DNA from: Pseudoxanthomonas wuyuanensis
GTDB taxonomy: Bacteria; Pseudomonadota; Gammaproteobacteria; Xanthomonadales; Xanthomonadaceae
Length of the DNA stretch: 64,000 bases
Direction: 5' to 3'
Assembly: GCF_900215535.1 (NCBI RefSeq)
Contig: NZ_OCND01000001.1
Coordinates: forward strand, 682,001 to 746,000
Position 1 is the first letter of the stretch; every line of letters begins with the position of its first letter. A program made the translations under genes and the position numbers. Below, piece after piece: positions 1 through 64,000 of this stretch. A model generated the notes under the pieces. It had not been told where the DNA came from and did no database searches. It worked only from the letters and a program-made list of their open reading frames with translations.

Positions 1-188
1 CGGCGCTGCGCGCCGGCGAGATGCTGCGCCGTTACCGCCAGCGCGGCGGCAGCCGGGTCCGCGCGGTGCCCGATTTCCTGATCGGCGCCCATGCGCTGCT
101 GCAATGCAATGGCCTGATCACTCGCGACGACAGTTTTTACCGGGACTACTTCAAGGGCTTGAAGCTGATCGTCCCGGCCACCGAATAA
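1..188 (+). CDS. PIN-domain protein, C-terminal end (partial)
   Basis: The window opens inside a reading frame that runs from base 3 to a TAA at 186-188. The visible tail contains [13 protein letters not shown], then [13 protein letters not shown] and a KLIVP end. A D-F-L-I-G-A-H stretch followed by T-R-D and F-Y-R-x-Y-F is the usual C-terminal half of VapC/PIN-type ribonucleases, carrying the last acidic metal ligands. It is probably the toxin of a toxin-antitoxin pair; the antitoxin would lie outside the window. It ends 28 bp before acnB on the same strand. Confidence 0.6.
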
Positions 189-216
189 CCCCCTTCACCG
201 AACCACCGGAGTCACC

Positions 217-2808
217 ATGTTGGAAGCCTACCGCCACCACGTTGCCGAGCGCGCCGCGCTGGGAATCCCGCCGCTGCCGCTGACCGCGCAGCAGACCGCC
301 GAGGTCATCGAACTGCTGAAGGCGCCGCCGGCCGGGGAAGAGGAATTCCTGCTGGAACTGATCGGCCACCGCGTGCCGGCCGGCGTCGATGATGCGGCCA
401 AGGTCAAGGCCTCGTATCTGGCCGCCGTCGCCTTCGGCACGGAGCAATGCCCGCTGATCACCCGCGAGCGCGCCACCGAACTGCTGGGCACCATGCTGGG
501 CGGCTACAACATCCATCCGCTGGTGGAACTGCTGGAGGACGCCCAGGTCGGCACCATCGCCGCTACCGCGCTCAAGCACACGCTGCTGATGTTCGACGCC
601 TTCCATGACGTGCAGGAAAAGGCTTCGAGCGGCAACGCCAACGCCCAATCCGTGCTGCAGAGCTGGGCCGACGCCGAATGGTTCACCAGCAAGCCGGAAG
701 TGCCGGAAAGCCTGACCGTCACCGTGTTCAAGGTGCCGGGCGAGACCAACACCGACGACCTGTCGCCGGCCCCCGACGCCACCACCCGCCCGGACATCCC
801 GATGCACGCGCTGGCGATGCTGAAGAACAAGCGCGACGGCGCGCCGTTCCAGCCGGAAGAAGACGGCAAGCGCGGCCCGATCGCCTTCATCCAGTCGCTG
901 GCCGAAAAGGGCCACCCGGTCGCCTATGTTGGCGACGTGGTCGGCACCGGTTCCAGCCGCAAGTCGGCGACCAATTCGGTACTGTGGTGGACCGGCGAGG
1001 ACATCCCGTACATCCCCAACAAGCGCTTCGGCGGCGTCTGCCTGGGCAGCAAGATCGCACCGATCTTCTACAACACCATGGAAGACGCCGGCGCGCTGCC
1101 GATCGAGCTGGACGTGTCGAAGATGGACATGGGCGATGTGGTCGAACTGCGCCCCTACGAGGGCAAGGCGCTGAAGGACGGGCAGGTCATTGCGGAATTC
1201 CAGGTCAAGAGCGACGTGCTGTTCGACGAAGTGCGCGCCGGTGGCCGCATTCCGCTGATCATCGGCCGCGGCCTGACCGCCAAGGCGCGCGAGGCGCTGG
1301 GCCTGCCGCCTTCCACGCTGTTCCGCCTGCCGCAGGTGCCGGCCGATACCGGCAAGGGCTTCACGCTGGCGCAGAAGATGGTCGGCCGCGCCTGCGGTCT
1401 GCCCGAAGGGCAGGGCATGCGCCCGGGTACCTATTGCGAACCGAAGATGACCTCGGTGGGTTCGCAGGACACCACCGGTCCGATGACCCGCGATGAGCTG
1501 AAGGACCTGGCCTGCCTGGGCTTTTCCGCCGACCTGGTGATGCAGTCGTTCTGCCACACCGCGGCCTACCCGAAGCCGGTCGACGTCAGGACCCACCACG
1601 AGCTGCCGGCGTTCATCAGCAACCGCGGCGGCATTTCTCTGCGTCCGGGCGATGGCGTGATCCACAGCTGGCTCAACCGCATGCTGCTGCCGGACACCGT
1701 CGGCACCGGCGGCGATTCGCATACGCGCTTCCCGGTGGGCATTTCGTTCCCGGCCGGCTCGGGCCTGGTCGCCTTTGCCGCGGCCACCGGCGTGATGCCG
1801 CTGGACATGCCCGAATCGGTGCTGGTGCGCTTCAAGGGCCAGCTGCAGCCGGGCGTGACCCTGCGCGATCTGGTCAACGCCATCCCGCTGTACGCGATCA
1901 AGCAGGGCCTGCTGACGGTGGCCAAGCAGGGCAAGAAGAACATCTTCTCCGGCCGCATCCTGGAGATCGAAGGCCTGCCGGACCTGAAGGTGGAGCAGGC
2001 GTTCGAACTGTCCGACGCCTCGGCCGAGCGTTCCGCTGCCGGCTGCACCGTGCACCTGGACAAGGCCCCGATCATCGAATACATCAACAGCAACATCACG
2101 CTGCTGAAGTGGATGATTGCCGAGGGCTACCAGGACCCGCGCAGCCTGCAGCGCCGGATCAAGGCGATGGAAGCCTGGCTGGCCGATCCGCAGTTGTTGA
2201 AGGCCGATGCCGACGCCGAATACGCCGCCGTCATCGAAATCGATCTGGCCGATGTGCACGAGCCCATCGTGGCCTGCCCGAACGATCCCGACGACGTGAA
2301 GACGCTGTCGGAAGTCTCCGGCGCGGTGATCGATGAGGTCTTCATCGGTTCGTGCATGACCAATATCGGGCATTTCCGCGCGGCGTCGAAGCTGCTGGAA
2401 GGCAAGCGCGACATCCCGACCAAGCTGTGGGTTGCGCCGCCGACCAAGATGGACGCCGCCGAACTGACCAAGGAAGGCCACTACGGCACCTTCGGCACCG
2501 CTGGCGCGCGCATGGAAATGCCGGGCTGCTCGTTGTGCATGGGCAACCAGGCGCAGGTCAAGGAGGGCGCCACCGTGTTCTCCACCAGCACCCGCAATTT
2601 CCCCAACCGCCTGGGCAAGAACTCCAACGTTTACCTGGGCTCGGCCGAACTGGCCGCCATCTGCTCGCGCCTTGGCCGCATCCCGAGCAAGGCCGAGTAC
2701 ATGGCCGACATCGGCGTGCTGGATGCCAACGGCGCCGAGATCTACCGCTACATGAACTTCGATCAGATCCAGGACTACAAGGACGTGGCCGACACCGTCA
2801 GCGCCTGA
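217..2808 (+). CDS. acnB: Aconitate hydratase B
   Basis: An 863-residue protein, the normal length for AcnB, which interconverts citrate and isocitrate in the TCA cycle through a [4Fe-4S] cluster. An N-terminal helical repeat region (about 1-160) is followed by the swivel domain and then the catalytic domains. The cluster ligands are recognisable in [14 protein letters not shown] and in [10 protein letters not shown] near the C-terminus, and [13 protein letters not shown] and [20 protein letters not shown] are classic aconitase segments. The ATG follows a GGAG ribosome site. A strong terminator stands 25 bp after the stop, so it is probably transcribed alone or with the PIN gene. AcnB can also act as an RNA-binding regulator when it loses its cluster (known for E. 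coli, not shown here). Confidence 0.98.
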
Positions 2809-2833
2809 TCGCGACGGCTGCATGCTGTACCCA

Positions 2834-2862
2834 AAGCCCGGCCTTGCGCCGGGTTTTTTTTA
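2834..2862 (+). terminator. Rho-independent terminator of acnB
   Basis: CCCGG and CCGGG arms around a short CCTTGCG loop are followed by a run of eight T residues. It lies 25 bp downstream of the acnB stop codon. Confidence 0.85.
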
Positions 2863-3569
2863 TTCTTTTCCTCAATGTGGGGAGGCACTACCGGGGCGCT
2901 CATGGGCGGGCTCCGGAAGGGCGCCGTATCCTGGCGACCGGGGACCGCTTTTCCCTCGGTCAGGGCCGCTTCGCGGTCCGGCCCGGCGCAGCGCGCCGGG
3001 CGTTCGCGCGCACGCGCGGCGATGCCGCGCAAGCCGTCCGCGCTCACCCTGCCCTGACTCGGGCGCGCGCCATCCCTGGCGCGCTCTGCGCGGCCCCCCG
3101 GCCGCCAGGACACGGCTCACAGCCTGGCCAGGCCATCGGGGCTTCGGTGGCAGGCCATAGAAGCGGTAATAACGAATCGCCGATGCGGCGTCCCGATCGG
3201 GGTATACGGACAGCAGGCCATGGATGGCCTGCGGCGGCGAGTCAGCCAGGGATGGCTGACCGAGCCGGGCAGCATGCCCCGGTCGGGACGCCGCTGCTTC
3301 CGAAGCCTGCACACAGAACGTTCGCCTGGGCAACGGATTCCACATAGAAGTTCCCTGTACTTGGGAGCTTTTTGTGGGTGGCTTCTGCGGAAGTCATGCC
3401 GGTATGCCGGCACGACCCGAATAACGAAGGTCTGCCGAATGGCAGACGGATTGCGCTCCTGGAGCGTCCGGTTTGCCCCGGATTGCGCGTTCAACCTGGC
3501 AACAGGTAGCGATGTCGGCGCACGGAGCCGGCGCAGTACCGTCATTCGACATAACAGGGGCAGGGCTGC
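2863..3569. other. Intergenic stretch without a convincing gene
   Basis: About 700 bp between the acnB terminator and the ketosynthase operon. I see no frame with credible protein character. It holds GC-rich palindromes, including CCCGGCGC-AGC-GCGCCGGG near 2980-3000, and the structured repeat copy E described separately. From about 3366 there is a TTTTTGTGGG sequence and a CATGCCGG-TA-TGCCGGCA palindrome resembling the head of a REP element. The promoter of the downstream operon should lie in the last 150 bp, but I could not identify a clear -35/-10 pair. Confidence 0.5.
3110..3390. repeat. Structured palindromic repeat, copy E
   Basis: The core is an 18-bp stem, 3185-3202 paired with 3277-3294 (17 Watson-Crick pairs and one position that could form G-U). 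It encloses two further hairpins: GCAGGCCATGGATGGCCTGC (3213-3232) and GTCAGCCA-GGGA-TGGCTGAC (3241-3260). The whole would fold as a junction with two arms. The first inner hairpin is shared almost exactly with copy B (25835-25854), although the outer stems differ in sequence. To the left a degenerate relative of the GAAGCC...GGCTTC arms of copies A, B and D can be seen around 3121-3155. Confidence 0.7.
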
Positions 3570-4604
3570 GTGGCTCAAGCACGGATCCAGGGATTTCGCG
3601 TGGCGGGTGTCAGCACCTGCGTTCCTCCGCAGCGCGTGGACAATCTGGCCGATAGCGAACGTTTCGGCGCCGACGAAGTACGCAAGGTGGTTTCGATGGC
3701 CGGCGTGCGGCACCGGCATGTGGTGGAACCGGGAACGACCGCGGCGGACTTGTGCTTCGAAGCGGCGACCGCGCTGATGGAACGGCTTCGATGGGCGCCC
3801 GACAGCATCACCGGGCTGATCTTCGTCAGCCAGTCGCCCGATTACTTCCTGCCGTCCACCAGTTGCCTGTTGCACAAGTGGCTGGGCCTGGCGGACAGCT
3901 GCGCTGCGTTCGACATCGGCCTGGGTTGTTCCGGCTACCCGTATGGCTTGTATGTGGCCGCATCCATGCTCAAGGCCGGCGGCCAGCAGCGCATCCTGAT
4001 GCTGCACGGCGAAACCCCCAGCCGCTTCAGCCATCCAGACGATCATGCCACTACGCTGCTGTTCGGCGATGCCGGTTCGGCGACCGCGCTGGAAAGCAGT
4101 GCGGACGGCGAGGCGAGTTTCTGCCTGCACACCGATGGCAGCGGCTATGAGGGGTTGATCATCCGCGGCGGCGGTTTCCGCGACCGCCATCCGGACAACC
4201 CGCGCGATCTTGCGCTGGAAATGGACGGCGCGGCCATCTTCAATTTCACCATCAAACGCGTGCCGGCGCTGATCCGCGACGCGCTGGCATTCGCCGGCAA
4301 GCAGGTCGAGGACGTCGACCAGTTCGTATTCCATCAATCCAATCGTTTCATCATCAAGCACCTGGCCAAGAAATGCGGACTGCCGGACGAGCGCGTGCCG
4401 ATGACCATCGAGGACACCGCCAACTGCGGCGGCCCGTCGGTGGCGGTGACCTTGACCCGCTGCTCGCCGCAGCCGCCAGCGGCACAGACGGTGATGCTGG
4501 TGGGTTACGGCGTGGGGCTGTCGTGGGCTTCGGCGCTGCTGACGCTGGAGGCGCAGGCGCCGTTGCTGCATGCCGTGTACAGCGGCGAAGGGGTTCGCGC
4601 ATGA
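3570..4604 (+). CDS. 3-oxoacyl-ACP synthase III (KAS III/FabH-like)
   Basis: A 344-residue thiolase-fold ketosynthase starting at GTG; no earlier in-frame ATG is plausible. The KAS III catalytic triad is visible: Cys120 in DIGLGCSGYPYG, His255 in FVFHQSNRF and Asn285 in TANCGGPSV. Such enzymes condense an acyl-CoA or acyl-ACP starter with a malonyl-ACP-type extender, or transfer acyl groups to other acceptors. It is unlikely to be the housekeeping FabH, because no fatty-acid genes surround it and it opens an operon of ACP, amidotransferase and adenylating genes. Its stop overlaps the next start (ATGA), indicating translational coupling. The true substrate cannot be read from sequence. Confidence 0.85.
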   Translation: MAQARIQGFRVAGVSTCVPPQRVDNLADSERFGADEVRKVVSMAGVRHRHVVEPGTTAADLCFEAATALMERLRWAPDSITGLIFVSQSPDYFLPSTSCLLHKWLGLADSCAAFDIGLGCSGYPYGLYVAASMLKAGGQQRILMLHGETPSRFSHPDDHATTLLFGDAGSATALESSADGEASFCLHTDGSGYEGLIIRGGGFRDRHPDNPRDLALEMDGAAIFNFTIKRVPALIRDALAFAGKQVEDVDQFVFHQSNRFIIKHLAKKCGLPDERVPMTIEDTANCGGPSVAVTLTRCSPQPPAAQTVMLVGYGVGLSWASALLTLEAQAPLLHAVYSGEGVRA

Positions 4605-4855
4605 GCGCCGCAAGGATCACCATTGCCGAGGCGGTACAGATGCTGGCCGACGCCTTCGCCGAACCCGCCGATGAACTGGCGCCGGAGCGAAGTCGCGACG
4701 ACATCGGCGGTTGGGATTCGATGGGCGCGCTGATGCTGATGGCGGAGCTGGACGAACGCTTCGGCCTGCAGCTCGATGCCGAGCAGTCCAAGGCGATGCG
4801 CAGCGTCGGCGATGTGTTGGCCTACCTGCGCGCGCACGGTGTGCTGGATGAGTAG
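4601..4855 (+). CDS. Acyl carrier protein (first of two in the operon)
   Basis: An 84-residue acidic protein with the phosphopantetheine attachment site in GGWDSMGALMLMAELDERFG; the Ser of D-S-M-G is the expected modification site. It matches the usual ACP length and fold pattern (helix I, a loop with the D-S motif, helix II with a hydrophobic face). It starts within the ketosynthase stop codon (ATGA) and its own end overlaps the start of the following acyltransferase gene. It would present an acyl chain to the neighbouring enzymes. It is clearly different in sequence from the second ACP of the operon at 9.5 kb. Confidence 0.88.
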   Translation: MSAARITIAEAVQMLADAFAEPADELAPERSRDDIGGWDSMGALMLMAELDERFGLQLDAEQSKAMRSVGDVLAYLRAHGVLDE

Positions 4856-5996
4856 GCCGATGGACAGCGGGCCCGTGCGGACGCCGGAGTTCGAAACCAC
4901 CACGCGGTTGTTCGCGCGTTCGCTGGGGTGGACCCCGCAAGCGCTGCTGGAGGCCTTGCGTCCGGCGGTTCCGGAAGACCTGCCTGCGCTGGTCGCTTTC
5001 CGTGCCCGCCGCGGTTGGGACGACGAGGCCTACCTGCGCTGGCGGTACGGACTGGATTCGGCGGACGGCAATGGCCATGGCCGGTTGTGGCTGCTGCGGC
5101 GAGCGTCGTCGGTGATCGCGGTCATCGGCGTGGAGAAACAGCCGATCCGCTATCGCGGTGCCGTGCACGATGGCCAGCTGTTGATGGACGTGCAACTGGA
5201 CTCCGCCGCGGAAGGGGCGGGGGGCGGCGTGTGGCTGAACCAGGCGATGTTCCGCAAGGCCCCGATTACCCTGGCGGTCGGCGCCAATACGCATTCGCTG
5301 GGACTGGTCCGGCGGTTGTTCCTGCCATTGCCGCCGCGCAGCTACTACGTGCTGCCGCTGGATGCCGGCGCGATGCTGCGCCAGCATGGCGTTCCCGGAC
5401 TGCTGGCGGGCGTGGCCGGTCCGGTGATCGGCGGTGCCTGGCGACTGCGTGCCGGCTTGTCCGGTCCGCGCGATGACGGCGGCACCGAGGTCCGCGAAAT
5501 CGCCGGCTTCAGCGATGCGTTGCTGCAACCGCTTTACGCCGGGTTGGAGGCCGATGAGGCCAGCATCGCGCCAGCGGCGGCTCAGTTGAACTGGCGATTG
5601 CAGGACAATCCGCGCGCGCAATACCGTGTGCTGGCTGCCTTGCGCGATCGGCGCTGCGTCGGCTATCTGGCCATGCGGCGGCTGGTCGACGCCAACGGCA
5701 TGACAGGCATGCATATCATCGACTGGAAAACGGTGGCCGAGCGTGCGGACGACATTCTTGCCTGCCTGCTGCGCCAGGCGGTGGCGATGGCAAGGCAGGA
5801 GCGTTGCCAGCGCCTGTTCACCACCGCGCTGGATCGGCGCGCCGGTCCGTTGCTTGGGCGCATCGGCTTTCTGCGCGGGCGGCCGAGCGAGCACCTGCTG
5901 ACCGGTATCCGCACCGAGCTGCCGCTTCCCGGCGCGGGAGCGCCCGGCAGCTGGCGCATCACCGATCTGAGTTTCGACAACGATGGCTGCTACTGA
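4848..5996 (+). CDS. GNAT-like acyltransferase of the ketosynthase operon
   Basis: A 382-residue soluble protein; the ATG at 4848 overlaps the ACP stop, and a second in-frame ATG lies at 4860. The N-terminal part (LRPAVPEDLPALVAFRARRG) looks like the start of a GNAT fold, and WDDEAYLRWRYG is a pattern I associate with acetyltransferase-like proteins in polysaccharide or natural-product loci. A second GNAT-like half seems to follow from about residue 210. No exact catalytic residue can be named. By position it could move an acyl group from the carrier protein to an amine or hydroxyl acceptor. Family assignment is moderate and function is inferred from context only. Confidence 0.6.
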   Translation: MSRPMDSGPVRTPEFETTTRLFARSLGWTPQALLEALRPAVPEDLPALVAFRARRGWDDEAYLRWRYGLDSADGNGHGRLWLLRRASSVIAVIGVEKQPIRYRGAVHDGQLLMDVQLDSAAEGAGGGVWLNQAMFRKAPITLAVGANTHSLGLVRRLFLPLPPRSYYVLPLDAGAMLRQHGVPGLLAGVAGPVIGGAWRLRAGLSGPRDDGGTEVREIAGFSDALLQPLYAGLEADEASIAPAAAQLNWRLQDNPRAQYRVLAALRDRRCVGYLAMRRLVDANGMTGMHIIDWKTVAERADDILACLLRQAVAMARQERCQRLFTTALDRRAGPLLGRIGFLRGRPSEHLLTGIRTELPLPGAGAPGSWRITDLSFDNDGCY

Positions 5997-6029
5997 ACCG
6001 CGTCATCCGTTCGTGCAGGCAGGATCGCC

Positions 6030-7973
6030 ATGTGCGGTATAGCCGGGATCATCGCTGCGGCATCGGCGGCGCCTCCGGAGCAAAGCGAACTGCGTTCGAT
6101 GATCGCGGCCTTGCATCATCGCGGGCCGGACGGCAGCCGGATACGTGCGGATGGGCAGGTCGGGCTGGCCCACGCGCGGCTTTCGATCATCGACCCGGAA
6201 GGCGGCTGGCAGCCTATCCATAACCCGGGCCGCGATGTCTGGGTGATCTTCAACGGCGAGATCTTCAACCACATCGAGCTGCGGACGGCGCTGGAACGCC
6301 AGGGGCACCGGTTCTACACCGATTCGGATACCGAAGTGATCGTGCATCTGTACGATCGCTACGGCGAGGCGTTCGTGGAGCATCTCAACGGACAGTTCGC
6401 GATTGCGCTGCACGACATGCGCCGGCAGCGCATGGTGTTCGCGCGCGACCGCGTCGGCATCCGGCCGCTGCACTACCGGCGCCTGCCCGGACGGCTGGCG
6501 TTCGCATCCGAAATCAAGGCGCTGTTCGCGTTGCCGGGCCAACACCGCGCTTTCGATGTGCAGGCCTTGGGCGAGATCTTCAGTTTCTGGGGTACGCTGG
6601 ACTCGCGCACCGTGTTTCAGGACGTGAGTCAGCTGCCGCCAGGCCACCGGATGGTGGTGGACCTGCGCGATCCGGCGCTGCAGCCGCGCATCGAGCGCTA
6701 TTGGGCCTGGCAGCACCTGTCGGCAGACGAGCCGGGCCGCAGCGAGGACGATTACGCCGCGGAGTTGCATGCGTTGCTGATCGATGCGGTGCGACTTCAG
6801 TTGCGCGCCGATGTGCCGGTCGGCGCGTACCTGAGCGGCGGTCTGGATTCGGCGGTCATCGCCACCCTCATCGCCCGGCATACGCAGACGCCGTTGCGGA
6901 CGTTTTCGCTGGGTTTTTCCGATGCCGAGTTCGACGAGCGCATCCATCAGCGCACGCTGGTGGACGCGCTGGGCACCGAGCACAGCGAGATCCTGGTCGA
7001 CCGGGCAGATATCGCCGCCGCCTTCGCGCAATCGGTCTTCCACGCCGAGTCGCCGCTGGTGCGCACCGCGCCGACGCCGCTGATGCTGCTGGCCGGGCAT
7101 GTGCAGGATGCCGGCTACAAGGTGGCACTGACCGGCGAGGGCGCCGACGAAGTATTCGCCGGCTACGATCTGTTCAAGGAAGCCAGGGTCCGGCGGTTCA
7201 TGGCGCGGCAACCCGGCAGCCGCTGGCGCGGCCGCATCCTGGAACGGCTGTATCCGTACCTGGATCATTCGCCGGTGCGTTCGCCCGGCTTTGCCGAACG
7301 TTTCTTCCGCGAGGGCGCCGAGCAGCAGGCACAACCGTGGTTCGCGCATCTGCCGCGCATCCGCAGCACGCAGCGGGTACTGCGCTTCCTGCATCCGGAT
7401 CTGCGCCGGCAGTTGCAGGGCTGGCGCGCCGAAGATGCGCTGCAGGCGGGATTGCCGGCCGGGATCCGCGACTGGCCGCCGCTGGCCCGCGACCAGCAGG
7501 TCGAAGCGACCACCTTGCTGCCGGGCTATCTGCTGTCCTCGCAGGGGGACCGCATGAGCATGGCGCGTTCGGTGGAGGGGCGATATCCGTTCCTGGATCA
7601 CCGGGTTGTCGAATTCGGCAACCGGCTGCCGGCACGTTTCAAGCTGCGCGGCCTGTGCGAGAAGTACCTTCTCAAGCGGGCGATGCGCGACGAGTTGCCG
7701 GCATCGATCCTGCAACGGCACAAGCAACCGTACCGGGCGCCGGACAGCGGCTGCTTCTTCGCGCAGGGCCAGCCGCTGCCGTGGGTGGCAGCGGCGCTGG
7801 CGCCGGATCGCCTGGCCGCCAGCGGTCTGTTCGATACGGCCGCGGTTGCGCATCTGGTCGAAAAATGCCGCAGCGGCCGCGCCATAGGCTTTCCCGACAA
7901 CATGGCGTTCGTCGGCATCCTGTCCACCTTGCTGCTGCACGAACGGTTCGTGCAGACAGCGCCGGGAGCGTAG
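6030..7973 (+). CDS. Asparagine synthase-like glutamine amidotransferase
   Basis: A 647-residue AsnB-type enzyme. The mature protein would begin with Cys (MCGIAGIIAA), the class II glutaminase nucleophile. The N-terminal half is the Ntn glutaminase domain (for example LHHRGPDGS). The C-terminal half is an ATP-pyrophosphatase domain with YLSGGLDSAVIA and LTGEGADEVFAGYD. These enzymes release ammonia from glutamine and use it to amidate an adenylated carboxylate. The length fits the polysaccharide/exosortase-associated amidotransferase group better than housekeeping AsnB (about 550 residues). It sits between the acyltransferase and acyl-AMP ligase genes, so the substrate may be an acyl acid or sugar acid made by this pathway. 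Confidence 0.88.
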   Translation: MCGIAGIIAAASAAPPEQSELRSMIAALHHRGPDGSRIRADGQVGLAHARLSIIDPEGGWQPIHNPGRDVWVIFNGEIFNHIELRTALERQGHRFYTDSDTEVIVHLYDRYGEAFVEHLNGQFAIALHDMRRQRMVFARDRVGIRPLHYRRLPGRLAFASEIKALFALPGQHRAFDVQALGEIFSFWGTLDSRTVFQDVSQLPPGHRMVVDLRDPALQPRIERYWAWQHLSADEPGRSEDDYAAELHALLIDAVRLQLRADVPVGAYLSGGLDSAVIATLIARHTQTPLRTFSLGFSDAEFDERIHQRTLVDALGTEHSEILVDRADIAAAFAQSVFHAESPLVRTAPTPLMLLAGHVQDAGYKVALTGEGADEVFAGYDLFKEARVRRFMARQPGSRWRGRILERLYPYLDHSPVRSPGFAERFFREGAEQQAQPWFAHLPRIRSTQRVLRFLHPDLRRQLQGWRAEDALQAGLPAGIRDWPPLARDQQVEATTLLPGYLLSSQGDRMSMARSVEGRYPFLDHRVVEFGNRLPARFKLRGLCEKYLLKRAMRDELPASILQRHKQPYRAPDSGCFFAQGQPLPWVAAALAPDRLAASGLFDTAAVAHLVEKCRSGRAIGFPDNMAFVGILSTLLLHERFVQTAPGA

Positions 7974-7975
7974 TG

Positions 7976-9511
7976 ATGCTGCTGCACAGGCTGTTCGACG
8001 CCACCGTGCAGCGCCAGCCGGACAGGCTGGCGCTGGTATGCGCCGATGCGCGGCTCAGCTACGCGCAGCTCGACCGGCGCAGCCGGCAACTGGCCCGGCA
8101 CCTGCGGGAACAGGGCATCGCGACCGGCGAACGGGTCGGCCTGTTCCTGGACAACGGTCCCGACATGGTCGTGGCCATTCTGGCGCTGCTGCGGCTGGGT
8201 GCGGTCTGCATGGCCTTCAATCCGCAGACCAAGGCCGGCAAGCTGGGGGCGGTGCTGGCCAGAACCCGCGCCTCGGCGTTGCTGACCCAGGCGACGCTGG
8301 CAACGGTGTGGCGCCAGGCTGCGGCAGCCGCACCGGAGCTGCGTCTGCAACTGATCAGCGGCCATGGCTGGCAACCGGCATCGGCCCGCGAGCTGCCCTG
8401 GCCCGACGGCACGGTCGATGACGGTTGCGAACCGCCCGATATCGACGCGGACATCGATGCGCACGCATTGGCCTTCATCAGCCATACCTCCGGCACCACC
8501 GGACTGCCGAAAGGGGTGATGCTCACGCACCGCAACCTGGCCAGCATCACCGGTACGATTGCCCAATACCTGGCCCTGCGCCAGGACGATGTGATCCTCA
8601 GCGCGCTGCCGCTGAGCTTCAACTACGGACTGACCCAGTTGCTGACCGCGTTCGCCACCGGCGCCACCCTGGTGCTGGAGCGTTCCTTCGCGTTCCCGGC
8701 CAAGGTGCTGGAGACCTTGTCGCGCGAACGTGCCACCGTATTTCCGGCGGTGCCGACGATGTACGCGATGCTGATGGGGCTGCAGGATCTGTCGCGCTGG
8801 GATCTGTCGTCGCTGCGGCTGATGACCAGCGCCTCGGCACCGCTGCCGCAACCGCTGCTGCAGCAGTTGCGGCAGCGGCTCCCGTCCGTGCGGCTGTATG
8901 TGATGTACGGGCAGACCGAGTGCACCCGCATCAGCTACCTCCCGCCCGAACAGTTGGACAGGCGGCCGGACAGCGTCGGCCGCGGACTGCCCGGCCAGGA
9001 CTGCTGGCTGATCGACGAGCACGGACAACGGCTGCCGCATGGCTCGAGCGGCGAACTGGTGGTGCAGGGCGATCATGTCATGGCCGGTTACTGGGACGAC
9101 CGCGAGCGGAGCGCCGAGAAACTGTTCCGCGACCCGGCCAGCGGCCGTATCGCGATGCGCACCGGCGATCTGTTCCGCAGCGATGCCGACGGCTGGCTGT
9201 ACTTCATCGCCCGCAAGGACGACATCATCAAGACCCGCGGCGAGAAGGTCAGTCCGCATGAAGTGGAGCAGGCGATCCTGGACATCCCCGGCGTGCGCGA
9301 GTGCGCGGTCAGCGGCGTTGCCGATGCGCTGCTGGGCCAGGCCATCCAGGCGCATGTGGTGCTGGAGGAAGGCGCCACGCTGGGCGAACGCGACATCATC
9401 CGCCATTGCCTGGCGCGGCTGGAAAGCCACATGGCGCCGAAGCATGTGGCCTTTCTGGATGCCTTACCACGTACTGATAGCGGCAAGGTCAGCAAACATC
9501 TGCTGGCGTGA
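7976..9511 (+). CDS. Acyl-AMP ligase / acyl-ACP synthetase (ANL superfamily)
   Basis: A 511-residue adenylate-forming enzyme with all core ANL motifs: HTSGTTGLPKGVM (P-loop), MYGQTECTRI, MRTGDLFRS, KDDIIKTRGEKVSP (hinge) and the terminal PRTDSGKVSK with the catalytic Lys. It should activate a carboxylic acid as an acyl-AMP and load it on CoA or, given two ACP genes in the operon, on a carrier protein. It resembles the AMP ligases of exosortase-associated polysaccharide loci, though no exosortase is visible here. The start is the ATG 2 bp after the preceding stop; an in-frame GTG directly before it is possible. Confidence 0.87.
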   Translation: MLLHRLFDATVQRQPDRLALVCADARLSYAQLDRRSRQLARHLREQGIATGERVGLFLDNGPDMVVAILALLRLGAVCMAFNPQTKAGKLGAVLARTRASALLTQATLATVWRQAAAAAPELRLQLISGHGWQPASARELPWPDGTVDDGCEPPDIDADIDAHALAFISHTSGTTGLPKGVMLTHRNLASITGTIAQYLALRQDDVILSALPLSFNYGLTQLLTAFATGATLVLERSFAFPAKVLETLSRERATVFPAVPTMYAMLMGLQDLSRWDLSSLRLMTSASAPLPQPLLQQLRQRLPSVRLYVMYGQTECTRISYLPPEQLDRRPDSVGRGLPGQDCWLIDEHGQRLPHGSSGELVVQGDHVMAGYWDDRERSAEKLFRDPASGRIAMRTGDLFRSDADGWLYFIARKDDIIKTRGEKVSPHEVEQAILDIPGVRECAVSGVADALLGQAIQAHVVLEEGATLGERDIIRHCLARLESHMAPKHVAFLDALPRTDSGKVSKHLLA

Positions 9512-9525
9512 TCCTCTCCTTCGAC

Positions 9526-9786
9526 ATGGAACCACAGATGCAGGCAATCAAGACCTCCGTCCGCCAGTACATCCAGGACAACTTCCTGATGGGCAGCGCC
9601 GAAACCTATGCCGACGATGCCTCGTTCATGGATGCGCAGTTGCTGGATTCCACCGGCTTCCTCGAACTGGTCCATTTCCTTGAAGACAGCTACGGCATCA
9701 AGGTCGAAGACGAGGAAATGATGCCGGAAAACCTGGACTCGCTGGACGCGGTGGCGCGGTTCGTCATGCGCAAGCAGGCCGCATGA
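9526..9786 (+). CDS. Acyl carrier protein (second of the operon)
   Basis: A small acidic carrier protein of about 86 residues with the attachment site in MDAQLLDSTGFLELVHFLED (Ser of L-D-S-T-G) and typical ACP helices after it (YGIKVEDEEMMPENLDSLD). Three starts are possible: GTG at 9508, overlapping the ligase stop as GTGA; ATG at 9526; and ATG at 9538. None has a strong ribosome site, and coupling to the ligase is likely. Carrier proteins of this type (D-S-T-G with an M-x-P-E-N-L-D-S-L end) often pair with a dedicated acyl-AMP ligase, which here is the gene immediately upstream. Confidence 0.85.
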   Translation: MEPQMQAIKTSVRQYIQDNFLMGSAETYADDASFMDAQLLDSTGFLELVHFLEDSYGIKVEDEEMMPENLDSLDAVARFVMRKQAA

Positions 9787-10748
9787 ACGCGCTGGGTCCG
9801 CAGGTACTGGACATCGATCTGGCCGCCGAAGCCGACCGCATCGCCGGCTGGATGCGCGGCACCACCCGCCAATTGCGCCGGCGCGGTCTGGTGATTGCGA
9901 TGTCCGGCGGCATCGACAGCTCGGTCTGCGCAGCGCTGGCGGTGCGCGCGGTCGGTGCGGACAAGGTATTCGGACTGCTGCTGCCCGAGCGCGATTCCAG
10001 CGGCCAGTCCAGCCGGCTGGGAAGGCTGCTGGCCGAACACCTGGGCATCGCCCATGAACTGCACGACATCGCGCCGGCGCTGGACGCGCTGGGCTGCTAT
10101 CGCGACCGCGATGCGGCCATCCGCCAGGTATTTTCCGACTACGGCGATGGCTGGAAGAACAAGATCGTGCTGCACGGCGGCCTGCAGGGCGGCATCAACT
10201 ATTACAAGCTGGTGGTGCAGTCGCCGGAGGGAAACATGCAGGAGGCGCGGCTGCCGTTGCAGGCCTATCTGCAGATCGTCGCGGCGACCAACCACAAGCA
10301 GCGCCTGCGCAAGACGCTGGAGTACTACCACGCCGACCGGCTCAACTATGCGGTGATCGGCACACCCAACCGGCTCGAGTACGACCAGGGCTTCTTCGTC
10401 AAGAACGGCGACGGTTCTGCCGATCTGAAGCCGATCGCGCACCTGTTCAAGAGCCAGGTTTATGCGATGGCGCGGCAGTTGGGATTGCCGGAGGAAATCT
10501 GCGCCACCACGCCGACCACCGACACCTACAGCCTGCCGCAGGGGCAGGACGAGTTCTACTTCGCATTGCCGTATGCGGCGATGGATCTGGCGCTATGGGC
10601 GCACGACCACGACCGGCCGGCGGCCGAACTGGCGGCTGCGTTGCAGATGCCGGTGGCGCAGGCCGAGGCGGTGTACGCGGATATCGCGGCCAAGCGCCGC
10701 GCCGCCGTTTACCTGCACGCACCGCCGGCGAGGATGGAGCCGCTCTGA
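9783..10748 (+). CDS. NAD synthetase-like ATP-dependent amidating enzyme
   Basis: A 321-residue ATP-pyrophosphatase-fold protein of the NadE family, with the P-loop MSGGIDSSVCAALAVRAVG and LQAYLQIVAATNHKQRLRK. It has no N-terminal nitrilase (glutaminase) domain, so it would use free ammonia or ammonia delivered by a partner. It starts inside the ACP stop codon (ATGA), and its own stop directly abuts palindromic repeat copy A. Housekeeping NadE is possible. However, coupling to an ACP/ligase/amidotransferase operon suggests a recruited paralogue that amidates a pathway intermediate; NadE-like genes occur in some surface-polysaccharide clusters. Confidence 0.8.
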   Translation: MNALGPQVLDIDLAAEADRIAGWMRGTTRQLRRRGLVIAMSGGIDSSVCAALAVRAVGADKVFGLLLPERDSSGQSSRLGRLLAEHLGIAHELHDIAPALDALGCYRDRDAAIRQVFSDYGDGWKNKIVLHGGLQGGINYYKLVVQSPEGNMQEARLPLQAYLQIVAATNHKQRLRKTLEYYHADRLNYAVIGTPNRLEYDQGFFVKNGDGSADLKPIAHLFKSQVYAMARQLGLPEEICATTPTTDTYSLPQGQDEFYFALPYAAMDLALWAHDHDRPAAELAAALQMPVAQAEAVYADIAAKRRAAVYLHAPPARMEPL

Positions 10749-11040
10749 AAAGGTTCTTCTCCGAACGTCGACATGGAAGCCGATGGCCCTAGCGTTGCGG
10801 GACACGCTGCAAATACTCGCTACGCGGGGCCGGCCCGCCATCGCAGATGGCGAGCGTTCGGCTGCCCGCGAAGCGGTGCTTCGCAAGCGCTTGCCTCACC
10901 CATGTAAGCTCTTACGCGGCGTCCATGCCGCGTACGGTCCCGCAACGCTGGGGCCATCGGCTTCTGGACAGGTTACCGGCGTGCGGGCAAAAAATTGTGG
11001 GAGTGGCGTCGGCATGCCGGCGCCGGTGAGTCGCGATTGA
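10746..11040. repeat. Structured palindromic repeat, copy A
   Basis: It begins with the terminal motif GAAAAGGTTCTTCTCCGA, which overlaps the stop of the preceding gene. The 28-bp arms at 10776-10803 and 10937-10964 pair at 27 positions, and the remaining position forms a possible G-U pair. Inside are CTTACGCGGCGTCCATGCCGCG and neighbouring sequence shared with copies B and D. The right end runs into TTGTGGGAGTGGCGTC, a REP-like head, at about 10994. It fills most of the gap before hflD. Confidence 0.8.
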
Positions 11041-11138
11041 GCGTTACAAGGAAACGCTCTACTCGCGTTCGTGTTCGTAAAAAGCGACGACGCTTTCAGA
11101 AGCCGCTGCCTTGAATCTGGAAAACCAAAAAGATCAGC

Positions 11139-11750
11139 TCAGCGCAGCCACTCGTCTGCGGCTTCCAGCATCGCCTTGCGCGAGAACAGGAAATCCCAGT
11201 AGCTGCCGCCCAGTTGCCGCCACAGTACCGCCGAACGCACCGCCGCCAGCAGAATCGCGCGGATTTCCGCGACCACCCCGGGCTGGCCCAGGTAGTGCGG
11301 ATTGCCCTGGACCATCACCCGCGGGCGCAGATGGCTGATGGTGTCGGCGTACAGGCCGCCAAGCGCGGCCAGCACTTCCGGATGGGTGCTGCCCTGGGCC
11401 TGCGCTTGCGGCGCGATTTCGCTGATACCCGAACCGACCGCGTTGACGGTATTGGTTTCGCGGACGAAACGGCGCTCCAGTTGCAGCACCGACAATGCCA
11501 GCTTGGGCAGCGCTTCGTCGCGCGCCTCGTTGCCCAGGTAGCTGCGCAGCAGCCGCAGCCCCGAAGAGACACCGGCGACCTGTCCGTAGACCTCGATAGG
11601 CGAAGCCGCGTCGATGCGGAACACGCTGTCCAGCGAGGCCTGCACCACGGCCGCTTCCGACTGGCCGGTTTCGGCGATGCGCCTGACCTGTTGCAACGCC
11701 TGGGCCAGGCCGGCCAGCGCCAGTACGCGTTCGGAAAATCGGTTGCTCAA
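11139..11750 (-). CDS. hflD: High frequency lysogenization protein HflD homologue
   Basis: A 203-residue helical protein ([29 protein letters not shown]...) with the HflD (YcfC) pattern, including [21 protein letters not shown] and an aromatic SYWDFLFSR end. In E. coli HflD is a peripheral membrane protein that interacts with phage lambda CII. Its cellular role is poorly known, and it is conserved next to mnmA. The start is a TTG whose bases overlap the mnmA stop (TTGA), so it is translationally coupled. The order nudJ-mnmA-hflD is the same as in E. coli. Confidence 0.9.
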
Positions 11751-12880
11751 GCTGCTTGCTCCGCGATACGTCGTTCAAGAGGGGCGTCGGTGCGGGCGAT
11801 GATCGCACCGCCCAGACATTGTTCGCCGTCATACAGCACCAGCGATTGGCCGGGCGTGACGGCGCGCTGCGGGCGCGGGAAGCGCACCGCCAGCGTGCCG
11901 TCGTCGGCCACCGTCACCGTGCAGGGCTCGTCGCTCTGGCGGTAACGGGTCTGCGCCGTGCATTCGAACGCCCGCGCCGGCGGCGCGCCGGCAACCCAGT
12001 GCGCGGCTTCCGACCACAGCTGCTGCGATTGCAGGAACGGGCTATGGGTGTCCTGATCGACGTACAGCACGTTGCTGGCCACATCCTTGCCGACCACGTA
12101 CCACGGCGCGGCCGGGCGTCCGCGCACGCCGCCGATCTGCAGGCCTTCGCGCTGGCCCAGGGTGAAGTAGAAAACCCCGGGGTGCTCGCCGATCTTGTGG
12201 CCCTGCGGGTCGCGCATCTCGCCCGGCTTGGCCGGCAGGTAGCGGCCCAGGAACTCGCGGAAATCGCGCTCGCCGATGAAGCAGATGCCGGTCGAGTCCT
12301 TCTTGTCGTGGGTCGGCAGGCCGGCCTCGCGGGCAATCCGGCGCAGGTCGGACTTCTGCAGATCGCCAATCGGGAACAAGGTCGCCGACAACTGCGACTG
12401 ACCCAGTTGGTGCAGGAAATAGCTCTGGTCCTTGCTGCGGTCCACGCCGCGCAGCAGCCGCCAATGGCTGCCGACGCGCGCCACCCGCGCATAGTGGCCG
12501 GTGGCGATCTTTTCCGCGCCCAGCTCGCGTGCAGCGTTGAGAAAATGCTTGAACTTCACTTCCCGGTTGCACAGCACGTCCGGATTGGGCGTGCGGCCGG
12601 CGGCGTATTCGGCCAGGAAATGCTCGAACACGCCTTTCCAGTATTCGGCCGAAAAATCGCGGAAATGGAATGCGATGCCCAGCTTGCCGCAGACCGCGAC
12701 CGCATCGCGGCGGTCGTCTTCGGCGCGGCAGTCGCCGCTGGCCTGCGCATCGCCGTCGTCGGCCCAGTTCTGCATGAACAGGCCCGCCACCGATTCGCCG
12801 GCCTGGACCAGGCGCAGCGCCGCCACCGACGAATCGACGCCGCCGGAAACACCCACAATGATCCGAGGGCTGGACGTCAT
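11747..12880 (-). CDS. mnmA: tRNA-specific 2-thiouridylase MnmA
   Basis: A 377-residue protein that thiolates U34 of glutamate, glutamine and lysine tRNAs, with sulfur delivered by TusE/IscS. The N-terminal ATP-PPase motif is [12 protein letters not shown]. The two catalytic cysteines lie in [13 protein letters not shown] and [18 protein letters not shown] and [10 protein letters not shown] are further family blocks. The start is set at the Met of [10 protein letters not shown], because the 20 residues in front lack family similarity. It is cotranscribed with nudJ upstream and hflD downstream. Confidence 0.96.
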
Positions 12881-12983
12881 ACGGTCACCGCACCGCTTGC
12901 GCAACCGGACCCGCACGGCGCCAACGCACCTCCCCGGCATGCGAAGGAGGTAGGGCGGGGCCGTCGTCGGAGACCAAGCAGCC

Positions 12984-13463
12984 TCATGCCAGGTGCTGCA
13001 GCATCGACAGCGGGTAGCGGCGTCCGGCCAGGAAATCCTGCACCGCCTGCCAGACCAGCGGGCTGCGATGGCGTTCGCGCTGGGCCTGCAGCTCGGCCGG
13101 GGTCAGCCACAGCGCCTGCACGATGCCGTCGTCCAGCGGCCGCGCCGGATCGTGGCTGACCGGCTCGGCGGCGAACGCGAAGCGCAGGTAGTGGCGGCCG
13201 TTGCCGCCGTCGGCGCTGCCCTCGGCCTGCCACTGGTAGGCGCCGACGAACCCGGTCAGGCGCACGTCCCAGCCGGTTTCCTCGCGGGTTTCGCGCAATG
13301 CCGCGTCCTGCAGGCTCTCGTCCGGTTCCAGATGCCCGGCCGGCTGGTTGAATACCAGCCGGCCATTGGCGCGCTCCTCTACCATCAACAGCCGGCCGTC
13401 GCGCACCACCACGGTCGCCACGGTCACATCCGGCTGCCAGAATCGGCCTTCGCGGTAGGTCAT
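12984..13463 (-). CDS. nudJ: Nudix hydrolase, NudJ-like
   Basis: A 159-residue Nudix enzyme beginning [15 protein letters not shown]. The Nudix box is complete: G-H-L-E-P-D-E-S-L followed by [13 protein letters not shown] (GX5EX7REUXEEXGU), giving the Mg-binding helix. NudJ of E. coli hydrolyses nucleoside di/triphosphates and the thiamin precursor HMP-PP. The order nudJ-mnmA-hflD supports this identity. It starts 11 bp after the upstream gene, so it is probably in the same transcript. Confidence 0.9.
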
Positions 13464-13474
13464 CGGCGTTGCGC

Positions 13475-13984
13475 TCAGAACTCGTCGGCGGCCGGGTCGG
13501 CGGCCAGTTCCAGTTCCATCTCGTCGGCGGTGGCGACCGCCGCGCCGATGGCCTCGTCCAGCACCTGTGCGCCCGCATCGGCCGGAAGCTTGATCACGAA
13601 CACCGCGCTCTGGCCCTGCTTGACCCAACTGCCCAGGATCAGATTGTGCGATGCCTCCAGCAGGCGGTTGGCGACCAGCGCCGGGAACGATTCGCCCGGG
13701 GCGCGGTAGGCATACGACCATAGCTCGCGGATCTTCATCTGCCCGTAGGTTTCCACCGCCGAGCGGATGAATACCAGCTGGCTGCGTTCGTCGTCCCCGC
13801 CCACGGCCATCAGCAGCTTGTAGTCGCCGTCGTCGTCCACCTCGTACTCGTATTCCAGTTGCTTGAGCAGCATCGCGATACCCGGATCCGGCGCCACTGC
13901 AGCTTGCGCCGGCGCCTCCTGGGCAGCGACGGGGAGGATCGCCCCGGACAGGGCAAGCAGGGCGGCGAGCAGGGCTGGTTTCAT
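13475..13984 (-). CDS. Exported protein, possibly YbjN-like
   Basis: A 169-residue protein with a clear signal peptide (MKPALLAALLALSGAILPVAAQE, cleavage near AAQ/E). The mature part is acidic with an alpha/beta pattern: LKQLEYEYEVDDDGDYKLLM, SQLVFIRSAVETYGQMKIRELWSYAYR and ILGSWVKQGQSAVFVIKLPADA. This resembles the YbjN/type III secretion chaperone-like fold, but the similarity is only by eye. It lies first in a transcript with nudJ, mnmA and hflD, and its start is divergent from clpS. Its function is unknown. Confidence 0.75.
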   Translation of the reverse strand: MKPALLAALLALSGAILPVAAQEAPAQAAVAPDPGIAMLLKQLEYEYEVDDDGDYKLLMAVGGDDERSQLVFIRSAVETYGQMKIRELWSYAYRAPGESFPALVANRLLEASHNLILGSWVKQGQSAVFVIKLPADAGAQVLDEAIGAAVATADEMELELAADPAADEF

Positions 13985-14044
13985 GGAAGTATCCGTTGAC
14001 TGGAACGTGAATTGTGCGGGCAGCAGCCCAGCCCGTCCAATCCG

Positions 14045-14050
14045 TATAAT
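14045..14050 (+). promoter_or_regulatory. -10 box placing the clpS transcript start at the ATG
   Basis: A perfect TATAAT lies 6 bp before the clpS ATG, so transcription would begin at or next to the A of the start codon. No Shine-Dalgarno sequence is present. No good -35 is seen at the usual distance. A leaderless clpS mRNA is the inference. Confidence 0.6.
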
Positions 14051-14056
14051 TGCCGC

Positions 14057-14377
14057 ATGCCCCGCAAGCACGAAAACGAACGCGACCACGGCGTGATGGT
14101 CGAGACCGGCAAGCCCGAGGTCGCGCCGCCGCCGCTGTACCAGGTCCTGCTGCTCAACGACGATTACACGCCGATGGATTTCGTGGTGGTGGTCCTGCAG
14201 CAGTTCTTCGCCATGGACCTGGAAAAGGCCACCCAGGTGATGCTGCATGTGCATACCCGCGGGCGCGGCGTCTGCGGCGTCTACACCCGGGAGGTGGCCG
14301 AATCCAAGGTCGCCCAGGTCAACGAGTTCTCGCGGATCAACCAGCACCCGCTGCTGTGCACCATGGAAAAATCCTGA
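14057..14377 (+). CDS. clpS: ATP-dependent Clp protease adaptor ClpS
   Basis: A 106-residue N-end-rule adaptor that hands substrates with bulky hydrophobic N-termini to ClpAP. The family core is plain: [17 protein letters not shown] (the N-degron pocket), [22 protein letters not shown] and a short flexible N-terminus. It lies upstream of clpA as in most proteobacteria. The aat gene at 18.4 kb, which makes N-degrons, belongs to the same pathway. The ATG stands 6 bp after a TATAAT box. Confidence 0.96.
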
Positions 14378-14481
14378 CCGGTCCGGCCCCTGGAACGAGT
14401 TATACCTAGTGGGGCAAGTGCGAAAAACGCTGCAGCGGCGCCAGGCTCGCCTTGGAACGGCGCCGGCGGCCATGCTGCGCC

Positions 14482-14520
14482 GGCGCGCAACGCATCTCGT
14501 CCCGGAGTTCATGACACGCT
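14482..14520. repeat. 39-bp dispersed repeat, copy 1
   Basis: The block beginning GGCGCGCAACGCATCTC and ending ACACGCT matches 45730-45768 at 34 of 39 positions. It lies in the 263-bp clpS-clpA gap, next to CCGGCG-rich palindromic sequence. Its function is unknown. Confidence 0.6.
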
Positions 14521-14640
14521 GCAGGTGAGGGCCGTTGCTGCCGGGACAAGGCAACACCGGCTGAACAGTGAAATTCATCCAGGAGATGGAATTTTCACCC
14601 GCAAGCCGCATATTGTTGGCATCGGCCCCGGAGGCGAACC

Positions 14641-16920
14641 ATGTTCAGCAAAGATCTCGAGCAAACCATCGGCCAGTGCTACAAGCGCGCCCGTGAGGCG
14701 CGGCACGAGTTCATGACAGTGGAGCACCTGCTGCTCTCGCTGCTGGAAAACCCGTCCGCGCAGGCGGTGCTGAAGGCCTGCGGCGCCGATTCGGGCCGCC
14801 TCCAGCACGAACTGGAACAGGCCATCGAGGCCTCAGTGTCGCGCCTGGCCGAAGACGACGGCCGCGATACCCAGCCGACGCTGGGTTTCCAGCGCGTGCT
14901 GCAACGCGCGGTCTACCACGTACAGTCCTCGGGCAAAAAGGAAGTCACCGGCGCCAACGTGCTGGTGGCCATTTTCGGCGAGAAGGACTCGCATGCGGTC
15001 TATTACCTGACCCAACAGGACGTGACCCGGCTGGATATCGTCAACTACCTGTCGCACGGCATCGCCAAGCAGGGCGATGAGCACGAGGCGCAGGGCCAGG
15101 CGGACGGCGAGGGCAAGGCCGAGGGTGGCGACGGCGACGGCAAGGGCGATGCGCTGGCCGAGTTCGCCAGCAACCTCAACGACCTGGCGCGCCATGGCCG
15201 CATCGATCCGCTGGTCGGCCGCGGCGACGAGGTCGAGCGCACCATCCAGGTGCTGTGCCGACGGCGCAAGAACAACCCGCTGTACGTCGGCGAAGCCGGC
15301 GTCGGCAAGACCGCGCTGGCCGAAGGCCTGGCCAAGCGCATCGTCGACGGCGACGTACCGGAAGTGCTGCTGGACGCCACCATCTATTCGCTGGACCTGG
15401 GGGCGCTGGTCGCCGGCACCAAGTACCGCGGCGATTTCGAAAAGCGCCTGAAGGCGGTGCTGAGCGCAATCAAGAAGCACGATGGCGCCATCCTGTTCAT
15501 CGACGAAATCCACACCATCATCGGCGCCGGCTCGGCCAGCGGCGGCACCATGGACGCCAGCAACCTGATCAAGCCGGCGCTGGCTTCCGGCGATCTGCGC
15601 TGCATCGGGTCGACCACGTTCCAGGAGTACCGCGGCATTTTCGAGAAGGACCGGGCGTTGGCGCGGCGCTTCCAGAAAATCGACATCGTCGAGCCGACCG
15701 TTGGCGAGGCCTTCCAGATCCTGCAGGGCCTCAAGCCCAAGTACGAGGCACATCACGGCGTCACTTACGCCGACGAGGCCTTGCAGGCTGCGGTCGATCT
15801 GTCGGTCAAGCACATCGGCGACCGCTTGCTGCCGGACAAGGCCATCGACGTGATCGATGAAGCCGGCGCGCGTCAGCGCCTGCTGCCGGAAAACGTCCGC
15901 AAGGAGCTGATCGACGTCGAGGAGATCGAGACCATTGTGGCCAAGATGGCGCGGATTCCCGCCAAGCAGGTGTCCTCGTCCGACAAGGACGTGCTGCAGC
16001 ACCTGGAGCGCAACCTGAAGATGGTGATCTTCGGCCAGGATCCGGCCATCGAGACGCTGGCCTCGGCGATCAAGCTGGCCCGCAGCGGCCTGGGCAATCC
16101 GGACAAGCCTATCGGCAACTTCCTGTTCGCCGGCCCGACCGGCGTCGGCAAGACCGAGGTGACCAAGCAGCTGGCGCTGCAACTGGGCATCGAACTGGTC
16201 CGCTTCGACATGAGCGAATACATGGAGCCGCATTCGGTCAGCCGCCTGATCGGCGCGCCCCCGGGCTATGTCGGCTTCGACCAGGGCGGCCTGCTGACCG
16301 AGAAAATCGTCAAGACGCCGCACTGCGTGCTGTTGCTGGACGAGGTGGAAAAAGCGCACCCGGACATCTTCAACATCCTGCTGCAGGTCATGGACCGCGG
16401 CGTGCTGACCGACACCAACGGCCGCGAAGCGAACTTCAAGAACGTGATCCTGGTGATGACCACCAATGCCGGCGCCGCGCAGGCGGCGCGCCGGACCATC
16501 GGCTTCACCCGCCAGGACCACTCCACCGATGCGATGGAAGTGATCCGCAAGAGCTTCACCCCGGAGTTCCGCAACCGCCTGGATGCGGTGGTGCAGTTCC
16601 AGGGCCTGGGCTTCGACCATATTCTGCGAGTTGTCGACAAGTTCCTGATCGAGCTGGAAATGCTGCTGCAGGAGAAGCACGTCAGCCTGTCGGCCACGCC
16701 GGCCGCGCGCGACTGGCTGGCCCAGCACGGTTTCGACCCGCTGATGGGTGCCCGCCCGATGGCGCGGCTGATCCAGGACAAGGTCAAGCGCCCGCTGGCC
16801 GACGAGCTGCTGTTCGGCAAGCTGCTCGGCGGCGGCCGCGTCAGCATCGACGTCAAGGACGGCGAGCTGGTCGTCGAAGCGCAGGCCGAACCGGAAAAGC
16901 TGCTGCCGGCGACGGTGTGA
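14641..16920 (+). CDS. clpA: ATP-dependent Clp protease ATP-binding subunit ClpA
   Basis: A 759-residue unfoldase that feeds ClpP, the usual length. The N-domain that docks ClpS (about 1-145, MFSKDLEQTIGQCYKRARE) is joined by a short acidic, glycine-rich linker to AAA+ module 1 (GEAGVGKTALAEGL, ILFIDEIHTIIGAG) and module 2 (AGPTGVGKTEVTKQL, LLLDEVEKAHPD). RTIGFTR matches the loop that docks on ClpP. A GGAGG ribosome site precedes the ATG. A strong terminator follows the stop. Confidence 0.98.
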   Translation: MFSKDLEQTIGQCYKRAREARHEFMTVEHLLLSLLENPSAQAVLKACGADSGRLQHELEQAIEASVSRLAEDDGRDTQPTLGFQRVLQRAVYHVQSSGKKEVTGANVLVAIFGEKDSHAVYYLTQQDVTRLDIVNYLSHGIAKQGDEHEAQGQADGEGKAEGGDGDGKGDALAEFASNLNDLARHGRIDPLVGRGDEVERTIQVLCRRRKNNPLYVGEAGVGKTALAEGLAKRIVDGDVPEVLLDATIYSLDLGALVAGTKYRGDFEKRLKAVLSAIKKHDGAILFIDEIHTIIGAGSASGGTMDASNLIKPALASGDLRCIGSTTFQEYRGIFEKDRALARRFQKIDIVEPTVGEAFQILQGLKPKYEAHHGVTYADEALQAAVDLSVKHIGDRLLPDKAIDVIDEAGARQRLLPENVRKELIDVEEIETIVAKMARIPAKQVSSSDKDVLQHLERNLKMVIFGQDPAIETLASAIKLARSGLGNPDKPIGNFLFAGPTGVGKTEVTKQLALQLGIELVRFDMSEYMEPHSVSRLIGAPPGYVGFDQGGLLTEKIVKTPHCVLLLDEVEKAHPDIFNILLQVMDRGVLTDTNGREANFKNVILVMTTNAGAAQAARRTIGFTRQDHSTDAMEVIRKSFTPEFRNRLDAVVQFQGLGFDHILRVVDKFLIELEMLLQEKHVSLSATPAARDWLAQHGFDPLMGARPMARLIQDKVKRPLADELLFGKLLGGGRVSIDVKDGELVVEAQAEPEKLLPATV

Positions 16921-16947
16921 TTGCGCCAACAGCATCAGCGAAAGGAG

Positions 16948-16977
16948 CGGGGAGCTGATGAGGCTCCCCGTTTTTTT
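16948..16977 (+). terminator. Rho-independent terminator of clpA
   Basis: An 8-bp perfect stem CGGGGAGC/GCTCCCCG with a 7-nt loop, followed by seven T residues, 27 bp after the clpA stop. Confidence 0.93.
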
Positions 16978-17007
16978 GTGTCTCCCAGGAGAGGGAACGT
17001 CCAGAGG

Positions 17008-17150
17008 GAAGCCGGTGGCCACGGCCGCTGGCTTCTGGGCAGGCAGTCGGCATTCGGGAATGCCATCCATGGTCGCGAACAGCCACGCTGGCGAAAGGCG
17101 ACGGCTCCTTCCGAAACCGCTATCCCCGGAAATCGGAGAAGAACCTGTCT
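17008..17150. repeat. Structured palindromic repeat, reduced copy C
   Basis: A short hairpin GAAGCCGGTGGCC-AC-GGCCGCTGGCTTC (17008-17035) keeps only the outer arms of copies A, B and D. It is followed by GGCGAAAGGCGACGGC, shared with copy B, and ends with ATCGGAGAAGAACC, the inverse of the terminal motif GGTTCTTCTCCGA seen in copy A. It appears to be an internally deleted member of the family. Confidence 0.65.
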
Positions 17151-17208
17151 TGCGCTCCGGTAGCGTCCAGTGCGTGCGGCCCGAACCGGCGGCCATTGAT
17201 GGTACGCC

Positions 17209-17580
17209 CTAGCGATTGGCGCGGGCCTGGCGGCGCGCGAAATCTTCGGCGCTGATGGTCGTGACCTGATCGACCCTGCAGATTTCCCGGTTGGTTTTGA
17301 CCTTGCTGCCGCTGGGGCACAGGCGGTTGGCGTTGCCGTCGGTGCTGAGTTCGATCTTCGAAGCAATCGCCAGCGAGCCACAGCCCCGGCCCAATCCGAT
17401 CCGGTAATGGTTGTCGCCATCCTTGAGGTAGAACTGCTCGCTGCTGCCGGCCCGGACGATCTGCTGGTGATTGCCCAGAGCCACGCATTCGGCCAACTCG
17501 GTTCCATCCGCGGCCGACGCATTGCCGGCAACCAGGGCGAGCGACAGGCTTGCCGCGGCAAGGGAGAGGAAGATTTTCAT
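17209..17580 (-). CDS. Small exported protein (DUF6491-like?)
   Basis: A 123-residue protein with a signal peptide (MKIFLSLAAASLSLALVAGNASA). The mature part has four cysteines (AECVALG, GRGCGSLA, RLCPSG, EICRV), which may form two disulfides. The central IVRAGSSEQFYLKDGDNHYRIGLGRGC recalls small secreted Xanthomonadaceae proteins of the DUF6491 type, by memory only. It has no functional assignment. It is flanked on both sides by palindromic repeat copies and appears to be monocistronic. Confidence 0.75.
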   Translation of the reverse strand: MKIFLSLAAASLSLALVAGNASAADGTELAECVALGNHQQIVRAGSSEQFYLKDGDNHYRIGLGRGCGSLAIASKIELSTDGNANRLCPSGSKVKTNREICRVDQVTTISAEDFARRQARANR

Positions 17581-17785
17581 CGATAGCCTTCGGGTTTGGC
17601 CCGTCATTGGGCCAGCGAACCTTATGGCTGCCGCATCCACGGCGAATCTGGCGAAAGTCCGCGTGACCTGCGTCATGCGTGACTTCTGGCGTGCGACGTT
17701 TTCGCGTACGCGCGCATCGAACAGCCCGCCTGAGAAGTAGGCTGCGTCAGCGGACCCAAGAGGTTTCCAGAGCAAACCCCGCGGG

Positions 17786-18080
17786 GAAGCTGGCGGCCAG
17801 GCAACACGGGACACGCGGTGATGCCGCTATGCGGGCCTGGCTTGCCACCGCAGGTGGCCGGCGCGTGAAGCCATGCTTTGCCAGCAGCTTGCCTCACATG
17901 CAGCTTGATACGCGGCGTCCTGCCGGGAAGGTCCCGCACCGCATGGCCACCGGCTTTGGGACAGAGGTTGCAGGCGCTTCGGGGAGTCGCCTCCGAATCG
18001 GGTCTACTGCAGGAGTGGTACCGGAGCCGGCACGGTTTCTGCATCCGGTACCGCACTCTCCCCGCAAATCGGAGAAGAAC
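17786..18080. repeat. Structured palindromic repeat, decayed copy D
   Basis: The arms at 17786-17812 and 17931-17957 correspond to those of copies A and B but pair imperfectly. The inner CTTGCCTCACATGCAGCTTGATACGCGGCG segment matches copy A closely. The right end GCAAATCGGAGAAGAAC (to 18080) is the inverted terminal motif and touches the infA terminator. The stretch 17581-18126 has no gene otherwise. Confidence 0.7.
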
Positions 18081-18110
18081 AAAAAGGCGGCCAATGGCCG
18101 CCTTTTAAAA
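18081..18110 (-). terminator. Terminator downstream of infA
   Basis: The palindrome AAAGGCGGCCAATGGCCGCCTTT with A/T runs on both sides lies 17-46 bp beyond the infA stop. On the minus strand it ends in a T run, as expected for infA. It is nearly symmetric and could also work on the plus strand. Confidence 0.85.
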
Positions 18111-18126
18111 CAATTATTTACATGAA

Positions 18127-18345
18127 TTACTTCATGCGATAAGTGATTCGACCTTTGGTCAAATCGTAGGGCGTCATTTCCACCTTGACCTTGTCGCCGG
18201 TGAGGATACGGATGTAGTTCTTGCGCATCCGGCCGGAGATATGGGCAATGATTTCGTGCCCGTTCTCCAGCTTGACCCGGAACATGGTGTTGGGCAGCGT
18301 CTCGGCGACGGTGCCTTCGAATTCAATGGAATCGTCTTTCGACAT
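18127..18345 (-). CDS. infA: Translation initiation factor IF-1
   Basis: A 72-residue single OB-fold protein, the exact family length. It reads [22 protein letters not shown], then [20 protein letters not shown] and [12 protein letters not shown]. It binds the 30S A site during initiation. It lies beside aat and near clpA, a common gammaproteobacterial order. It has its own probable promoter and terminator. Confidence 0.98.
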
Positions 18346-18391
18346 GTAGACCTGTGGGTTGCCGCGGGAAGGCCGAAGCCATAAAACGGGG

Positions 18392-18420
18392 ATTGTACGC
18401 CTGAGTGGACCGGCGTGCAA
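18392..18420 (-). promoter_or_regulatory. Probable infA promoter
   Basis: On the minus strand TTGCAC (18420-18415), a 17-bp spacer and TACAAT (18397-18392) form a sigma-70-like promoter. It would give a leader of about 40 nt before the infA ATG. Confidence 0.5.
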
Positions 18421-18428
18421 AAAACCCG

Positions 18429-19175
18429 TTAAGGCGGACGCACCGCCGCCAGCTCTTTCGCCGCCATGGTACCGAACGACCGCGTCCAGGCGCCGACCGG
18501 GGCAGGTTGGCCGACCAGCGCGCGGGTCTCGGCCAGAAAGCGGCTGCGTGGCCAGCTTTCCGCACCCAGGCTGAGCAGGTGCGGGTTTTCGACCTGGGCG
18601 TCGATCAACGGCCAGCCCCAGCCGGCCAGCCGCCGCGCCAGCGCCGACAGCGCCGTCTTGGAACCTCCCGAGGCGGCGCTGAACATGCTTTCGCCGAAGA
18701 ACATGCGGCCAATGGCGACCCCGTAGATGCCGCCGACCAGCCGTTCTCCATCGAAGACTTCCACCGAATGCGCGTATCCGAGACGGTGCAGCTCGCAATA
18801 GGCGCGTTGCATGCCGGCGGTGATCCAGGTGCCGTCCTGGCCCGGCCGCGGCGAGTGCGCGCAGGCAGCGACGACATCGGCGAATGCGCTGTCGGCGCGG
18901 ATACGCCAGTCGCAGCCGCGCAGCCAGCGGCGGAAACGCGAGGAAAGATGGACGCCATCGGTGCGGAACACGATGCGCGGGTCCGGCGACCACCACAGCG
19001 GCGGCTGGCCTTCCGAGAACCATGGAAAGATGCCGGCCCGGTAGGCATTGAGCAGGCGCTGCGGCGACAGATCTCCGCCGATGGCCAGCAAGCCGTCGGG
19101 ATCGCGCAGCGCATGCTCCGGCGATGGGAAGGGCGCATCGGGATCGGGCGGCAGCAGGAAAGGGCGTCTTCGCAT
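18429..19175 (-). CDS. aat: Leucyl/phenylalanyl-tRNA--protein transferase
   Basis: A 248-residue enzyme that adds Leu or Phe from aminoacyl-tRNA to proteins beginning with Arg or Lys, creating N-degrons for ClpS-ClpA. Family blocks are [85 protein letters not shown] and [11 protein letters not shown]. The ATG lies 6 bp after TATGCT, so this transcript too may be leaderless. It ends 83 bp before infA. Confidence 0.97.
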
Positions 19176-19234
19176 CGCGGCAGCATATCCAATCGCTGCC
19201 GGGTATTCGTTGCCGTTGTTTCCTTCAATTGCTG

Positions 19235-19324
19235 GTAGGAGCGACGCAAGTCGCGGAGGCTTTACCGGTGGCGCCTCATCGCGACTTGACCAGCCATTCA
19301 GCTGTTGAGAGCCGTCGCTCCTGC
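19235..19324. repeat. REP pair between aat and the FemAB-like gene
   Basis: GTAGGAGCGACGCAAGTCGCG (19235-19255) is followed by the inverted CGCGACTT (19280-19287) and GTCGCTCCTGC (19314-19324). This is the GTAGGAGCGAC type of bacterial REP palindrome. Its right half forms the last codons and stop region of the neighbouring gene (GGRSLPAGATALNS). Confidence 0.7.
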
Positions 19325-20464
19325 AGGAAGAGAGCGGCCGCCTGCCTTGAACGGAGAATGCGCGGCCAGCGTGGCGGCGTAGCGCTGCAGCGCACGGGTC
19401 TCCTCGGCGCACCAGGGCCCCAGCGCTGCGGCAAAATCGGGGTCGGCGATCCAGTGCCGGCTGCGGACGAAAGCCGGCAGGAAGCCGCGTGCGATCTTGT
19501 GCTCGCCCTGGGCGCCGGGCTCGAACACCCGCAGGCCTTCGCGCAGGCAGTAGTCGATGCCCTGATAGTAGCAGGTTTCGAAATGCAGCCCGGGCAGGGA
19601 CTGGTCGGCGCCCCAGTAGCGCCCGTACAAGGTATCGCCGCCGCGCAGGCAGAGCGCGCCGGCGATCGGCCGGCCTTCCTGTTCGGCCAGAAAAATCACC
19701 AGCGAGCGCGGCATTGCGGTGGCCAGATGGCGGATGAACCCCAGGGTCAGCGCAGGGGAATTGCCGTAGTCGAGGAAGGTGCGCAGGTAGAAGCCGAACA
19801 TCGCCTCCAGGTCCGCGTCGCTGGCCTCGTCGCCATGGAGCACCCGGAAATCCACCCCGGCGCGCTGCACCTTGGCGCGTTCCTGGCGGATGTTCTTGCG
19901 GTGCTTGTGGTCGAAATCGGCCAGAAAGCCGTCGAAATCCTTCCAGTGGCCCGGGTTGCGCCAGTGGTACTGGATATCGCTGCGGGCCAGCCATTCGGGC
20001 CCGAAGCTGGGGTCCTCCTCGCTGGTGTGGAAATTGACGTGCGCCGAGGACAATCCCAAGCCGGTCGCCTGAGCGGCGATGGCCTGCAGCAGCGCTTGCC
20101 GGTGGGCCGGATCCGGCGCCAGCAGGCGCGGCCCGGTCACCGGCGAGTAAGGCACCGCGCCCAGCCACTTGGGGAAGTAGTCCAGGCCGTGGCGCGCGTA
20201 GGCGTTGGCCCAGGCGTGGTCGAACACGAATTCGCCATGCGAATTGGTCTTCAGATAACCCGGCGCGGCGGCCACCAGCGCGTCGCCTTCCCACAAGGTC
20301 AGATGCTGCGGGGTCCAGCCCCAGTCCGGGCGCAGGCAGCCCTGCATTTCCAGCCCGGACAGGAAGGCGTGGCGGACGAACGGATTGCGGCCGTCGTGCA
20401 GGGCGTCCCAGTCCGCCGCCGCGACAGCGGACAACGATGCCAGCGGTCGCGCTTCCAGGCTCAT
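19298..20464 (-). CDS. FemAB-like / GNAT family protein (COG3146, DUF482)
   Basis: A 388-residue cytoplasmic protein with the hallmarks of the DUF482 family: LKTNSHGEFVFDHAWANAY, HVNFHTSEED, WRNPGHWKDFDGFLADFDHK, KHRKNIRQERAKVQ and GARGFLP-type residues (EHKIARGFLPAFVRSRHWI). The fold is that of two GNAT domains, as in FemX/FemA peptidyl transferases, so transfer of an aminoacyl or acyl group is likely. The substrate is unknown. Its last residues are encoded by a REP element, suggesting the original stop was replaced when the REP inserted. Confidence 0.85.
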   Translation of the reverse strand: MSLEARPLASLSAVAAADWDALHDGRNPFVRHAFLSGLEMQGCLRPDWGWTPQHLTLWEGDALVAAAPGYLKTNSHGEFVFDHAWANAYARHGLDYFPKWLGAVPYSPVTGPRLLAPDPAHRQALLQAIAAQATGLGLSSAHVNFHTSEEDPSFGPEWLARSDIQYHWRNPGHWKDFDGFLADFDHKHRKNIRQERAKVQRAGVDFRVLHGDEASDADLEAMFGFYLRTFLDYGNSPALTLGFIRHLATAMPRSLVIFLAEQEGRPIAGALCLRGGDTLYGRYWGADQSLPGLHFETCYYQGIDYCLREGLRVFEPGAQGEHKIARGFLPAFVRSRHWIADPDFAAALGPWCAEETRALQRYAATLAAHSPFKAGGRSLPAGATALNS

Positions 20465-20891
20465 GCCGGGGTGGGGCGGCGATACACGTCCGGGTCGTGC
20501 TTTTGCATGTGCTGCTCTGGCTGGGCGAGTTCGCTGAAACCGAGTCCGCGGTAAAGCTGATGCATGTCGCGGGTGACCAGATGCATCCGCCGCAGCCCCT
20601 GCAAGCGCGGATCCGCGAGCAGGGCCTGGACGATGGCGCGGCCATGGCCCTGGCCGCGGAACTCATCCAGCACAAACACGTCGGCAATGTAGGCGAAGGT
20701 GGCCTGGTCGGTCACCGCGCGGGCGAATGCCACCTGGCGCTCGCCCAGGTAGCCGCCGATGCAGAGCGAGTTGGCCAGCGCGCGCTCCAGCGTCGGCCGC
20801 GGAATGCCCGCGGCCCAGTACGAATGGCGGCCCAGAAAATCGTGGATCAGCACGACATCCAGGTCGGCCGGATCCGTGCTGAATCGCAGCA

Positions 20892-20892
<1 letters not shown>
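20461..20892 (-). CDS. GNAT family N-acetyltransferase
   Basis: A 143-residue single-domain GNAT. The acetyl-CoA site is visible in YIADVFVLDEFRGQGHGRAIVQALL (R/Q-x-x-G-x-G/A), followed by MHLVTRDMHQLYRGLGF. The N-terminus (FLGRHSYWAAGIPRP) is typical of stand-alone GNATs found near trxB in this family. It overlaps the trxB stop by 1 bp and the FemAB-like start by 4 bp, so the three genes form one operon. The acceptor is not known. Confidence 0.88.
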
Positions 20893-21896
<1,004 letters not shown>

Positions 21897-21993
21897 TCAT
21901 CGCAGGCGCATAGAGTGGCGGTGCGGCTGGGTTGGATCAAGGCACGCGGATGGAATGCGCTGATGCGAAACGAACAGAACAAGGCTCCGGAAG

Positions 21994-22018
21994 CGCCGCC
22001 GCGGTTGCGGCGTTTTTT
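21994..22018 (+). terminator. Orphan terminator between trxB and ftsK
   Basis: CGCCGC, a 7-nt loop and GCGGCG are followed by six T residues on the plus strand. No plus-strand gene lies upstream (trxB runs the other way), so it may end a small RNA transcribed from about 21.9 kb, or act ahead of ftsK. The 312-bp gap holds no other recognisable gene. Confidence 0.55.
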
Positions 22019-22157
22019 CTGCGGCCCACCCGGGAAACGGCAATAGCCCCTGGCCAGGGCGGGCTGCTTGGGCCAGCGCTTGTTCCGATGCTGAAATCAG
22101 GTGCGGACTCGTTTACTATCAAAGACTAACGAAATATTCCTAAGGTCTGGTCGAAAG

Positions 22158-24524
22158 GTGGCAAAACAGCTTCCGGAAAGCGGCAAATCCAAAGGCGCCA
22201 ATGCGGCCGCCCGCAAGCAGGCGGCGCCACCGAACCCGCGCCGGCAGCGGCTGTGGCGAGATCTTGCGTTGATCGCCATCGCTCCGTTGCTGCTGTATCT
22301 GCTGGCCAGCCTGTTCACGTTTTCGCCCCAGGACCCGAGCTGGTCGCAGGCCGGCAGCCTGACCGCACCCATCCACAATCTTGGCGGACGGGTCGGCGCA
22401 TGGCTGGCCGACATGCTGTTGTACCTGTTCGGTTATGTCGCCTTCCTGCTGCCGGTGGTGCTGGGCGCGGTGGCCTGGATCGCGCTGTTCGGCATGGACA
22501 GCGATGGCGATGGCGAAGCCGACCTGGGCCCTGCATTGCGGCTGGTCGGCATGGTCGGTTTCCTGATTTCGGCCACCGGGCTGCTATACCTGCGCGGCGT
22601 GCCGGCGGCGCATTTCTCGGCCGGGCCCGGCGGCATCCTGGGGACGCTGGTCGGCAAGTCGCTGCTCAGCGGCTTTGGCAGCCTGGGCGGCAACCTGTTC
22701 CTGCTGGCGCTGTTTCTGGTCTCGGTGACCCTGGCCACCGGCCTGTCCTGGTTTGCGGTGATGGAACGCATCGGCAAGTACGTACTGATGATGCCGGCGC
22801 TGTTCCGCCGCGGCAGCCAGCAGGCCAACGAATGGCAGCAGACCCGGGCCATGCGCGAGGAGCGCGAGATCGTCCGCAAGGTCGAAGCGGTGGCGCGCGC
22901 CAAGCGCGAGCCGGTGCATATCGAGCCGCCGCCGGCGCCGATCATCGAAAAGAGCGAGCGCGCCAAGCGCGAGCAGCAGATTCCGTTGTTCCACGGCACC
23001 GGCGGCGACGATTCCGGCATCCCCCCGTTGTCGCTGCTGGACGATCCCAAGCCGCAGACCAAGGGCTATTCGGAAGAAACCCTGGAAACGCTGTCGCGCC
23101 AGATCGAATTCAAGCTCAAGGATTTCCGCATCGACGTGCAGGTGGTCGGCGCCTATCCGGGCCCGGTCATCACCCGTTTCGAAATGGAGCCGGCGCCCGG
23201 CGTCAAGGTCAGCCAGGTCAACTCGCTGGACAAGGACATCGCCCGCGGCCTGAGCGTGAAGTCGGTACGCGTGGTCGACGTGATCCCGGGCAAGTCGGTG
23301 ATCGGCCTGGAGATTCCCAATACCAGCCGCGAGATGATCTACCTGAGCGAGCTGCTGCGCTCCAAGGAATACGACAAGTCGCCCAGTCCGCTGACCATCG
23401 CGCTGGGCAAGGACATCGCCGGCCGGCCCACGGTGGCGGACCTGGCGCGCATGCCGCATCTGCTGGTGGCCGGTACCACCGGTTCGGGCAAGTCGGTCGC
23501 GGTCAACGCGATGGTGTTGAGCCTGCTGTACAAGGCCAGCGCCAAGGATGTGCGCATCCTGATGATCGACCCGAAGATGTTGGAACTCTCGGTCTACCAG
23601 GGCATTCCGCACCTGCTGGCGCCGGTGGTCACCGACATGAAGGAAGCCGCCAACGGCCTGCGCTGGTGCGTGGCGGAGATGGAACGGCGCTACAAGCTGA
23701 TGAGCGCGGTGGGCGTGCGCAACCTGGGCGGCTTCAACAAGAAGGTCAAGGACGCGCAGGACGCCGGCCAGCCGCTGATGGACCCGCTGTTCAAACCGAA
23801 CCCGGACCTGGCCGAAGCGCCGCGGCCGCTGGAGCCGCTGCCGTTCATCGTCATCTTCATCGACGAGTTCGCCGACATGATGATGATCGTCGGCAAGAAG
23901 GTGGAGGAGCTGATCGCACGGCTGGCGCAGAAGTCGCGCGCCGCCGGCATGCACCTGATCCTGGCCACCCAGCGTCCGTCGGTGGACGTGATCACCGGCC
24001 TGATCAAGGCCAACATCCCCACCCGCATCGCCTTCCAGGTGTCCAGCAAGATCGACTCGCGCACCATCCTGGACCAGTCCGGCGCGGAAACCTTGCTCGG
24101 CATGGGCGACATGCTGTACCTGCCGCCGGGCACGGCCATGCCCGAACGCATCCATGGCGCCTTCGTCAGCGACGAGGAAGTGCACCGCGTGGTGGAACAC
24201 CTGAAGGCTACCGGCACCGCCGACTATATCGAAGGCGTGCTGGAGGAAATCCAGACCATGGGCGATGGCGTGGTGGTCGGTCCCACCGGCCTGCCGGAGA
24301 CCAGCAGTGCGAGCGGGGATGAGTCCGACCCGCTGTACGATGAGGCGGTGCGCATCGTCACCGAAAGCCGGCGCGCCTCGATTTCCGGCGTGCAACGGCG
24401 GTTGAAGATCGGCTACAACCGCGCGGCCCGCTTGATCGAAGCGATGGAAGCGGCCGGCGTGGTCACCCCGCCCGAACACAATGGCGACCGCCAGGTGCTG
24501 GCGCCGCCGCCGCCGAGGAATTGA
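22158..24524 (+). CDS. ftsK: DNA translocase FtsK
   Basis: A 788-residue septal DNA pump with about four N-terminal membrane segments (for example [18 protein letters not shown] and [20 protein letters not shown]), a short charged linker, the alpha/beta motor and a C-terminal winged-helix gamma domain ([18 protein letters not shown]) that reads KOPS sites. Walker A is [15 protein letters not shown] and Walker B is [13 protein letters not shown]. The linker is far shorter than in E. coli (1329 residues), as is usual outside enterics. The start is taken as GTG (VAKQLPESG) 12 bp after TAAGG. An in-frame GTG at 22101 exists but reads through low-quality sequence. Confidence 0.95.
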
Positions 24525-24542
24525 GCGGCCTTGGCGGTCCGT

Positions 24543-24682
24543 GTGGGAGCGACGTAAGTCGCGATGGCGCCCCGATAACCATTCAGAGCGCGCGATGAAG
24601 AACGCGCCGCAGCGCGTCCGGATGGCGAATAGGCGGCTTCAACCGCTCTTCGGGATGCCATCGCGACTTACGTCGCTCCCAC
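24543..24682. repeat. REP doublet (BIME) between ftsK and lolA
   Basis: A 26-bp sequence starting GTGGGAGCGACGTAAGTCGC (24543-24568) recurs as a perfect inverted copy at 24657-24682. Between them are 88 bp with smaller GCGC-rich dyads. This is a typical paired REP (BIME) and explains most of the 279-bp gap. Confidence 0.85.
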
Positions 24683-24803
24683 AAACACAAAGAATGGGTT
24701 ATCAAGCCCGGCTGAACGCCGTCCGCCGGTTCCGCCTTTCCTCCACTCCCATTCAGTTTTTACGCGCCACACTCGCTCCAGCCTGTCCATTCCGGAAACC
24801 CGC

Positions 24804-25427
24804 ATGATTCGCATCGCCCGCTACGCCGTCCTCGCCACCGCCCTGTTCGCCGGAACCGCGTTTGCCGGCGCCCGCGATCAGCTGAAGAGCTTCACCACGG
24901 GACTGAAGGGACTGGACGGGCAGTTCACCCAGCAGGTCTTCGACGGCGGCGGCAAGCTGAAGGAAAGCTCCAGCGGCCGGGTCGCACTGTCGGCGCCGCG
25001 GTTGTTCCGCTGGGAGTACGTCAAGCCATATGAGCAGCTGATCGTCGCCGATGGCAGCAAGGTGTGGGTGTACGACCCGGACCTGCAGCAGGTCACCGTG
25101 CGCGAGCAGGGCGTCGAGGAACAGAACAGCCCGTTATCGGCGCTGATCGACCCGGGCAAGCTGGACCAGCAGTTCAACGTCAGCGACGGCGGCAGCCGCG
25201 ACGGCCTGGAATGGCTGGCGCTGACGCCGAAGAACGAGGGCGATGCCAGCTTCCAGTCGGCCCGGCTGGGTTTCGACGGCAACGGCCTGGCGCAGATGGA
25301 AGTGGTGGATGCCGTCGGCCAGCGCACTGCGATCCGCTTCAGCGGCTGGAAGCGCAACCCCGCGTTCGCCGCGACCACATTCAAGTACAGCCCGGCCGCC
25401 GGCGTCGACGTGGTCGGCGATCTTTGA
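24804..25427 (+). CDS. lolA: Outer-membrane lipoprotein carrier protein LolA
   Basis: A 207-residue periplasmic chaperone that carries lipoproteins from LolCDE to LolB. Signal peptide MIRIARYAVLATALFAGTAFAG. The mature part has the LolA pattern: LKSFTTGLKGLDGQFTQQVFDGGG, SSGRVALSAPRLFRWEYVKPY, IVADGSKVWVYDPDLQQVTV and SPLSALIDP. It follows ftsK and precedes rarA, the standard order in this family. Confidence 0.95.
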   Translation: MIRIARYAVLATALFAGTAFAGARDQLKSFTTGLKGLDGQFTQQVFDGGGKLKESSSGRVALSAPRLFRWEYVKPYEQLIVADGSKVWVYDPDLQQVTVREQGVEEQNSPLSALIDPGKLDQQFNVSDGGSRDGLEWLALTPKNEGDASFQSARLGFDGNGLAQMEVVDAVGQRTAIRFSGWKRNPAFAATTFKYSPAAGVDVVGDL

Positions 25428-25431
25428 TGGC

Positions 25432-25453
25432 GTAGGGCGGGCCCAGGCCCGCC
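25432..25453. repeat. GTAG-type REP after lolA
   Basis: GTAGGGCGGG-CCCAGGCCCGCC forms a hairpin (GGCGGGC/GCCCGCC) 4 bp after the lolA stop. It may double as a transcript end. An inverted GTAGGGC relative stands at about 26054-26063, on the other side of copy B. Confidence 0.7.
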
Positions 25454-25548
25454 ACTTCGGGTGCGTGGCTAATACAAAGATGACCGCGATGTCGCCGTTG
25501 ACTTCGCTCGTTGTCACGGTTAGCGGAAGGATGGTGATGGTGGGCCAG

Positions 25549-26050
25549 GGCCTGAGGTCTCCCCACGTTTTTCCGAAGATGGTCGTCTCCCCTTTGAAAA
25601 GATTCTTCTCCCAAGTGTGGGAATGTCTATGTGGAAGCCGGTGACCAGGGCAGTGCGGGACACGCGGTAAACACGTCCATGTGAGCTCTTCCGCGGCATC
25701 CATGCCGCGTACGGTCCCGCACTGCCCTGGTCACCGGCTTCTGGACACCTGGTCGGCGCTCGAAGAAGGGCCTTCCGAAGTCGCGATCTGCCATCTCGCG
25801 AAAGGCGACGGCCGGCGGGCTGGGGGTGCGGAGAGCAGGCCATGGATGGTCTGCGGCCCGACGTAAAGACACGACGTCGTCAGGAGGGCGGAGCACCCCC
25901 AGCCCGCCGGGCGGCGGCTCCCGTCGACGCCGATCCCGCCGACGCCGACATCCCGAAAAACGGGAAAAGAACCTTTGAGAAATGGAGGAAATGCAAGCGT
26001 GGCGTCAATTTGTTGAATATCTGAAAGAATTTGTGGGGAGACCTCAGGCC
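25549..26050. repeat. Composite structured element, copy B (MITE-like)
   Basis: A 502-bp unit bounded by perfect 18-bp inverted ends (GGCCTGAGGTCTCCCCAC at 25549-25566; complement at 26033-26050). Inside are secondary ends (GAAAAGATTCTTCTCCC near 25600 and an inverted relative near 25965), perfect 28-bp arms (25632-25659 and 25710-25737 by sequence) and a second module. That module has a perfect 16-bp stem (25814-25829/25893-25908) around the hairpin GCAGGCCATGGATGGTCTGC (25835-25854). There is no coding capacity that looks real. The arrangement resembles a non-autonomous mobile element carrying RNA- or DNA-level structures. Confidence 0.7.
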
Positions 26051-26086
26051 AGGGCCTGCCCTACGAATCCTCGTGAGCGGCCGCGT

Positions 26087-26092
26087 TAGAAT
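26087..26092 (+). promoter_or_regulatory. -10 box immediately before rarA
   Basis: TAGAAT lies 5 bp before the GTG start of rarA. Transcription would start on the start codon, giving a leaderless mRNA. No Shine-Dalgarno sequence is present. Confidence 0.5.
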
Positions 26093-26097
26093 GACGC

Positions 26098-27465
26098 GTG
26101 GCCAAAGCCAAGACCCGACTCCCTGACGAAGCCGATCTGCTCAGTGTGGATCGCGATGCGATGCGACCGCTGGCCGAGCGCGTGCGCCCGCGCACGCTGG
26201 ACGAGATGGTCGGCCAGCGCCGGTTGCTGGCGCCGGGGACCGCGCTGCGCCGCGCGGTGGAATCCGGGCATGTGCATTCGATGATCCTGTGGGGGCCGCC
26301 GGGCTGCGGCAAGACCACGCTGGCGCTGCTGCTGGCGCAGTACGCCGACGCCGAGTTCAAGGCGATTTCCGCGGTGCTGTCCGGTTTGCCGGAGGTGCGG
26401 CTGGTGCTGGCCGAAGCCGCGCAGCGATTCGCCGGCGGGCGCCGCACGGTGCTGTTCGTCGATGAGGTGCACCGCTTCAACAAGACCCAGCAGGATGCCT
26501 TCCTGCCGCATATCGAACGCGGCACCATCCTCTTTGTCGGCGCCACCACCGAGAATCCTTCGTTCGAACTGAATTCGGCGCTGTTGTCGCGTTGCCGCGT
26601 GCATGTGATGGAGGCCGTTTCCGGCGAGGACATCCGGGCCGCGCTGCAACGCGCGCTGGAGGACGAGGAGCGCGGACTGGGCGGGCAGGGCCTGAAGGTT
26701 TCCGACGAAGCGTTGGGCGAGATTGCCGGCGCTGCCGATGGCGATGTCCGCCGCGCATTGACGTTGCTGGAAATCGCCGCCGAACTGGCGGCCGACGAGG
26801 GCAACGAAATCACCGCGCAGACGCTGGTGCAGGTGCTGGCCGACCGCACCCGCCGTTTCGACAAGGGTGGCGAGCAGTTCTACGATCAGATCTCGGCGCT
26901 GCACAAGTCGGTGCGCAGTTCCAATCCCGATGCCGCGCTGTACTGGCTGACGCGGATGCTCGATGGCGGCTGCGATCCGGTGTATCTGGCGCGGCGGATG
27001 ACCCGGATGGCGGTCGAGGATGTCGGCCTGGCCGATCCGCGCGCCCTGCAGATGGCGATCGAGGCCTGGGATACCTACGAGCGCCTGGGCAGCCCCGAAG
27101 GCGACCTGGCATTGGCGCAGCTGGTCATCTATCTGGCCAGCACCGCCAAGTCCAATGCCGGCTACAAGGCCTTCGGCGCGGCCAAGCGCGACGTGCGCGA
27201 ATACGGCACCCAGGAAGTGCCGATGCATCTGCGCAACGCGCCGACCAAGCTGATGAAGGAACTCGGCTACGGCACCGGCTACCAGTACGACCACGACAGC
27301 GCCGGCGGCATCGCACTGGACCAGACCGCGTTTCCCGATGCGATGGGCGAGCGGGTCTATTACGAACCGGTCGAGCGCGGCATGGAGATCAAGCTGAAGG
27401 AAAAACTGGACCGCCTGCGCGAGGCCAGGCGCAATGCCCAATCCGGAAAACCGCGCAAGGGATGA
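26098..27465 (+). CDS. rarA: Replication-associated recombination protein A
   Basis: A 455-residue AAA+ ATPase related to clamp loaders and human WRNIP1, acting at stalled forks. Walker A is LWGPPGCGKTTLALLL, Walker B is VLFVDEVHRFNKTQQDAFLP and sensor 1 is LFVGATTENPSF. The C-terminal tetramerisation region includes NAGYKAFGAAKRDV and PMHLRNAPTKLMKELGYG. The start is GTG, followed by AKAKTRLPDEADLLS. Its end overlaps the first crcB by ATGA. Confidence 0.96.
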   Translation: MAKAKTRLPDEADLLSVDRDAMRPLAERVRPRTLDEMVGQRRLLAPGTALRRAVESGHVHSMILWGPPGCGKTTLALLLAQYADAEFKAISAVLSGLPEVRLVLAEAAQRFAGGRRTVLFVDEVHRFNKTQQDAFLPHIERGTILFVGATTENPSFELNSALLSRCRVHVMEAVSGEDIRAALQRALEDEERGLGGQGLKVSDEALGEIAGAADGDVRRALTLLEIAAELAADEGNEITAQTLVQVLADRTRRFDKGGEQFYDQISALHKSVRSSNPDAALYWLTRMLDGGCDPVYLARRMTRMAVEDVGLADPRALQMAIEAWDTYERLGSPEGDLALAQLVIYLASTAKSNAGYKAFGAAKRDVREYGTQEVPMHLRNAPTKLMKELGYGTGYQYDHDSAGGIALDQTAFPDAMGERVYYEPVERGMEIKLKEKLDRLREARRNAQSGKPRKG

Positions 27466-27845
27466 GCGGCCTCTGGCTGCAATGGCTGATGGTGGCGGCC
27501 GGCGGTGCGGTCGGCGGTGCGTTGCGCTACTCGGTGTCCGGCTGGTTTGCCCGGCGCATCGGTGAGACCTTTCCGTGGGGAACCCTGATCGTCAACGCCA
27601 GCGGCGCGGGCCTGCTGGGCGCGCTGATGGGCGGGTTGGCGACAGGCTCCCCCGCCACCGACGGTCTGTGGTTGCTGTTGGCAGTAGGCGCCATCGGCAG
27701 CTACACCACGGTTTCATCGCTGAGCTTGCAGACGTTGCTGCTGCTCAAGGACCGGCAACGGCCGCGTGCGCTTGCCTACCTGGGCTTGTCGCTGTTCGCC
27801 GGCCTGGGCGCAGGCGCGCTGGGTCTGTGGCTGGGCGGCTTGTGA
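27462..27845 (+). CDS. crcB: Fluoride efflux channel subunit CrcB (first copy)
   Basis: A 127-residue protein with four membrane helices of the Fluc/CrcB family: GGAVGGALRYSVSGW, FPWGTLIVNASGAGLLGALMGG (conserved Asn) and GAIGSYTTVSSLSLQ. The usual G-x-x-G-x-x-T-T-F-S motif is altered: the Phe is Val here. A second crcB starts inside its stop codon. The two probably form an antiparallel heterodimer, as in species with paired fluc genes. It is coupled to rarA upstream. Confidence 0.9.
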   Translation: MSGLWLQWLMVAAGGAVGGALRYSVSGWFARRIGETFPWGTLIVNASGAGLLGALMGGLATGSPATDGLWLLLAVGAIGSYTTVSSLSLQTLLLLKDRQRPRALAYLGLSLFAGLGAGALGLWLGGL

Positions 27846-28273
27846 GCGGTCCGCGCCTACCGATGGTCGCGTGGGTGGCGCTGGGCAGCGCACTGGGCGC
27901 GTCGGCACGCTGGGGGCTGGGCCACCTGCTGGGAACCTCCGCGCAGGTGGGCTTCCCGTGGGGCACGCTGGCGATCAACATCATCGGCTCGGCGTTGATT
28001 GGCTGCTACGCTGCCATCGTGTCCGCCGACGGCAGGTGGCTTGCTTCGCCACAGCAGCGGAATTTCGTGATGGCCGGTTTCTGCGGCGGCTTCACCACGT
28101 TTTCGTTGTTTACCGCAGAAGTATTGGCCAGCATCGCCAGCGGAAAGCCGCTGCTGGCCGCTGCCATCATCGTGTTGTCCGTGCCGGCCTGGCTGGTTGG
28201 CGTCTGGGGTGGTTATCTGGCTGGCCAGTATTTCAACCGGGTTGGTCCGCGTCATCGAGGAGATCTGCCATGA
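27842..28273 (+). CDS. crcB: Fluoride efflux channel subunit CrcB (second copy)
   Basis: A 143-residue four-helix membrane protein with the canonical motifs GSALGASARWGLG, FPWGTLAINIIGSALIGCY and GFCGGFTTFSLFTAE. The GTG start overlaps the stop of the first copy (GTGA), and its own stop overlaps the DUF190 start. It retains the TTFS Phe-box region that the first copy has lost, which fits specialised halves of a heterodimer. Confidence 0.92.
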   Translation: MSGPRLPMVAWVALGSALGASARWGLGHLLGTSAQVGFPWGTLAINIIGSALIGCYAAIVSADGRWLASPQQRNFVMAGFCGGFTTFSLFTAEVLASIASGKPLLAAAIIVLSVPAWLVGVWGGYLAGQYFNRVGPRHRGDLP

Positions 28274-28611
28274 ATCTGCCAGAGTCGGCCATGCTGCTGC
28301 GAATCCACATCGGCGAAAGCGATCGGTACGGCGATCGCCCGCTCTACGAGGCCATCGTGCTGAAAGCCCGCGAACAGCAGATGGCCGGCGCCACGGTGCT
28401 GCGCGGACCGATGGGGTTCGGACGATCCAGCCGTCTGCATACGGCCAAGATCCTGCGGCTTTCCGAGGATCTGCCGATCGTGGTGGAACTGATCGATTCG
28501 GAAGAGAGCATCCGCCGTTTCCTGCCGCTGCTGCAGGACATGGTCGGCAGCGGCCTGGTCACGCTGGAAAAGGTCCAGGTGATCAGCTACGGCGATGCGC
28601 AGCAGCCATAG
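28270..28611 (+). CDS. DUF190 protein (PII-like fold)
   Basis: A 113-residue protein with the DUF190 signature: LLRIHIGESDRYGDRPLYEAIV, REQQMAGATVLRGPMGFG and SEDLPIVVELIDSEE. DUF190 members have a ferredoxin-like, PII-related fold and are often encoded next to crcB, so a sensor or gate for the fluoride channel is plausible. It is coupled by ATGA to the second crcB and ends the operon. Confidence 0.9.
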   Translation: MNLPESAMLLRIHIGESDRYGDRPLYEAIVLKAREQQMAGATVLRGPMGFGRSSRLHTAKILRLSEDLPIVVELIDSEESIRRFLPLLQDMVGSGLVTLEKVQVISYGDAQQP

Positions 28612-28846
28612 GCGGACGGTCGCCGGAATACCGGGCCGCACCTCCCCGTGAACATCAATACCGGGTAACGACAACTATGTAGGCCACTGTTTTCGGTGCG
28701 TTTTTTCCGATGCAGACGAGCGGTTTCTGTTTAACGAATTTCAAACAATTCTCCCTCGGTCGGATAACAAAGGCCGTGCAAATGTGACGCGCGTCTTATT
28801 TTCTGGGCCTCCCCTGGGCTCCGGGAAGACGCGCAGGAGAATAAAC

Positions 28847-30148
28847 ATGTGCATTAGAAAAACGCTGATTGCATCCGCGGTGCTGGTGGGACTCGGTCTG
28901 ACGGGACAGGCATTCGCGCAGGCAACCAATACGGAAAACGGGCCAGGTGCAGATACGCTGACGGCCATCGATCTCGAACTCACGTTTACCAATACGGACA
29001 GTAGCGACAACAGCGACAACAGTACGCACGACGGCGACAACCGCGACAACCGCGGCCGAGCCAACGCCGATGGCTTCGGCACCGCGGCCGCCAACAACGG
29101 CGGAACCGCAACATCCAGCTTCTCCAATTCTTTCAACCACAGCAAAGCGGTTGCGGAGACCACGCTGAGCGGCAGCGTATCGGGCATCACGGTCCATGAC
29201 ATCGGCAACGTCGCCAACAACTGGGGCGACGCCAGCGGTGGCAGGGGTGGACAGGGGGGTGATGGCTACGGTGGCGACGGCTACGGTGGCGACGGCTACG
29301 GCGGCAATGGCGGAGATGGCGGCAACGGCGGCAACGGCGGTAATGGCGGCTCGGCCAACAACGGCAGCGCCATGGCCGGCGATTCCAGCAACGGCAGCGC
29401 TTCGATCGGCGACGCTGTCGCCGGTAACGGCGGCCGTGGCGGCGACTCCGAACGCAATCGCGGCGGACGCGGCGGCGATGCCGTCGGTGTTGGCGGAGCG
29501 GCCGGCGGCCTGAGCGCTGCGGCCGGTGGCGACGGCAGCAGCGGCAGCAGCGATGCGGGCGCGCTGGATGCGGCGGCCGGCGGCGATGCGAGCACCGGCA
29601 ATGGCTTCGTCCTGGGCAACGCGGATGCGGCCGGCGGCGACGGCACCTCCGGCGGTGCCAGTGCGACCGGCGGCGCCTCCAGCGGAACCGGTGGCGACGG
29701 CACGGCCGGTTCGGCCACTGCCAGCGGCGGTGCCGGCAGCGGCAACGGCGGCGAGGGCGGTGCCCTGGCCAGTACCGGTGGCGACGGCGGCGATGGCGGT
29801 TCGGCCAGCAACGGCGATGCCAGCAATGGCAGCGCTTCGTCGATGGCATCGAATGGCAGCGCCAATGCCGGCGATGGCGCGGTAGGTGCGGTCGGTGCCG
29901 ACGGCGGTGTGGGCGGCGACGGCAACGGCGGCGTCGGCAATGGTGGCGTCGGCAACGGTGCGACCGGCGGAGCCGGCGGCAACGGCGGTACGGTTGGCAA
30001 CAGCGCCGGTGTGTTCGACATGTCGAGCAACATGACCAGCGTCGGCCAGTCGGCCGCGGGCATCATGGTCGCCGCGCAGAACAGCGGATTCGCTTCGCTG
30101 ATCCAGCAGGGCGTCACCGTGCAGGCCAACCTGACCGTAGGACCGTAA
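28847..30148 (+). CDS. Glycine-rich exported protein, putative fibre subunit
   Basis: A 433-residue protein with a signal peptide (MCIRKTLIASAVLVGLGLTGQAFAQ). Residues about 130-395 are almost entirely Gly, Asn, Asp, Ser and Ala in GGNGG, GGDGY and GGDG steps, like amyloid, ice-binding-like or PE_PGRS-type low-complexity proteins. The C-terminus (SSNMTSVGQSAAGIMVAAQN, then SGFASLIQQGVTVQANLTVG) resembles the repeat style of Fap/curli-like subunits. The ATG follows AGGAGA. It heads an operon with a C39 peptidase and a coiled-coil beta-barrel protein, so it may be the exported fibre. The minus strand also shows long open frames, an artefact of composition. Confidence 0.75.
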   Translation: MCIRKTLIASAVLVGLGLTGQAFAQATNTENGPGADTLTAIDLELTFTNTDSSDNSDNSTHDGDNRDNRGRANADGFGTAAANNGGTATSSFSNSFNHSKAVAETTLSGSVSGITVHDIGNVANNWGDASGGRGGQGGDGYGGDGYGGDGYGGNGGDGGNGGNGGNGGSANNGSAMAGDSSNGSASIGDAVAGNGGRGGDSERNRGGRGGDAVGVGGAAGGLSAAAGGDGSSGSSDAGALDAAAGGDASTGNGFVLGNADAAGGDGTSGGASATGGASSGTGGDGTAGSATASGGAGSGNGGEGGALASTGGDGGDGGSASNGDASNGSASSMASNGSANAGDGAVGAVGADGGVGGDGNGGVGNGGVGNGATGGAGGNGGTVGNSAGVFDMSSNMTSVGQSAAGIMVAAQNSGFASLIQQGVTVQANLTVGP

Positions 30149-30159
30149 AGCGTCCGCGC

Positions 30160-30189
30160 TGCGCCGGGCTGAGGTTTCATCCCGGCGCA
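30160..30189 (+). promoter_or_regulatory. Intercistronic hairpin after the glycine-rich gene
   Basis: A perfect 9-bp stem TGCGCCGGG/CCCGGCGCA with a 12-nt loop and no T run lies 11 bp after the stop. Such a hairpin could stabilise the upstream message and lower expression of the genes that follow, giving excess fibre subunit. Confidence 0.5.
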
Positions 30190-30266
30190 TCACATGCGAA
30201 GGGGCGGCGGTCCAGCGGATGGGCTGCCGCCCCGGCAGCGTGGCACCGCAGGGAAGGGAGAAGATC

Positions 30267-30707
30267 ATGCGTAGCCATTCATCGGGCATGCCGCGGGCGA
30301 CCGCGGCCGCCTTGCTGTTCGCCGTTGCCGCGGTAGCGGCGGCAAGCGAAGCCGGGCAGCAGCCAATCGATAATTTTCTGACGTTTACGGCATCACCCGT
30401 CGAAATCCAGGCATCTTTGCCGCCGGCGGACGACAGGCTGGCGGCCTCGGCATTCGGGACTCCGTTGGATGCGGTTCGTCTGCATCAACTGCGCGGCGGC
30501 GACAGCCAGGTGAACAACGACATCCTGGTGGACGGTGCGGTCAACGACAACACCGCCGACCGAATCGTCAGCGGCGCCAACACCATCAATGGCGGTTCGT
30601 TCGCCAATGCCAGCGGCATCAACACGGTGATCCAGAACACCGGCAGCAACGTGCTGATCCAGAACGCGATGATCGTCAACGTGCAGTTCGCGGACCCGGG
30701 CCCGTGA
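30267..30707 (+). CDS. Exported protein with RGG processing motif
   Basis: A 146-residue protein with an N-terminal hydrophobic segment (ATAAALLFAVAAVAAASEAG). A charged spacer carries DAVRLHQLRGGD (R76-G77-G78). The C-terminal domain is rich in Asn, Gln, Ile and Val (VNNDILVDGAVNDNTADRIV and GINTVIQNTGSNVLIQNAMI), typical of amyloid-forming sequences. The R-G-G motif is shared with the protein at 31.4 kb. It ends with GTGA, coupling it to the C39 peptidase gene. Probable role: fibre subunit or nucleator matured after R-G-G. Confidence 0.7.
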   Translation: MRSHSSGMPRATAAALLFAVAAVAAASEAGQQPIDNFLTFTASPVEIQASLPPADDRLAASAFGTPLDAVRLHQLRGGDSQVNNDILVDGAVNDNTADRIVSGANTINGGSFANASGINTVIQNTGSNVLIQNAMIVNVQFADPGP

Positions 30708-31396
30708 AACGCGCCGCGTCGGTCGCCGCCGCGGTTGCCGGCCTGGTATTGGGGCTGGCGCCGGTGCTGGCCTGCGCCGCGGATATCCGCGTGCCGCACG
30801 GCGGCAGCTACCGGCTGGCGGTGACCAGCCTGAAACAGGCGCGCTTTGCCACCACCATTCCCCAGCAATACGACTTCAGCTGCGGCTCCGCGGCCACCGC
30901 CACGTTGCTGACCTACCAGTACGGGCTGGCGGTCAGCGAGGCCGACGTGTTCGTGCAGATGTACAACAACGGCGACCAGAGCAAGATCCGGCGCGAAGGA
31001 TTCTCGCTGCTGGACATGCGCCGCTACCTGAATTCCAAGGGCTTCGAGGCCGACGGTTTCGAACTGCCGCTGGACAAGCTGCTGGAAGAAGGGCTGCCGG
31101 CGATCGTGCTGCTCAACGATCGCGGCTACCGCCATTTCGTGGTGGTCAAGGGGCTGCGCAACGGCCGCGTGCTGTTGGGCGACCCGGCGCGCGGCACCCG
31201 GGCGATGCCGCGTTCGCGTTTCGAGGCGTTATGGGACAACCGCGTGCTGTTTGTCGTGCACAACCGGCGCGAGATGGCGCGGTTCAATCACGTCAGCGAC
31301 TGGCGTACCGCACCGCCGGCGCCGCTGGACATGGGCATCCAGCGCGACGGACTGCGCAATATCGCCATGCCCAAGCGCGGGCCGGGAGACATCTGA
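30704..31396 (+). CDS. Periplasmic C39-family peptidase (FapD-like)
   Basis: A 230-residue protein with a signal sequence ending near LACAAD. The papain-like C39 core is complete: oxyanion Gln in TTIPQQYDFSCGSAATATLL with Cys60, His144 in GYRHFVVVKG and Asp160 in VLLGDPARG. C39 domains normally cut after double glycine in leader peptides inside ABC exporters; here the domain stands alone and exported, like FapD of the Pseudomonas amyloid system. Both neighbours encode exported proteins with R-G-G sites. GTG start, coupled to the preceding gene. Confidence 0.85.
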   Translation: MKRAASVAAAVAGLVLGLAPVLACAADIRVPHGGSYRLAVTSLKQARFATTIPQQYDFSCGSAATATLLTYQYGLAVSEADVFVQMYNNGDQSKIRREGFSLLDMRRYLNSKGFEADGFELPLDKLLEEGLPAIVLLNDRGYRHFVVVKGLRNGRVLLGDPARGTRAMPRSRFEALWDNRVLFVVHNRREMARFNHVSDWRTAPPAPLDMGIQRDGLRNIAMPKRGPGDI

Positions 31397-31400
31397 AGCC

Positions 31401-31931
31401 ATGGACATCCGAGGACTCTCTTCGGCGCTCTTCATCTGCCTGGCGATGTCGCTGCCGATGGCCGGTGCCGCCTTCGCGCAGCAAGCGCCGGTTTCCGTGC
31501 CGGCTCCGGCGCCGTTGGGCAACGAATGGACAGCGATCGACCCGGCCCGGTTGGAACGGATGCGCGGCGGCTTCGAACTTCCATCAGGATTGTCGCTGTC
31601 GTTCGGCATCGAACGCGTGGTCTACGTCAACGGCCAACTGGTCGCCAGCGTGGTGGTCAATATTCCGGACATTGCGCGCATGACTGCCGAGCAGGCCCAG
31701 CATCTGGCCGATTTCAAGCGCGGCATGACCGTGCAGATCGGCGGCGGCAACCATTTCGACGCCAGCGGCGCCGGCTCCGGCGCGCTGGTGATCCAGAACA
31801 CCCTCAACGACCAGGATATCCGCGCAGCCACCCGGCTGAGCATCGGCGTGGACACTCTGGGCGCGTTCCAGAACCTCAATACTTTTTCCGCGCTGGGCGA
31901 TGCGCTGAACGGCGCGCCCGGTTCGCCGTGA
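31401..31931 (+). CDS. Exported protein with RGG motif, second of the pair
   Basis: A 176-residue protein with a signal peptide (SSALFICLAMSLPMAGAAFAQ). DPARLERMRGGF places R-G-G at residues 55-57, in the same spacing to an upstream Asp and Arg-Leu as in the 30.3-kb protein. After it comes ELPSGLSLSFGIERVVYVNG and a C-terminal LVIQNTLNDQDI, TRLSIGVDTLG and AFQNLNTFSAL, again Asn/Gln/Ser-rich beta-prone sequence. It starts 4 bp after the peptidase stop. It is a probable fibre component or anchor. Confidence 0.72.
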   Translation: MDIRGLSSALFICLAMSLPMAGAAFAQQAPVSVPAPAPLGNEWTAIDPARLERMRGGFELPSGLSLSFGIERVVYVNGQLVASVVVNIPDIARMTAEQAQHLADFKRGMTVQIGGGNHFDASGAGSGALVIQNTLNDQDIRAATRLSIGVDTLGAFQNLNTFSALGDALNGAPGSP

Positions 31932-31960
31932 ACCGATGATGGCTTTATGAGGAATCGCCA

Positions 31961-33310
31961 ATGAAAAGGACGTCGATTGCCGCGCTGTCGCATATGGCGC
32001 TGGCTCCCTGTCTGGGCATGGCGCTGGCCGGGCCGGTGCTGGCGCAGGAAGTCCTGCCGCAGGTGGATGCCGAGGGCGCTCGCCTGGATGCCCTGCAGCG
32101 GGAAATCAACCAGCAGACCGCGCAACTGCAGCAGATGCGGCAGTCGCTGGAACAACAGCAGCAACGCATCTCGCAATTGCAGCAGGCATTGAACGAGGAA
32201 CTGCTGGCCAATGCGCGCGCGCGTGGCGCAACGGCTACGCCGTTGGCGCCGTTGCTGGCGCAGCAATCAGGCGGCCAAGCGGTGGCGCCGCCACAAGCGC
32301 CACAGCCATCGCAACAACCGCAACCGGTAGGGCAGGCGCCTGAGTCGGATTCGCGCCCGCCGGAAGTCGCGCAGATCTTCGACCAGCCAGGCGTGCTGAC
32401 GCCGCGCGGAAAATTCGTGCTGGAACCCTCCCTGCAGTACGGCTATTCGGCCAACGACCGCGTCGCGTTGGTCGGTTACACCATCATCCCGGCGCTGCTG
32501 ATCGGGCTGATCGACGTGCGCCAGGTCAAGACCACCACTGCCACGGCTACGTTGACCGCACGCTACGGACTGAACAACCGGTTCGAGCTGGAAGCCAAGC
32601 TGCCCTATGTGTACGTCAACAGCGATACGGTCAGTCGCGAAATCTTCACCGGTTCTGCGGTCGACAACGTCTTCAACGCCAACGGCAACGGCATCGGCGA
32701 CGCGGAAGTCACCGCCCGTTACCAGATCAATCGCGGCGGGCCGGACAAGCCGTTCTTCGTCGGTTGGCTGCGCTACAAGAGCCGTACCGGCAAGGACCTG
32801 TTCGAAGTGGTCACCGACTGCGTGACCCGCTGCGTGGCCAATACCACCGGCACCGGCCTGCCGCTGGAACTGCCCACCGGCACCGGTTTCGAGGCCATCC
32901 AGCCGGGCCTGACCTGGCTGTATCCGTCGGACCCGGTGGTGTTCTTCGGCAGCCTCAGCTACCTGCACAACTTCAAGCGCAGCAACGTCTCGCGCACGCT
33001 GCTGGGCGGGGTGACGGAATCGCTGGGCGAGGTCGAGGCCGGCGACATCATCGGCTTCAACCTGGGCATGGGACTGGCGCTCAACGAGAAGGCCGCCATC
33101 AGCCTGGGCTACGACCAGAACATCGTCGGCAAGACCAAGCAGAACGGCGAGGAAGTCGCCGGTGCGGTCCGTGTCACCCTGGGAACGCTGCTGCTGGGCG
33201 GCACTTACCGCTTCAACGAAAAGGTGTCGCTGAATGTCGCGCTGGGCGTTGGGGTGACCCGCGATACGCCGGATGTGACCTTCACCGCGCGGGTGCCGGT
33301 GACGTTCTGA
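31961..33310 (+). CDS. Coiled-coil plus beta-barrel outer-membrane protein (FapF-like)
   Basis: A 449-residue protein. Signal peptide (ALAGPVLAQ), then a heptad-like coiled coil (about 45-90: ALQREINQQTAQLQQMRQSL and on), a Gln/Pro/Ala linker and a C-terminal domain of alternating beta strands ending in Phe (VTFTARVPVTF), as expected for an outer-membrane barrel. This layout matches FapF, the trimeric exporter of Fap amyloid subunits. PEVAQIFDQPGVLTPRGKFV and LEPSLQYGYSANDRVAL begin the barrel, which also resembles MetA-pathway/phenol-degradation porins. The 3' end overlaps the convergent mrfB by 29 bp. Confidence 0.75.
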   Translation: MKRTSIAALSHMALAPCLGMALAGPVLAQEVLPQVDAEGARLDALQREINQQTAQLQQMRQSLEQQQQRISQLQQALNEELLANARARGATATPLAPLLAQQSGGQAVAPPQAPQPSQQPQPVGQAPESDSRPPEVAQIFDQPGVLTPRGKFVLEPSLQYGYSANDRVALVGYTIIPALLIGLIDVRQVKTTTATATLTARYGLNNRFELEAKLPYVYVNSDTVSREIFTGSAVDNVFNANGNGIGDAEVTARYQINRGGPDKPFFVGWLRYKSRTGKDLFEVVTDCVTRCVANTTGTGLPLELPTGTGFEAIQPGLTWLYPSDPVVFFGSLSYLHNFKRSNVSRTLLGGVTESLGEVEAGDIIGFNLGMGLALNEKAAISLGYDQNIVGKTKQNGEEVAGAVRVTLGTLLLGGTYRFNEKVSLNVALGVGVTRDTPDVTFTARVPVTF

Positions 33311-34163
33311 GAGGCTGGCCGGTTTCGGCCAGTGCCAGTGCGGGGTAGGTAGTGGCCAGCTGGATCATCAGTCGCGCCAGTGTCACCACATCCTGATCGT
33401 TGTGCTGCAGCACGCGGCACAAGTTGCGCGCCGAACCGCCGCGCAGATAATCCAGCCATGCCGCCGGCGCCTGCGAGCCCGGCAGATCGTCTTCGCGGAC
33501 GATTTGCAGCAGCTGCCGTTCGATGGTGGCAAGCCGGCAGTTTTCCCATACGCCGCGGTAGCGGCGGCGGGTCGGATACAACAGGTCCACATGGGTCAGC
33601 CCCGCCAGCGGATTGTCCATCCGGCACAGCCGGTAGCGCGTGGCCAGCAGCGGGGCGTCGTAGCTTTTGCCGTTGTAGCTGGCAAGCATGGTGTCCGGCG
33701 TCAGCCAGTCGCGGAACAGCTCCAGCATCGCCCGCTCGCCGGACATTGCGGTCAGGTACAACTGGCGGATGCGCAACTCGTCCGCGACCCAGTCGGCCGC
33801 GCCGATCATGAAGGCACGGGTGCCGGTGCCGCCGGCCAGGCCGGTGGTCTCGGTGTCGAAGAAAAGCAGCCGCTGGGTATCGATGGCATCGCGGCGGTCG
33901 AAGGCGCCATCCAGCAGCGCCGGAACATCCGCAGCGGGCAAGGTCCGCTGCACCAGTCGCACCGCCGGCGCGATTTCGATGCCGGGCAGTTCGCGTTCGG
34001 CCGCGCCGGCGCGCACCGTCGGCGTTGCCGGGCGTGCCCGCAGCAGGCGCCGCAGCATTTCCAGCGAAGTTTCGCCGCCTGCCGCGGCAACGGGAGCGAC
34101 AGCCGGTGCAACACCGCCGGCCTGCGCCTTCAGCCGTTGCAGTCGTGCCAGCGACAGGCTCAT
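33282..34163 (-). CDS. mrfB: RNase H-like exonuclease, MrfB/YprB-like
   Basis: A 293-residue protein with a DEDD-type exonuclease core: LLFFDTETTGLAGGTGTRAF (first Asp and Glu), SYNGKSYDAPLLATRY and a C-terminal HNDQDVVTLARLM. It has the YprB layout: a basic N-terminal extension, then the nuclease. B. subtilis MrfB works with helicase MrfA in mitomycin C repair, and here the two genes also overlap (4 bp) in the same order. It is assigned by similarity of motifs and neighbour. Confidence 0.8.
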   Translation of the reverse strand: MSLSLARLQRLKAQAGGVAPAVAPVAAAGGETSLEMLRRLLRARPATPTVRAGAAERELPGIEIAPAVRLVQRTLPAADVPALLDGAFDRRDAIDTQRLLFFDTETTGLAGGTGTRAFMIGAADWVADELRIRQLYLTAMSGERAMLELFRDWLTPDTMLASYNGKSYDAPLLATRYRLCRMDNPLAGLTHVDLLYPTRRRYRGVWENCRLATIERQLLQIVREDDLPGSQAPAAWLDYLRGGSARNLCRVLQHNDQDVVTLARLMIQLATTYPALALAETGQPLRTSPAPAR

Positions 34164-36574
34164 GCGCTTCTCAATGCCGCCAGCACCTGCAGTGCGATCT
34201 GCCGCGGCGTGATCGCGGCATCCTCGTCGGCCGCCAGCACCGGCCCCACGCAGGCCGGGCAACCGGCCCTGCAGTCGCAGCGCTGCACCAGTTCGGCGGC
34301 GTGTTGCAGCAGTTCCTGTTGGCGCCGCCACAGCGGTTCGCTCAGGCCGACGCCGCCGGGGAAGTTGTCGTACAGGTAAATCGTCGGCACGAAGCGGTCG
34401 CCTTGCTCGGGATCGAGCAGGCTGCCGTCGGCGCTGCGCAGCTGGCCGCGGCCGCGGCCATCGGCGGTGGCGAACCAGGCGCCGTTGCCGTCGCCGACGG
34501 CCTTCTGCAGATCCGCCGCATCGGCCATCACCGCCACCTTGGCCACCACCTGCAGCGCGTAGCCGGCGCCGAGGAAGCCATCCAGCGCCTGCTGTCGCGA
34601 ATCGAACAGCGCGGCCAACCGGTCCTGCGGCAGCTGCCACCAGACGCTGGTGGTGTGCAGTTCCTGGTCCGGCAACGTCACCGGGCCGTAGCCGATGTTC
34701 TCGTGCGTGTAGTAGCGGATCTTCTTGTAGCCGGCCACGCGCCGGACCACGTGCACTTCGCCGTGATGGCAGGTGCCGTCGCCGGCGATGGCGCCGTCGA
34801 AGCGCTCCAGCACCTTCAGCTTGCTGTAATCGATGGCGTCGGTGTAGTAGTCCGCGTGGGTGCGGGTGACATAGGCCTTGCGGCCTTCCCAGTCCAGCCG
34901 TTCGACCTGGAACGGCAGCGACTGCACCATGTAGATGGCGCCTTCGTACAAGGTCAGCGGCGCGGAGGTGAAGTCGACCTCGGCGATGATGGTCTGCCGG
35001 CCATCGCTGCGATCGACGACGACGAAGTTGCCGTCGGCCACCGAGCGCAGGCTGACCGCGTTGGCCGGGTAGCTGTCGGCCACCCATTCCCAGCGCTGGT
35101 TCTCGGCATGCACCACGCCGTCTTCGGCCAGCAGTTGCAGGTACACCTCGGGATCGACCGGGCCGAAGCGCTCGCCCTGCTGGAACGCCAGTTCGAACGC
35201 GGCGCAGCGGATGTGATCGAGCAGGATCACCGGCTGATCGGCATGGATGCGCGCGTGCTCGGGCGAGGCGGCGGCGAAGAACTCCGGATGGCGGACGATG
35301 TACTGATCCAGCGGGTCCGAACTGGCCACCAGCACGCCCAGCGATGGCTGCTGGCGGCGGCCGGCGCGGCCGACCCGTTGCCAGGTGGCGGCGATGGAGC
35401 CGGGATAGCCGTTCAGCACCACCACGTCCAGGCTGCCGATGTCCACGCCCAGTTCCAGCGCCGAGGTCGCAACGATGCCATCGATGCTGCCGGCGCGCAT
35501 CGCCCGTTCGGCCTCGCGCCGCTCCGTGGGCAGATAGCCGCCGCGGTAGCTGCGGATGCGTGCCGGCTTGCGCGGGTCGTGATCGAAGACGTCCTTCAGG
35601 TATTTGGTCAGCACTTCCACCATCAGCCGCGACTGCGCGAATACCAGCGTCTTCAGGCCGCTGCGGATCGCCAGCCGCGCGATCAGGTTGCTTTGCGAAC
35701 GCGCCGAGGCGCGCAGGCCCAGATCCGGATTGACTACCGGCGGGTTCCACAGCAACAGATGCTTGTCGCCGGTCGGCGCGCCCGACTCGGTGATGGCGGT
35801 GACCTCGCGTTCGATCAGCGCCTCGGCGTGCGCCTGCGGATTGCCGATGGTGGCCGAGCACAGGATGAACTGCGGCCGCGAGCCGTAGAACGCGCAGACG
35901 CGTTGCAGCCGCCGCAGCACGTTGGCCACATGCGAACCGAACACGCCGCGGTAGGTATGCACTTCGTCGATCACCACATAGCGCAGGTTCTCGAAGAACT
36001 GCGCCCACTTGGTGTGGTGGGGCAGGATGCCCTGGTGCAGCATGTCCGGGTTGCTGACCACGATATCGCCGTGCAGGCGGATGGCCTGGCGGGCATCGCC
36101 GGGCGTATCGCCATCGAAGGTGAAGCTGCGCACGCCAAGCCCGCCGGCCTGGTTGAGCTCCAGCAGTTCGGCCACCTGGTCCTGCGCCAGCGCCTTGGTC
36201 GGGAACAGGAACAAGGCCTTGGATTGGCGGCTCATCGTCGCGGCCAGCACCGGCAGCAGATAGCACAGGCTTTTGCCGGAGGCGGTGGCGGTGGCGATTG
36301 CAACGTCTTCGCCGCGCTGCACCGCGTCCCAGGCCTGGCCCTGGTGCGAGTACAACTGCTCGATGCCGCGGCTGCGCAGCGCCTGTGCGATCTGCGGCGG
36401 CAGCGCCGCCGGCAGCGGCACCCTCCGCGCCGGCCGCCCCGGCAGCAGTTGGCTGCCGGTCACGCGTGAAACGAATTTGCGTTCCAGTTGCGCGGACAGC
36501 CGGGCGCCGTCCAGCCGGGCCGGCAATGTTTCGGTTTCGGCTTCGAACAGGCGGGCAGGACCAGGCGCAGGCAT
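34160..36574 (-). CDS. mrfA: DEAH/DEVH-box helicase, MrfA/YprA-like
   Basis: An 804-residue superfamily 2 helicase. It contains ATASGKSLCYLLPVL (Walker A), VVIDEVHTYRG (DEVH box), LCSATIGNP (motif III) and WQRVGRAGRRQQ (motif VI). A DUF1998-type C-terminal domain ends with RCDCRAGCPACVG, four cysteines that bind zinc in MrfA. It unwinds DNA and, with MrfB, repairs crosslinks outside the UvrABC route in Bacillus. The start is the ATG (MPAPGPARLF); a TTG two codons earlier is possible. Confidence 0.88.
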   Translation of the reverse strand: MPAPGPARLFEAETETLPARLDGARLSAQLERKFVSRVTGSQLLPGRPARRVPLPAALPPQIAQALRSRGIEQLYSHQGQAWDAVQRGEDVAIATATASGKSLCYLLPVLAATMSRQSKALFLFPTKALAQDQVAELLELNQAGGLGVRSFTFDGDTPGDARQAIRLHGDIVVSNPDMLHQGILPHHTKWAQFFENLRYVVIDEVHTYRGVFGSHVANVLRRLQRVCAFYGSRPQFILCSATIGNPQAHAEALIEREVTAITESGAPTGDKHLLLWNPPVVNPDLGLRASARSQSNLIARLAIRSGLKTLVFAQSRLMVEVLTKYLKDVFDHDPRKPARIRSYRGGYLPTERREAERAMRAGSIDGIVATSALELGVDIGSLDVVVLNGYPGSIAATWQRVGRAGRRQQPSLGVLVASSDPLDQYIVRHPEFFAAASPEHARIHADQPVILLDHIRCAAFELAFQQGERFGPVDPEVYLQLLAEDGVVHAENQRWEWVADSYPANAVSLRSVADGNFVVVDRSDGRQTIIAEVDFTSAPLTLYEGAIYMVQSLPFQVERLDWEGRKAYVTRTHADYYTDAIDYSKLKVLERFDGAIAGDGTCHHGEVHVVRRVAGYKKIRYYTHENIGYGPVTLPDQELHTTSVWWQLPQDRLAALFDSRQQALDGFLGAGYALQVVAKVAVMADAADLQKAVGDGNGAWFATADGRGRGQLRSADGSLLDPEQGDRFVPTIYLYDNFPGGVGLSEPLWRRQQELLQHAAELVQRCDCRAGCPACVGPVLAADEDAAITPRQIALQVLAALRSA

Positions 36575-36730
36575 CGGCAAACTCCACAGGCAGCGCCGTG
36601 TTGTACGGGCTGGCGGTCTCAGCGGGTGAGACCGCGCGAACCCTCAAGACGGGCATTGCGATATTCTTTGCGCTCCGCCGCCGTGCGACCGTGGCTGCCG
36701 GATCCTGCCTTTCGCCTCAGGAGAACCTGT

Positions 36731-37690
36731 TTGCTGGCCATTCGCATTCGGCGCTCAAGCCGATATCGCCTGATTGGGCTTGCGCTGTTTTTTGCCGCCA
36801 TCTCGCCGGCGGCAGCCATGAACGCCGCTGCCGAAGCCGCCAGTACCGCACAGGTCAGCACCGATGATGTGACGCGCTTCTTCCGGGTCTACGATGCCGC
36901 CAACGGCAAGCCCTCGGTCGTGCAATTGCAGACGCAATATATTGAAGCCGGCAGCGCCGGCCTGCGTCAGTTCGCGGCCTTGCGCATCGGTTCCGCGGAA
37001 AGGCTGGCGCAGAAGATCGCCGCCGACCCTGCAATGTTCGAGGATGCGCGCCGCTGCGCCAGCGCGCTGCCAGAAATCCGCAACCGCATCGGAGCATCGC
37101 TGGACAAGCTGGCGGGACTTTATCCGGCAGCCTCTTTTCCGCCGGTCACCGTGCTGATAGGACGCGGCACCACCGGCGGCGTGACCACGCCGGCCGGCGT
37201 GATCATCGGGTTGGAAATGTTGTGCAGGGCCGACTGGCTGCAAGCCGATGTCAGCGACCGTTTTGTCCATCTGGCCACGCACGAGTACGTGCATGTCCAG
37301 CAACCTGGCGCCGCGGTCGATACGCCCGATGCGAGCCTGTTGTATCAGGCCCTGCTGGAAGGCGGCGCGGAATTGGTCGGCGAGCTGATTTCCGGCCAGG
37401 TGGCCAACATCCATTTGCACCGATGGGCTCAGGGGCGCGAGTGCGCCATCGAACGAGAATTCCAGGCCGATGCAGATGCCACCGATCTGTCGCGCTGGCT
37501 CTACAACGGCCGGGGCGATGCCGAGCGTCCCGGCGATCTTGGCTACTGGGCGGGTTACCGCGTAGTGAGTGCCTACTATGCGCAGGCAAAGGACAAGACC
37601 CAGGCCATTGCCGACATCCTCGACGTCACCCCGGAAAATGCCAGGCAACTGCTTCAGGCCAGCGGCTGGCAACCGGCGTGTCCGCCATAG
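36731..37690 (+). CDS. Exported HExxH zinc protease (DUF2268-like)
   Basis: A 319-residue protein. The start is a TTG 5-8 bp after AGGAGAA, which gives a good signal peptide (MLAIRIRRSSRYRLIGLALF, cleavage near PAAA). The mature protein has HEYVH (His184, Glu185, His188) within HLATHEYVHVQQP and a later EGGAELVGELISG that could supply the third zinc ligand (Glu). This is the gluzincin pattern of DUF2268 predicted metalloproteases. It is monocistronic and divergent from the MrfAB operon. The substrate is unknown. Confidence 0.72.
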   Translation: MLAIRIRRSSRYRLIGLALFFAAISPAAAMNAAAEAASTAQVSTDDVTRFFRVYDAANGKPSVVQLQTQYIEAGSAGLRQFAALRIGSAERLAQKIAADPAMFEDARRCASALPEIRNRIGASLDKLAGLYPAASFPPVTVLIGRGTTGGVTTPAGVIIGLEMLCRADWLQADVSDRFVHLATHEYVHVQQPGAAVDTPDASLLYQALLEGGAELVGELISGQVANIHLHRWAQGRECAIEREFQADADATDLSRWLYNGRGDAERPGDLGYWAGYRVVSAYYAQAKDKTQAIADILDVTPENARQLLQASGWQPACPP

Positions 37691-37759
37691 GGATCGAAGG
37701 CACCGCGTGCCATTGCACGATGCTTGCGGAAGGCTTGCACCACGGGGCGATCTGGTCGT

Positions 37760-38659
37760 TCAAGCCACAGATGCCTTCGTGTCCACGGCTGGCTCGCCCT
37801 GGCAGCTGGCGAGCCAGTGCCTGAACTTCTGCATCGCCGGCGTTTCGGCCTTCGAACGCAATCGGGTCAGCCAATAGCGTCCGACATCGACCTCGGTATC
37901 GAACAGCCGCACCAGCCGCTGCGCGGACAGATCCTGCTCGAACATCGCAAACGGCAGCAGCGCCACGCCGGCGCCGGATGCGGCGGCGCTGGCGATGGCC
38001 AGCGACGAATCGAACATCGGCCCGCGCGCGCCGAAGTGCGGCAGGCCCGCCGCATCGCACCAGCGCGGCCATTCGTCCGGGCGGTAGGAGCGCAACAGCG
38101 GCACGCCGGCCAGGTCGCCGGGCTGGCGCAGGCGCCGGGCCAATGCCGGCGAGCACAGCGGCGTGAACGGCGCCGCCGCGATCTCCGTCGCCTCGCATCC
38201 CTGCCAGACGCCATCGCCAAAACGGATGGCGAAGTCCAGCCCTTCGCCGGCCAGATCGATGCGGTTGTTGTTGGTCAGCAGCCGCAGGTCCACCGTGGGG
38301 TGGGCGGAAGCGAAATCGTCCAGGCGCGGCAGCAGCCAACCGGTGGCGAAGGTGGCGACGACGCTGATGGTCAGCACTTCATGAAAGCGCCCGCCGGCAA
38401 ACCGGTCCAGGCTGGCGCCGATGCGGTCGAAGGCCTCGTTGAGCACCGGGAACAATGCTGCACCTTCATCGGTCAGCGCCACCCCGCGCGGCAGCCGCCG
38501 GAACAGCACCACGCCCAGGCGCGCTTCCAGTCCCTTGATCTGATGGCTCAATGCGGCCTGGCTGACGCACAGCTCCAGTGCCGCACGGGTGAAATTGAGG
38601 TGCCGGGCGGAGGCCTCGAAGGCGCGCAGGGCGTTGAGCGGCAGTTGCGGACGAACCAT
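37760..38659 (-). CDS. LysR-family regulator, AmpR-like
   Basis: A 299-residue LTTR. The N-terminal winged helix-turn-helix reads LNALRAFEASARHLNFTRAA, then ALELCVSQAALSHQIKGLEA. A substrate-binding domain follows (LPRLDDFASAHPTVDLRLLT and more). It is divergent from the class A beta-lactamase gene with a 95-bp gap, the arrangement of ampR-blaL2 and other inducible beta-lactamases. AmpR responds to cell-wall muropeptides. Probable regulator of the neighbouring bla. Confidence 0.85.
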   Translation of the reverse strand: MVRPQLPLNALRAFEASARHLNFTRAALELCVSQAALSHQIKGLEARLGVVLFRRLPRGVALTDEGAALFPVLNEAFDRIGASLDRFAGGRFHEVLTISVVATFATGWLLPRLDDFASAHPTVDLRLLTNNNRIDLAGEGLDFAIRFGDGVWQGCEATEIAAAPFTPLCSPALARRLRQPGDLAGVPLLRSYRPDEWPRWCDAAGLPHFGARGPMFDSSLAIASAAASGAGVALLPFAMFEQDLSAQRLVRLFDTEVDVGRYWLTRLRSKAETPAMQKFRHWLASCQGEPAVDTKASVA

Positions 38660-38675
38660 TTCAGCAATTAGTAAA

Positions 38676-38695
38676 ATTTATGGCTTGGATTAAAT
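38676..38695. promoter_or_regulatory. Candidate LysR/AmpR operator
   Basis: The dyad ATTTA-N10-TAAAT sits in the AT-rich centre of the bla/LysR intergenic region. LysR regulators usually bind T-N11-A dyads in such positions and control both divergent promoters. Confidence 0.5.
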
Positions 38696-38754
38696 ATCCT
38701 CGTTTGTGGACGAGCGTCAAGCGGCCAATACTCGCCTGAAACAGGAGGCACGAC

Positions 38755-39651
38755 ATGATTGAACGACGGGATTTTCTGCGCGCGGCCATCGCCGCGTTGG
38801 CGTTGGCTGGATTCGGCGCAAAGGCAGGCGCAGCCAGGGAAAAGGACGGGTCGGCATTGCCGAAGCGGCTGCGCGCCATCGAGAAGGACAGCGGCGGCCG
38901 GCTGGGCGTGGCGGTGCTGGACAGCGGCAGCGGCCAGCAGGCGAACTGGCGCGGCGATGAGCGCTTTGCGATGTGCAGCACCTTCAAATTTCTATTGGCT
39001 GCCGCCGTGCTGGCGCGGGTCGAGAAGGGCGAAGAGGCGCTGGAACGGCGGATACCGATTCTGGCCTCGGACCTGGTCAGCCATTCGCCGGTGACCGAAA
39101 AGCTGGTCGGCGGCGAAGGCGCCAGCATCGCCCAGTTGTGCGAGGCGACGATGATCGTCAGCGACAACGCCGCCGCCAACCTGTTGTTGCCGCTGGTGGG
39201 CGGACCGGAGGGCCTGACCCGATTCGTGCGCACGCTGGGCGACACCCGCACCCGGTTGGACCGCACCGAGCCCAGCCTCAACAGCGCCATTCCGGGCGAC
39301 CCGCGCGATACCACCACGCCGCTGGCCATGCTGCACAGCATGCAGCGGCTGCTGCTGGGCGATGCGCTTGCCGATGCATCGCGTCAGCAACTGCTGGTAT
39401 GGCTGCGCGGCAACCTCACCGGCGACAACCGCCTGCGCGCCGGGTTGCCGGCCGGATGGCAGGCCGGCGACAAGACCGGCACCGCCAACAACGGCAGCAA
39501 CGGCACCAGCAACGACATCGCCATCCTGTGGCCGCCGGGCAGGGCGCCACTGCTGCTGACCTGCTACCTGACCGAGTCGCCGCTGGCCTCTGCAGCGCGC
39601 GACGGCATCCACAAGGCCGTCGCCGCGGCAGTGGTGGAGGCGGTCGCATGA
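38755..39651 (+). CDS. Class A beta-lactamase, L2-like
   Basis: A 298-residue serine beta-lactamase. A twin-arginine signal (IERRDFLRAAIAALALAGF) suggests export in folded form by Tat, as known for the Stenotrophomonas L2 enzyme. All class A motifs are present: S75-T-F-K78, S136-D-N138, E172 in RTEPSLNSAI and K240-T-G242. Cys74 lies next to the catalytic Ser, but no partner Cys follows the KTG, so it lacks the disulfide of class A carbapenemases. AGGAGG precedes the ATG. Probably regulated by the divergent LysR protein. Confidence 0.93.
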   Translation: MIERRDFLRAAIAALALAGFGAKAGAAREKDGSALPKRLRAIEKDSGGRLGVAVLDSGSGQQANWRGDERFAMCSTFKFLLAAAVLARVEKGEEALERRIPILASDLVSHSPVTEKLVGGEGASIAQLCEATMIVSDNAAANLLLPLVGGPEGLTRFVRTLGDTRTRLDRTEPSLNSAIPGDPRDTTTPLAMLHSMQRLLLGDALADASRQQLLVWLRGNLTGDNRLRAGLPAGWQAGDKTGTANNGSNGTSNDIAILWPPGRAPLLLTCYLTESPLASAARDGIHKAVAAAVVEAVA

Positions 39652-39664
39652 GCCACCGGCGTGA

Positions 39665-40576
39665 TCAGATCCTGGGAGCCTCCTCTGCGCGGCTTATGCC
39701 GGATGTGCGGATGGGCGCGTCGATCCACGGTTGCATTGCCGCAAGCAGGTTGCCCTGTGCGGCGGAGAACTGCATCGGTCCGCCAGCGGGCGCCGGTGCC
39801 TGCCAGGTGGGATAGCGCGCAGGGGTGGCCGCATCGGCAACGTTGTTGGCCAGGGCCGCCAGGCGTGGATGCGGCTGGATGGCCGTCAGCGAGGTATGGC
39901 GAACGCCATGGGCGAGGGCATCGGCCACCAGCGATTCGGGCATTCCGCGTTCGCGCCAGCGTTCGGCCAGGCGGCTGCGCTCGGATGGCGTGACCGGCGA
40001 ACCGCGCTCGCTGGCCAGCAGGACCGAGCCGCGCAGGCAGCCTTCGGCCAGGCACATCGCAATCTCGCGCGCATGCTCGCGCGCTTCGGTGCTGGACAAC
40101 GGGCAGCCCAGGTAGCGCATGGCATCGGTCAGGCCGATCACGCCGATCGACAGGGCAACCGGCAGGCGTGCGGAGGAAAACAGCGTTAGCGCGTTGTCCA
40201 GAAGATGCACCGCCAGCCCGGCCGTTGCCATGAAGCTGTCCCGATCGAACCGGGCAAGGCCGGTGAGCGGCGAGGACACGAACGCGGCGACGTTCAGCAC
40301 GGCGGCAGGACTGTCCAGCTCTTCGATACGCGTGTCGGTGCCGGCGTACTGCAGCAGGCGCTCATCGGGCAGCAGCGACCAGCGGCAGAAGGCGTTGACG
40401 AGGTGGCGCACCAGCAGCGGAGAGAACGGACCCTCCACGACGGCCAGCGCGTTGGCCACGCGCCACCATGTGGCATCGATGTCCAGATCGCGCAGGCCGC
40501 TGCCGTCGCGCCACCGGAACCACGAATCCCAGGCTTCCACCGCGGCCGGATCGGTGAATCGGGTGGTCGGCAACAT
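39665..40576 (-). CDS. Ribonucleotide reductase-like protein without an obvious active site
   Basis: A 303-residue protein resembling pieces of class I/II ribonucleotide reductase large subunits: RFTDPAAVEAWDSWFRWRDG, RLPVALSIGVIGLTDAMRYL, EGCLRGSVLLASERG and TAIQPHPRLAALANNVADA. It is less than half the length of a functional enzyme and I see no conserved catalytic cysteine trio. It may be a pseudoenzyme or regulator. The start is set at MLPTTRF because an earlier in-frame ATG runs through an FNR box (40635-40648), which fits as an activator site about 65 bp upstream. It belongs to the low-oxygen island. Confidence 0.65.
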   Translation of the reverse strand: MLPTTRFTDPAAVEAWDSWFRWRDGSGLRDLDIDATWWRVANALAVVEGPFSPLLVRHLVNAFCRWSLLPDERLLQYAGTDTRIEELDSPAAVLNVAAFVSSPLTGLARFDRDSFMATAGLAVHLLDNALTLFSSARLPVALSIGVIGLTDAMRYLGCPLSSTEAREHAREIAMCLAEGCLRGSVLLASERGSPVTPSERSRLAERWRERGMPESLVADALAHGVRHTSLTAIQPHPRLAALANNVADAATPARYPTWQAPAPAGGPMQFSAAQGNLLAAMQPWIDAPIRTSGISRAEEAPRI

Positions 40577-40634
40577 GCGTGAACTCGGCGAAACGGGTCG
40601 CGCCGTAGTGTGTTGGCCCCCGGTGGCGGCTTTA

Positions 40635-40648
40635 TTGATCGGCGTCAA
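40635..40648. promoter_or_regulatory. FNR-type box
   Basis: TTGAT-CGGC-GTCAA (one mismatch to TTGAT-N4-ATCAA) lies between the divergent RNR-like and Crp/Fnr genes. It could activate either or both under low oxygen. Confidence 0.65.
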
Positions 40649-40755
40649 CATGCCTGCGCTTTGTTACACAGTGTTACCAAGTGTTGCGCAACTATCGTCG
40701 TGGGAACGCCTACCGCGGTTACCGTGGCTGGCATTCCCGCCGCAGGCCGACAATC

Positions 40756-41466
40756 ATGTTCGACGCAGCCGAAAGCCCTACCGAATCCGCGCCGTCCCCG
40801 CTGCTGTGCGCCGGCGGTTCGCAGCCTGCCACCAGCCACCGCCTGGAATCCCTGCTCAGCGGCCTGCCGCTGCAGCGCCGGCGCCTGCGCAGCCGCCAGT
40901 ACGTTTTTCATGCCGGCCAGCCCAGGCAGCACCTGTACCTGGTGCACGCCGGCTTCTTCAAGACCTGCCTGGGCAGCGAGGACGGGCGGGAGAGGATCAC
41001 CGGCTTCCGGATGCGCGGCGATCTGCTGGGTATCGATTCGCTGGACCTGGCGAGCCACAGCTGCGACGCGGTGGCGCTGGATTTCGGCGAAGTCTGGGAG
41101 ATCCCGGTCGCCCAGTTGCAGAACGGACTGCCCGGTTTCCAGGAATGCCTGACCGCGGCGCTGGCCAATGAAATCCGGCGCGACTGGAGCTGGATGCTGG
41201 CGCTGGCCACCTTGAATGCCGAACAGCGTGTGGTCACCTTCCTGCTGGATTTTGCGGTTCAGATGGAACGGTTGGGCTTCAGCCCGCGGTGCCTGCTGCT
41301 GCGGATGTCGCGTGCCGACCTGGCCAATTTCCTGTCGCTGCAACTGGAAACGGTTGCCCGGGTGCTGTCGCGGTTGCAGGGCAGGGGATTGATTGACGTG
41401 GCCAGGCGCGAAATCCGTATCGAGGATCGCGCCGGCATGCTGGCGCTGCTGTCGGGCCTGCACTGA
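40756..41466 (+). CDS. Crp/Fnr-family transcription regulator
   Basis: A 236-residue regulator with a cyclic-nucleotide-type jelly roll (about 45-150: FHAGQPRQHLYLVHAGFFKT) and a C-terminal winged helix (LRMSRADLANFLSLQLETVA and RVLSRLQGRGLI). The recognition helix has E-T-V-A-R where FNR has E-x-x-S-R. FNR needs three N-terminal cysteines for its [4Fe-4S] cluster; here only one Cys lies before the jelly roll, so oxygen sensing by the FNR mechanism is doubtful. It probably controls the FNR-box genes of this island, with or instead of another Fnr. Start ATG (MFDAAESP). Confidence 0.85.
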   Translation: MFDAAESPTESAPSPLLCAGGSQPATSHRLESLLSGLPLQRRRLRSRQYVFHAGQPRQHLYLVHAGFFKTCLGSEDGRERITGFRMRGDLLGIDSLDLASHSCDAVALDFGEVWEIPVAQLQNGLPGFQECLTAALANEIRRDWSWMLALATLNAEQRVVTFLLDFAVQMERLGFSPRCLLLRMSRADLANFLSLQLETVARVLSRLQGRGLIDVARREIRIEDRAGMLALLSGLH

Positions 41467-41491
41467 CGCCGGGCCGGATAGATTGTTGTAA

Positions 41492-42493
41492 TCACTCCGG
41501 CACCAGCACGGCGGCTCCCTGGAAACGGCCGGCGCGCAGTTCGGCCAGGGCCAGGTTGGCGTCCTGCAGCCGGAACCGCCGGACCTGGGTATGCACGTCG
41601 GCGCGGCCGGCCGCTTCGAAAAAGCCCGCGGCGTCTTCACGGGTCAGGTTGGCCACCGAGACCAGTTGCCGTTCGCCCCACAGCAGGCGGTAGGGAAAAG
41701 CGGGGATATCGCTCATGTGGATGCCGGCGCATACCACCCGGCCGCCCTTGCGCACCGCGGCCAGAGCGACCGGAACCAGTGCGCCGACCGGCGCGAACAG
41801 AATGGCCGCGTCCAGGCTGACGGGCGCGGCCTGATCGGAACCGCCGGCCCAGCAGGCTCCCAGCGAGCGCGCGAAGGCCTGGCTGTCCAGATCGCCCGGG
41901 CGGGTGAACGCATGGACCTGGCAACCCTGCCAGCGGGCGATCTGGGTTGCGATGTGCGCGGCCGCGCCAAAGCCGAAGATTCCCAGGCGCTGGCATGCGC
42001 CCGCGGCGCGCAGCGCACGCCAGCCGATCAGTCCGGCACACAGCAGCGGCGCGGCTGCCACCGGGTCGCTCCAGCGCGCATCAAGCGCAATGCAGTAGTC
42101 GGCCGCGGCCACGACGTGGGTGGCGTAGCCGCCGTCGTGCGTACAGCCGGTGAATTCGGGCTGATCGCAGAGGTTTTCCTGGCCGTGGCCGCAGAAAAAA
42201 CAGTGCCCGCAAGTGTGGCCCAGCCACGGTATTCCGACCCGCATGCCAAGCGTAAGCCGGGGCGTTGCCGGTCCCAGCGCCTCGACGATGCCGACGATTT
42301 CGTGCCCCGGCACGATCGGGTAGCGGGCCTGGGCAAGTTCGCCATCGAGCAGATGCAGATCGGTGCGGCAGACGCCGCAGGCCTCCACCCGTACCCGCAC
42401 CTGGCCAGCGCCGGGGACCGGGAGCGGGCGCCGGGTCGGAACCAGCGCCGAACCGGCATGCGGCAGCAGCATCACCAGATTTTCGTCACCCAT
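41492..42493 (-). CDS. Zinc-dependent alcohol dehydrogenase
   Basis: A 333-residue medium-chain dehydrogenase. The catalytic zinc ligands are Cys in ACGVCRTDLHL, His-Glu in PGHEIVG and Cys in PLLCAGLIGW. The structural zinc site is CGHCFFCGHGQENLC. The nucleotide-binding turn is GIFGFGAAAH. It resembles propanol-preferring AdhA-type enzymes that also occur in low-oxygen universal-stress clusters. It would reoxidise NADH by reducing aldehydes. It shares a 351-bp upstream region with the divergent fusion gene; apart from the FNR box I see nothing coding there. Confidence 0.9.
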   Translation of the reverse strand: MGDENLVMLLPHAGSALVPTRRPLPVPGAGQVRVRVEACGVCRTDLHLLDGELAQARYPIVPGHEIVGIVEALGPATPRLTLGMRVGIPWLGHTCGHCFFCGHGQENLCDQPEFTGCTHDGGYATHVVAAADYCIALDARWSDPVAAAPLLCAGLIGWRALRAAGACQRLGIFGFGAAAHIATQIARWQGCQVHAFTRPGDLDSQAFARSLGACWAGGSDQAAPVSLDAAILFAPVGALVPVALAAVRKGGRVVCAGIHMSDIPAFPYRLLWGERQLVSVANLTREDAAGFFEAAGRADVHTQVRRFRLQDANLALAELRAGRFQGAAVLVPE

Positions 42494-42750
42494 GGTAGGC
42501 CAACCCCAGCGCCGCGCGTCTGCCGGCGATGGCCGGTGCGCTGCTGCGCATCGGTTGCTTACAGGCCGGCAGGACGGGTGTCCGGCAGTTCATGCGCCAT
42601 CCAGCGTCCGGCGACTTCCCGCGGCCCCGTCGCAGCGGTACGGTCCGGATGGTTTCCATGGTGGGCGCATGGCGGGCAGACATTCGACTGAACCTTGCTT
42701 CTCGGCGGTGCGATGCCACATCAAGTGTCGCGGGTAAACGGACAGGAACC

Positions 42751-42764
42751 TTGATGCAGATCAA
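42751..42764 (+). promoter_or_regulatory. FNR-type box (perfect)
   Basis: TTGAT-GCAG-ATCAA, a full consensus site centred 87 bp before the ATG of the phosphoribosyltransferase-hydrolase gene. Class II activation would give a leader of about 46 nt. Confidence 0.75.
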
Positions 42765-42844
42765 CGGGCGCTCCGGCAACCGGCGCATCGTAGCGACAGG
42801 GTGCGATGCGGCCATTGGCCGCAAAACGCAACAGGAGGTGCACC

Positions 42845-44188
42845 ATGCCGCTACTGCCATTCCGGGACCGCGAAGAAGCCGCCCGTTATCTGTCCGAAGC
42901 GCTGTCCCGCTATCGCGGCCAGCACCCGATCGTGCTGGCCATCCCGCGCGGGGCGGTGCCGATGGCGCGGAGGGTCGCCGATGCGCTGGAAGGCGAACTG
43001 GACGTGGTGCTGGTACGCAAGCTGGGCGCTCCCGGGAATCCCGAACTGGCCATGGGATCGGTGGACGAGGCGGGCAGGGTGTGGCTGAACGACATCGCAG
43101 AGCGGATTGGCGGCAGCGATGCCTATGTCCGGCAAGAGACGCAGCGACAGCTGGCGTTGATCCGCGAACGCCGCCAGCGCTACGCGGCTGGCCAGCCCGG
43201 GCTGGATCTGGCCGGACGGATCGTCATCGTACTGGATGACGGGCTGGCCACCGGCGCCACGATGACCGCCGCGCTGCGCGCTGCCCGCAGCCAGCGGCCT
43301 GCGCGCCTGGTATGCGCGGTACCGGTGGCTGCGGCCGACAGCCTGGCCGAAGTGGCCGGCCTGGCCGACGAAGTGGTCTGCCTGGAGACGCCTTCCCCGT
43401 TCTATTCGGTAGGCCTGCACTACCGCCGTTTCGATCAGGTGACCGATGACGATGTGGCCAAGGCGCTCGGACCGGTGCGGACCGCAAACCCGGCCGCAAC
43501 GGCGGCGCCCGGCTATCCGGTCCGGATTGCCTGCGCAACGGTAGCGATGGAAGGCGAGGTGCGTTCGCCGCCGTCGCCGCGCGGAATGATCGTCTTTGCG
43601 CACGGCAGCGGCAGCAGCCGGCACAGCCCGCGCAACCGCGCAGTGGCGGAGGCGTTGAACCGGCGGGGTTTTGCCACGTTGCTGTTCGATCTGCTGACGC
43701 CAGCGGAAGACCGCGACCCTGCGTGCCGCTTGGATATTCCGCTGTTGGCGCAAAGGCTGGACGCGGCGGTTGCCTGGGCGCAAGGCGAAGCGGCCCAGCG
43801 CGACATTCCGCTGGGATTGTTCGGCGCAAGCACCGGTGCCGGTGCGGCGATGGCGGTCGCGGCGGCCCGTCGCGGCGAGATTGCGGCGGTGGTTTCCCGC
43901 GGTGGCCGGCCGGACCTGGCCGGCCGGGCAACGTTGACGAATGTCAGGACGCCGACGCTGTTGATCGTAGGCGGCAACGACCCGGAAGCGCGTTCCTTGA
44001 ACCGACTGGCGGAAGTCATGATGCGGCCGTGGGCGGTGATTGCCACCGTCCCCGGCGCCACCCATCTGTTCGAAGAACCTGGCGCGTTGGAGCAGGTGGC
44101 AAAGCTGGCAGCCGACTGGTTCGACCGCTGGTTCGCCAAGGACGCCATGCATGGGCGCGACAACGGGAACGCATCAGGGGCGCGATAG
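42845..44188 (+). CDS. Phosphoribosyltransferase - alpha/beta hydrolase fusion
   Basis: A 447-residue two-domain protein. Residues about 1-215 form a type I PRTase with the PRPP loop VIVLDDGLATGATMTA and PRGAVPMARRVADAL. Residues about 235-440 are an alpha/beta hydrolase of the dienelactone hydrolase type: IVFAHGSGSSRHSPRN (oxyanion), GLFGASTGAGAAMA (nucleophile elbow, Ser in G-A-S-T-G), LLIVGGNDPEA and ATHLFEEPG (catalytic His). Such fusions are found in low-oxygen/universal-stress loci of other proteobacteria. The substrate is unknown. A perfect FNR box lies upstream. Confidence 0.85.
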   Translation: MPLLPFRDREEAARYLSEALSRYRGQHPIVLAIPRGAVPMARRVADALEGELDVVLVRKLGAPGNPELAMGSVDEAGRVWLNDIAERIGGSDAYVRQETQRQLALIRERRQRYAAGQPGLDLAGRIVIVLDDGLATGATMTAALRAARSQRPARLVCAVPVAAADSLAEVAGLADEVVCLETPSPFYSVGLHYRRFDQVTDDDVAKALGPVRTANPAATAAPGYPVRIACATVAMEGEVRSPPSPRGMIVFAHGSGSSRHSPRNRAVAEALNRRGFATLLFDLLTPAEDRDPACRLDIPLLAQRLDAAVAWAQGEAAQRDIPLGLFGASTGAGAAMAVAAARRGEIAAVVSRGGRPDLAGRATLTNVRTPTLLIVGGNDPEARSLNRLAEVMMRPWAVIATVPGATHLFEEPGALEQVAKLAADWFDRWFAKDAMHGRDNGNASGAR

Positions 44189-44235
44189 CCGCAGCTTCCA
44201 CCTCCGCCATCGTTGCCGTTGCCGTTGCCGTTGCG

Positions 44236-45537
44236 TCAGCGGAACTCGAAGAGTTCGTGGCGAAGGCGGCTGTCCGGCACGCCGGTTTCCCGCATCAGCT
44301 CGCGCACTTGCCTGAGCAGGCCCCTGGGGCCGCAGAAACTGATTCGGACCTGCGCAGGCCCTGCCTGGGCAACGACCTCGGCGAAACGGTGACGGAACTC
44401 CGGCGCGCCGGGGCCGGTGGCGATGTTCGCCAACGCCACGCCGCGCCGGTCGGCCAATGCCTGCAGATCGATCGCCTCGGGCAGTTCGCGCCCGGGAGTG
44501 AAGAAGTGGAAGAACGTCACCTGGCCGGAGCGGCTGTCATTGGCCTCCTGCAGCCAGGCGAGAAAAGGCGTCACTCCCACCCCGCCGGCGATCCAGATCT
44601 CAGCGCCGCCGTCGGCCGTACGCTGAAAACGCCCGAACGGCGCATAGACCTCTGCCATCAACCCGGGCCCGGCTTCTTTCACCAGGCGCGCCGTGTAGTC
44701 GCCCAGCGAACGGATCATGAAGGCGATGCTGCCGTCCTCATTGGCGGCGCTTGCGATGGTGAAAGGATGCGGCTCGCGCAGGCCGTCGCGCTTGAAGGAA
44801 ACAAACGCGAACTGGCCTGGAACGAAGGGGATCTTCCTGCCCACCGGCATGAGCTGGAGATGCACGGCGCTGGCATTGGCGGACACCGCCTGCAGGCGGT
44901 ACTCGGCGTGCTGCGACAGCAGGGGATACAGCAGCAGCTTGTACGCGGCCGCAATCACGCCCAGGGCTGACAGCGCCGTCAGCCATATGCCCGCCGGGCT
45001 GACCAGCGCGATGGGCGATTTGAAGCTCAACCAGTGCGCGATGACTATCAGGAACAACGGCCCGGACAACTTGTGCCACCAGCGCCAGACGCGGTAGGGG
45101 ATATTGCGGTTCAGCGCCAGCACGACGATGAGCATCAGCGCCACGAAGCTCAACTGCCTGACCAGCCGTGTTGCCGGGCCCAGGGTCACGATGGCCGCGG
45201 TCTGCCATTGCGCGTCCCCGGCCTTGAAGACGAAATGGATCGAGCCGAATACCAGCGCCCAGACGCCCAGCCATTTATGCGTTTCGTAGATCCTGTCCAG
45301 ACCGCCGAAAACCGGCTCCATCCACTTCCAGCGCGCACCGAGTATGGCCGCCATCGCCATCAACGAAACCGCGGCCACGCCGGAACCAAGGCTGAGCGCT
45401 GCCGTGCTCCACCAGGTGCCGGCTGGTATCGCAGGCAGCAGCGCCGCGAAACTCGCCAGGACCAGGAAAACCACCAGCGGGCCGGTACCGAGTCTCAAGG
45501 GGCTTGCCGCAATCGATAAGTCCGTACCATTTTTCAC
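44236..45537 (-). CDS. Ferric reductase-like transmembrane flavocytochrome
   Basis: A 433-residue protein. The N-terminal half has about six membrane helices with paired histidines (IYETHKWLGVWALVFGSIHF and WWHKLSGPLFLIVIAHWL) expected to bind two hemes. The C-terminal half is a ferredoxin-NADP reductase module: REPHPFTIASA (FAD), IAGGVGVTPFLAWL (NADPH) and SFCGPRGL. It would pass electrons from NAD(P)H across the membrane to an unknown acceptor. The start is a GTG (VKNGTDLSIAA) with GGTGGAG before it; an FNR-type box lies 130-143 bp upstream. Confidence 0.85.
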   Translation of the reverse strand: MKNGTDLSIAASPLRLGTGPLVVFLVLASFAALLPAIPAGTWWSTAALSLGSGVAAVSLMAMAAILGARWKWMEPVFGGLDRIYETHKWLGVWALVFGSIHFVFKAGDAQWQTAAIVTLGPATRLVRQLSFVALMLIVVLALNRNIPYRVWRWWHKLSGPLFLIVIAHWLSFKSPIALVSPAGIWLTALSALGVIAAAYKLLLYPLLSQHAEYRLQAVSANASAVHLQLMPVGRKIPFVPGQFAFVSFKRDGLREPHPFTIASAANEDGSIAFMIRSLGDYTARLVKEAGPGLMAEVYAPFGRFQRTADGGAEIWIAGGVGVTPFLAWLQEANDSRSGQVTFFHFFTPGRELPEAIDLQALADRRGVALANIATGPGAPEFRHRFAEVVAQAGPAQVRISFCGPRGLLRQVRELMRETGVPDSRLRHELFEFR

Positions 45538-45666
45538 GATGCTCCACCTTGCCTGTCGGCTGCTGCCGTCGCGTCGCAAAACGCGGTTGATCGCGTTCGG
45601 AGCGACAGCCGGAGGCCGCCCGCGCGGTTCCATGGGCCCAGTTTGCGCCAATGACCCGTTCTTTCA

Positions 45667-45680
45667 TTGATCGCAGTCAA
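45667..45680 (-). promoter_or_regulatory. FNR-type box
   Basis: TTGAT-CGCA-GTCAA, one mismatch from consensus, upstream of the ferric reductase-like gene. Centred at -41.5 it would give a leader of about 95 nt. Confidence 0.6.
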
Positions 45681-45729
45681 TTGCCGGGACCGGTCAGGCG
45701 CCCGCAGCGGGCGCCGCTGCAACGGCGCT

Positions 45730-45768
45730 GGCGCGCAACGCATCTCATCCCAAAGGTCATAACACGCT
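45730..45768. repeat. 39-bp dispersed repeat, copy 2
   Basis: It matches 14482-14520 at 34 of 39 positions and ends exactly where the VIT-family stop codon region begins. Function unknown. Confidence 0.6.
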
Positions 45769-46461
45769 CTATGCAAGCCCCGCCGTGCCGAACAGCTTGC
45801 CGATGCCTGCGGTAATCGCCATCGCCAGCGCGCCCCAGACCATTACCCTCAGCGCGCCGCGTACGATCGAGGCCCCGCCCATGCGGGCCGCAGCACCGCC
45901 CAGGATTGCCAGCAGCAGCAACGAAACCAGCGCGATGACCAGGGTGACGCTGCCAGTCCAGAATGCCGCCACCAGCAGCGGCGGCGCAGCTCCCACGCAG
46001 AACGACCCCGCCGATGCCAGCGCGGCCTGCAGCGGACGGGCCTGCGTGGCTTCGTGGATGCCCAGTTCATCGCGCAGATGCGCCCCAAGCGGGTCCGCCG
46101 CCGTCAGCTCCTTGGCCACATCCAGCGCCAGGGAAGGGCTGAGCCCGCGCTTTTCGTAGATTCCTGCCAGCTCCTGCAATTCGGCTTCCGGCTGGGTGGC
46201 CAGTTCGCGGCGTTCCTTTTCGGTGTCGGCGCGCTCGGTGTCCGATTGCGAACTGACGGAAACGTACTCGCCGGCGGCCATCGACAGCGAGCCGGCCACC
46301 AGGCCCGCCAACCCGGCGAGCAGCACGCTGCGTACGGACGCATCCGCCGCGGAGACGCCGACAATCAGGCTGCTGGTCGAGATCAAGCCGTCATTGGCGC
46401 CAAGGACGGCGGCGCGAAGCCACCCGATTCTCTGGTTCCTGTGCCGTTCTGTATGGCGCAT
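45769..46461 (-). CDS. VIT1/CCC1 family membrane protein
   Basis: A 230-residue protein beginning MRHTERHRNQRIGWLRAAVL, then GANDGLISTSSLIVGVSAA, the VIT/CCC1 signature. About five membrane helices are split by a charged metal-binding-like segment (SQSDTERADTEKERRELATQ and EAELQELAGIYEKRGLS). Members move Fe2+ or Mn2+ out of the cytosol in exchange for protons. AGGAAT precedes the ATG. It is divergent from cytochrome b561; the 287-bp gap holds only an FNR half-site (TTGAT at 46658) and no gene. Confidence 0.9.
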   Translation of the reverse strand: MRHTERHRNQRIGWLRAAVLGANDGLISTSSLIVGVSAADASVRSVLLAGLAGLVAGSLSMAAGEYVSVSSQSDTERADTEKERRELATQPEAELQELAGIYEKRGLSPSLALDVAKELTAADPLGAHLRDELGIHEATQARPLQAALASAGSFCVGAAPPLLVAAFWTGSVTLVIALVSLLLLAILGGAAARMGGASIVRGALRVMVWGALAMAITAGIGKLFGTAGLA

Positions 46462-46748
46462 GGCAAATTCCTGGCGGGCCGGTACGCGCGACCTGGCGTT
46501 GGCGAAAGCGCCGCACCGGTCGCCCCGGCTCCTGTTTACCCGATTCGTGCCGCTTGCGGCAGAGTGATTCTCAGTACCTGCCAGGCCTGGCGCCCGGGAA
46601 CCGCCGAGCGCCACCGGAATCGCCCGGTCGCGGCAGCGCGTGCCTGCATGCAAATCATTGATCGAGCGGGCGCTAGGCCATTCGCCTTATGGCCTGGCAG
46701 GGGCCAGTCCTCCAAAGTCGGGCCGGTCCCTTCTCGTGGAGATTCCTC

Positions 46749-47495
46749 ATGCTAACGTTGCCTGTCTACGATTGGCCTACCCGCATTTTCCATTGGCTGT
46801 TTGCGGCATTCTTCGTGACGGCCTTCGCCATCTCCAATCTGCTCGACGACGATTCAGCCGGATTCCCGCTGCATATGCTGGCGGGCATGGCGCTGTGCGG
46901 CGTGGTTCTGCTGCGGCTTGTCTGGTCCCTGGCAGGCACCCGTCATGCGCGACTCTCGGACCTCAAGCTGGGTCCGGCACAGCTGATGTCGTACCTGAAA
47001 GGAACGTTCGGCGGCACCAGCCAGCGCTGGGTTGGGCACAACCCGGCTTCCAGTTGGGCGGCGGTCGTCATGGTGGGGCTGGGAATCGGGCTGGGCACCA
47101 CCGGCTATCTGATGGCCAGCGGTTCCGGAAGCGAAATCCTGGAGGATGCGCATGAATTGATGGCCAACGCATTCCTTGCCGTCGTGCTGCTGCATATCGC
47201 TGGGTTGATCGTGCACGCGCTACGGCATCATGACCGTCTGGCGGCCAGCATGGTCACGGGCAGGAAACAGGCGCTCTCCAGCGATCGGCAGGCGGTGCGT
47301 TCCCATCCGTTCGTCGGGCTGGCGTTCGTTGCGCTGACGGGGTTGTCCGTCGTTTACCTGCTGAAGCACTATGATGCGCAGACGCGTTCCTTGGACCTGT
47401 TTGGCCAGGTATTGCAACTGGGCGAAGACGAAACAAGCCACAGCTCCGGCGCAAAGGATCGGGACAGGCATGAGGGCGCGAACGAGCACGAATGA
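46749..47495 (+). CDS. Cytochrome b561-type membrane protein
   Basis: A 248-residue integral membrane b-type cytochrome, similar to the NiFe-hydrogenase/b561 family. It contains YDWPTRIFHWLFAAFFVTAF, FPLHMLAGMALCGVVLLRLV, a third helix and HELMANAFLAVVLLHIAGLI, then VHALRHHDRL. The histidines in helices 1, 2 and 4 are the expected heme ligands. The C-terminus is a soluble acidic tail. It may transfer electrons between quinol and a periplasmic partner. ATG start. It is followed after 27 bp by the LuxR-like gene. Confidence 0.85.
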   Translation: MLTLPVYDWPTRIFHWLFAAFFVTAFAISNLLDDDSAGFPLHMLAGMALCGVVLLRLVWSLAGTRHARLSDLKLGPAQLMSYLKGTFGGTSQRWVGHNPASSWAAVVMVGLGIGLGTTGYLMASGSGSEILEDAHELMANAFLAVVLLHIAGLIVHALRHHDRLAASMVTGRKQALSSDRQAVRSHPFVGLAFVALTGLSVVYLLKHYDAQTRSLDLFGQVLQLGEDETSHSSGAKDRDRHEGANEHE

Positions 47496-47522
47496 GGCCT
47501 TTGACGGGCGGGGCCGGCAGCG

Positions 47523-48098
47523 ATGATCGAGACGAGCGATACCGCGGAAACCCCAGGCCCGGGTATGGGGGCCAAGGAGCGTGCCGTCACGGCCACCGTG
47601 CTTGTCCTGATCGCATTGCTGGCCGCGGTCGATCTTCTGATCGATCTGCGGGACGGCGTAACCGCATGGCATGTCCTGGCCGAGGCCCTGGTGGCGACTG
47701 CGGCCTGTTTCGGTGCGTTCTATCTGCTGCGCGGTGGCTGGGAACTCCGCCGCCGCCTGGATGTGCAGGCCCATGACTTCTCGGTCTTCCGGCAACAAGC
47801 CGAGGCCTGGCGCGCCGAATCGCGAAACCACGTCGAAGGGCTTTCGCGCGCCATCGCCAGGCAGTTGGATCAATGGCAGCTGTCGGACGCCGAGAAGGAA
47901 GTGGCCTTCCTGTTGCTCAAAGGCCTGAGTCTCAAGGACATCGCCGCCGCGCGCCGCACCACGGAGAAAACCGCACGGGTGCAATCCAGCGCGGTCTACG
48001 CCAAAGCCGGCCTCGCCGGTCGTTCCGAACTGTCGGCGTTCTTTCTGGAGGACCTGCTTCCGCCAGCTGCGGCTTCGTCTTCGGTCGACCGGCGCTGA
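47523..48098 (+). CDS. Membrane-anchored LuxR-type HTH protein
   Basis: A 191-residue protein with two hydrophobic helices (AVTATVLVLIALLAAVDLLI and AWHVLAEALVATAACFGAFY), a coiled linker and a C-terminal helix-turn-helix of the LuxR type (LSDAEKEVAFLLLKGLSLKD, then IAAARRTTEKTARVQSSAVY and AKAGLAGRSELSAFFLEDLL). Membrane-tethered LuxR proteins of this shape accompany stress operons in several proteobacteria. The target genes are unknown. It probably shares a transcript with the cytochrome. Confidence 0.75.
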   Translation: MIETSDTAETPGPGMGAKERAVTATVLVLIALLAAVDLLIDLRDGVTAWHVLAEALVATAACFGAFYLLRGGWELRRRLDVQAHDFSVFRQQAEAWRAESRNHVEGLSRAIARQLDQWQLSDAEKEVAFLLLKGLSLKDIAAARRTTEKTARVQSSAVYAKAGLAGRSELSAFFLEDLLPPAAASSSVDRR

Positions 48099-48150
48099 CG
48101 ACCGCGCCCGGTTTCGGCGCCGCAAGGAAACTCTGCGCGCCGGCGGTGGC

Positions 48151-48594
48151 TCAGATCCGCGTCTGCATCTCGCGGACCTGTTCGCGGGTGAGGGCCTGGC
48201 CGAGCTCGCTCAGGTGGGCGCCGATTGCGCCATAGATGTCGTCGGCGGAAACCATGCCGGTCAACTCGCCAGCGGCATCGAGCACCGGCAGCCGGCGCAC
48301 GCCGTTGCGCCGCATGGTGCCGATGGCATCGAAGAGATCCTGATCCTCGCCGCAGGTGGCCACTTCCCGGGTCATTACGTCCGATACCTGCAGCGTGTCC
48401 GGGTCGACCCCTTCCACGACCAGCGAAACCACGATGTCGCGGTCGGTCAGGATGCCGACCGGGGCGCGGTCTCCGTTTGCCGTGCCGAGCACGACCAATG
48501 CCCCTACATGGCGGTGGCGCATCAAGCTTGCCGCGTCCCGCACCGAAGCGGCGATATGGATGGGGTTGCTGGTGCAGATGTCGGCGATACGCAT
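48151..48594 (-). CDS. CBS-domain protein
   Basis: A 147-residue protein made of two CBS motifs: SVRDAASLMRHRHVGALVVL followed by GILTDRDIV, and DLFDAIGTMRRNGVRRLPVL followed by GMVSADDI. Paired CBS domains bind adenine nucleotides and sense energy state. Stand-alone versions are common in FNR/DosR-type dormancy loci. The start is at MRIADICTSN. It is last in the minus-strand run after the hibernation factor and universal stress genes. Confidence 0.9.
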   Translation of the reverse strand: MRIADICTSNPIHIAASVRDAASLMRHRHVGALVVLGTANGDRAPVGILTDRDIVVSLVVEGVDPDTLQVSDVMTREVATCGEDQDLFDAIGTMRRNGVRRLPVLDAAGELTGMVSADDIYGAIGAHLSELGQALTREQVREMQTRI

Positions 48595-48693
48595 GGGCTC
48601 TATTCCTTCGCATGGCCGCGGGATGGGGCTCGCAACGGCCGTGAATGATGACCTGGCTTTCTTCGACAAACTCGATGGCCGCGCCGGAGTCCG

Positions 48694-49059
48694 CTACGGC
48701 GGCGGAGATGCCAGCGAATGTCGCTTGACGTCGCCGCGCTGGATCCTCACGAAGTCTTCCAGCTGCCGGCGCAAGGCCGTAAAGGCGTCGCGGACGGCCA
48801 CGTAGGGGTCTTCATGGCTGCGGTCCGGCGCCGCGGTATGGCCAGCCTCGATCTCGCCGCCGGGCAGCGTCGCGTGGATGCGCACCAGATAGCGGTTGCC
48901 TTTCTGGTGCCTGCGCTCGCTCTGCTGTACGCTGACGCTGCAGGCCGTGAGCCGGGGCGCGAAGCGCTCCAGCTTGGCGGCGTGTTGTTCGATGTCGGCC
49001 TGCAGGGCAGGCGATGCGTCCATGCCTTGAAATGTGATTTTGAGTGGGAATGGCGTCAT
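48694..49059 (-). CDS. Ribosome hibernation/HPF-RaiA family protein
   Basis: A 121-residue protein of the sigma-54 modulation/HPF family: FPLKITFQGMDASPALQADI, EQHAAKLERFAPRLTACSVS and DPYVAVRDAFTALRRQLEDF. The short form binds the 30S decoding region and silences ribosomes in stationary phase. Its place among universal stress and CBS genes points to ribosome storage under low oxygen. A paralogue of HPF near rpoN would be expected elsewhere. The start is the ATG of MTPFPLK. Confidence 0.85.
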   Translation of the reverse strand: MTPFPLKITFQGMDASPALQADIEQHAAKLERFAPRLTACSVSVQQSERRHQKGNRYLVRIHATLPGGEIEAGHTAAPDRSHEDPYVAVRDAFTALRRQLEDFVRIQRGDVKRHSLASPPP

Positions 49060-49136
49060 GATTTCTCTTGTCGTGCGAGGTTGATGGCGCGCGGCCCGTG
49101 CCGGCGAAGGCGCCGTTGCCTGTCGTGCGGCAGGTG

Positions 49137-49979
49137 TCAGTGGGAATAGAGCACCGGCAGCGGGCTTCTTACCAGCATTTCCCGGGTCATTCCGCCGGCC
49201 ACCCATTCGCGCAGCCGCGAATGGCCGTAGCCTCCGATCACGATCATCTGCGCTTTCGCTTTCTGCGCGTGCTCGATCAGGATCTGGCTGAGCGGATTGT
49301 CGTGCGATGCCTTCTTCACCAGCTTGACCGCAATGCCATGGCGGGCAAGATGATCGGCGATGCCGCTGCCCGGATCCGGCGATTTGTCCGGCTGTCCGGC
49401 AGGCGCATCGATCATCAGGATATCGACCTGCTCGGCATCGCCAAGCAGCGGCAGCGCATCGTGGACGGCGCGGGCGGCATGGCTGTTGGCGGTCCAGCCG
49501 ATGACGACCCGCTTCAGCGGCAACGACAGCTTGCCGCGCGGCGGCACCAGCAGCAGCGGGCGCCCGGAGCCGAACAGCAGTTCGGAAAAGAATGCGTTGG
49601 CGACCGCGTCGCCCACCGGGCTGCCGGCGGTGCCGGCCAGCACGGATAGGTCGGCGCATTGCGCAAGGCTTACCGCCATCTCCGGCGGCGGGCTGGACAG
49701 CGCTTCGACCACGCGCACTTCGGAGTCCACCGCTTCCTTTTGCAGCCGGTTGCGCAGCTTGGCCGCATTCGCCCGCGCCTGCGAGCGCAGCCTGTCGTGC
49801 ACTTCGCCCATCGCCATTGCCGGCGCCAGATCCCACGGGCCGGTGACCGGCGCCTGGAGGTTCACCAGCTCGGCGATGGTCAGATGGGCCTGGTGGTGCG
49901 CCGCCAGCGCCACGGCGACATTCAACGCAGCGCCATCGGCCGGTGCGCCTGTCATGGGGATGAAAATGTCCTTCAGCAT
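49137..49979 (-). CDS. Universal stress protein (tandem UspA domains)
   Basis: A 280-residue protein with two Usp domains (KDIFIPMTGAPADGAALNVA and LKRVVIGWTANSHAARAVHD). The ATP-binding-like loop IVIGGYGHSRLREWVAGGMT closes the second. Double-Usp proteins are strongly oxygen- and energy-stress induced in Pseudomonas, Burkholderia and Mycobacterium. The start is taken at MLKDIFIP because the upstream in-frame codons carry no family similarity. An FNR-type box lies about 75 bp upstream of this start. Confidence 0.9.
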   Translation of the reverse strand: MLKDIFIPMTGAPADGAALNVAVALAAHHQAHLTIAELVNLQAPVTGPWDLAPAMAMGEVHDRLRSQARANAAKLRNRLQKEAVDSEVRVVEALSSPPPEMAVSLAQCADLSVLAGTAGSPVGDAVANAFFSELLFGSGRPLLLVPPRGKLSLPLKRVVIGWTANSHAARAVHDALPLLGDAEQVDILMIDAPAGQPDKSPDPGSGIADHLARHGIAVKLVKKASHDNPLSQILIEHAQKAKAQMIVIGGYGHSRLREWVAGGMTREMLVRSPLPVLYSH

Positions 49980-50046
49980 GACCTTGCCCTGGATTGCGGC
50001 CGCTGCCCGGCCGCGACCATTACAGACCTGCCCGGTAGCCGCAGCA

Positions 50047-50060
50047 TTGATCCAGATCAC
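50047..50060 (-). promoter_or_regulatory. FNR-type box
   Basis: TTGAT-CCAG-ATCAC, one mismatch to consensus, between the PRPP-synthase-like gene and the universal stress gene. It would drive the usp-hpf-CBS run. Confidence 0.6.
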
Positions 50061-50076
50061 AACAAGCCATCAAAAA

Positions 50077-50970
50077 CTAGTCGTTGCCGAACATGTCGGC
50101 GCTGGCGTGCCCCAGCAGCGTGGCGATGGGGATGGCATTGGACGCATGGGCAATCGAATCGGTACTGGCCACCCGTGCGACGCCTGCGGCAAGCAGCTGC
50201 TCGTAGGCGCCCGGTGCGAACACCGCGTGGATGGCCACGCATACCGGCGCCGGCAGGTGCAGCGCTTTCAGCTGTCCCGCGGTTTCGATCATGGTCCTGG
50301 CGGAAGAGACGATGTCGTCCACGATGACCGGCGTGCGTCCGCCGATGTCGGCGATGTCGGGCGCGCCGACTTCCACTTCGCGGTCGCCGCGGCGGATCTT
50401 GTTCAGCACCAGGTACGGCACTCCGGCACGATGGGCGATATCGGAAACCCATTGCCCGCTTTCGCTGTCAGGTCCGATGACGACGGCGTCGGCAACGTTT
50501 TCGCGTATCCACCCGGCCACCGCCGGCGCCGCGGCAACGCGGCGGGCGGGAATCCGGTACAGGCTGGGGAGGTCGGGATTGCGGTGCAGATGCGGGTCGA
50601 CCGTCACCAGCCAGTCGAAGCTTTCCTCAAGGAAGCGCGCGAACAGCGTTGCGCTGATCGCTTCGCCGGGATGGAAGCGCTTGTCCTGGCGCATATAGGC
50701 CAGATACGGCGCGATCAGCCCCACCGAGCACGCGCCGAATTCGCGCGCAGTCGCGGCGGCGAAGCGCAACGCCATGGCCATCTCGTCGGGGTGGTGCAGG
50801 CTGGCCAGAATGGCGACATCGGCCGCGTGCAGCGCTTCGTCGACTGTCACCAGCGATTCGCCATCGGGAAAGCGGCGCCACTGGAGCCGGCCGATGCGCG
50901 CGCCCACGCGCGGGGCCAACGCATCCGCAAGCGCGGCCTGGGCAGGGAAGGGCAGCAGTACGCGGTTCAT
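50077..50970 (-). CDS. Ribose-phosphate pyrophosphokinase paralogue
   Basis: A 297-residue PRPP synthetase-like protein: GRLQWRRFPDGESLVTVDEA, LIAPYLAYMRQDKRFHPGEA, TVDPHLHRN and the PRPP loop TPVIVDDIVSSARTM. It is clearly divergent from housekeeping Prs (about 315 residues, in a different locus) and is coupled to a phosphorylase gene: its ATG overlaps the TGA of that gene. It may make or use PRPP or ribose phosphates in nucleotide salvage during anoxia. Confidence 0.85.
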   Translation of the reverse strand: MNRVLLPFPAQAALADALAPRVGARIGRLQWRRFPDGESLVTVDEALHAADVAILASLHHPDEMAMALRFAAATAREFGACSVGLIAPYLAYMRQDKRFHPGEAISATLFARFLEESFDWLVTVDPHLHRNPDLPSLYRIPARRVAAAPAVAGWIRENVADAVVIGPDSESGQWVSDIAHRAGVPYLVLNKIRRGDREVEVGAPDIADIGGRTPVIVDDIVSSARTMIETAGQLKALHLPAPVCVAIHAVFAPGAYEQLLAAGVARVASTDSIAHASNAIPIATLLGHASADMFGND

Positions 50971-52481
50971 CACCGATCCTCGATGGAGAAGATGTCCGGG
51001 TGCTCGGCGGCGTACTCCAGCGCGTACTGCAGTTCGCCGCGGCTTTGCGCGTGCACATGGAACAGCGGCTCGCCGGCGCGAACCTGCGTGCCGAGCCGGA
51101 ACCGGCAATCGATGCCCGCAGCGACCGCGCGGGGCGCTCCGGCCAGCTTGGCGATCCTGGCCAGGCGGCGGTTGTCGACATCCCACAGCCGGCCGCTGCG
51201 CATGGCCAGCACCGGTTGCGTATGCGCGGCCATGACCGGTTCGGAAAACCCGCCCTGGGCCTGGCAGATGGCCATGAACTTGCGCAGCGCTTCGCCGCTG
51301 TCCAGCAGTTCTTCGGCGCGGGCGCGGCCCTGGCCGGGGACCGCGCCGGGGGCGATATCGAGCAGGGCGCCGGCCAGGTGCAGCGAGCGTTCGCGCAGAT
51401 CGGCCGGCGCTTGCGCGTCGCCGCGCAGGACCTGCAGTACATCGCGCGCCTCCAGTGCCGGGCCGATGCCGTGGCCGACCGGTTGCCGGCCATCGGTCCG
51501 CAGCACGGCTGCGGTCAGCCCCAGCATCCGCGCCGTGATCGCCAGGCGCGCCTCCAGCGAATCGGCCGATTGCGGCGAACGCACTTTGGCGGTGGCTCCC
51601 ACCGGCATGTCGATCAGCACATGCGAGGAGCCCGCTGCGATCTTCTTGGACAGCACGCTGGCCACCAACTGCCCGTCGCTGTCGAAGTCCAGCGGGCGCT
51701 CGATGCGGATCAGGATGTCGTCGGCAGGACTCAGGCGCACGTTGCCGCCCCAGACGATGCATCCGCCTTCGCGCTCGACCACCTGCCGCATCGTGGCCAG
51801 ATCCAGCACCACCGGCGCCATCACTTCCATCGTATCGGCGGTGCCGGCGGGCGAGGTGATGGCGCGCGATGATGTCTTGGGAATGCGATGCCCGGCCGCG
51901 GCCACGATGGCGACCACGATCGGCGTGGTGCGGTTGCCGGGCAGTCCGCCCACGCAGTGCTTGTCCAGCACCGCGCCGCCGCCCCAGTCGATGCGCTGGC
52001 CAACCGCGACCATGGCGCGGGTCAGGCCTATCGTTTCCTCATGGTCCAGCCGTTCGCCAGCGCATGCGGTGACGAAGGCCGCCAGTTCGATATCCGACAG
52101 CCGGTCATCGACCGTGTCGCGCATCAGGCCGAGAAGATCGCGATCGCTCAAACGCTGGCCGAACACCTTGGCGCGCAATGCCTGCGTCGAGGCGGGCGGG
52201 TCTGGGTGGCTGAACACGGCCCACGCATCCGGTTCCGGTTGCAGCGCCGCCCAGGCCTCGTCCGACAGCGCCGCAACGTCCAGCCCCAGCCAGTCGCCGG
52301 TGACCACGTTGAGGGTGGCGACCAGTTCGCGGCCACCGCTGCTCACCAGGATTCGGGTCAGCGCGGTGAAGCCTTCGGACCGGCAGATGTCGCAGTCGCG
52401 GTGCATGTAGACCACCGGCTGCTGGTAGGTGTCGATGCCGGCCGGGACCAGCCGCATCCGCTTGTGGCCGTCCAACGTCAT
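50970..52481 (-). CDS. AMP/thymidine phosphorylase-like protein (DeoA family, archaeal type)
   Basis: A 503-residue nucleoside-phosphorylase class II protein, with the long N-terminal extension and length of archaeal AMP phosphorylase rather than E. coli DeoA (440). Motifs: AVLDKHCVGGLPGNRTTPIV (phosphate/nucleoside site), KTSSRAITSPAGTADTMEV and LASVLSKKIAAGSS-type residues (VASVLSKKIAAGSSHVLIDM). It would split AMP or other NMPs into base and ribose-1,5-bisphosphate. It is cotranscribed with the PRPP-synthase paralogue. A perfect FNR box lies 93-106 bp upstream. Confidence 0.85.
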   Translation of the reverse strand: MTLDGHKRMRLVPAGIDTYQQPVVYMHRDCDICRSEGFTALTRILVSSGGRELVATLNVVTGDWLGLDVAALSDEAWAALQPEPDAWAVFSHPDPPASTQALRAKVFGQRLSDRDLLGLMRDTVDDRLSDIELAAFVTACAGERLDHEETIGLTRAMVAVGQRIDWGGGAVLDKHCVGGLPGNRTTPIVVAIVAAAGHRIPKTSSRAITSPAGTADTMEVMAPVVLDLATMRQVVEREGGCIVWGGNVRLSPADDILIRIERPLDFDSDGQLVASVLSKKIAAGSSHVLIDMPVGATAKVRSPQSADSLEARLAITARMLGLTAAVLRTDGRQPVGHGIGPALEARDVLQVLRGDAQAPADLRERSLHLAGALLDIAPGAVPGQGRARAEELLDSGEALRKFMAICQAQGGFSEPVMAAHTQPVLAMRSGRLWDVDNRRLARIAKLAGAPRAVAAGIDCRFRLGTQVRAGEPLFHVHAQSRGELQYALEYAAEHPDIFSIEDR

Positions 52482-52573
52482 CGTTGTGCGTCTCCGGTGG
52501 CGGGCGCGTTCGGGGCGGGGAGCTTGTCATCCGGATTCATGGCGGAAGCATGCGCCAACGTCCTTCAGCGTCC

Positions 52574-52587
52574 TTGATCTGAATCAA
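52574..52587. promoter_or_regulatory. FNR-type box (perfect)
   Basis: TTGAT-CTGA-ATCAA, full consensus, between the divergent phosphorylase and metal-efflux operons. The distance suits the phosphorylase promoter (centred about 99 bp from its ATG) and also the small Cys/His-rich gene on the plus strand (about 94 bp). Confidence 0.75.
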
Positions 52588-52674
52588 TCAAAGTCGGAAC
52601 GGGACGGCGTAGATTCCATTCCGTTCCCGCATTCCCTGCGCCATTGCAGGCGCCCCAGGAGTAGTATCCGCCTC

Positions 52675-53055
52675 ATGCCCCGACGTACCCGCCAGCGCAT
52701 GCGCATCGCCCTAGCGGCGATTCTGTGCCTGCTGTTCCAGCAGTTGGCGATGGCGGCCTATGCCTGCACGTTGACCCAGGCGCCGCCGGAGCCGGCAGCG
52801 GCTGCGGGGCACTGCGCCGAAATGGGCATGGCGCAGCAGCAGGACAATCCGGTGCTGTGCCAGAAGCACTGCAATCCAGACCGGGTGGTCGCCGCCGACA
52901 TCGTCAAGCTGTCGGTGCTGCCGCTGGCGTTGCCGCCGGCGCCATTCGGGCCCGTCCTGGCGCAACCGCTTTCCCATGCGACCGTACAAACCCGGGCCGC
53001 CGCCGCATGTGCGGATCCGCCCCCGCGACTGCGCTACTGCAGTCTGCTGATCTAG
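52675..53055 (+). CDS. Small exported Cys/His/Met-rich protein of the efflux operon
   Basis: A 126-residue protein with a signal peptide (RIALAAILCLLFQQLAMAAY). The mature N-terminus has closely spaced metal-type ligands (HCAEMGMAQQ and VLCQKHCNPDR), followed by a hydrophobic, Pro-rich half. Proteins of this shape precede CusCBA/CzcCBA or Cop operons in many proteobacteria and are thought to bind copper or another soft metal in the periplasm. It is 78 bp upstream of the TolC-like gene. Confidence 0.65.
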   Translation: MPRRTRQRMRIALAAILCLLFQQLAMAAYACTLTQAPPEPAAAAGHCAEMGMAQQQDNPVLCQKHCNPDRVVAADIVKLSVLPLALPPAPFGPVLAQPLSHATVQTRAAAACADPPPRLRYCSLLI

Positions 53056-53133
53056 ACCCCGAAGCGATCTGACCCATCCGCGCCGGCGCGCTTGCGCTGC
53101 GGCGCCTGTTCGGTTGTCGTTTCGGAGGTCGCA

Positions 53134-54405
53134 ATGTTCTTCCATTCCCTAGCCGGCGCCATGCGCACGGCTGTGCCATGCCTGATCGCCGCGGCGCTCG
53201 CGGCGCCCTTCGCCACCGTTGCCGCGGAGGTATCGCTGCAGGAGGCGGTCCAGCGTGCGGTCCAGAGCGCGCCGCTGCTGGAGGCTCGCCGCGCCGCGGT
53301 CGAATCGGCCCGGCAGGAGTCGCAACGTGCCGGCGCCCTGCCGGATCCGATGCTCAGCGTCGGTATCGACAACCTGCCGGTCACCGGCGCCGATGCGTTC
53401 GATACGCGCATGGACGGTATGACGATGAAGAAGATCGGCCTGCGCCAGGACATTCCCGCGCGCGCCAAGCGCGATGCCCAGCGGGCCCTGGCCGGGCGCC
53501 AGGTCGATGAAGCGCAGGCGCAGTCGCAGGCCGAAGCGCTTGCGGTGCGCCGCGCGGCGGCCGAAGCCTGGATCGACCTGTGGGCCGCGCAGCGCGAACT
53601 CGCCGCGCTGCAGGCATCGGGCGAGGAAGCGGCGCTGGCGGCAAGGCTGGGCAAGGCCCGCGTTGCCGGCGGTGCCGGAACGGTCGGCGATGCGCTGGCG
53701 GCCGCGGCCGCAGTGCTGGAACTGGACAACCGTGTCGAAGCCGCGCTCGCCAGCGAGCAGGCAGCGCAAGCGGCGCTGGCGCGCTGGCTTGGCGGGGGAG
53801 CGGTCCATGCCGGTATCGGCATGCCGGATTTCGATTCGTTGCCGATAGCCGCGGAACGCCTGCTGGCCGCGGTCGAACGCGTGGGCCCATTGCTGCCGGC
53901 CAACGCACAGGTGGAATCGGCGGCGGCGGCGATCGACGCCGCTCGCGCCGACAAGCGGCCGGACTGGAGCGTGGGCGCATCATATGGCCAGCGCAGCGGC
54001 AACCGCAGCGACATGCTGATGCTGGAGGTCGGCATCGGACTGCCGTTGTTCGTGCGCAACCGCCAGGACCGCGGCATTGCAGCCCGCGAGGCGGAGTACC
54101 GGGCGGCCCTGGCCAGTCGCGAAGACCTGCGCCGGCAGGAAACCGCACGCATCCGTGCCGACGTGGCGCGCTGGGAAGCGCTCAAGCGGCAGGCGGCGCG
54201 GTACGGCAGTGGGCTGTTGCCGCTGAGCCGCGACCGCAGCGCCGCCGCGCTGGCGGCCTATCGCGCCGGCGGCGAACTGCAGCCATGGCTCGACGCGCGC
54301 CGCGACGAACTCGATACGCAGGTCGCGTACGCCCGTTCCTTGGGCGAACTCGGCCGCGCCTGGGCCGCGTTGGCCTTCCTGTTGCTGCCGGAGACCCAGC
54401 CATGA
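53134..54405 (+). CDS. TolC-family outer-membrane efflux protein (CusC/CzcC-like)
   Basis: A 423-residue protein with a signal sequence (PCLIAAALAAPFATVAAEV) and the TolC repeat pattern: VSLQEAVQRAVQSAPLLEAR, AGALPDPMLSVGIDNLPVTG and IGLRQDIPARAKRDAQRALA. The second half repeats it (IGLPLFVRNRQDRGIAAREA). The segment LPDPMLSVGIDNLP is characteristic of CusC/CzcC metal exporters. It forms the outer-membrane duct of the RND pump. GAGG precedes the ATG; its stop overlaps the adaptor start (ATGA). Confidence 0.9.
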   Translation: MFFHSLAGAMRTAVPCLIAAALAAPFATVAAEVSLQEAVQRAVQSAPLLEARRAAVESARQESQRAGALPDPMLSVGIDNLPVTGADAFDTRMDGMTMKKIGLRQDIPARAKRDAQRALAGRQVDEAQAQSQAEALAVRRAAAEAWIDLWAAQRELAALQASGEEAALAARLGKARVAGGAGTVGDALAAAAAVLELDNRVEAALASEQAAQAALARWLGGGAVHAGIGMPDFDSLPIAAERLLAAVERVGPLLPANAQVESAAAAIDAARADKRPDWSVGASYGQRSGNRSDMLMLEVGIGLPLFVRNRQDRGIAAREAEYRAALASREDLRRQETARIRADVARWEALKRQAARYGSGLLPLSRDRSAAALAAYRAGGELQPWLDARRDELDTQVAYARSLGELGRAWAALAFLLLPETQP

Positions 54406-55972
54406 ACCGCAGTTATCGCATTGCCGCCCTGCTCGCATCGCTGGCGGTGGTTTCGGCCGCCGTGGCACTCGGCTACCGATGGGGCCAGTCGCGTGCGGCC
54501 GCGTCACCGGCTGCCGCCAGCGCGGACATGCCGGAAGAACGGAAAGTCCTGTACTGGTACGACCCGATGGTGCCCGACCAGCGCTTCGACAAGCCCGGCA
54601 AATCGCCGTTCATGGACATGCAACTGGTGCCGAAGTATGCCTCGGACTCCGATCCGGGGGACGCGGGCGAGGTGGGTATCGCCATCGACCCCGGACTGCG
54701 CCAGAACCTGGGCGTGCGCACGGTGGTGGTGGAACGCGGCCGGCTGGCAAGCACGCTGCGGGTACCTGGCACCATCGGTTGGGATCTGCGCCAGGAACAT
54801 GTGGTCAGTGCCCGCCTCGACGCGATCGTCGATCGTCTGCACGTCAAGGCGCCGTTCGAGCCGGTGCGCGCCGGGCAGCCGTTGGCCACCATCCTGGCAC
54901 CGGCATGGAGCAGCGCGCTGGCCGAAAGCCGCTCGCTGGGTCGCGCGCAATCGGCTTCGGCGCGCGAGCTGCAGGCCGCCTCGCAACAGCGGCTGCGTGC
55001 GCTGGGCGTTCCGGCCGGCGCTACCGGCAACGGCCGCATCACATTGACGTCGCCCATCGCCGGCGTGGTCAGCGAGATCGGCGCGCGCCAGGGCCAGGCC
55101 GCGCCCGCCGGCATGACCCTGTTCCGCATCAACGGCACCGCCACGGTCTGGCTGGAAGCGGCGATTCCGCAGGCGGCCGTTTCCACGGTCGCCGCCGGCA
55201 CGCCGGTGGAAGCCATGGTCGATGCGCGGCCCGGGCAACTGTTCCGCGGCCATGTCGAAACGTTGCTGCCGCAAGTGGATGCCGGCAACCGCACGCAGCC
55301 GGCGCGGATCGTGCTGGAAAACCCGGACGGCGCACTGGCGCCGGGCATGTTCGCCCAGGTCGCGCTCACGCCGCGCGAAGGCGACGAATGGCCATTGGTG
55401 CCGTCGGATGCGCTGATCGGCGGCGGCGCGCAGGCGCGGGTCATCGTGCTGGGCGAGGACGACCGCTTCCGTCCGGTGCAGGTGAAAACCGGCCGCAGCG
55501 GCAACGGCATGACCGAGGTGATCGCCGGCCTGCAAGGCGGCGAACGCATCGTCGCATCGGGGCAGTTCCTGATCGATTCGGAGGCCAATCTTTCCGGTGC
55601 GCTGCAGCGCATGGATTCAGGCGCCGCCGCGCTGCCGGCTGCCGCGGCCGAAGACGGATCGCATGGCGCGCATGACTCGCGCGGGTCGGACGATGCCGAC
55701 GCGGACGGCAGGCCGGCAGCGACAAAGAGCGAAACGCCGGCGCTCCCGCCAGCACCTGAACCCGCACCCGCATCGGATCAGCGGTCCGCACCGCCTGCAG
55801 CGCGCCGTTGCCCGGTGCTGTACTGGTACGACCCGATGGTTCCGGAGCAGCGGTTCGAGCAGCCGGGCAAGTCGCCGTTCATGGACATGCAACTGGTGCC
55901 GAAGTTCGCCGCCGATGCCGATCCCGGCTGCACGATCCGCGATGTATCCGCCGCCGCTGCGGAGCAGCAGCC

Positions 55973-55976
<4 letters not shown>
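54402..55976 (+). CDS. cusB: RND periplasmic adaptor, CusB-like, with two heavy-metal-binding domains
   Basis: A 524-residue membrane-fusion protein. An N-terminal anchor ([20 protein letters not shown]) is followed by a heavy-metal-binding domain at about 49-80 ([29 protein letters not shown]), then the barrel-sandwich and hairpin regions of CusB. After an Ala/Pro-rich linker with His and Asp, a second nearly identical metal domain closes the protein at about 472-503 ([29 protein letters not shown]). One domain at the N-terminus is usual; the terminal duplicate is not. The M-D-M motif suggests Cu(I)/Ag(I). Confidence 0.9.
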
Positions 55977-59122
<3,146 letters not shown>

Positions 59123-59463
59123 ACGGGGGCGGCAGGATTGAGCGCCCAGAAGGAGAGCAGGTGATAACCGACCGCCAGCCACGACCGCAGCAATGCCGGC
59201 GAGGGATACCCAACGTCCGGGATTCGAGGTGCCAGGAGCACAACCGCGATCATCGCGAACGTAGCCGCGTCCAGAACGTTCTGCAATGGCCATATCGCTG
59301 GTTGTAGACGGCTAAGACTTCAAAGGACCACGCCTGCGTGAAGGGAAGCTTCATCTCCGGAGCCGGCAGTGATGGCGATACGATTGTCCCTGGCTTCGGA
59401 CTCCCAGCCTCGACTCAGATGGGCGACGGCGTCTTCGGCGGGAATGGATTTCCCATGTGCAAG
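59123..59463. other. Gap between cusA and the nitroreductase
   Basis: About 340 bp. On the minus strand a 66-codon frame (59286-59086) reads FAMIAVVLLAPRIPDVGYPS and WLAVGYHLLSFWALNPAAPV, membrane-like sequence with only a TTG start. It may be a remnant of a membrane-protein gene or a small unannotated protein. The rest shows no recognisable feature. Confidence 0.35.
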
Positions 59464-60567
59464 CTAGATCAGCACGGCTTGCATCGGACGCCGCAGCGAG
59501 CGAGGCATCAGCTGGCCGCGGCCGAAGCGCACAACCAGATCCGCCCTGCGCTCGCCGATACCAAGAAAGCCGCCGAACTGCGGCCGCAGCGCTGCAACTT
59601 CGACGGGCTGATTGAGGAACGCATTGCGAATGCCGAGCGCCGTGGCTTGCAGCGCAAAGCGCTGATAGCAACGTCCGGCTTCGATCCAATGCTCCCTATC
59701 ATCGTGCTCGGAAACAAAAACGGCGATTACCGCCGAGCTACGCACCTGCGCTGCGTACTTGTCGTTTTCGCGCTGCGGCGTAAGGAATAGATCGAACAGG
59801 CGGCTGCCCAGCCAGCGTGGCGCGGTCGGATTTCCCGTCGCGCCGGTGAACAGGCCATCGCCGGTGCGTACCGCCTCATCTTCGTTGAACCGTATCCACG
59901 CCTTCAGTTCATCGATGAAGGCGGGATCATGCATCTGGGCAGTGTTGCCCTGAACGACGTAGTCCAGGATGTTGTCCGTGGCGGAGCTTTCGGTAAAGAG
60001 CAGGACCTGCACGCCTTCGCCGCTGCCTGCGAGCTCGAGCTTCGTCAGCTCCGGGCCGGAGAGCGGCGTTCCGTCGTACGGCGAGCGCGTGCATTGGCGC
60101 TCTGGAATAGCCTGGAACAACGGCGAGACGATGGCGCGGGTCGGCATCAGCGCGAAGTCGAGCGCGCCGTCCAGTTCCGAACGGAAGCGGCTTTCGGCCA
60201 TCAGGCCATGGGCCATCGCCGCCTGCGCCAGGTTTTCTGCGGCGCATCCGAGCGAGACGAAGAGGTGATGATCGTCTGGGTCGACGGCAGGACACCGTCG
60301 CGAGAAGTCCGGCAGTATTGCCACTGCGCCATCGCCGATGCTGAACTTCCAGCATTGCGTGTTGTGACTGGAAGGCGCCAGCGTCGCATAGCGGACGAGC
60401 TCGCGTAGCACGGCAGTGGGATCGCCCGGATGCCCATCGCGGTGGCGCCAGGTTCGCTGGACTGCGGCGTCGTAGCTTTCGCTTTCGCTTTTTACCGTGC
60501 AGCCGGATGCCGCTACCGAAGCGGCTGCTGCGGCGGCGTTACCAAGAAAGAGTCGTCTGCTGAGCAT
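59464..60567 (-). CDS. Acg-family nitroreductase-like protein with Tat/lipoprotein signal
   Basis: A 367-residue protein of the Acg/Rv3131-type FMN-binding fold. LVRYATLAPSSHNTQCWKFS matches the FMN-site block of this group, and a second half-site is likely in FLGIGERRADLVVRFGRG. The N-terminus has S-R-R-L-F-L-G (twin arginine) and then SVAASGC, a possible lipobox, suggesting a Tat-exported lipoprotein. In Mycobacterium, Acg belongs to the DosR dormancy regulon, which fits the low-oxygen island. The start is at MLSRRLFLGN. It probably shares a transcript with the FNR-controlled 2Fe-2S remnant upstream. Confidence 0.82.
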   Translation of the reverse strand: MLSRRLFLGNAAAAAASVAASGCTVKSESESYDAAVQRTWRHRDGHPGDPTAVLRELVRYATLAPSSHNTQCWKFSIGDGAVAILPDFSRRCPAVDPDDHHLFVSLGCAAENLAQAAMAHGLMAESRFRSELDGALDFALMPTRAIVSPLFQAIPERQCTRSPYDGTPLSGPELTKLELAGSGEGVQVLLFTESSATDNILDYVVQGNTAQMHDPAFIDELKAWIRFNEDEAVRTGDGLFTGATGNPTAPRWLGSRLFDLFLTPQRENDKYAAQVRSSAVIAVFVSEHDDREHWIEAGRCYQRFALQATALGIRNAFLNQPVEVAALRPQFGGFLGIGERRADLVVRFGRGQLMPRSLRRPMQAVLI

Positions 60568-60654
60568 CAGTGGCTCCTTGTCCGGCAAGAGCGGATGTCC
60601 GATCGTCGGACGATAGTGTCTGGCTTACCATGGCGTGTCCTTGATCTCGCAGCT

Positions 60655-60882
60655 CTAGGGCAGCGGCTCGTGGCAGCCAGGGCGGTTATGGAAAGGCAGG
60701 CCTGGGCCTGCGGAGATTTCGACCGTGCATGACCAGCATTGGCCGACCGGGGCCAGACGATCGTCGTGGCGTAACGTCGGGACCTCTATTCCCAAGGCGC
60801 GCAAGGCCTGCAGCACGCTCAGGCCGGCCGGGAACTCGCGTTCCTTGCCGTCGACCACGACCTTCAGCCGTGCCACGTTCAT
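60655..60882 (-). pseudogene. Truncated 2Fe-2S ferredoxin-domain remnant
   Basis: Seventy-five codons resemble the start of NuoG/formate dehydrogenase-type [2Fe-2S] domains: VVVDGKEREFPAGLSVLQAL, IEVPTLRHDDRLAPVGQCWS and CTVEIS. The first ligand Cys is replaced by Arg (TLRHDD), and the protein stops soon after NRPGCHEP instead of continuing for hundreds of residues. It is therefore most likely a decayed gene, although the FNR box in front and the downstream nitroreductase could keep it transcribed. Confidence 0.65.
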
Positions 60883-60917
60883 GCAGGCATCTTAGCGGCG
60901 TATCGTTTGCCGAACCG

Positions 60918-60931
60918 TTGATCCCGATCAA
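60918..60931 (-). promoter_or_regulatory. FNR-type box (perfect)
   Basis: TTGAT-CCCG-ATCAA, full consensus, 36-49 bp upstream of the 2Fe-2S remnant. At -41.5 the transcript would begin almost at its ATG and continue into the nitroreductase gene. Confidence 0.72.
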
Positions 60932-61001
60932 CATCGCGGCGGTGCAGGTGCCCGCAGTGGGTGCGCGTGTTGTCGGGATCCACGCCGCGAATCGGCTGAT
61001 G

Positions 61002-61042
61002 TCCCGGCGGCGTACCGGCTGCTGCAGCGGCGTCAGCTGTCG
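61002..61042 (+). pseudogene. Remnant of a second cusA 3' end (41-bp repeat, right copy)
   Basis: The stretch TCCCGGCGGCGTACCGGCTG and following bases match 59055-59095 at 38 of 41 positions in the same orientation. No other part of an RND gene is present on either side. Confidence 0.65.
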
Positions 61043-61110
61043 CCTCGACGGGACGCCTCGCCCGCGCCAACGGTGATGCCAAGTTAGTGGCCCGATGATG
61101 GTGGCGCCGC

Positions 61111-61314
61111 TTAGTTCTGCCGCAGCCGCTGCCCCGGTTGCGCCAGGTCCGCAAAGAACTGCTCGCGCACCAGCTGCCGGCCAGCTCCTGGCATGCGCAG
61201 GATCGCCGCCGGGTGCCAGGTCGCCATGGCCTGCGCGGATCCACGCGGCTGCCAGCTGCCACGCTCCTGAGTCAGCCGCAAGCATAGGCGTGCAAAGTGA
61301 ACGCTTTCGCCACC
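61111..61314 (-). pseudogene. C-terminal fragment of a family 4/UdgX-type uracil-DNA glycosylase
   Basis: A minus-strand frame ending at TAA (61111-61113) reads LRLTQERGSWQPRGSAQAMA, then TWHPAAILRMPGAGRQLVRE and QFFADLAQ. The A-T-x-H-P-A-x-I-L-R motif and the R-G-x-W segment before it are the C-terminal active-site region of thermostable or UdgX-type uracil-DNA glycosylases. A stop codon closes the frame upstream (about 61317), so only about 60 codons survive. The gap 60883-61420 otherwise has no intact gene. Confidence 0.6.
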
Positions 61315-61420
61315 TCACTGCCCATAGCGATTCGTTCACACCGTCTTGCCGCTACGGTGGCAAAGCTTGTTGCGTGCAACTCTGGTTCAACGCCCCTACG
61401 ACAGGTTTTCCCGCGACGAC

Positions 61421-62551
61421 ATGAACGCCACAACGGCCAGCGCTGTTTCCGCCGAACGCACTGCCGCGACAGCGGTCGGGCGCATGGATGCGGTGGATCT
61501 GGCGCGCGGCATCGCGGTGGCGCTGATGATCCTCAGCCATGGCGTCAACGGGCTGCTGCCATTCGACGATTTCACCGACTGGGGGTTGGTGCCGGTGCAT
61601 GCGGTCACCAAGGTCGCCTCGACGCTGTTCTTCATCGTGTTCGGCGTTGCGCTGGGGATCGCGTTCGTACCCAAGACCAACCGGCCCGACTGGGCGCAGC
61701 GCCGCAACCGGCTGCTGCTGCGCGGACTGTTGATACTGTTCTGGTACAAGGCGCTGACGGTGATCGAGATGTATGGCCAGCACAGCCGCGGCGAGATCGC
61801 CGACACCTTGCTGTACCGCGATTTTCCTTCCTATGTCGAGGTTCTTGGCTTTTACGCCGTTGCGCTGCTGTGGCTGCCATGGCTGCTGCCGCTGTGGGCG
61901 CGCACGCCGGCCTGGTTGCGCTGGAGCAGTCCGTTGCTGCTGGCGGGGCTATCGTGGTGGCTGCTGCGTCATTTCGATTTCTGGGGAGTGCCGCAACTGC
62001 AGGCACTACTGGTCGAGCATCCGGACTACTACACCTGGGGGCAGCTGGCGCGCGGGCCGCTGGTGCTGCTGGGCCTGCTGATAGGCGGCCTGTTGCTGCC
62101 ACGTTACCGGGATGCCGGCCAGCGGATCGCATTGGCGGGGGCGCTCGCGGCGATCGGTGCCGTGCTGCTGGTGCTGTTCCAGCAACTGGCGGGCGCCGGG
62201 CGTGAGGAGGTGCTGCAGAGCATCGCCCGCAATGCCGGCAAGCACCCGCCGGAGCTGATGTTCATGCTGTTCAGCATGGGCGGTGCGCTGTTGTTGCTGG
62301 CCTTGTCCCTGGCCGGCGGGCAGGCGCTGGCGCGGCTGCTGAGGCCGCTCACCATCATCGGCACCAACGCGCTGATGGCGTTCATTTTCCACATCACCGT
62401 GATCTTTGTGCTGTTCCGCGATGCGCTGGGCTACCTGCATGCGGTTTCCTACCCGTATGCGCTGGCGTTGACGCTGCTGCTGATCGCGGCGACTTCGCTG
62501 TGGATCTGGTTGTGGGAGCGGATGTGGGCGATGTGGCGGAGGAAGCGCTGA
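61421..62551 (+). CDS. Multipass membrane protein, DUF1624/acyltransferase-like
   Basis: A 376-residue protein with about ten hydrophobic helices. The first, RMDAVDLARGIAVALMILSH, with its D-x-x-R-G-x-A and S-H residues, is typical of DUF1624 and other membrane acyltransferases (heparan-alpha-glucosaminide N-acetyltransferase-like). Later helices include FFIVFGVALGIAF and NALMAFIFHITVIFVLFRDA. It might acetylate a surface glycan. The start is ATG (MNATTASAVS). Its stop overlaps the next start (TGATG), so it is cotranscribed with the serine hydrolases. Confidence 0.75.
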   Translation: MNATTASAVSAERTAATAVGRMDAVDLARGIAVALMILSHGVNGLLPFDDFTDWGLVPVHAVTKVASTLFFIVFGVALGIAFVPKTNRPDWAQRRNRLLLRGLLILFWYKALTVIEMYGQHSRGEIADTLLYRDFPSYVEVLGFYAVALLWLPWLLPLWARTPAWLRWSSPLLLAGLSWWLLRHFDFWGVPQLQALLVEHPDYYTWGQLARGPLVLLGLLIGGLLLPRYRDAGQRIALAGALAAIGAVLLVLFQQLAGAGREEVLQSIARNAGKHPPELMFMLFSMGGALLLLALSLAGGQALARLLRPLTIIGTNALMAFIFHITVIFVLFRDALGYLHAVSYPYALALTLLLIAATSLWIWLWERMWAMWRRKR

Positions 62552-63681
62552 TGCTGCGGTTCTGGCTGCGGGTTTCGCTGGCGGCATGGCTGCTGACCGG
62601 AACATCGCCGGCAGGGCAGGCCGCGCAGGCGCCTGCGCCGCCGGCCAGGCCCGCGGACGACAGCGCCGCAATACTGGCGCCGTCGTGGGCACCGGCGCTG
62701 CAGGCGCGGCTGCAGGCGGTTGAAAAGCGCTTCTCCGGGCGGATAGGGGTGTACCTGCACCATCTGGGACGCAACGAATCTCTGTCCTACCACGCCGATG
62801 AGCCGTGGTATCTGGCCTCCGGCGTCAAGGTGCCGGTTGCGATCGCGGTACTGCGTGAAGTCGAACAGGGCAGGCTGGCACTGGATACGCGCGTGCGCCT
62901 GCAGGAAAGCGACTTCGTCGATGGCGCCGGCCAGACCAACAGCTATCCGGCAGGCACCCGGCTGCGGGTGTCGTTCCTGCTCGAGCAGATGATCATCCAC
63001 AGCGACAACACCGCAAGCGATGCGTTGATCCGGACCGTTGGCCTGGACCAGGTCAATTCGGTCGCCACCGAACTGTTGGCCACCAACAAGCTGATCGTCA
63101 CTTCGCTGTCGGACGTGCGCCGGCTTACCTATGCCATGTTCGATCCGCGCGCGGCCGGACTGAGCTCGCAGCAGCTGCTGGCATTGCGGCGTACGCCCGC
63201 CGGGGAAGCCAGGGTGCGGCAACTGGCGACGATACTGGGCGTGTCGGCCGAGGACTTTCTGCTGCCGGATCTGGACAGCGCGTTCGAGGCGTACTACGCC
63301 ACCGAGGTCAATACCGCTCCGCTCAGCGATTTCGGCCGCATGCTGGCGACGCTTTCCGATGGCCTGGCGCTGAATCCGGAAGGTACCGCCTATCTGCTGA
63401 ACCTGATGTCGCGGGTAAAGACCGGCGAGCAGAGAATCAAGGCGCGGCTGCCGGTGGCGTCGCGGTTCGCCCACAAGACCGGCACCCAGCACCGCCGCGT
63501 CTGCGACCTGGGCATCGTCGCCACGCCGGTGGGCCGACGGCAGGAACGCGTGGTCATCGCGGCATGCGCGCGTGGCGGTACGCAGGCTGCAGGCGAACGG
63601 GCGCTTCGCGAAATCGCCGCTGCTGTGACCGCATCCGGTCTGTGGACGCTGCCCAGCCCCACTGGGCGGGTGCCGCGATGA
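62551..63681 (+). CDS. Class A beta-lactamase-fold serine hydrolase
   Basis: A 376-residue exported protein with signal sequence RVSLAAWLLTGTSPAGQAAQ. It has the penicillin-interacting triad: S90-G-V-K93, S151-D-N153 and K309-T-G311. It is about 90 residues longer than true class A beta-lactamases and I see no clear E166-type loop, so a D,D-peptidase, esterase or other cell-wall role is more likely than drug hydrolysis. It overlaps the gene before it, and the stop overlaps the paralogue after it. Confidence 0.82.
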   Translation: MLRFWLRVSLAAWLLTGTSPAGQAAQAPAPPARPADDSAAILAPSWAPALQARLQAVEKRFSGRIGVYLHHLGRNESLSYHADEPWYLASGVKVPVAIAVLREVEQGRLALDTRVRLQESDFVDGAGQTNSYPAGTRLRVSFLLEQMIIHSDNTASDALIRTVGLDQVNSVATELLATNKLIVTSLSDVRRLTYAMFDPRAAGLSSQQLLALRRTPAGEARVRQLATILGVSAEDFLLPDLDSAFEAYYATEVNTAPLSDFGRMLATLSDGLALNPEGTAYLLNLMSRVKTGEQRIKARLPVASRFAHKTGTQHRRVCDLGIVATPVGRRQERVVIAACARGGTQAAGERALREIAAAVTASGLWTLPSPTGRVPR

Positions 63682-64000
63682 GCCGCTGGCTTGGCCGCAC
63701 CGTCGCCATCGCGCTGATGCTGGCGCTGGTTTCGACCGCCTGCCAGCGCCAGGATCCGGCGCAACGCGAGGCGGTGGCAACGGATGTTCCGGCCGATGCG
63801 CCGGCGTGGGTGGCAGCGCTGGCGGAGCGGGTCGAACGCATCGATCGAGCCATGCCGGGCGAATTTGGCGTCTACGTGAAACGTCTTGGCGAGAATGATG
63901 GCATCCTCGACCGCGGTGGCGACCGCCGCTGGTATCTGTCCTCGACCATCAAGGTGCCGGTGGCCATGGCCGTGCTGGAGCAGGTGGATGAAGGCGAGCT
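63678..64000 (+). CDS. Second serine hydrolase paralogue, lipoprotein (partial)
   Basis: The first 107 codons are visible. MSRWLGRTVAIALMLALVST followed by ACQ has a lipobox (S-T-A-C, Cys22). MPGEFGVYVKRL and WYLSSTIKVPVAMAVLEQVD repeat the layout of the previous protein, with the catalytic S89-x-x-K92. The ATGA overlap couples it to the previous gene. It runs off the window end. Confidence 0.8.
   Translation, partial: MSRWLGRTVAIALMLALVSTACQRQDPAQREAVATDVPADAPAWVAALAERVERIDRAMPGEFGVYVKRLGENDGILDRGGDRRWYLSSTIKVPVAMAVLEQVDEGE

Follow-up and report, generated by a model that had tools for sequence, protein, structure and literature searches.

The window analysed here, a stretch of 64,000 nucleotides from Pseudoxanthomonas wuyuanensis, carries on its forward strand seven open reading frames at positions 3570 to 10748, which follow each other in the order KASIII, ACP1, tandem GNAT, AsnB, AMP-forming acyl ligase, ACP2 and NadE-like protein. 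A seven-gene operon had been claimed for exactly this position by an earlier note on the same DNA, and all of its reading frames were found, each of them open and with the coordinates being exact. The operon and the features next to it are the following:

217 to 2808, plus strand: acnB, aconitase B (Pfam), left edge of the insertion site
2833 to 2857, plus strand: terminator-like hairpin after acnB (9 such sites in the region versus 5.6 expected from shuffles, hence weak alone)
3570 to 4604, plus strand: KASIII-type beta-ketoacyl-ACP synthase, GTG start, Cys-His-Asn triad
4601 to 4855, plus strand: ACP1, carrier protein with WDS motif (PF00550)
4860 to 5996, plus strand: tandem-GNAT acyltransferase-like protein, as suggested by model and remote homologues; alternative start at 4848
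6030 to 7973, plus strand: AsnB-type glutamine-dependent amidotransferase, MCG start, SGGLDS loop
7976 to 9511, plus strand: AMP-forming acyl ligase, probable acyl-ACP synthetase; GTG at 7973 as possible start
9508 to 9786, plus strand: ACP2, carrier protein with LDS[T] motif
9783 to 10748, plus strand: NadE-like NH3-dependent ligase, family NF002048, extra segment at about residues 105-158
11139 to 11750, minus strand: DUF489 gene (Pfam), which we take to be hflD, right edge of the insertion site

With the adopted starts, 4-nt overlaps connect KASIII with ACP1, the ligase with ACP2 (GTGA, an overlap also present in the relative L039) and ACP2 with the NadE-like gene. ACP1 and GNAT are spaced by +4 nt, which becomes an ATGA overlap if the GNAT start is 4848, and the spacing amounts to +33 between GNAT and AsnB and to +2 between AsnB and the ligase. 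Of the earlier assertion that ATGA/GTGA overlaps occupy most junctions, the tight coupling therefore stood, whereby the number of overlapping junctions is three or four of six.

The operon is inserted between two housekeeping genes, and this site was found to be empty in 7 of 15 congeners. The tree of the NadE-like proteins (97 of 102 loci, five short NadE rows being omitted) points to horizontal transfer as the likely origin of the operon. None of the 20 largest direct-repeat families listed was located at both island edges, neither Rfam nor tRNA scanning of the window gave a match, and no sigma-70-like promoter was found, with 1.0 expected by chance. When 20 other proteins of the window were scanned with Pfam, no sugar glycosyltransferase, exosortase, NRPS or PKS was identified and no polysaccharide genes surround the operon, as had been stated before; one of the 20 is a nucleoside-phosphorylase-like protein with Glycos_transf_3 domains. 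The likely horizontal origin and the missing promoter match would be compatible with a decaying island that has no present function, as would be the frameshifted GNAT gene of L039, but seven open frames, the retention of the tested motifs and the tight spacing argue against decay, as does L039 itself, in which the remaining six genes are preserved with 66-79% identity, rendering this explanation very unlikely.

The KASIII protein matches PF08545/PF08541, its closest PDB chain is 4efi and its N-terminus agrees with the listed homologues. The Cys-His-Asn triad, at the positions we presume for it, is kept in 9/9 cassette KASIII proteins including that of the window, and as the scores stay below the FabH-type cut-offs (NF006829, 212 of 249; TIGR00747, 184 of 292) a separate subfamily is indicated. 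ACP1 matches PF00550 with 28.5 bits at a cut-off of 20.8 and shares its WDS motif with all 9/9 proteins compared, the window included, whereas ACP2 has no Pfam match and only NCBIfam ACP matches, all under cut-off; its DS is conserved in 89/89 homologues. For the third protein no family match was obtained from the Pfam or NCBIfam libraries. However, its AlphaFold2 model (pLDDT 88.5) found N-myristoyltransferases as best folds (TM about 0.5, 7-14% identity), which suggests a tandem GNAT that is N-myristoyltransferase-like at fold level only. It is a remote homologue of the GNAT found 3' of NadE elsewhere (hhalign 99%, E 9e-18); GNAT-type N-acyl transfer is known from related loci, from which the protein of this operon differs by its tandem domains and by matching no NCBIfam model.

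The amidotransferase matches PF00733/PF13537 and exceeds the TIGR01536 cut-off of 267.1 with 479.8 bits, hence being of asparagine synthase type; it begins with MCG, yielding the N-terminal Cys of the glutaminase, and its SGGLDS synthetase loop is present in 72/72 cassette AsnBs. Its closest PDB chains are the hydroxyamidotransferase 7ylz and the AsnB 1ct9. From the former one might derive a pathway to a hydroxamate or another N-O/N-N natural product, in which AsnB would transfer an unusual nitrogen nucleophile. Yet the top rank of 7ylz says little with no more than six PDB sequences passing E 1e-10, the operon contains no N-oxygenase gene and AsnB lies above the asparagine-synthase cut-off; such a pathway is regarded as highly improbable. 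The ligase matches PF00501/PF13193, and the core residues of its TSGTTG motif are found in about 90/92 homologues. It is nearest to NRPS A-domains in PDB searches, and hence its acid need not be fatty. An Asp residue of A-domains marks alpha-amino-acid substrates; in the ligase this usual Asp appears replaced (FNYG), which disfavours a substrate of that type. Taken together with the NadE-like protein, these family assignments bear out the earlier description of an ACP-dependent set with two types of nitrogen-inserting enzymes.

For comparison 107 loci were collected, of which L076, L090, L108, L118 and L124 were dropped as they are without a NadE gene call, leaving 102. The wider sample comprises 80 genome-contig loci, being the best 80 of at least 404 confirmed relatives; genes were called by a simple purpose-made caller, and the set includes near-duplicates (L055 and L117 with identical NadE) and truncated contigs. 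The shared core consists of AsnB, ACP2, ligase and NadE-like protein, often together with a tandem GNAT. Of the 102 loci listed, 90 have two or all three of the AsnB, ACP2 and ligase genes no more than nine genes away from NadE and are termed core loci below; in 69, ligase, ACP and amidotransferase are all found within nine genes of NF002048. No AsnB was identified near the core of L075, L079, L092, L094 and L104, three of which are from Thiomonas, whereas L128 (Thiomonas delicata) does possess one. NF002048 occurs in 24/198 genomes of the same family, and the respective loci contain ACP2 in 24, ligase in 22 and AsnB in 21 cases, where a gene was counted if it lay anywhere in the retrieved sequence of mostly 19 kb, strictly adjacent or not. 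A PrmC/HemK-like methyltransferase gene was found in 18/90 core loci among those listed, and 10/19 of the PrmC-like genes are without a strict NPPY.

All seven genes are present, in differing orders and without polysaccharide markers nearby, in 5/102 loci listed, namely the window, L039, L066, L093 and L096, and this joint recurrence in other genomes excludes a chance grouping. KASIII and ACP1 are the rarer addition to the core: among the loci listed, KASIII accompanies cassettes in nine, in several gene orders, and its distribution on the NadE tree requires five changes, three of them forced by supported branches, be they gains or losses. A KASIII of this kind was identified in 1/369 genomes of the class at E<=1e-85, this being the source genome itself, in 2/198 genomes of the same family at E<=1e-70 and in none of the plasmids at E<=1e-80. 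One of the KASIII loci, L067, also possesses FabZ- and FabG-like genes, both under curated cut-offs; by sequence reading it further contains nucleotide-sugar-like genes, which are outside the marker set used below.

Polysaccharide genes were found within nine genes of 46/90 core loci among those listed, a lower bound as the marker set comprised 11 clusters that were Pfam-named on one member each; the remaining 44/90 are without a marker. The genes neither fail to co-occur elsewhere nor always constitute a broken piece of a larger cluster. In the same-family survey, 19/24 loci are among polysaccharide genes and an EpsB-type sugar transferase cluster is present in 14/24 (families named on L043). 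This resembles the XrtA/PEP-CTERM system: TIGR03098 is the best NCBIfam relative of the ligase, TIGR03108 the second best of AsnB, and the operon core is often located in EPS clusters that include a sugar transferase of the XrtA type. The ligase (407.2 of 592.35 bits, TIGR03098) and AsnB (443.2 of 816.9 bits, TIGR03108) nevertheless stay under both XrtA-specific cut-offs, and thus the likeness to exosortase-associated families that had been pointed out holds as kinship but not as membership. To our knowledge, the NadE-like protein is not part of the XrtA/PEP-CTERM set. Linkage to an exosortase in the source genome was rejected, as PF09721 gave no match there, nor did it in G065, another of the five seven-gene genomes searched, and a rhombosortase was rejected likewise (best 43.9 versus the TIGR03902 cut-off of 84 bits), with G065 holding one at 108.3 bits. 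Exosortase matches do occur elsewhere in the genomes of L066, L093 and L096 (5, 3 and 2, respectively), for which a glycan or sortase link may exist.

Considering this, the genes could form a tailoring set providing acyl and amide decoration for exopolysaccharide sugars, acting here in trans with distant glycan loci. The marker counts given above fit this idea, as do the exosortases in three other seven-gene genomes and two Bac_transf sugar transferases located elsewhere in the source genome. Likewise, P. gingivalis requires the AsnB PGN_1234 for a glucuronamide, and the authors of that work linked this AsnB to TIGR03108-type proteins via PSI-BLAST, according to the excerpted text of PMC7468200. 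However, close to half of the core loci listed and all five seven-gene loci are without a polysaccharide marker, and two of the genomes, the source genome and G065, are without an exosortase, so that a tailoring role is considered somewhat unlikely.

A four-gene homologue is encoded by pSymB of S. meliloti 1021, where AsnB, ACP, ligase and NadE are adjacent and share 49% (AsnB and ACP), 46% (ligase) and 61% (NadE) identity with the proteins of the window. As in the window, no polysaccharide marker lies within nine genes (annotated strain), but the order is ACP-ligase instead of ligase-ACP2 and KASIII, ACP1 and an adjacent GNAT are missing. The S. meliloti operon was reportedly described by Ramos-Vega in 2009. 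The record is without gene tags, and its ligase/ACP pair is most likely SMb20650/SMb20651. In the excerpted text of PMC7232532, SMb20650 and the ACP SMb20651 were reported to be cotranscribed, and the former to acylate the latter in E. coli but not to replace FadD. Among open-licence PMC papers searched for the gene combination, only S. meliloti papers touch on this kind of operon, an absence that is no proof. The designation as an orphan set and new pathway hence does not hold in its strong sense, the core being widespread, represented on pSymB and often situated among polysaccharide genes; the operon is a variant of a partly described kind, of which the core is known and the seven-gene form with KASIII and ACP1 is rarer.

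By score the NadE-like protein is a clear member of NF002048 (482.8 bits at a cut-off of 313), a family (PRK00876) that carries the database name NAD(+) synthase. Its fold is that of NadE (TM 0.84 to 2e18, by target length), with the extra segment being partly beta-stranded in the model, and the ATP-loop and GT-N-E / F-K-GDG residues are retained. All this would suit an ordinary NAD synthase, with the special chemistry of the operon being confined to ACP and AsnB. Against this stands the Lys located two residues before the Pro in the KxPSA-type motif of two solved NadEs, which is replaced by Ala in 27/34 relatives and by Thr in the window protein. Moreover, another NadE over the TIGR00552 cut-off was found in 13/13 chromosomal genomes tested (several being metagenome bins). 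These include G065 and the source genome; the latter encodes a separate NadE of glutamine-dependent size (196 bits, cut-off 63.65), so that the NadE-like protein is not its sole NadE. As the linkage to ACP2 and ligase is, in addition, near constant in the same-family survey, an ordinary NAD synthase is deemed rather improbable. Stand-alone NF002048 copies adjoin pta/ackA-like genes (named by sequence reading) in L134, L138 and L142; since these genomes hold another NadE, a role of NF002048 as housekeeping NAD synthase of some phyla was rejected as well. In the genomes examined the subfamily has the appearance of a paralogue that accompanies ACP cassettes and exists beside another NadE, and a gene labelled as NAD-making enzyme may thus have another job. 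One might go further and assume that NF002048 is a family of carrier-protein-linked amide synthetases, which would adenylate a carboxylate carried by an acyl-ACP or by an acyl conjugate and join it with ammonia beside the glutamine-dependent AsnB, the operon product then being a new, doubly amidated acyl class; in this full extent the assumption is unlikely to be true.

As the reading we prefer, and with confidence falling a little short of even, it is suggested that the operon encodes a transferable acyl-ACP pathway whose product, a small molecule or a surface lipid, is both N-acylated and amidated. Initially, a free carboxylic acid, which may be a fatty acid, would be adenylated by the ligase and loaded onto ACP2. 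Next, KASIII together with ACP1 would lengthen the chain by one malonyl unit, a step added in this variant. The tandem GNAT would then pass the acyl group to an amine, and finally AsnB and the NadE-like ligase would each amidate a carboxylate of the acceptor or product, the former drawing its nitrogen from glutamine and the latter from ammonia. Loading of the ACP by the ligase is the sole step supported by a homologue, namely by analogy to the work in E. coli; for the subsequent steps the enzyme classes follow from sequence or fold, and the order, the acceptor and the product are inferred. The acyl-ACP pathway is consistent with the core linkage in the loci listed and in the same-family survey, with the resemblance of the GNAT model to N-myristoyltransferase, with KASIII accompanying cassettes in nine loci, with the FabZ-/FabG-like genes of L067, with the separate NadE of the source genome and, in a minority of loci, with the PrmC/HemK-like genes, whose class acts on amide nitrogen. 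The five loci without AsnB near the core, the four S. meliloti genes without GNAT, the A-domain resemblance of the ligase and the many core loci near polysaccharide genes argue against it. Being compact and located outside glycan clusters, the seven-gene island is handy for heterologous expression. If NF002048 amidates another substrate, many annotations would be wrong, and an acyl-amide metabolite or lipid of wide occurrence would have stayed undiscovered.

The seven open reading frames claimed in the earlier note were found exactly at the position given there, and the features of the window considered here are:

3570-10748, + strand: operon encoding KASIII, ACP1, a putative GNAT, AsnB, an AMP-ligase, ACP2 and a NadE-like protein
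10776-10964: 189-bp element between the NadE-like gene and hflD, with 28-nt terminal inverted repeats (96%)
25677-25747: piece of the same dispersed repeat
37760-39651: divergent pair of a regulator-like gene (LysR-like by reading the sequence) and a beta-lactamase-family gene
62500-63681: second beta-lactamase-family gene

The operon is close-packed, with three junctions overlapping by 4 nt and the others spaced by +2, +4 and +33 nt. KASIII, ACP1, AsnB, the AMP-ligase and the NadE-like protein were assigned by Pfam and NCBIfam, ACP2 gave matches below cut-off only, and the third gene had no match in either collection. Across relatives, the tested catalytic motifs of KASIII, ligase and AsnB are kept, as are the carrier serines. 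The third gene product was modelled (pLDDT 88.5, alignment of 29 sequences) and is, as predicted from this model, a tandem GNAT; N-myristoyltransferases make up nearly all of the 50 PDB matches listed for it (TM about 0.5), and Pfam GNAT matches in some of its relatives are weak and below cut-off. Distant homology between this GNAT (type a) and the one which follows NadE elsewhere (type b) was detected by hhalign across 327 columns (99%, E 9e-18). Two rhizobial plasmids carry GNAT-like genes immediately 5' of asnB with a weak combined-profile match (16-21 bits). The NadE-like protein was predicted to adopt the NadE fold, with about 50 additional, partly stranded residues ahead of a long helix. 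Where two solved NadEs have KxPSA-type sequence, this family shows PTTDT and QGQDEFY, the latter reading QTQEEFY in copies from rhizobia. A second NadE is present in the own genome and in that of the sister operon (locus L039), and another NadE was found in 11 of 11 further chromosomal genomes tested, the S. meliloti entry there being a plasmid record alone.

Among 198 same-family genomes, 24 (own included) possess NF002048, the NadE-like family, above the cut-off required; in the regions fetched around this gene, ACP2 is encoded at all 24 loci, ligase at 22, AsnB at 21 and a GNAT (type a or b) at 22. In a wider set, which combined these loci with 80 named species-genome loci (the best 80 of 404, near-duplicates included) and three rhizobial plasmids, two or more of AsnB, ACP2 and ligase lie within nine genes of NadE in 90 of 102 loci (core loci) and all three in 69. 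Core genes are absent near NadE in seven, five of which are Fibrobacterota, Latescibacterota, Gemmatimonadota, Planctomycetota and Myxococcota records, with NadE at a contig end in the other two (L112, L141). The stand-alone NF002048 loci from these five phyla (L134, L135, L138, L139, L142) belong to genomes holding another NadE, and in three of them NF002048 adjoins Rrf2-, pta- and ackA-like genes, named by reading the sequence. In L065 (2249-14844) the cassette sits between an NMT1-type ABC transporter and ureD, families tested in L065, and L068 has the same gene clusters; L072 is a betaproteobacterial-type cassette on a contig binned as Chloroflexi, by transfer or mis-binning.

The operon forms an island between acnB and hflD, flanks named by Pfam. 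An hflD match was obtained in 15 of 15 same-genus relatives; the acnB end lies about 70-115 bases from hflD in seven and outside the fetched flank in the remaining eight, the gap in the window being 8.3 kb. The operon also occupies this site in L039, a locus from another genus in which the GNAT frame is disrupted. The NadE tree, built from 97 rows, places the window and L039 inside a 19-row clade (SH-aLRT 99) of mainly betaproteobacterial cassettes, and a separate 43-row clade (SH-aLRT 99) contains the Lysobacteraceae copies except L132. In this tree the same-genus genomes cluster with sequences from Pseudoxanthomonas, which makes this genus the probable host. Taken together, island site, L039 location and tree placement suggest that the operon was acquired by horizontal transfer. 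The frameshift splitting the L039 GNAT gene (6171-7312) may reflect either decay or a fault in the assembly. The 189-bp element is matched at 46 places in the own genome, and 28 of these matches cover at least 160 of 211 bases. It folds strongly (z -8.2) and seems to be a dispersed repeat of the MITE or REP type rather than a part of the operon.

As to enzyme functions, a ligase-ACP pair on pSymB of S. meliloti strain 1021 (L177) is 46-49% identical to that of the window, and such an operon was reportedly described in a 2009 abstract; we hence take L177 to be SMb20650/SMb20651, a probable match by position, identity and that description, as the record is without gene tags. According to PMC7232532, SMb20650 and the ACP SMb20651 are cotranscribed, expression of SMb20650 in E. 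coli yielded acylated SMb20651, and SMb20650 did not replace FadD. By analogy, the ligase would load an acid onto ACP2. KASIII has its triad intact, and its closest solved chain is 4efi (279 bits), far above FabH entries (1ebl, 137 bits). It may lengthen the bound acid together with ACP1; FabG- and FabZ-like genes, below cut-off, adjoin KASIII/ACP1 in locus L067, as expected for chain elongation. The GNAT may pass the acyl group to an amine, and AsnB and the NadE-like enzyme may convert carboxylates to amides. By score AsnB is an asparagine synthase, and its neighbouring families are TIGR03108 and TIGR03104; PGN_1234, which in PMC7468200 is required for glucuronamide in P. gingivalis, was tied there to TIGR03108-type proteins via the authors' PSI-BLAST. 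Methylation of an amide nitrogen would fit the PrmC/HemK-like genes that 18 of the 90 core loci contain (one at 200 bits against the TIGR03534 cut-off of 199), although strict NPPY is missing in 10 of 19 such proteins, which counts against it.

Polysaccharide markers (glycosyltransferase, deacetylase, sugar transferase, flippase, Wzy, chain-length protein) occur within nine genes in at least 46 of 90 core loci, and 44 hold none of the set; among the same-family loci, a polysaccharide gene was found in 19 of 24 and an EpsB-type sugar transferase (family named on L043) in 14. The core cassette is thus not independent of glycan loci. Eight of nine KASIII-bearing loci are without markers, L121 having one; L067 holds nucleotide-sugar-like genes that the marker set does not include. 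The complete set of seven genes is shared by the window, L039, L066, L093 and L096. Its order differs between them, it is spread over both strands in L093 and L096, and no marker lies within nine genes at any of the five. Exosortases are encoded elsewhere in the genomes of L066, L093 and L096, and none was found in those of the window and L039. Given the marker-free loci and the genomes lacking an exosortase, the order is not in every case a fragment broken off a polysaccharide cluster, an outcome the earlier note had considered. The main rival to the acyl-amide route is that the operon decorates sugars in trans, for which two Bac_transf sugar transferases elsewhere in the own genome speak.

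For the four-gene core, of which a partial description exists from S. meliloti, the open-licence PMC papers searched yielded no function. The present analysis adds the extension by KASIII, ACP1 and GNAT, the location as an island, and the paralogue argument for the NF002048 family.
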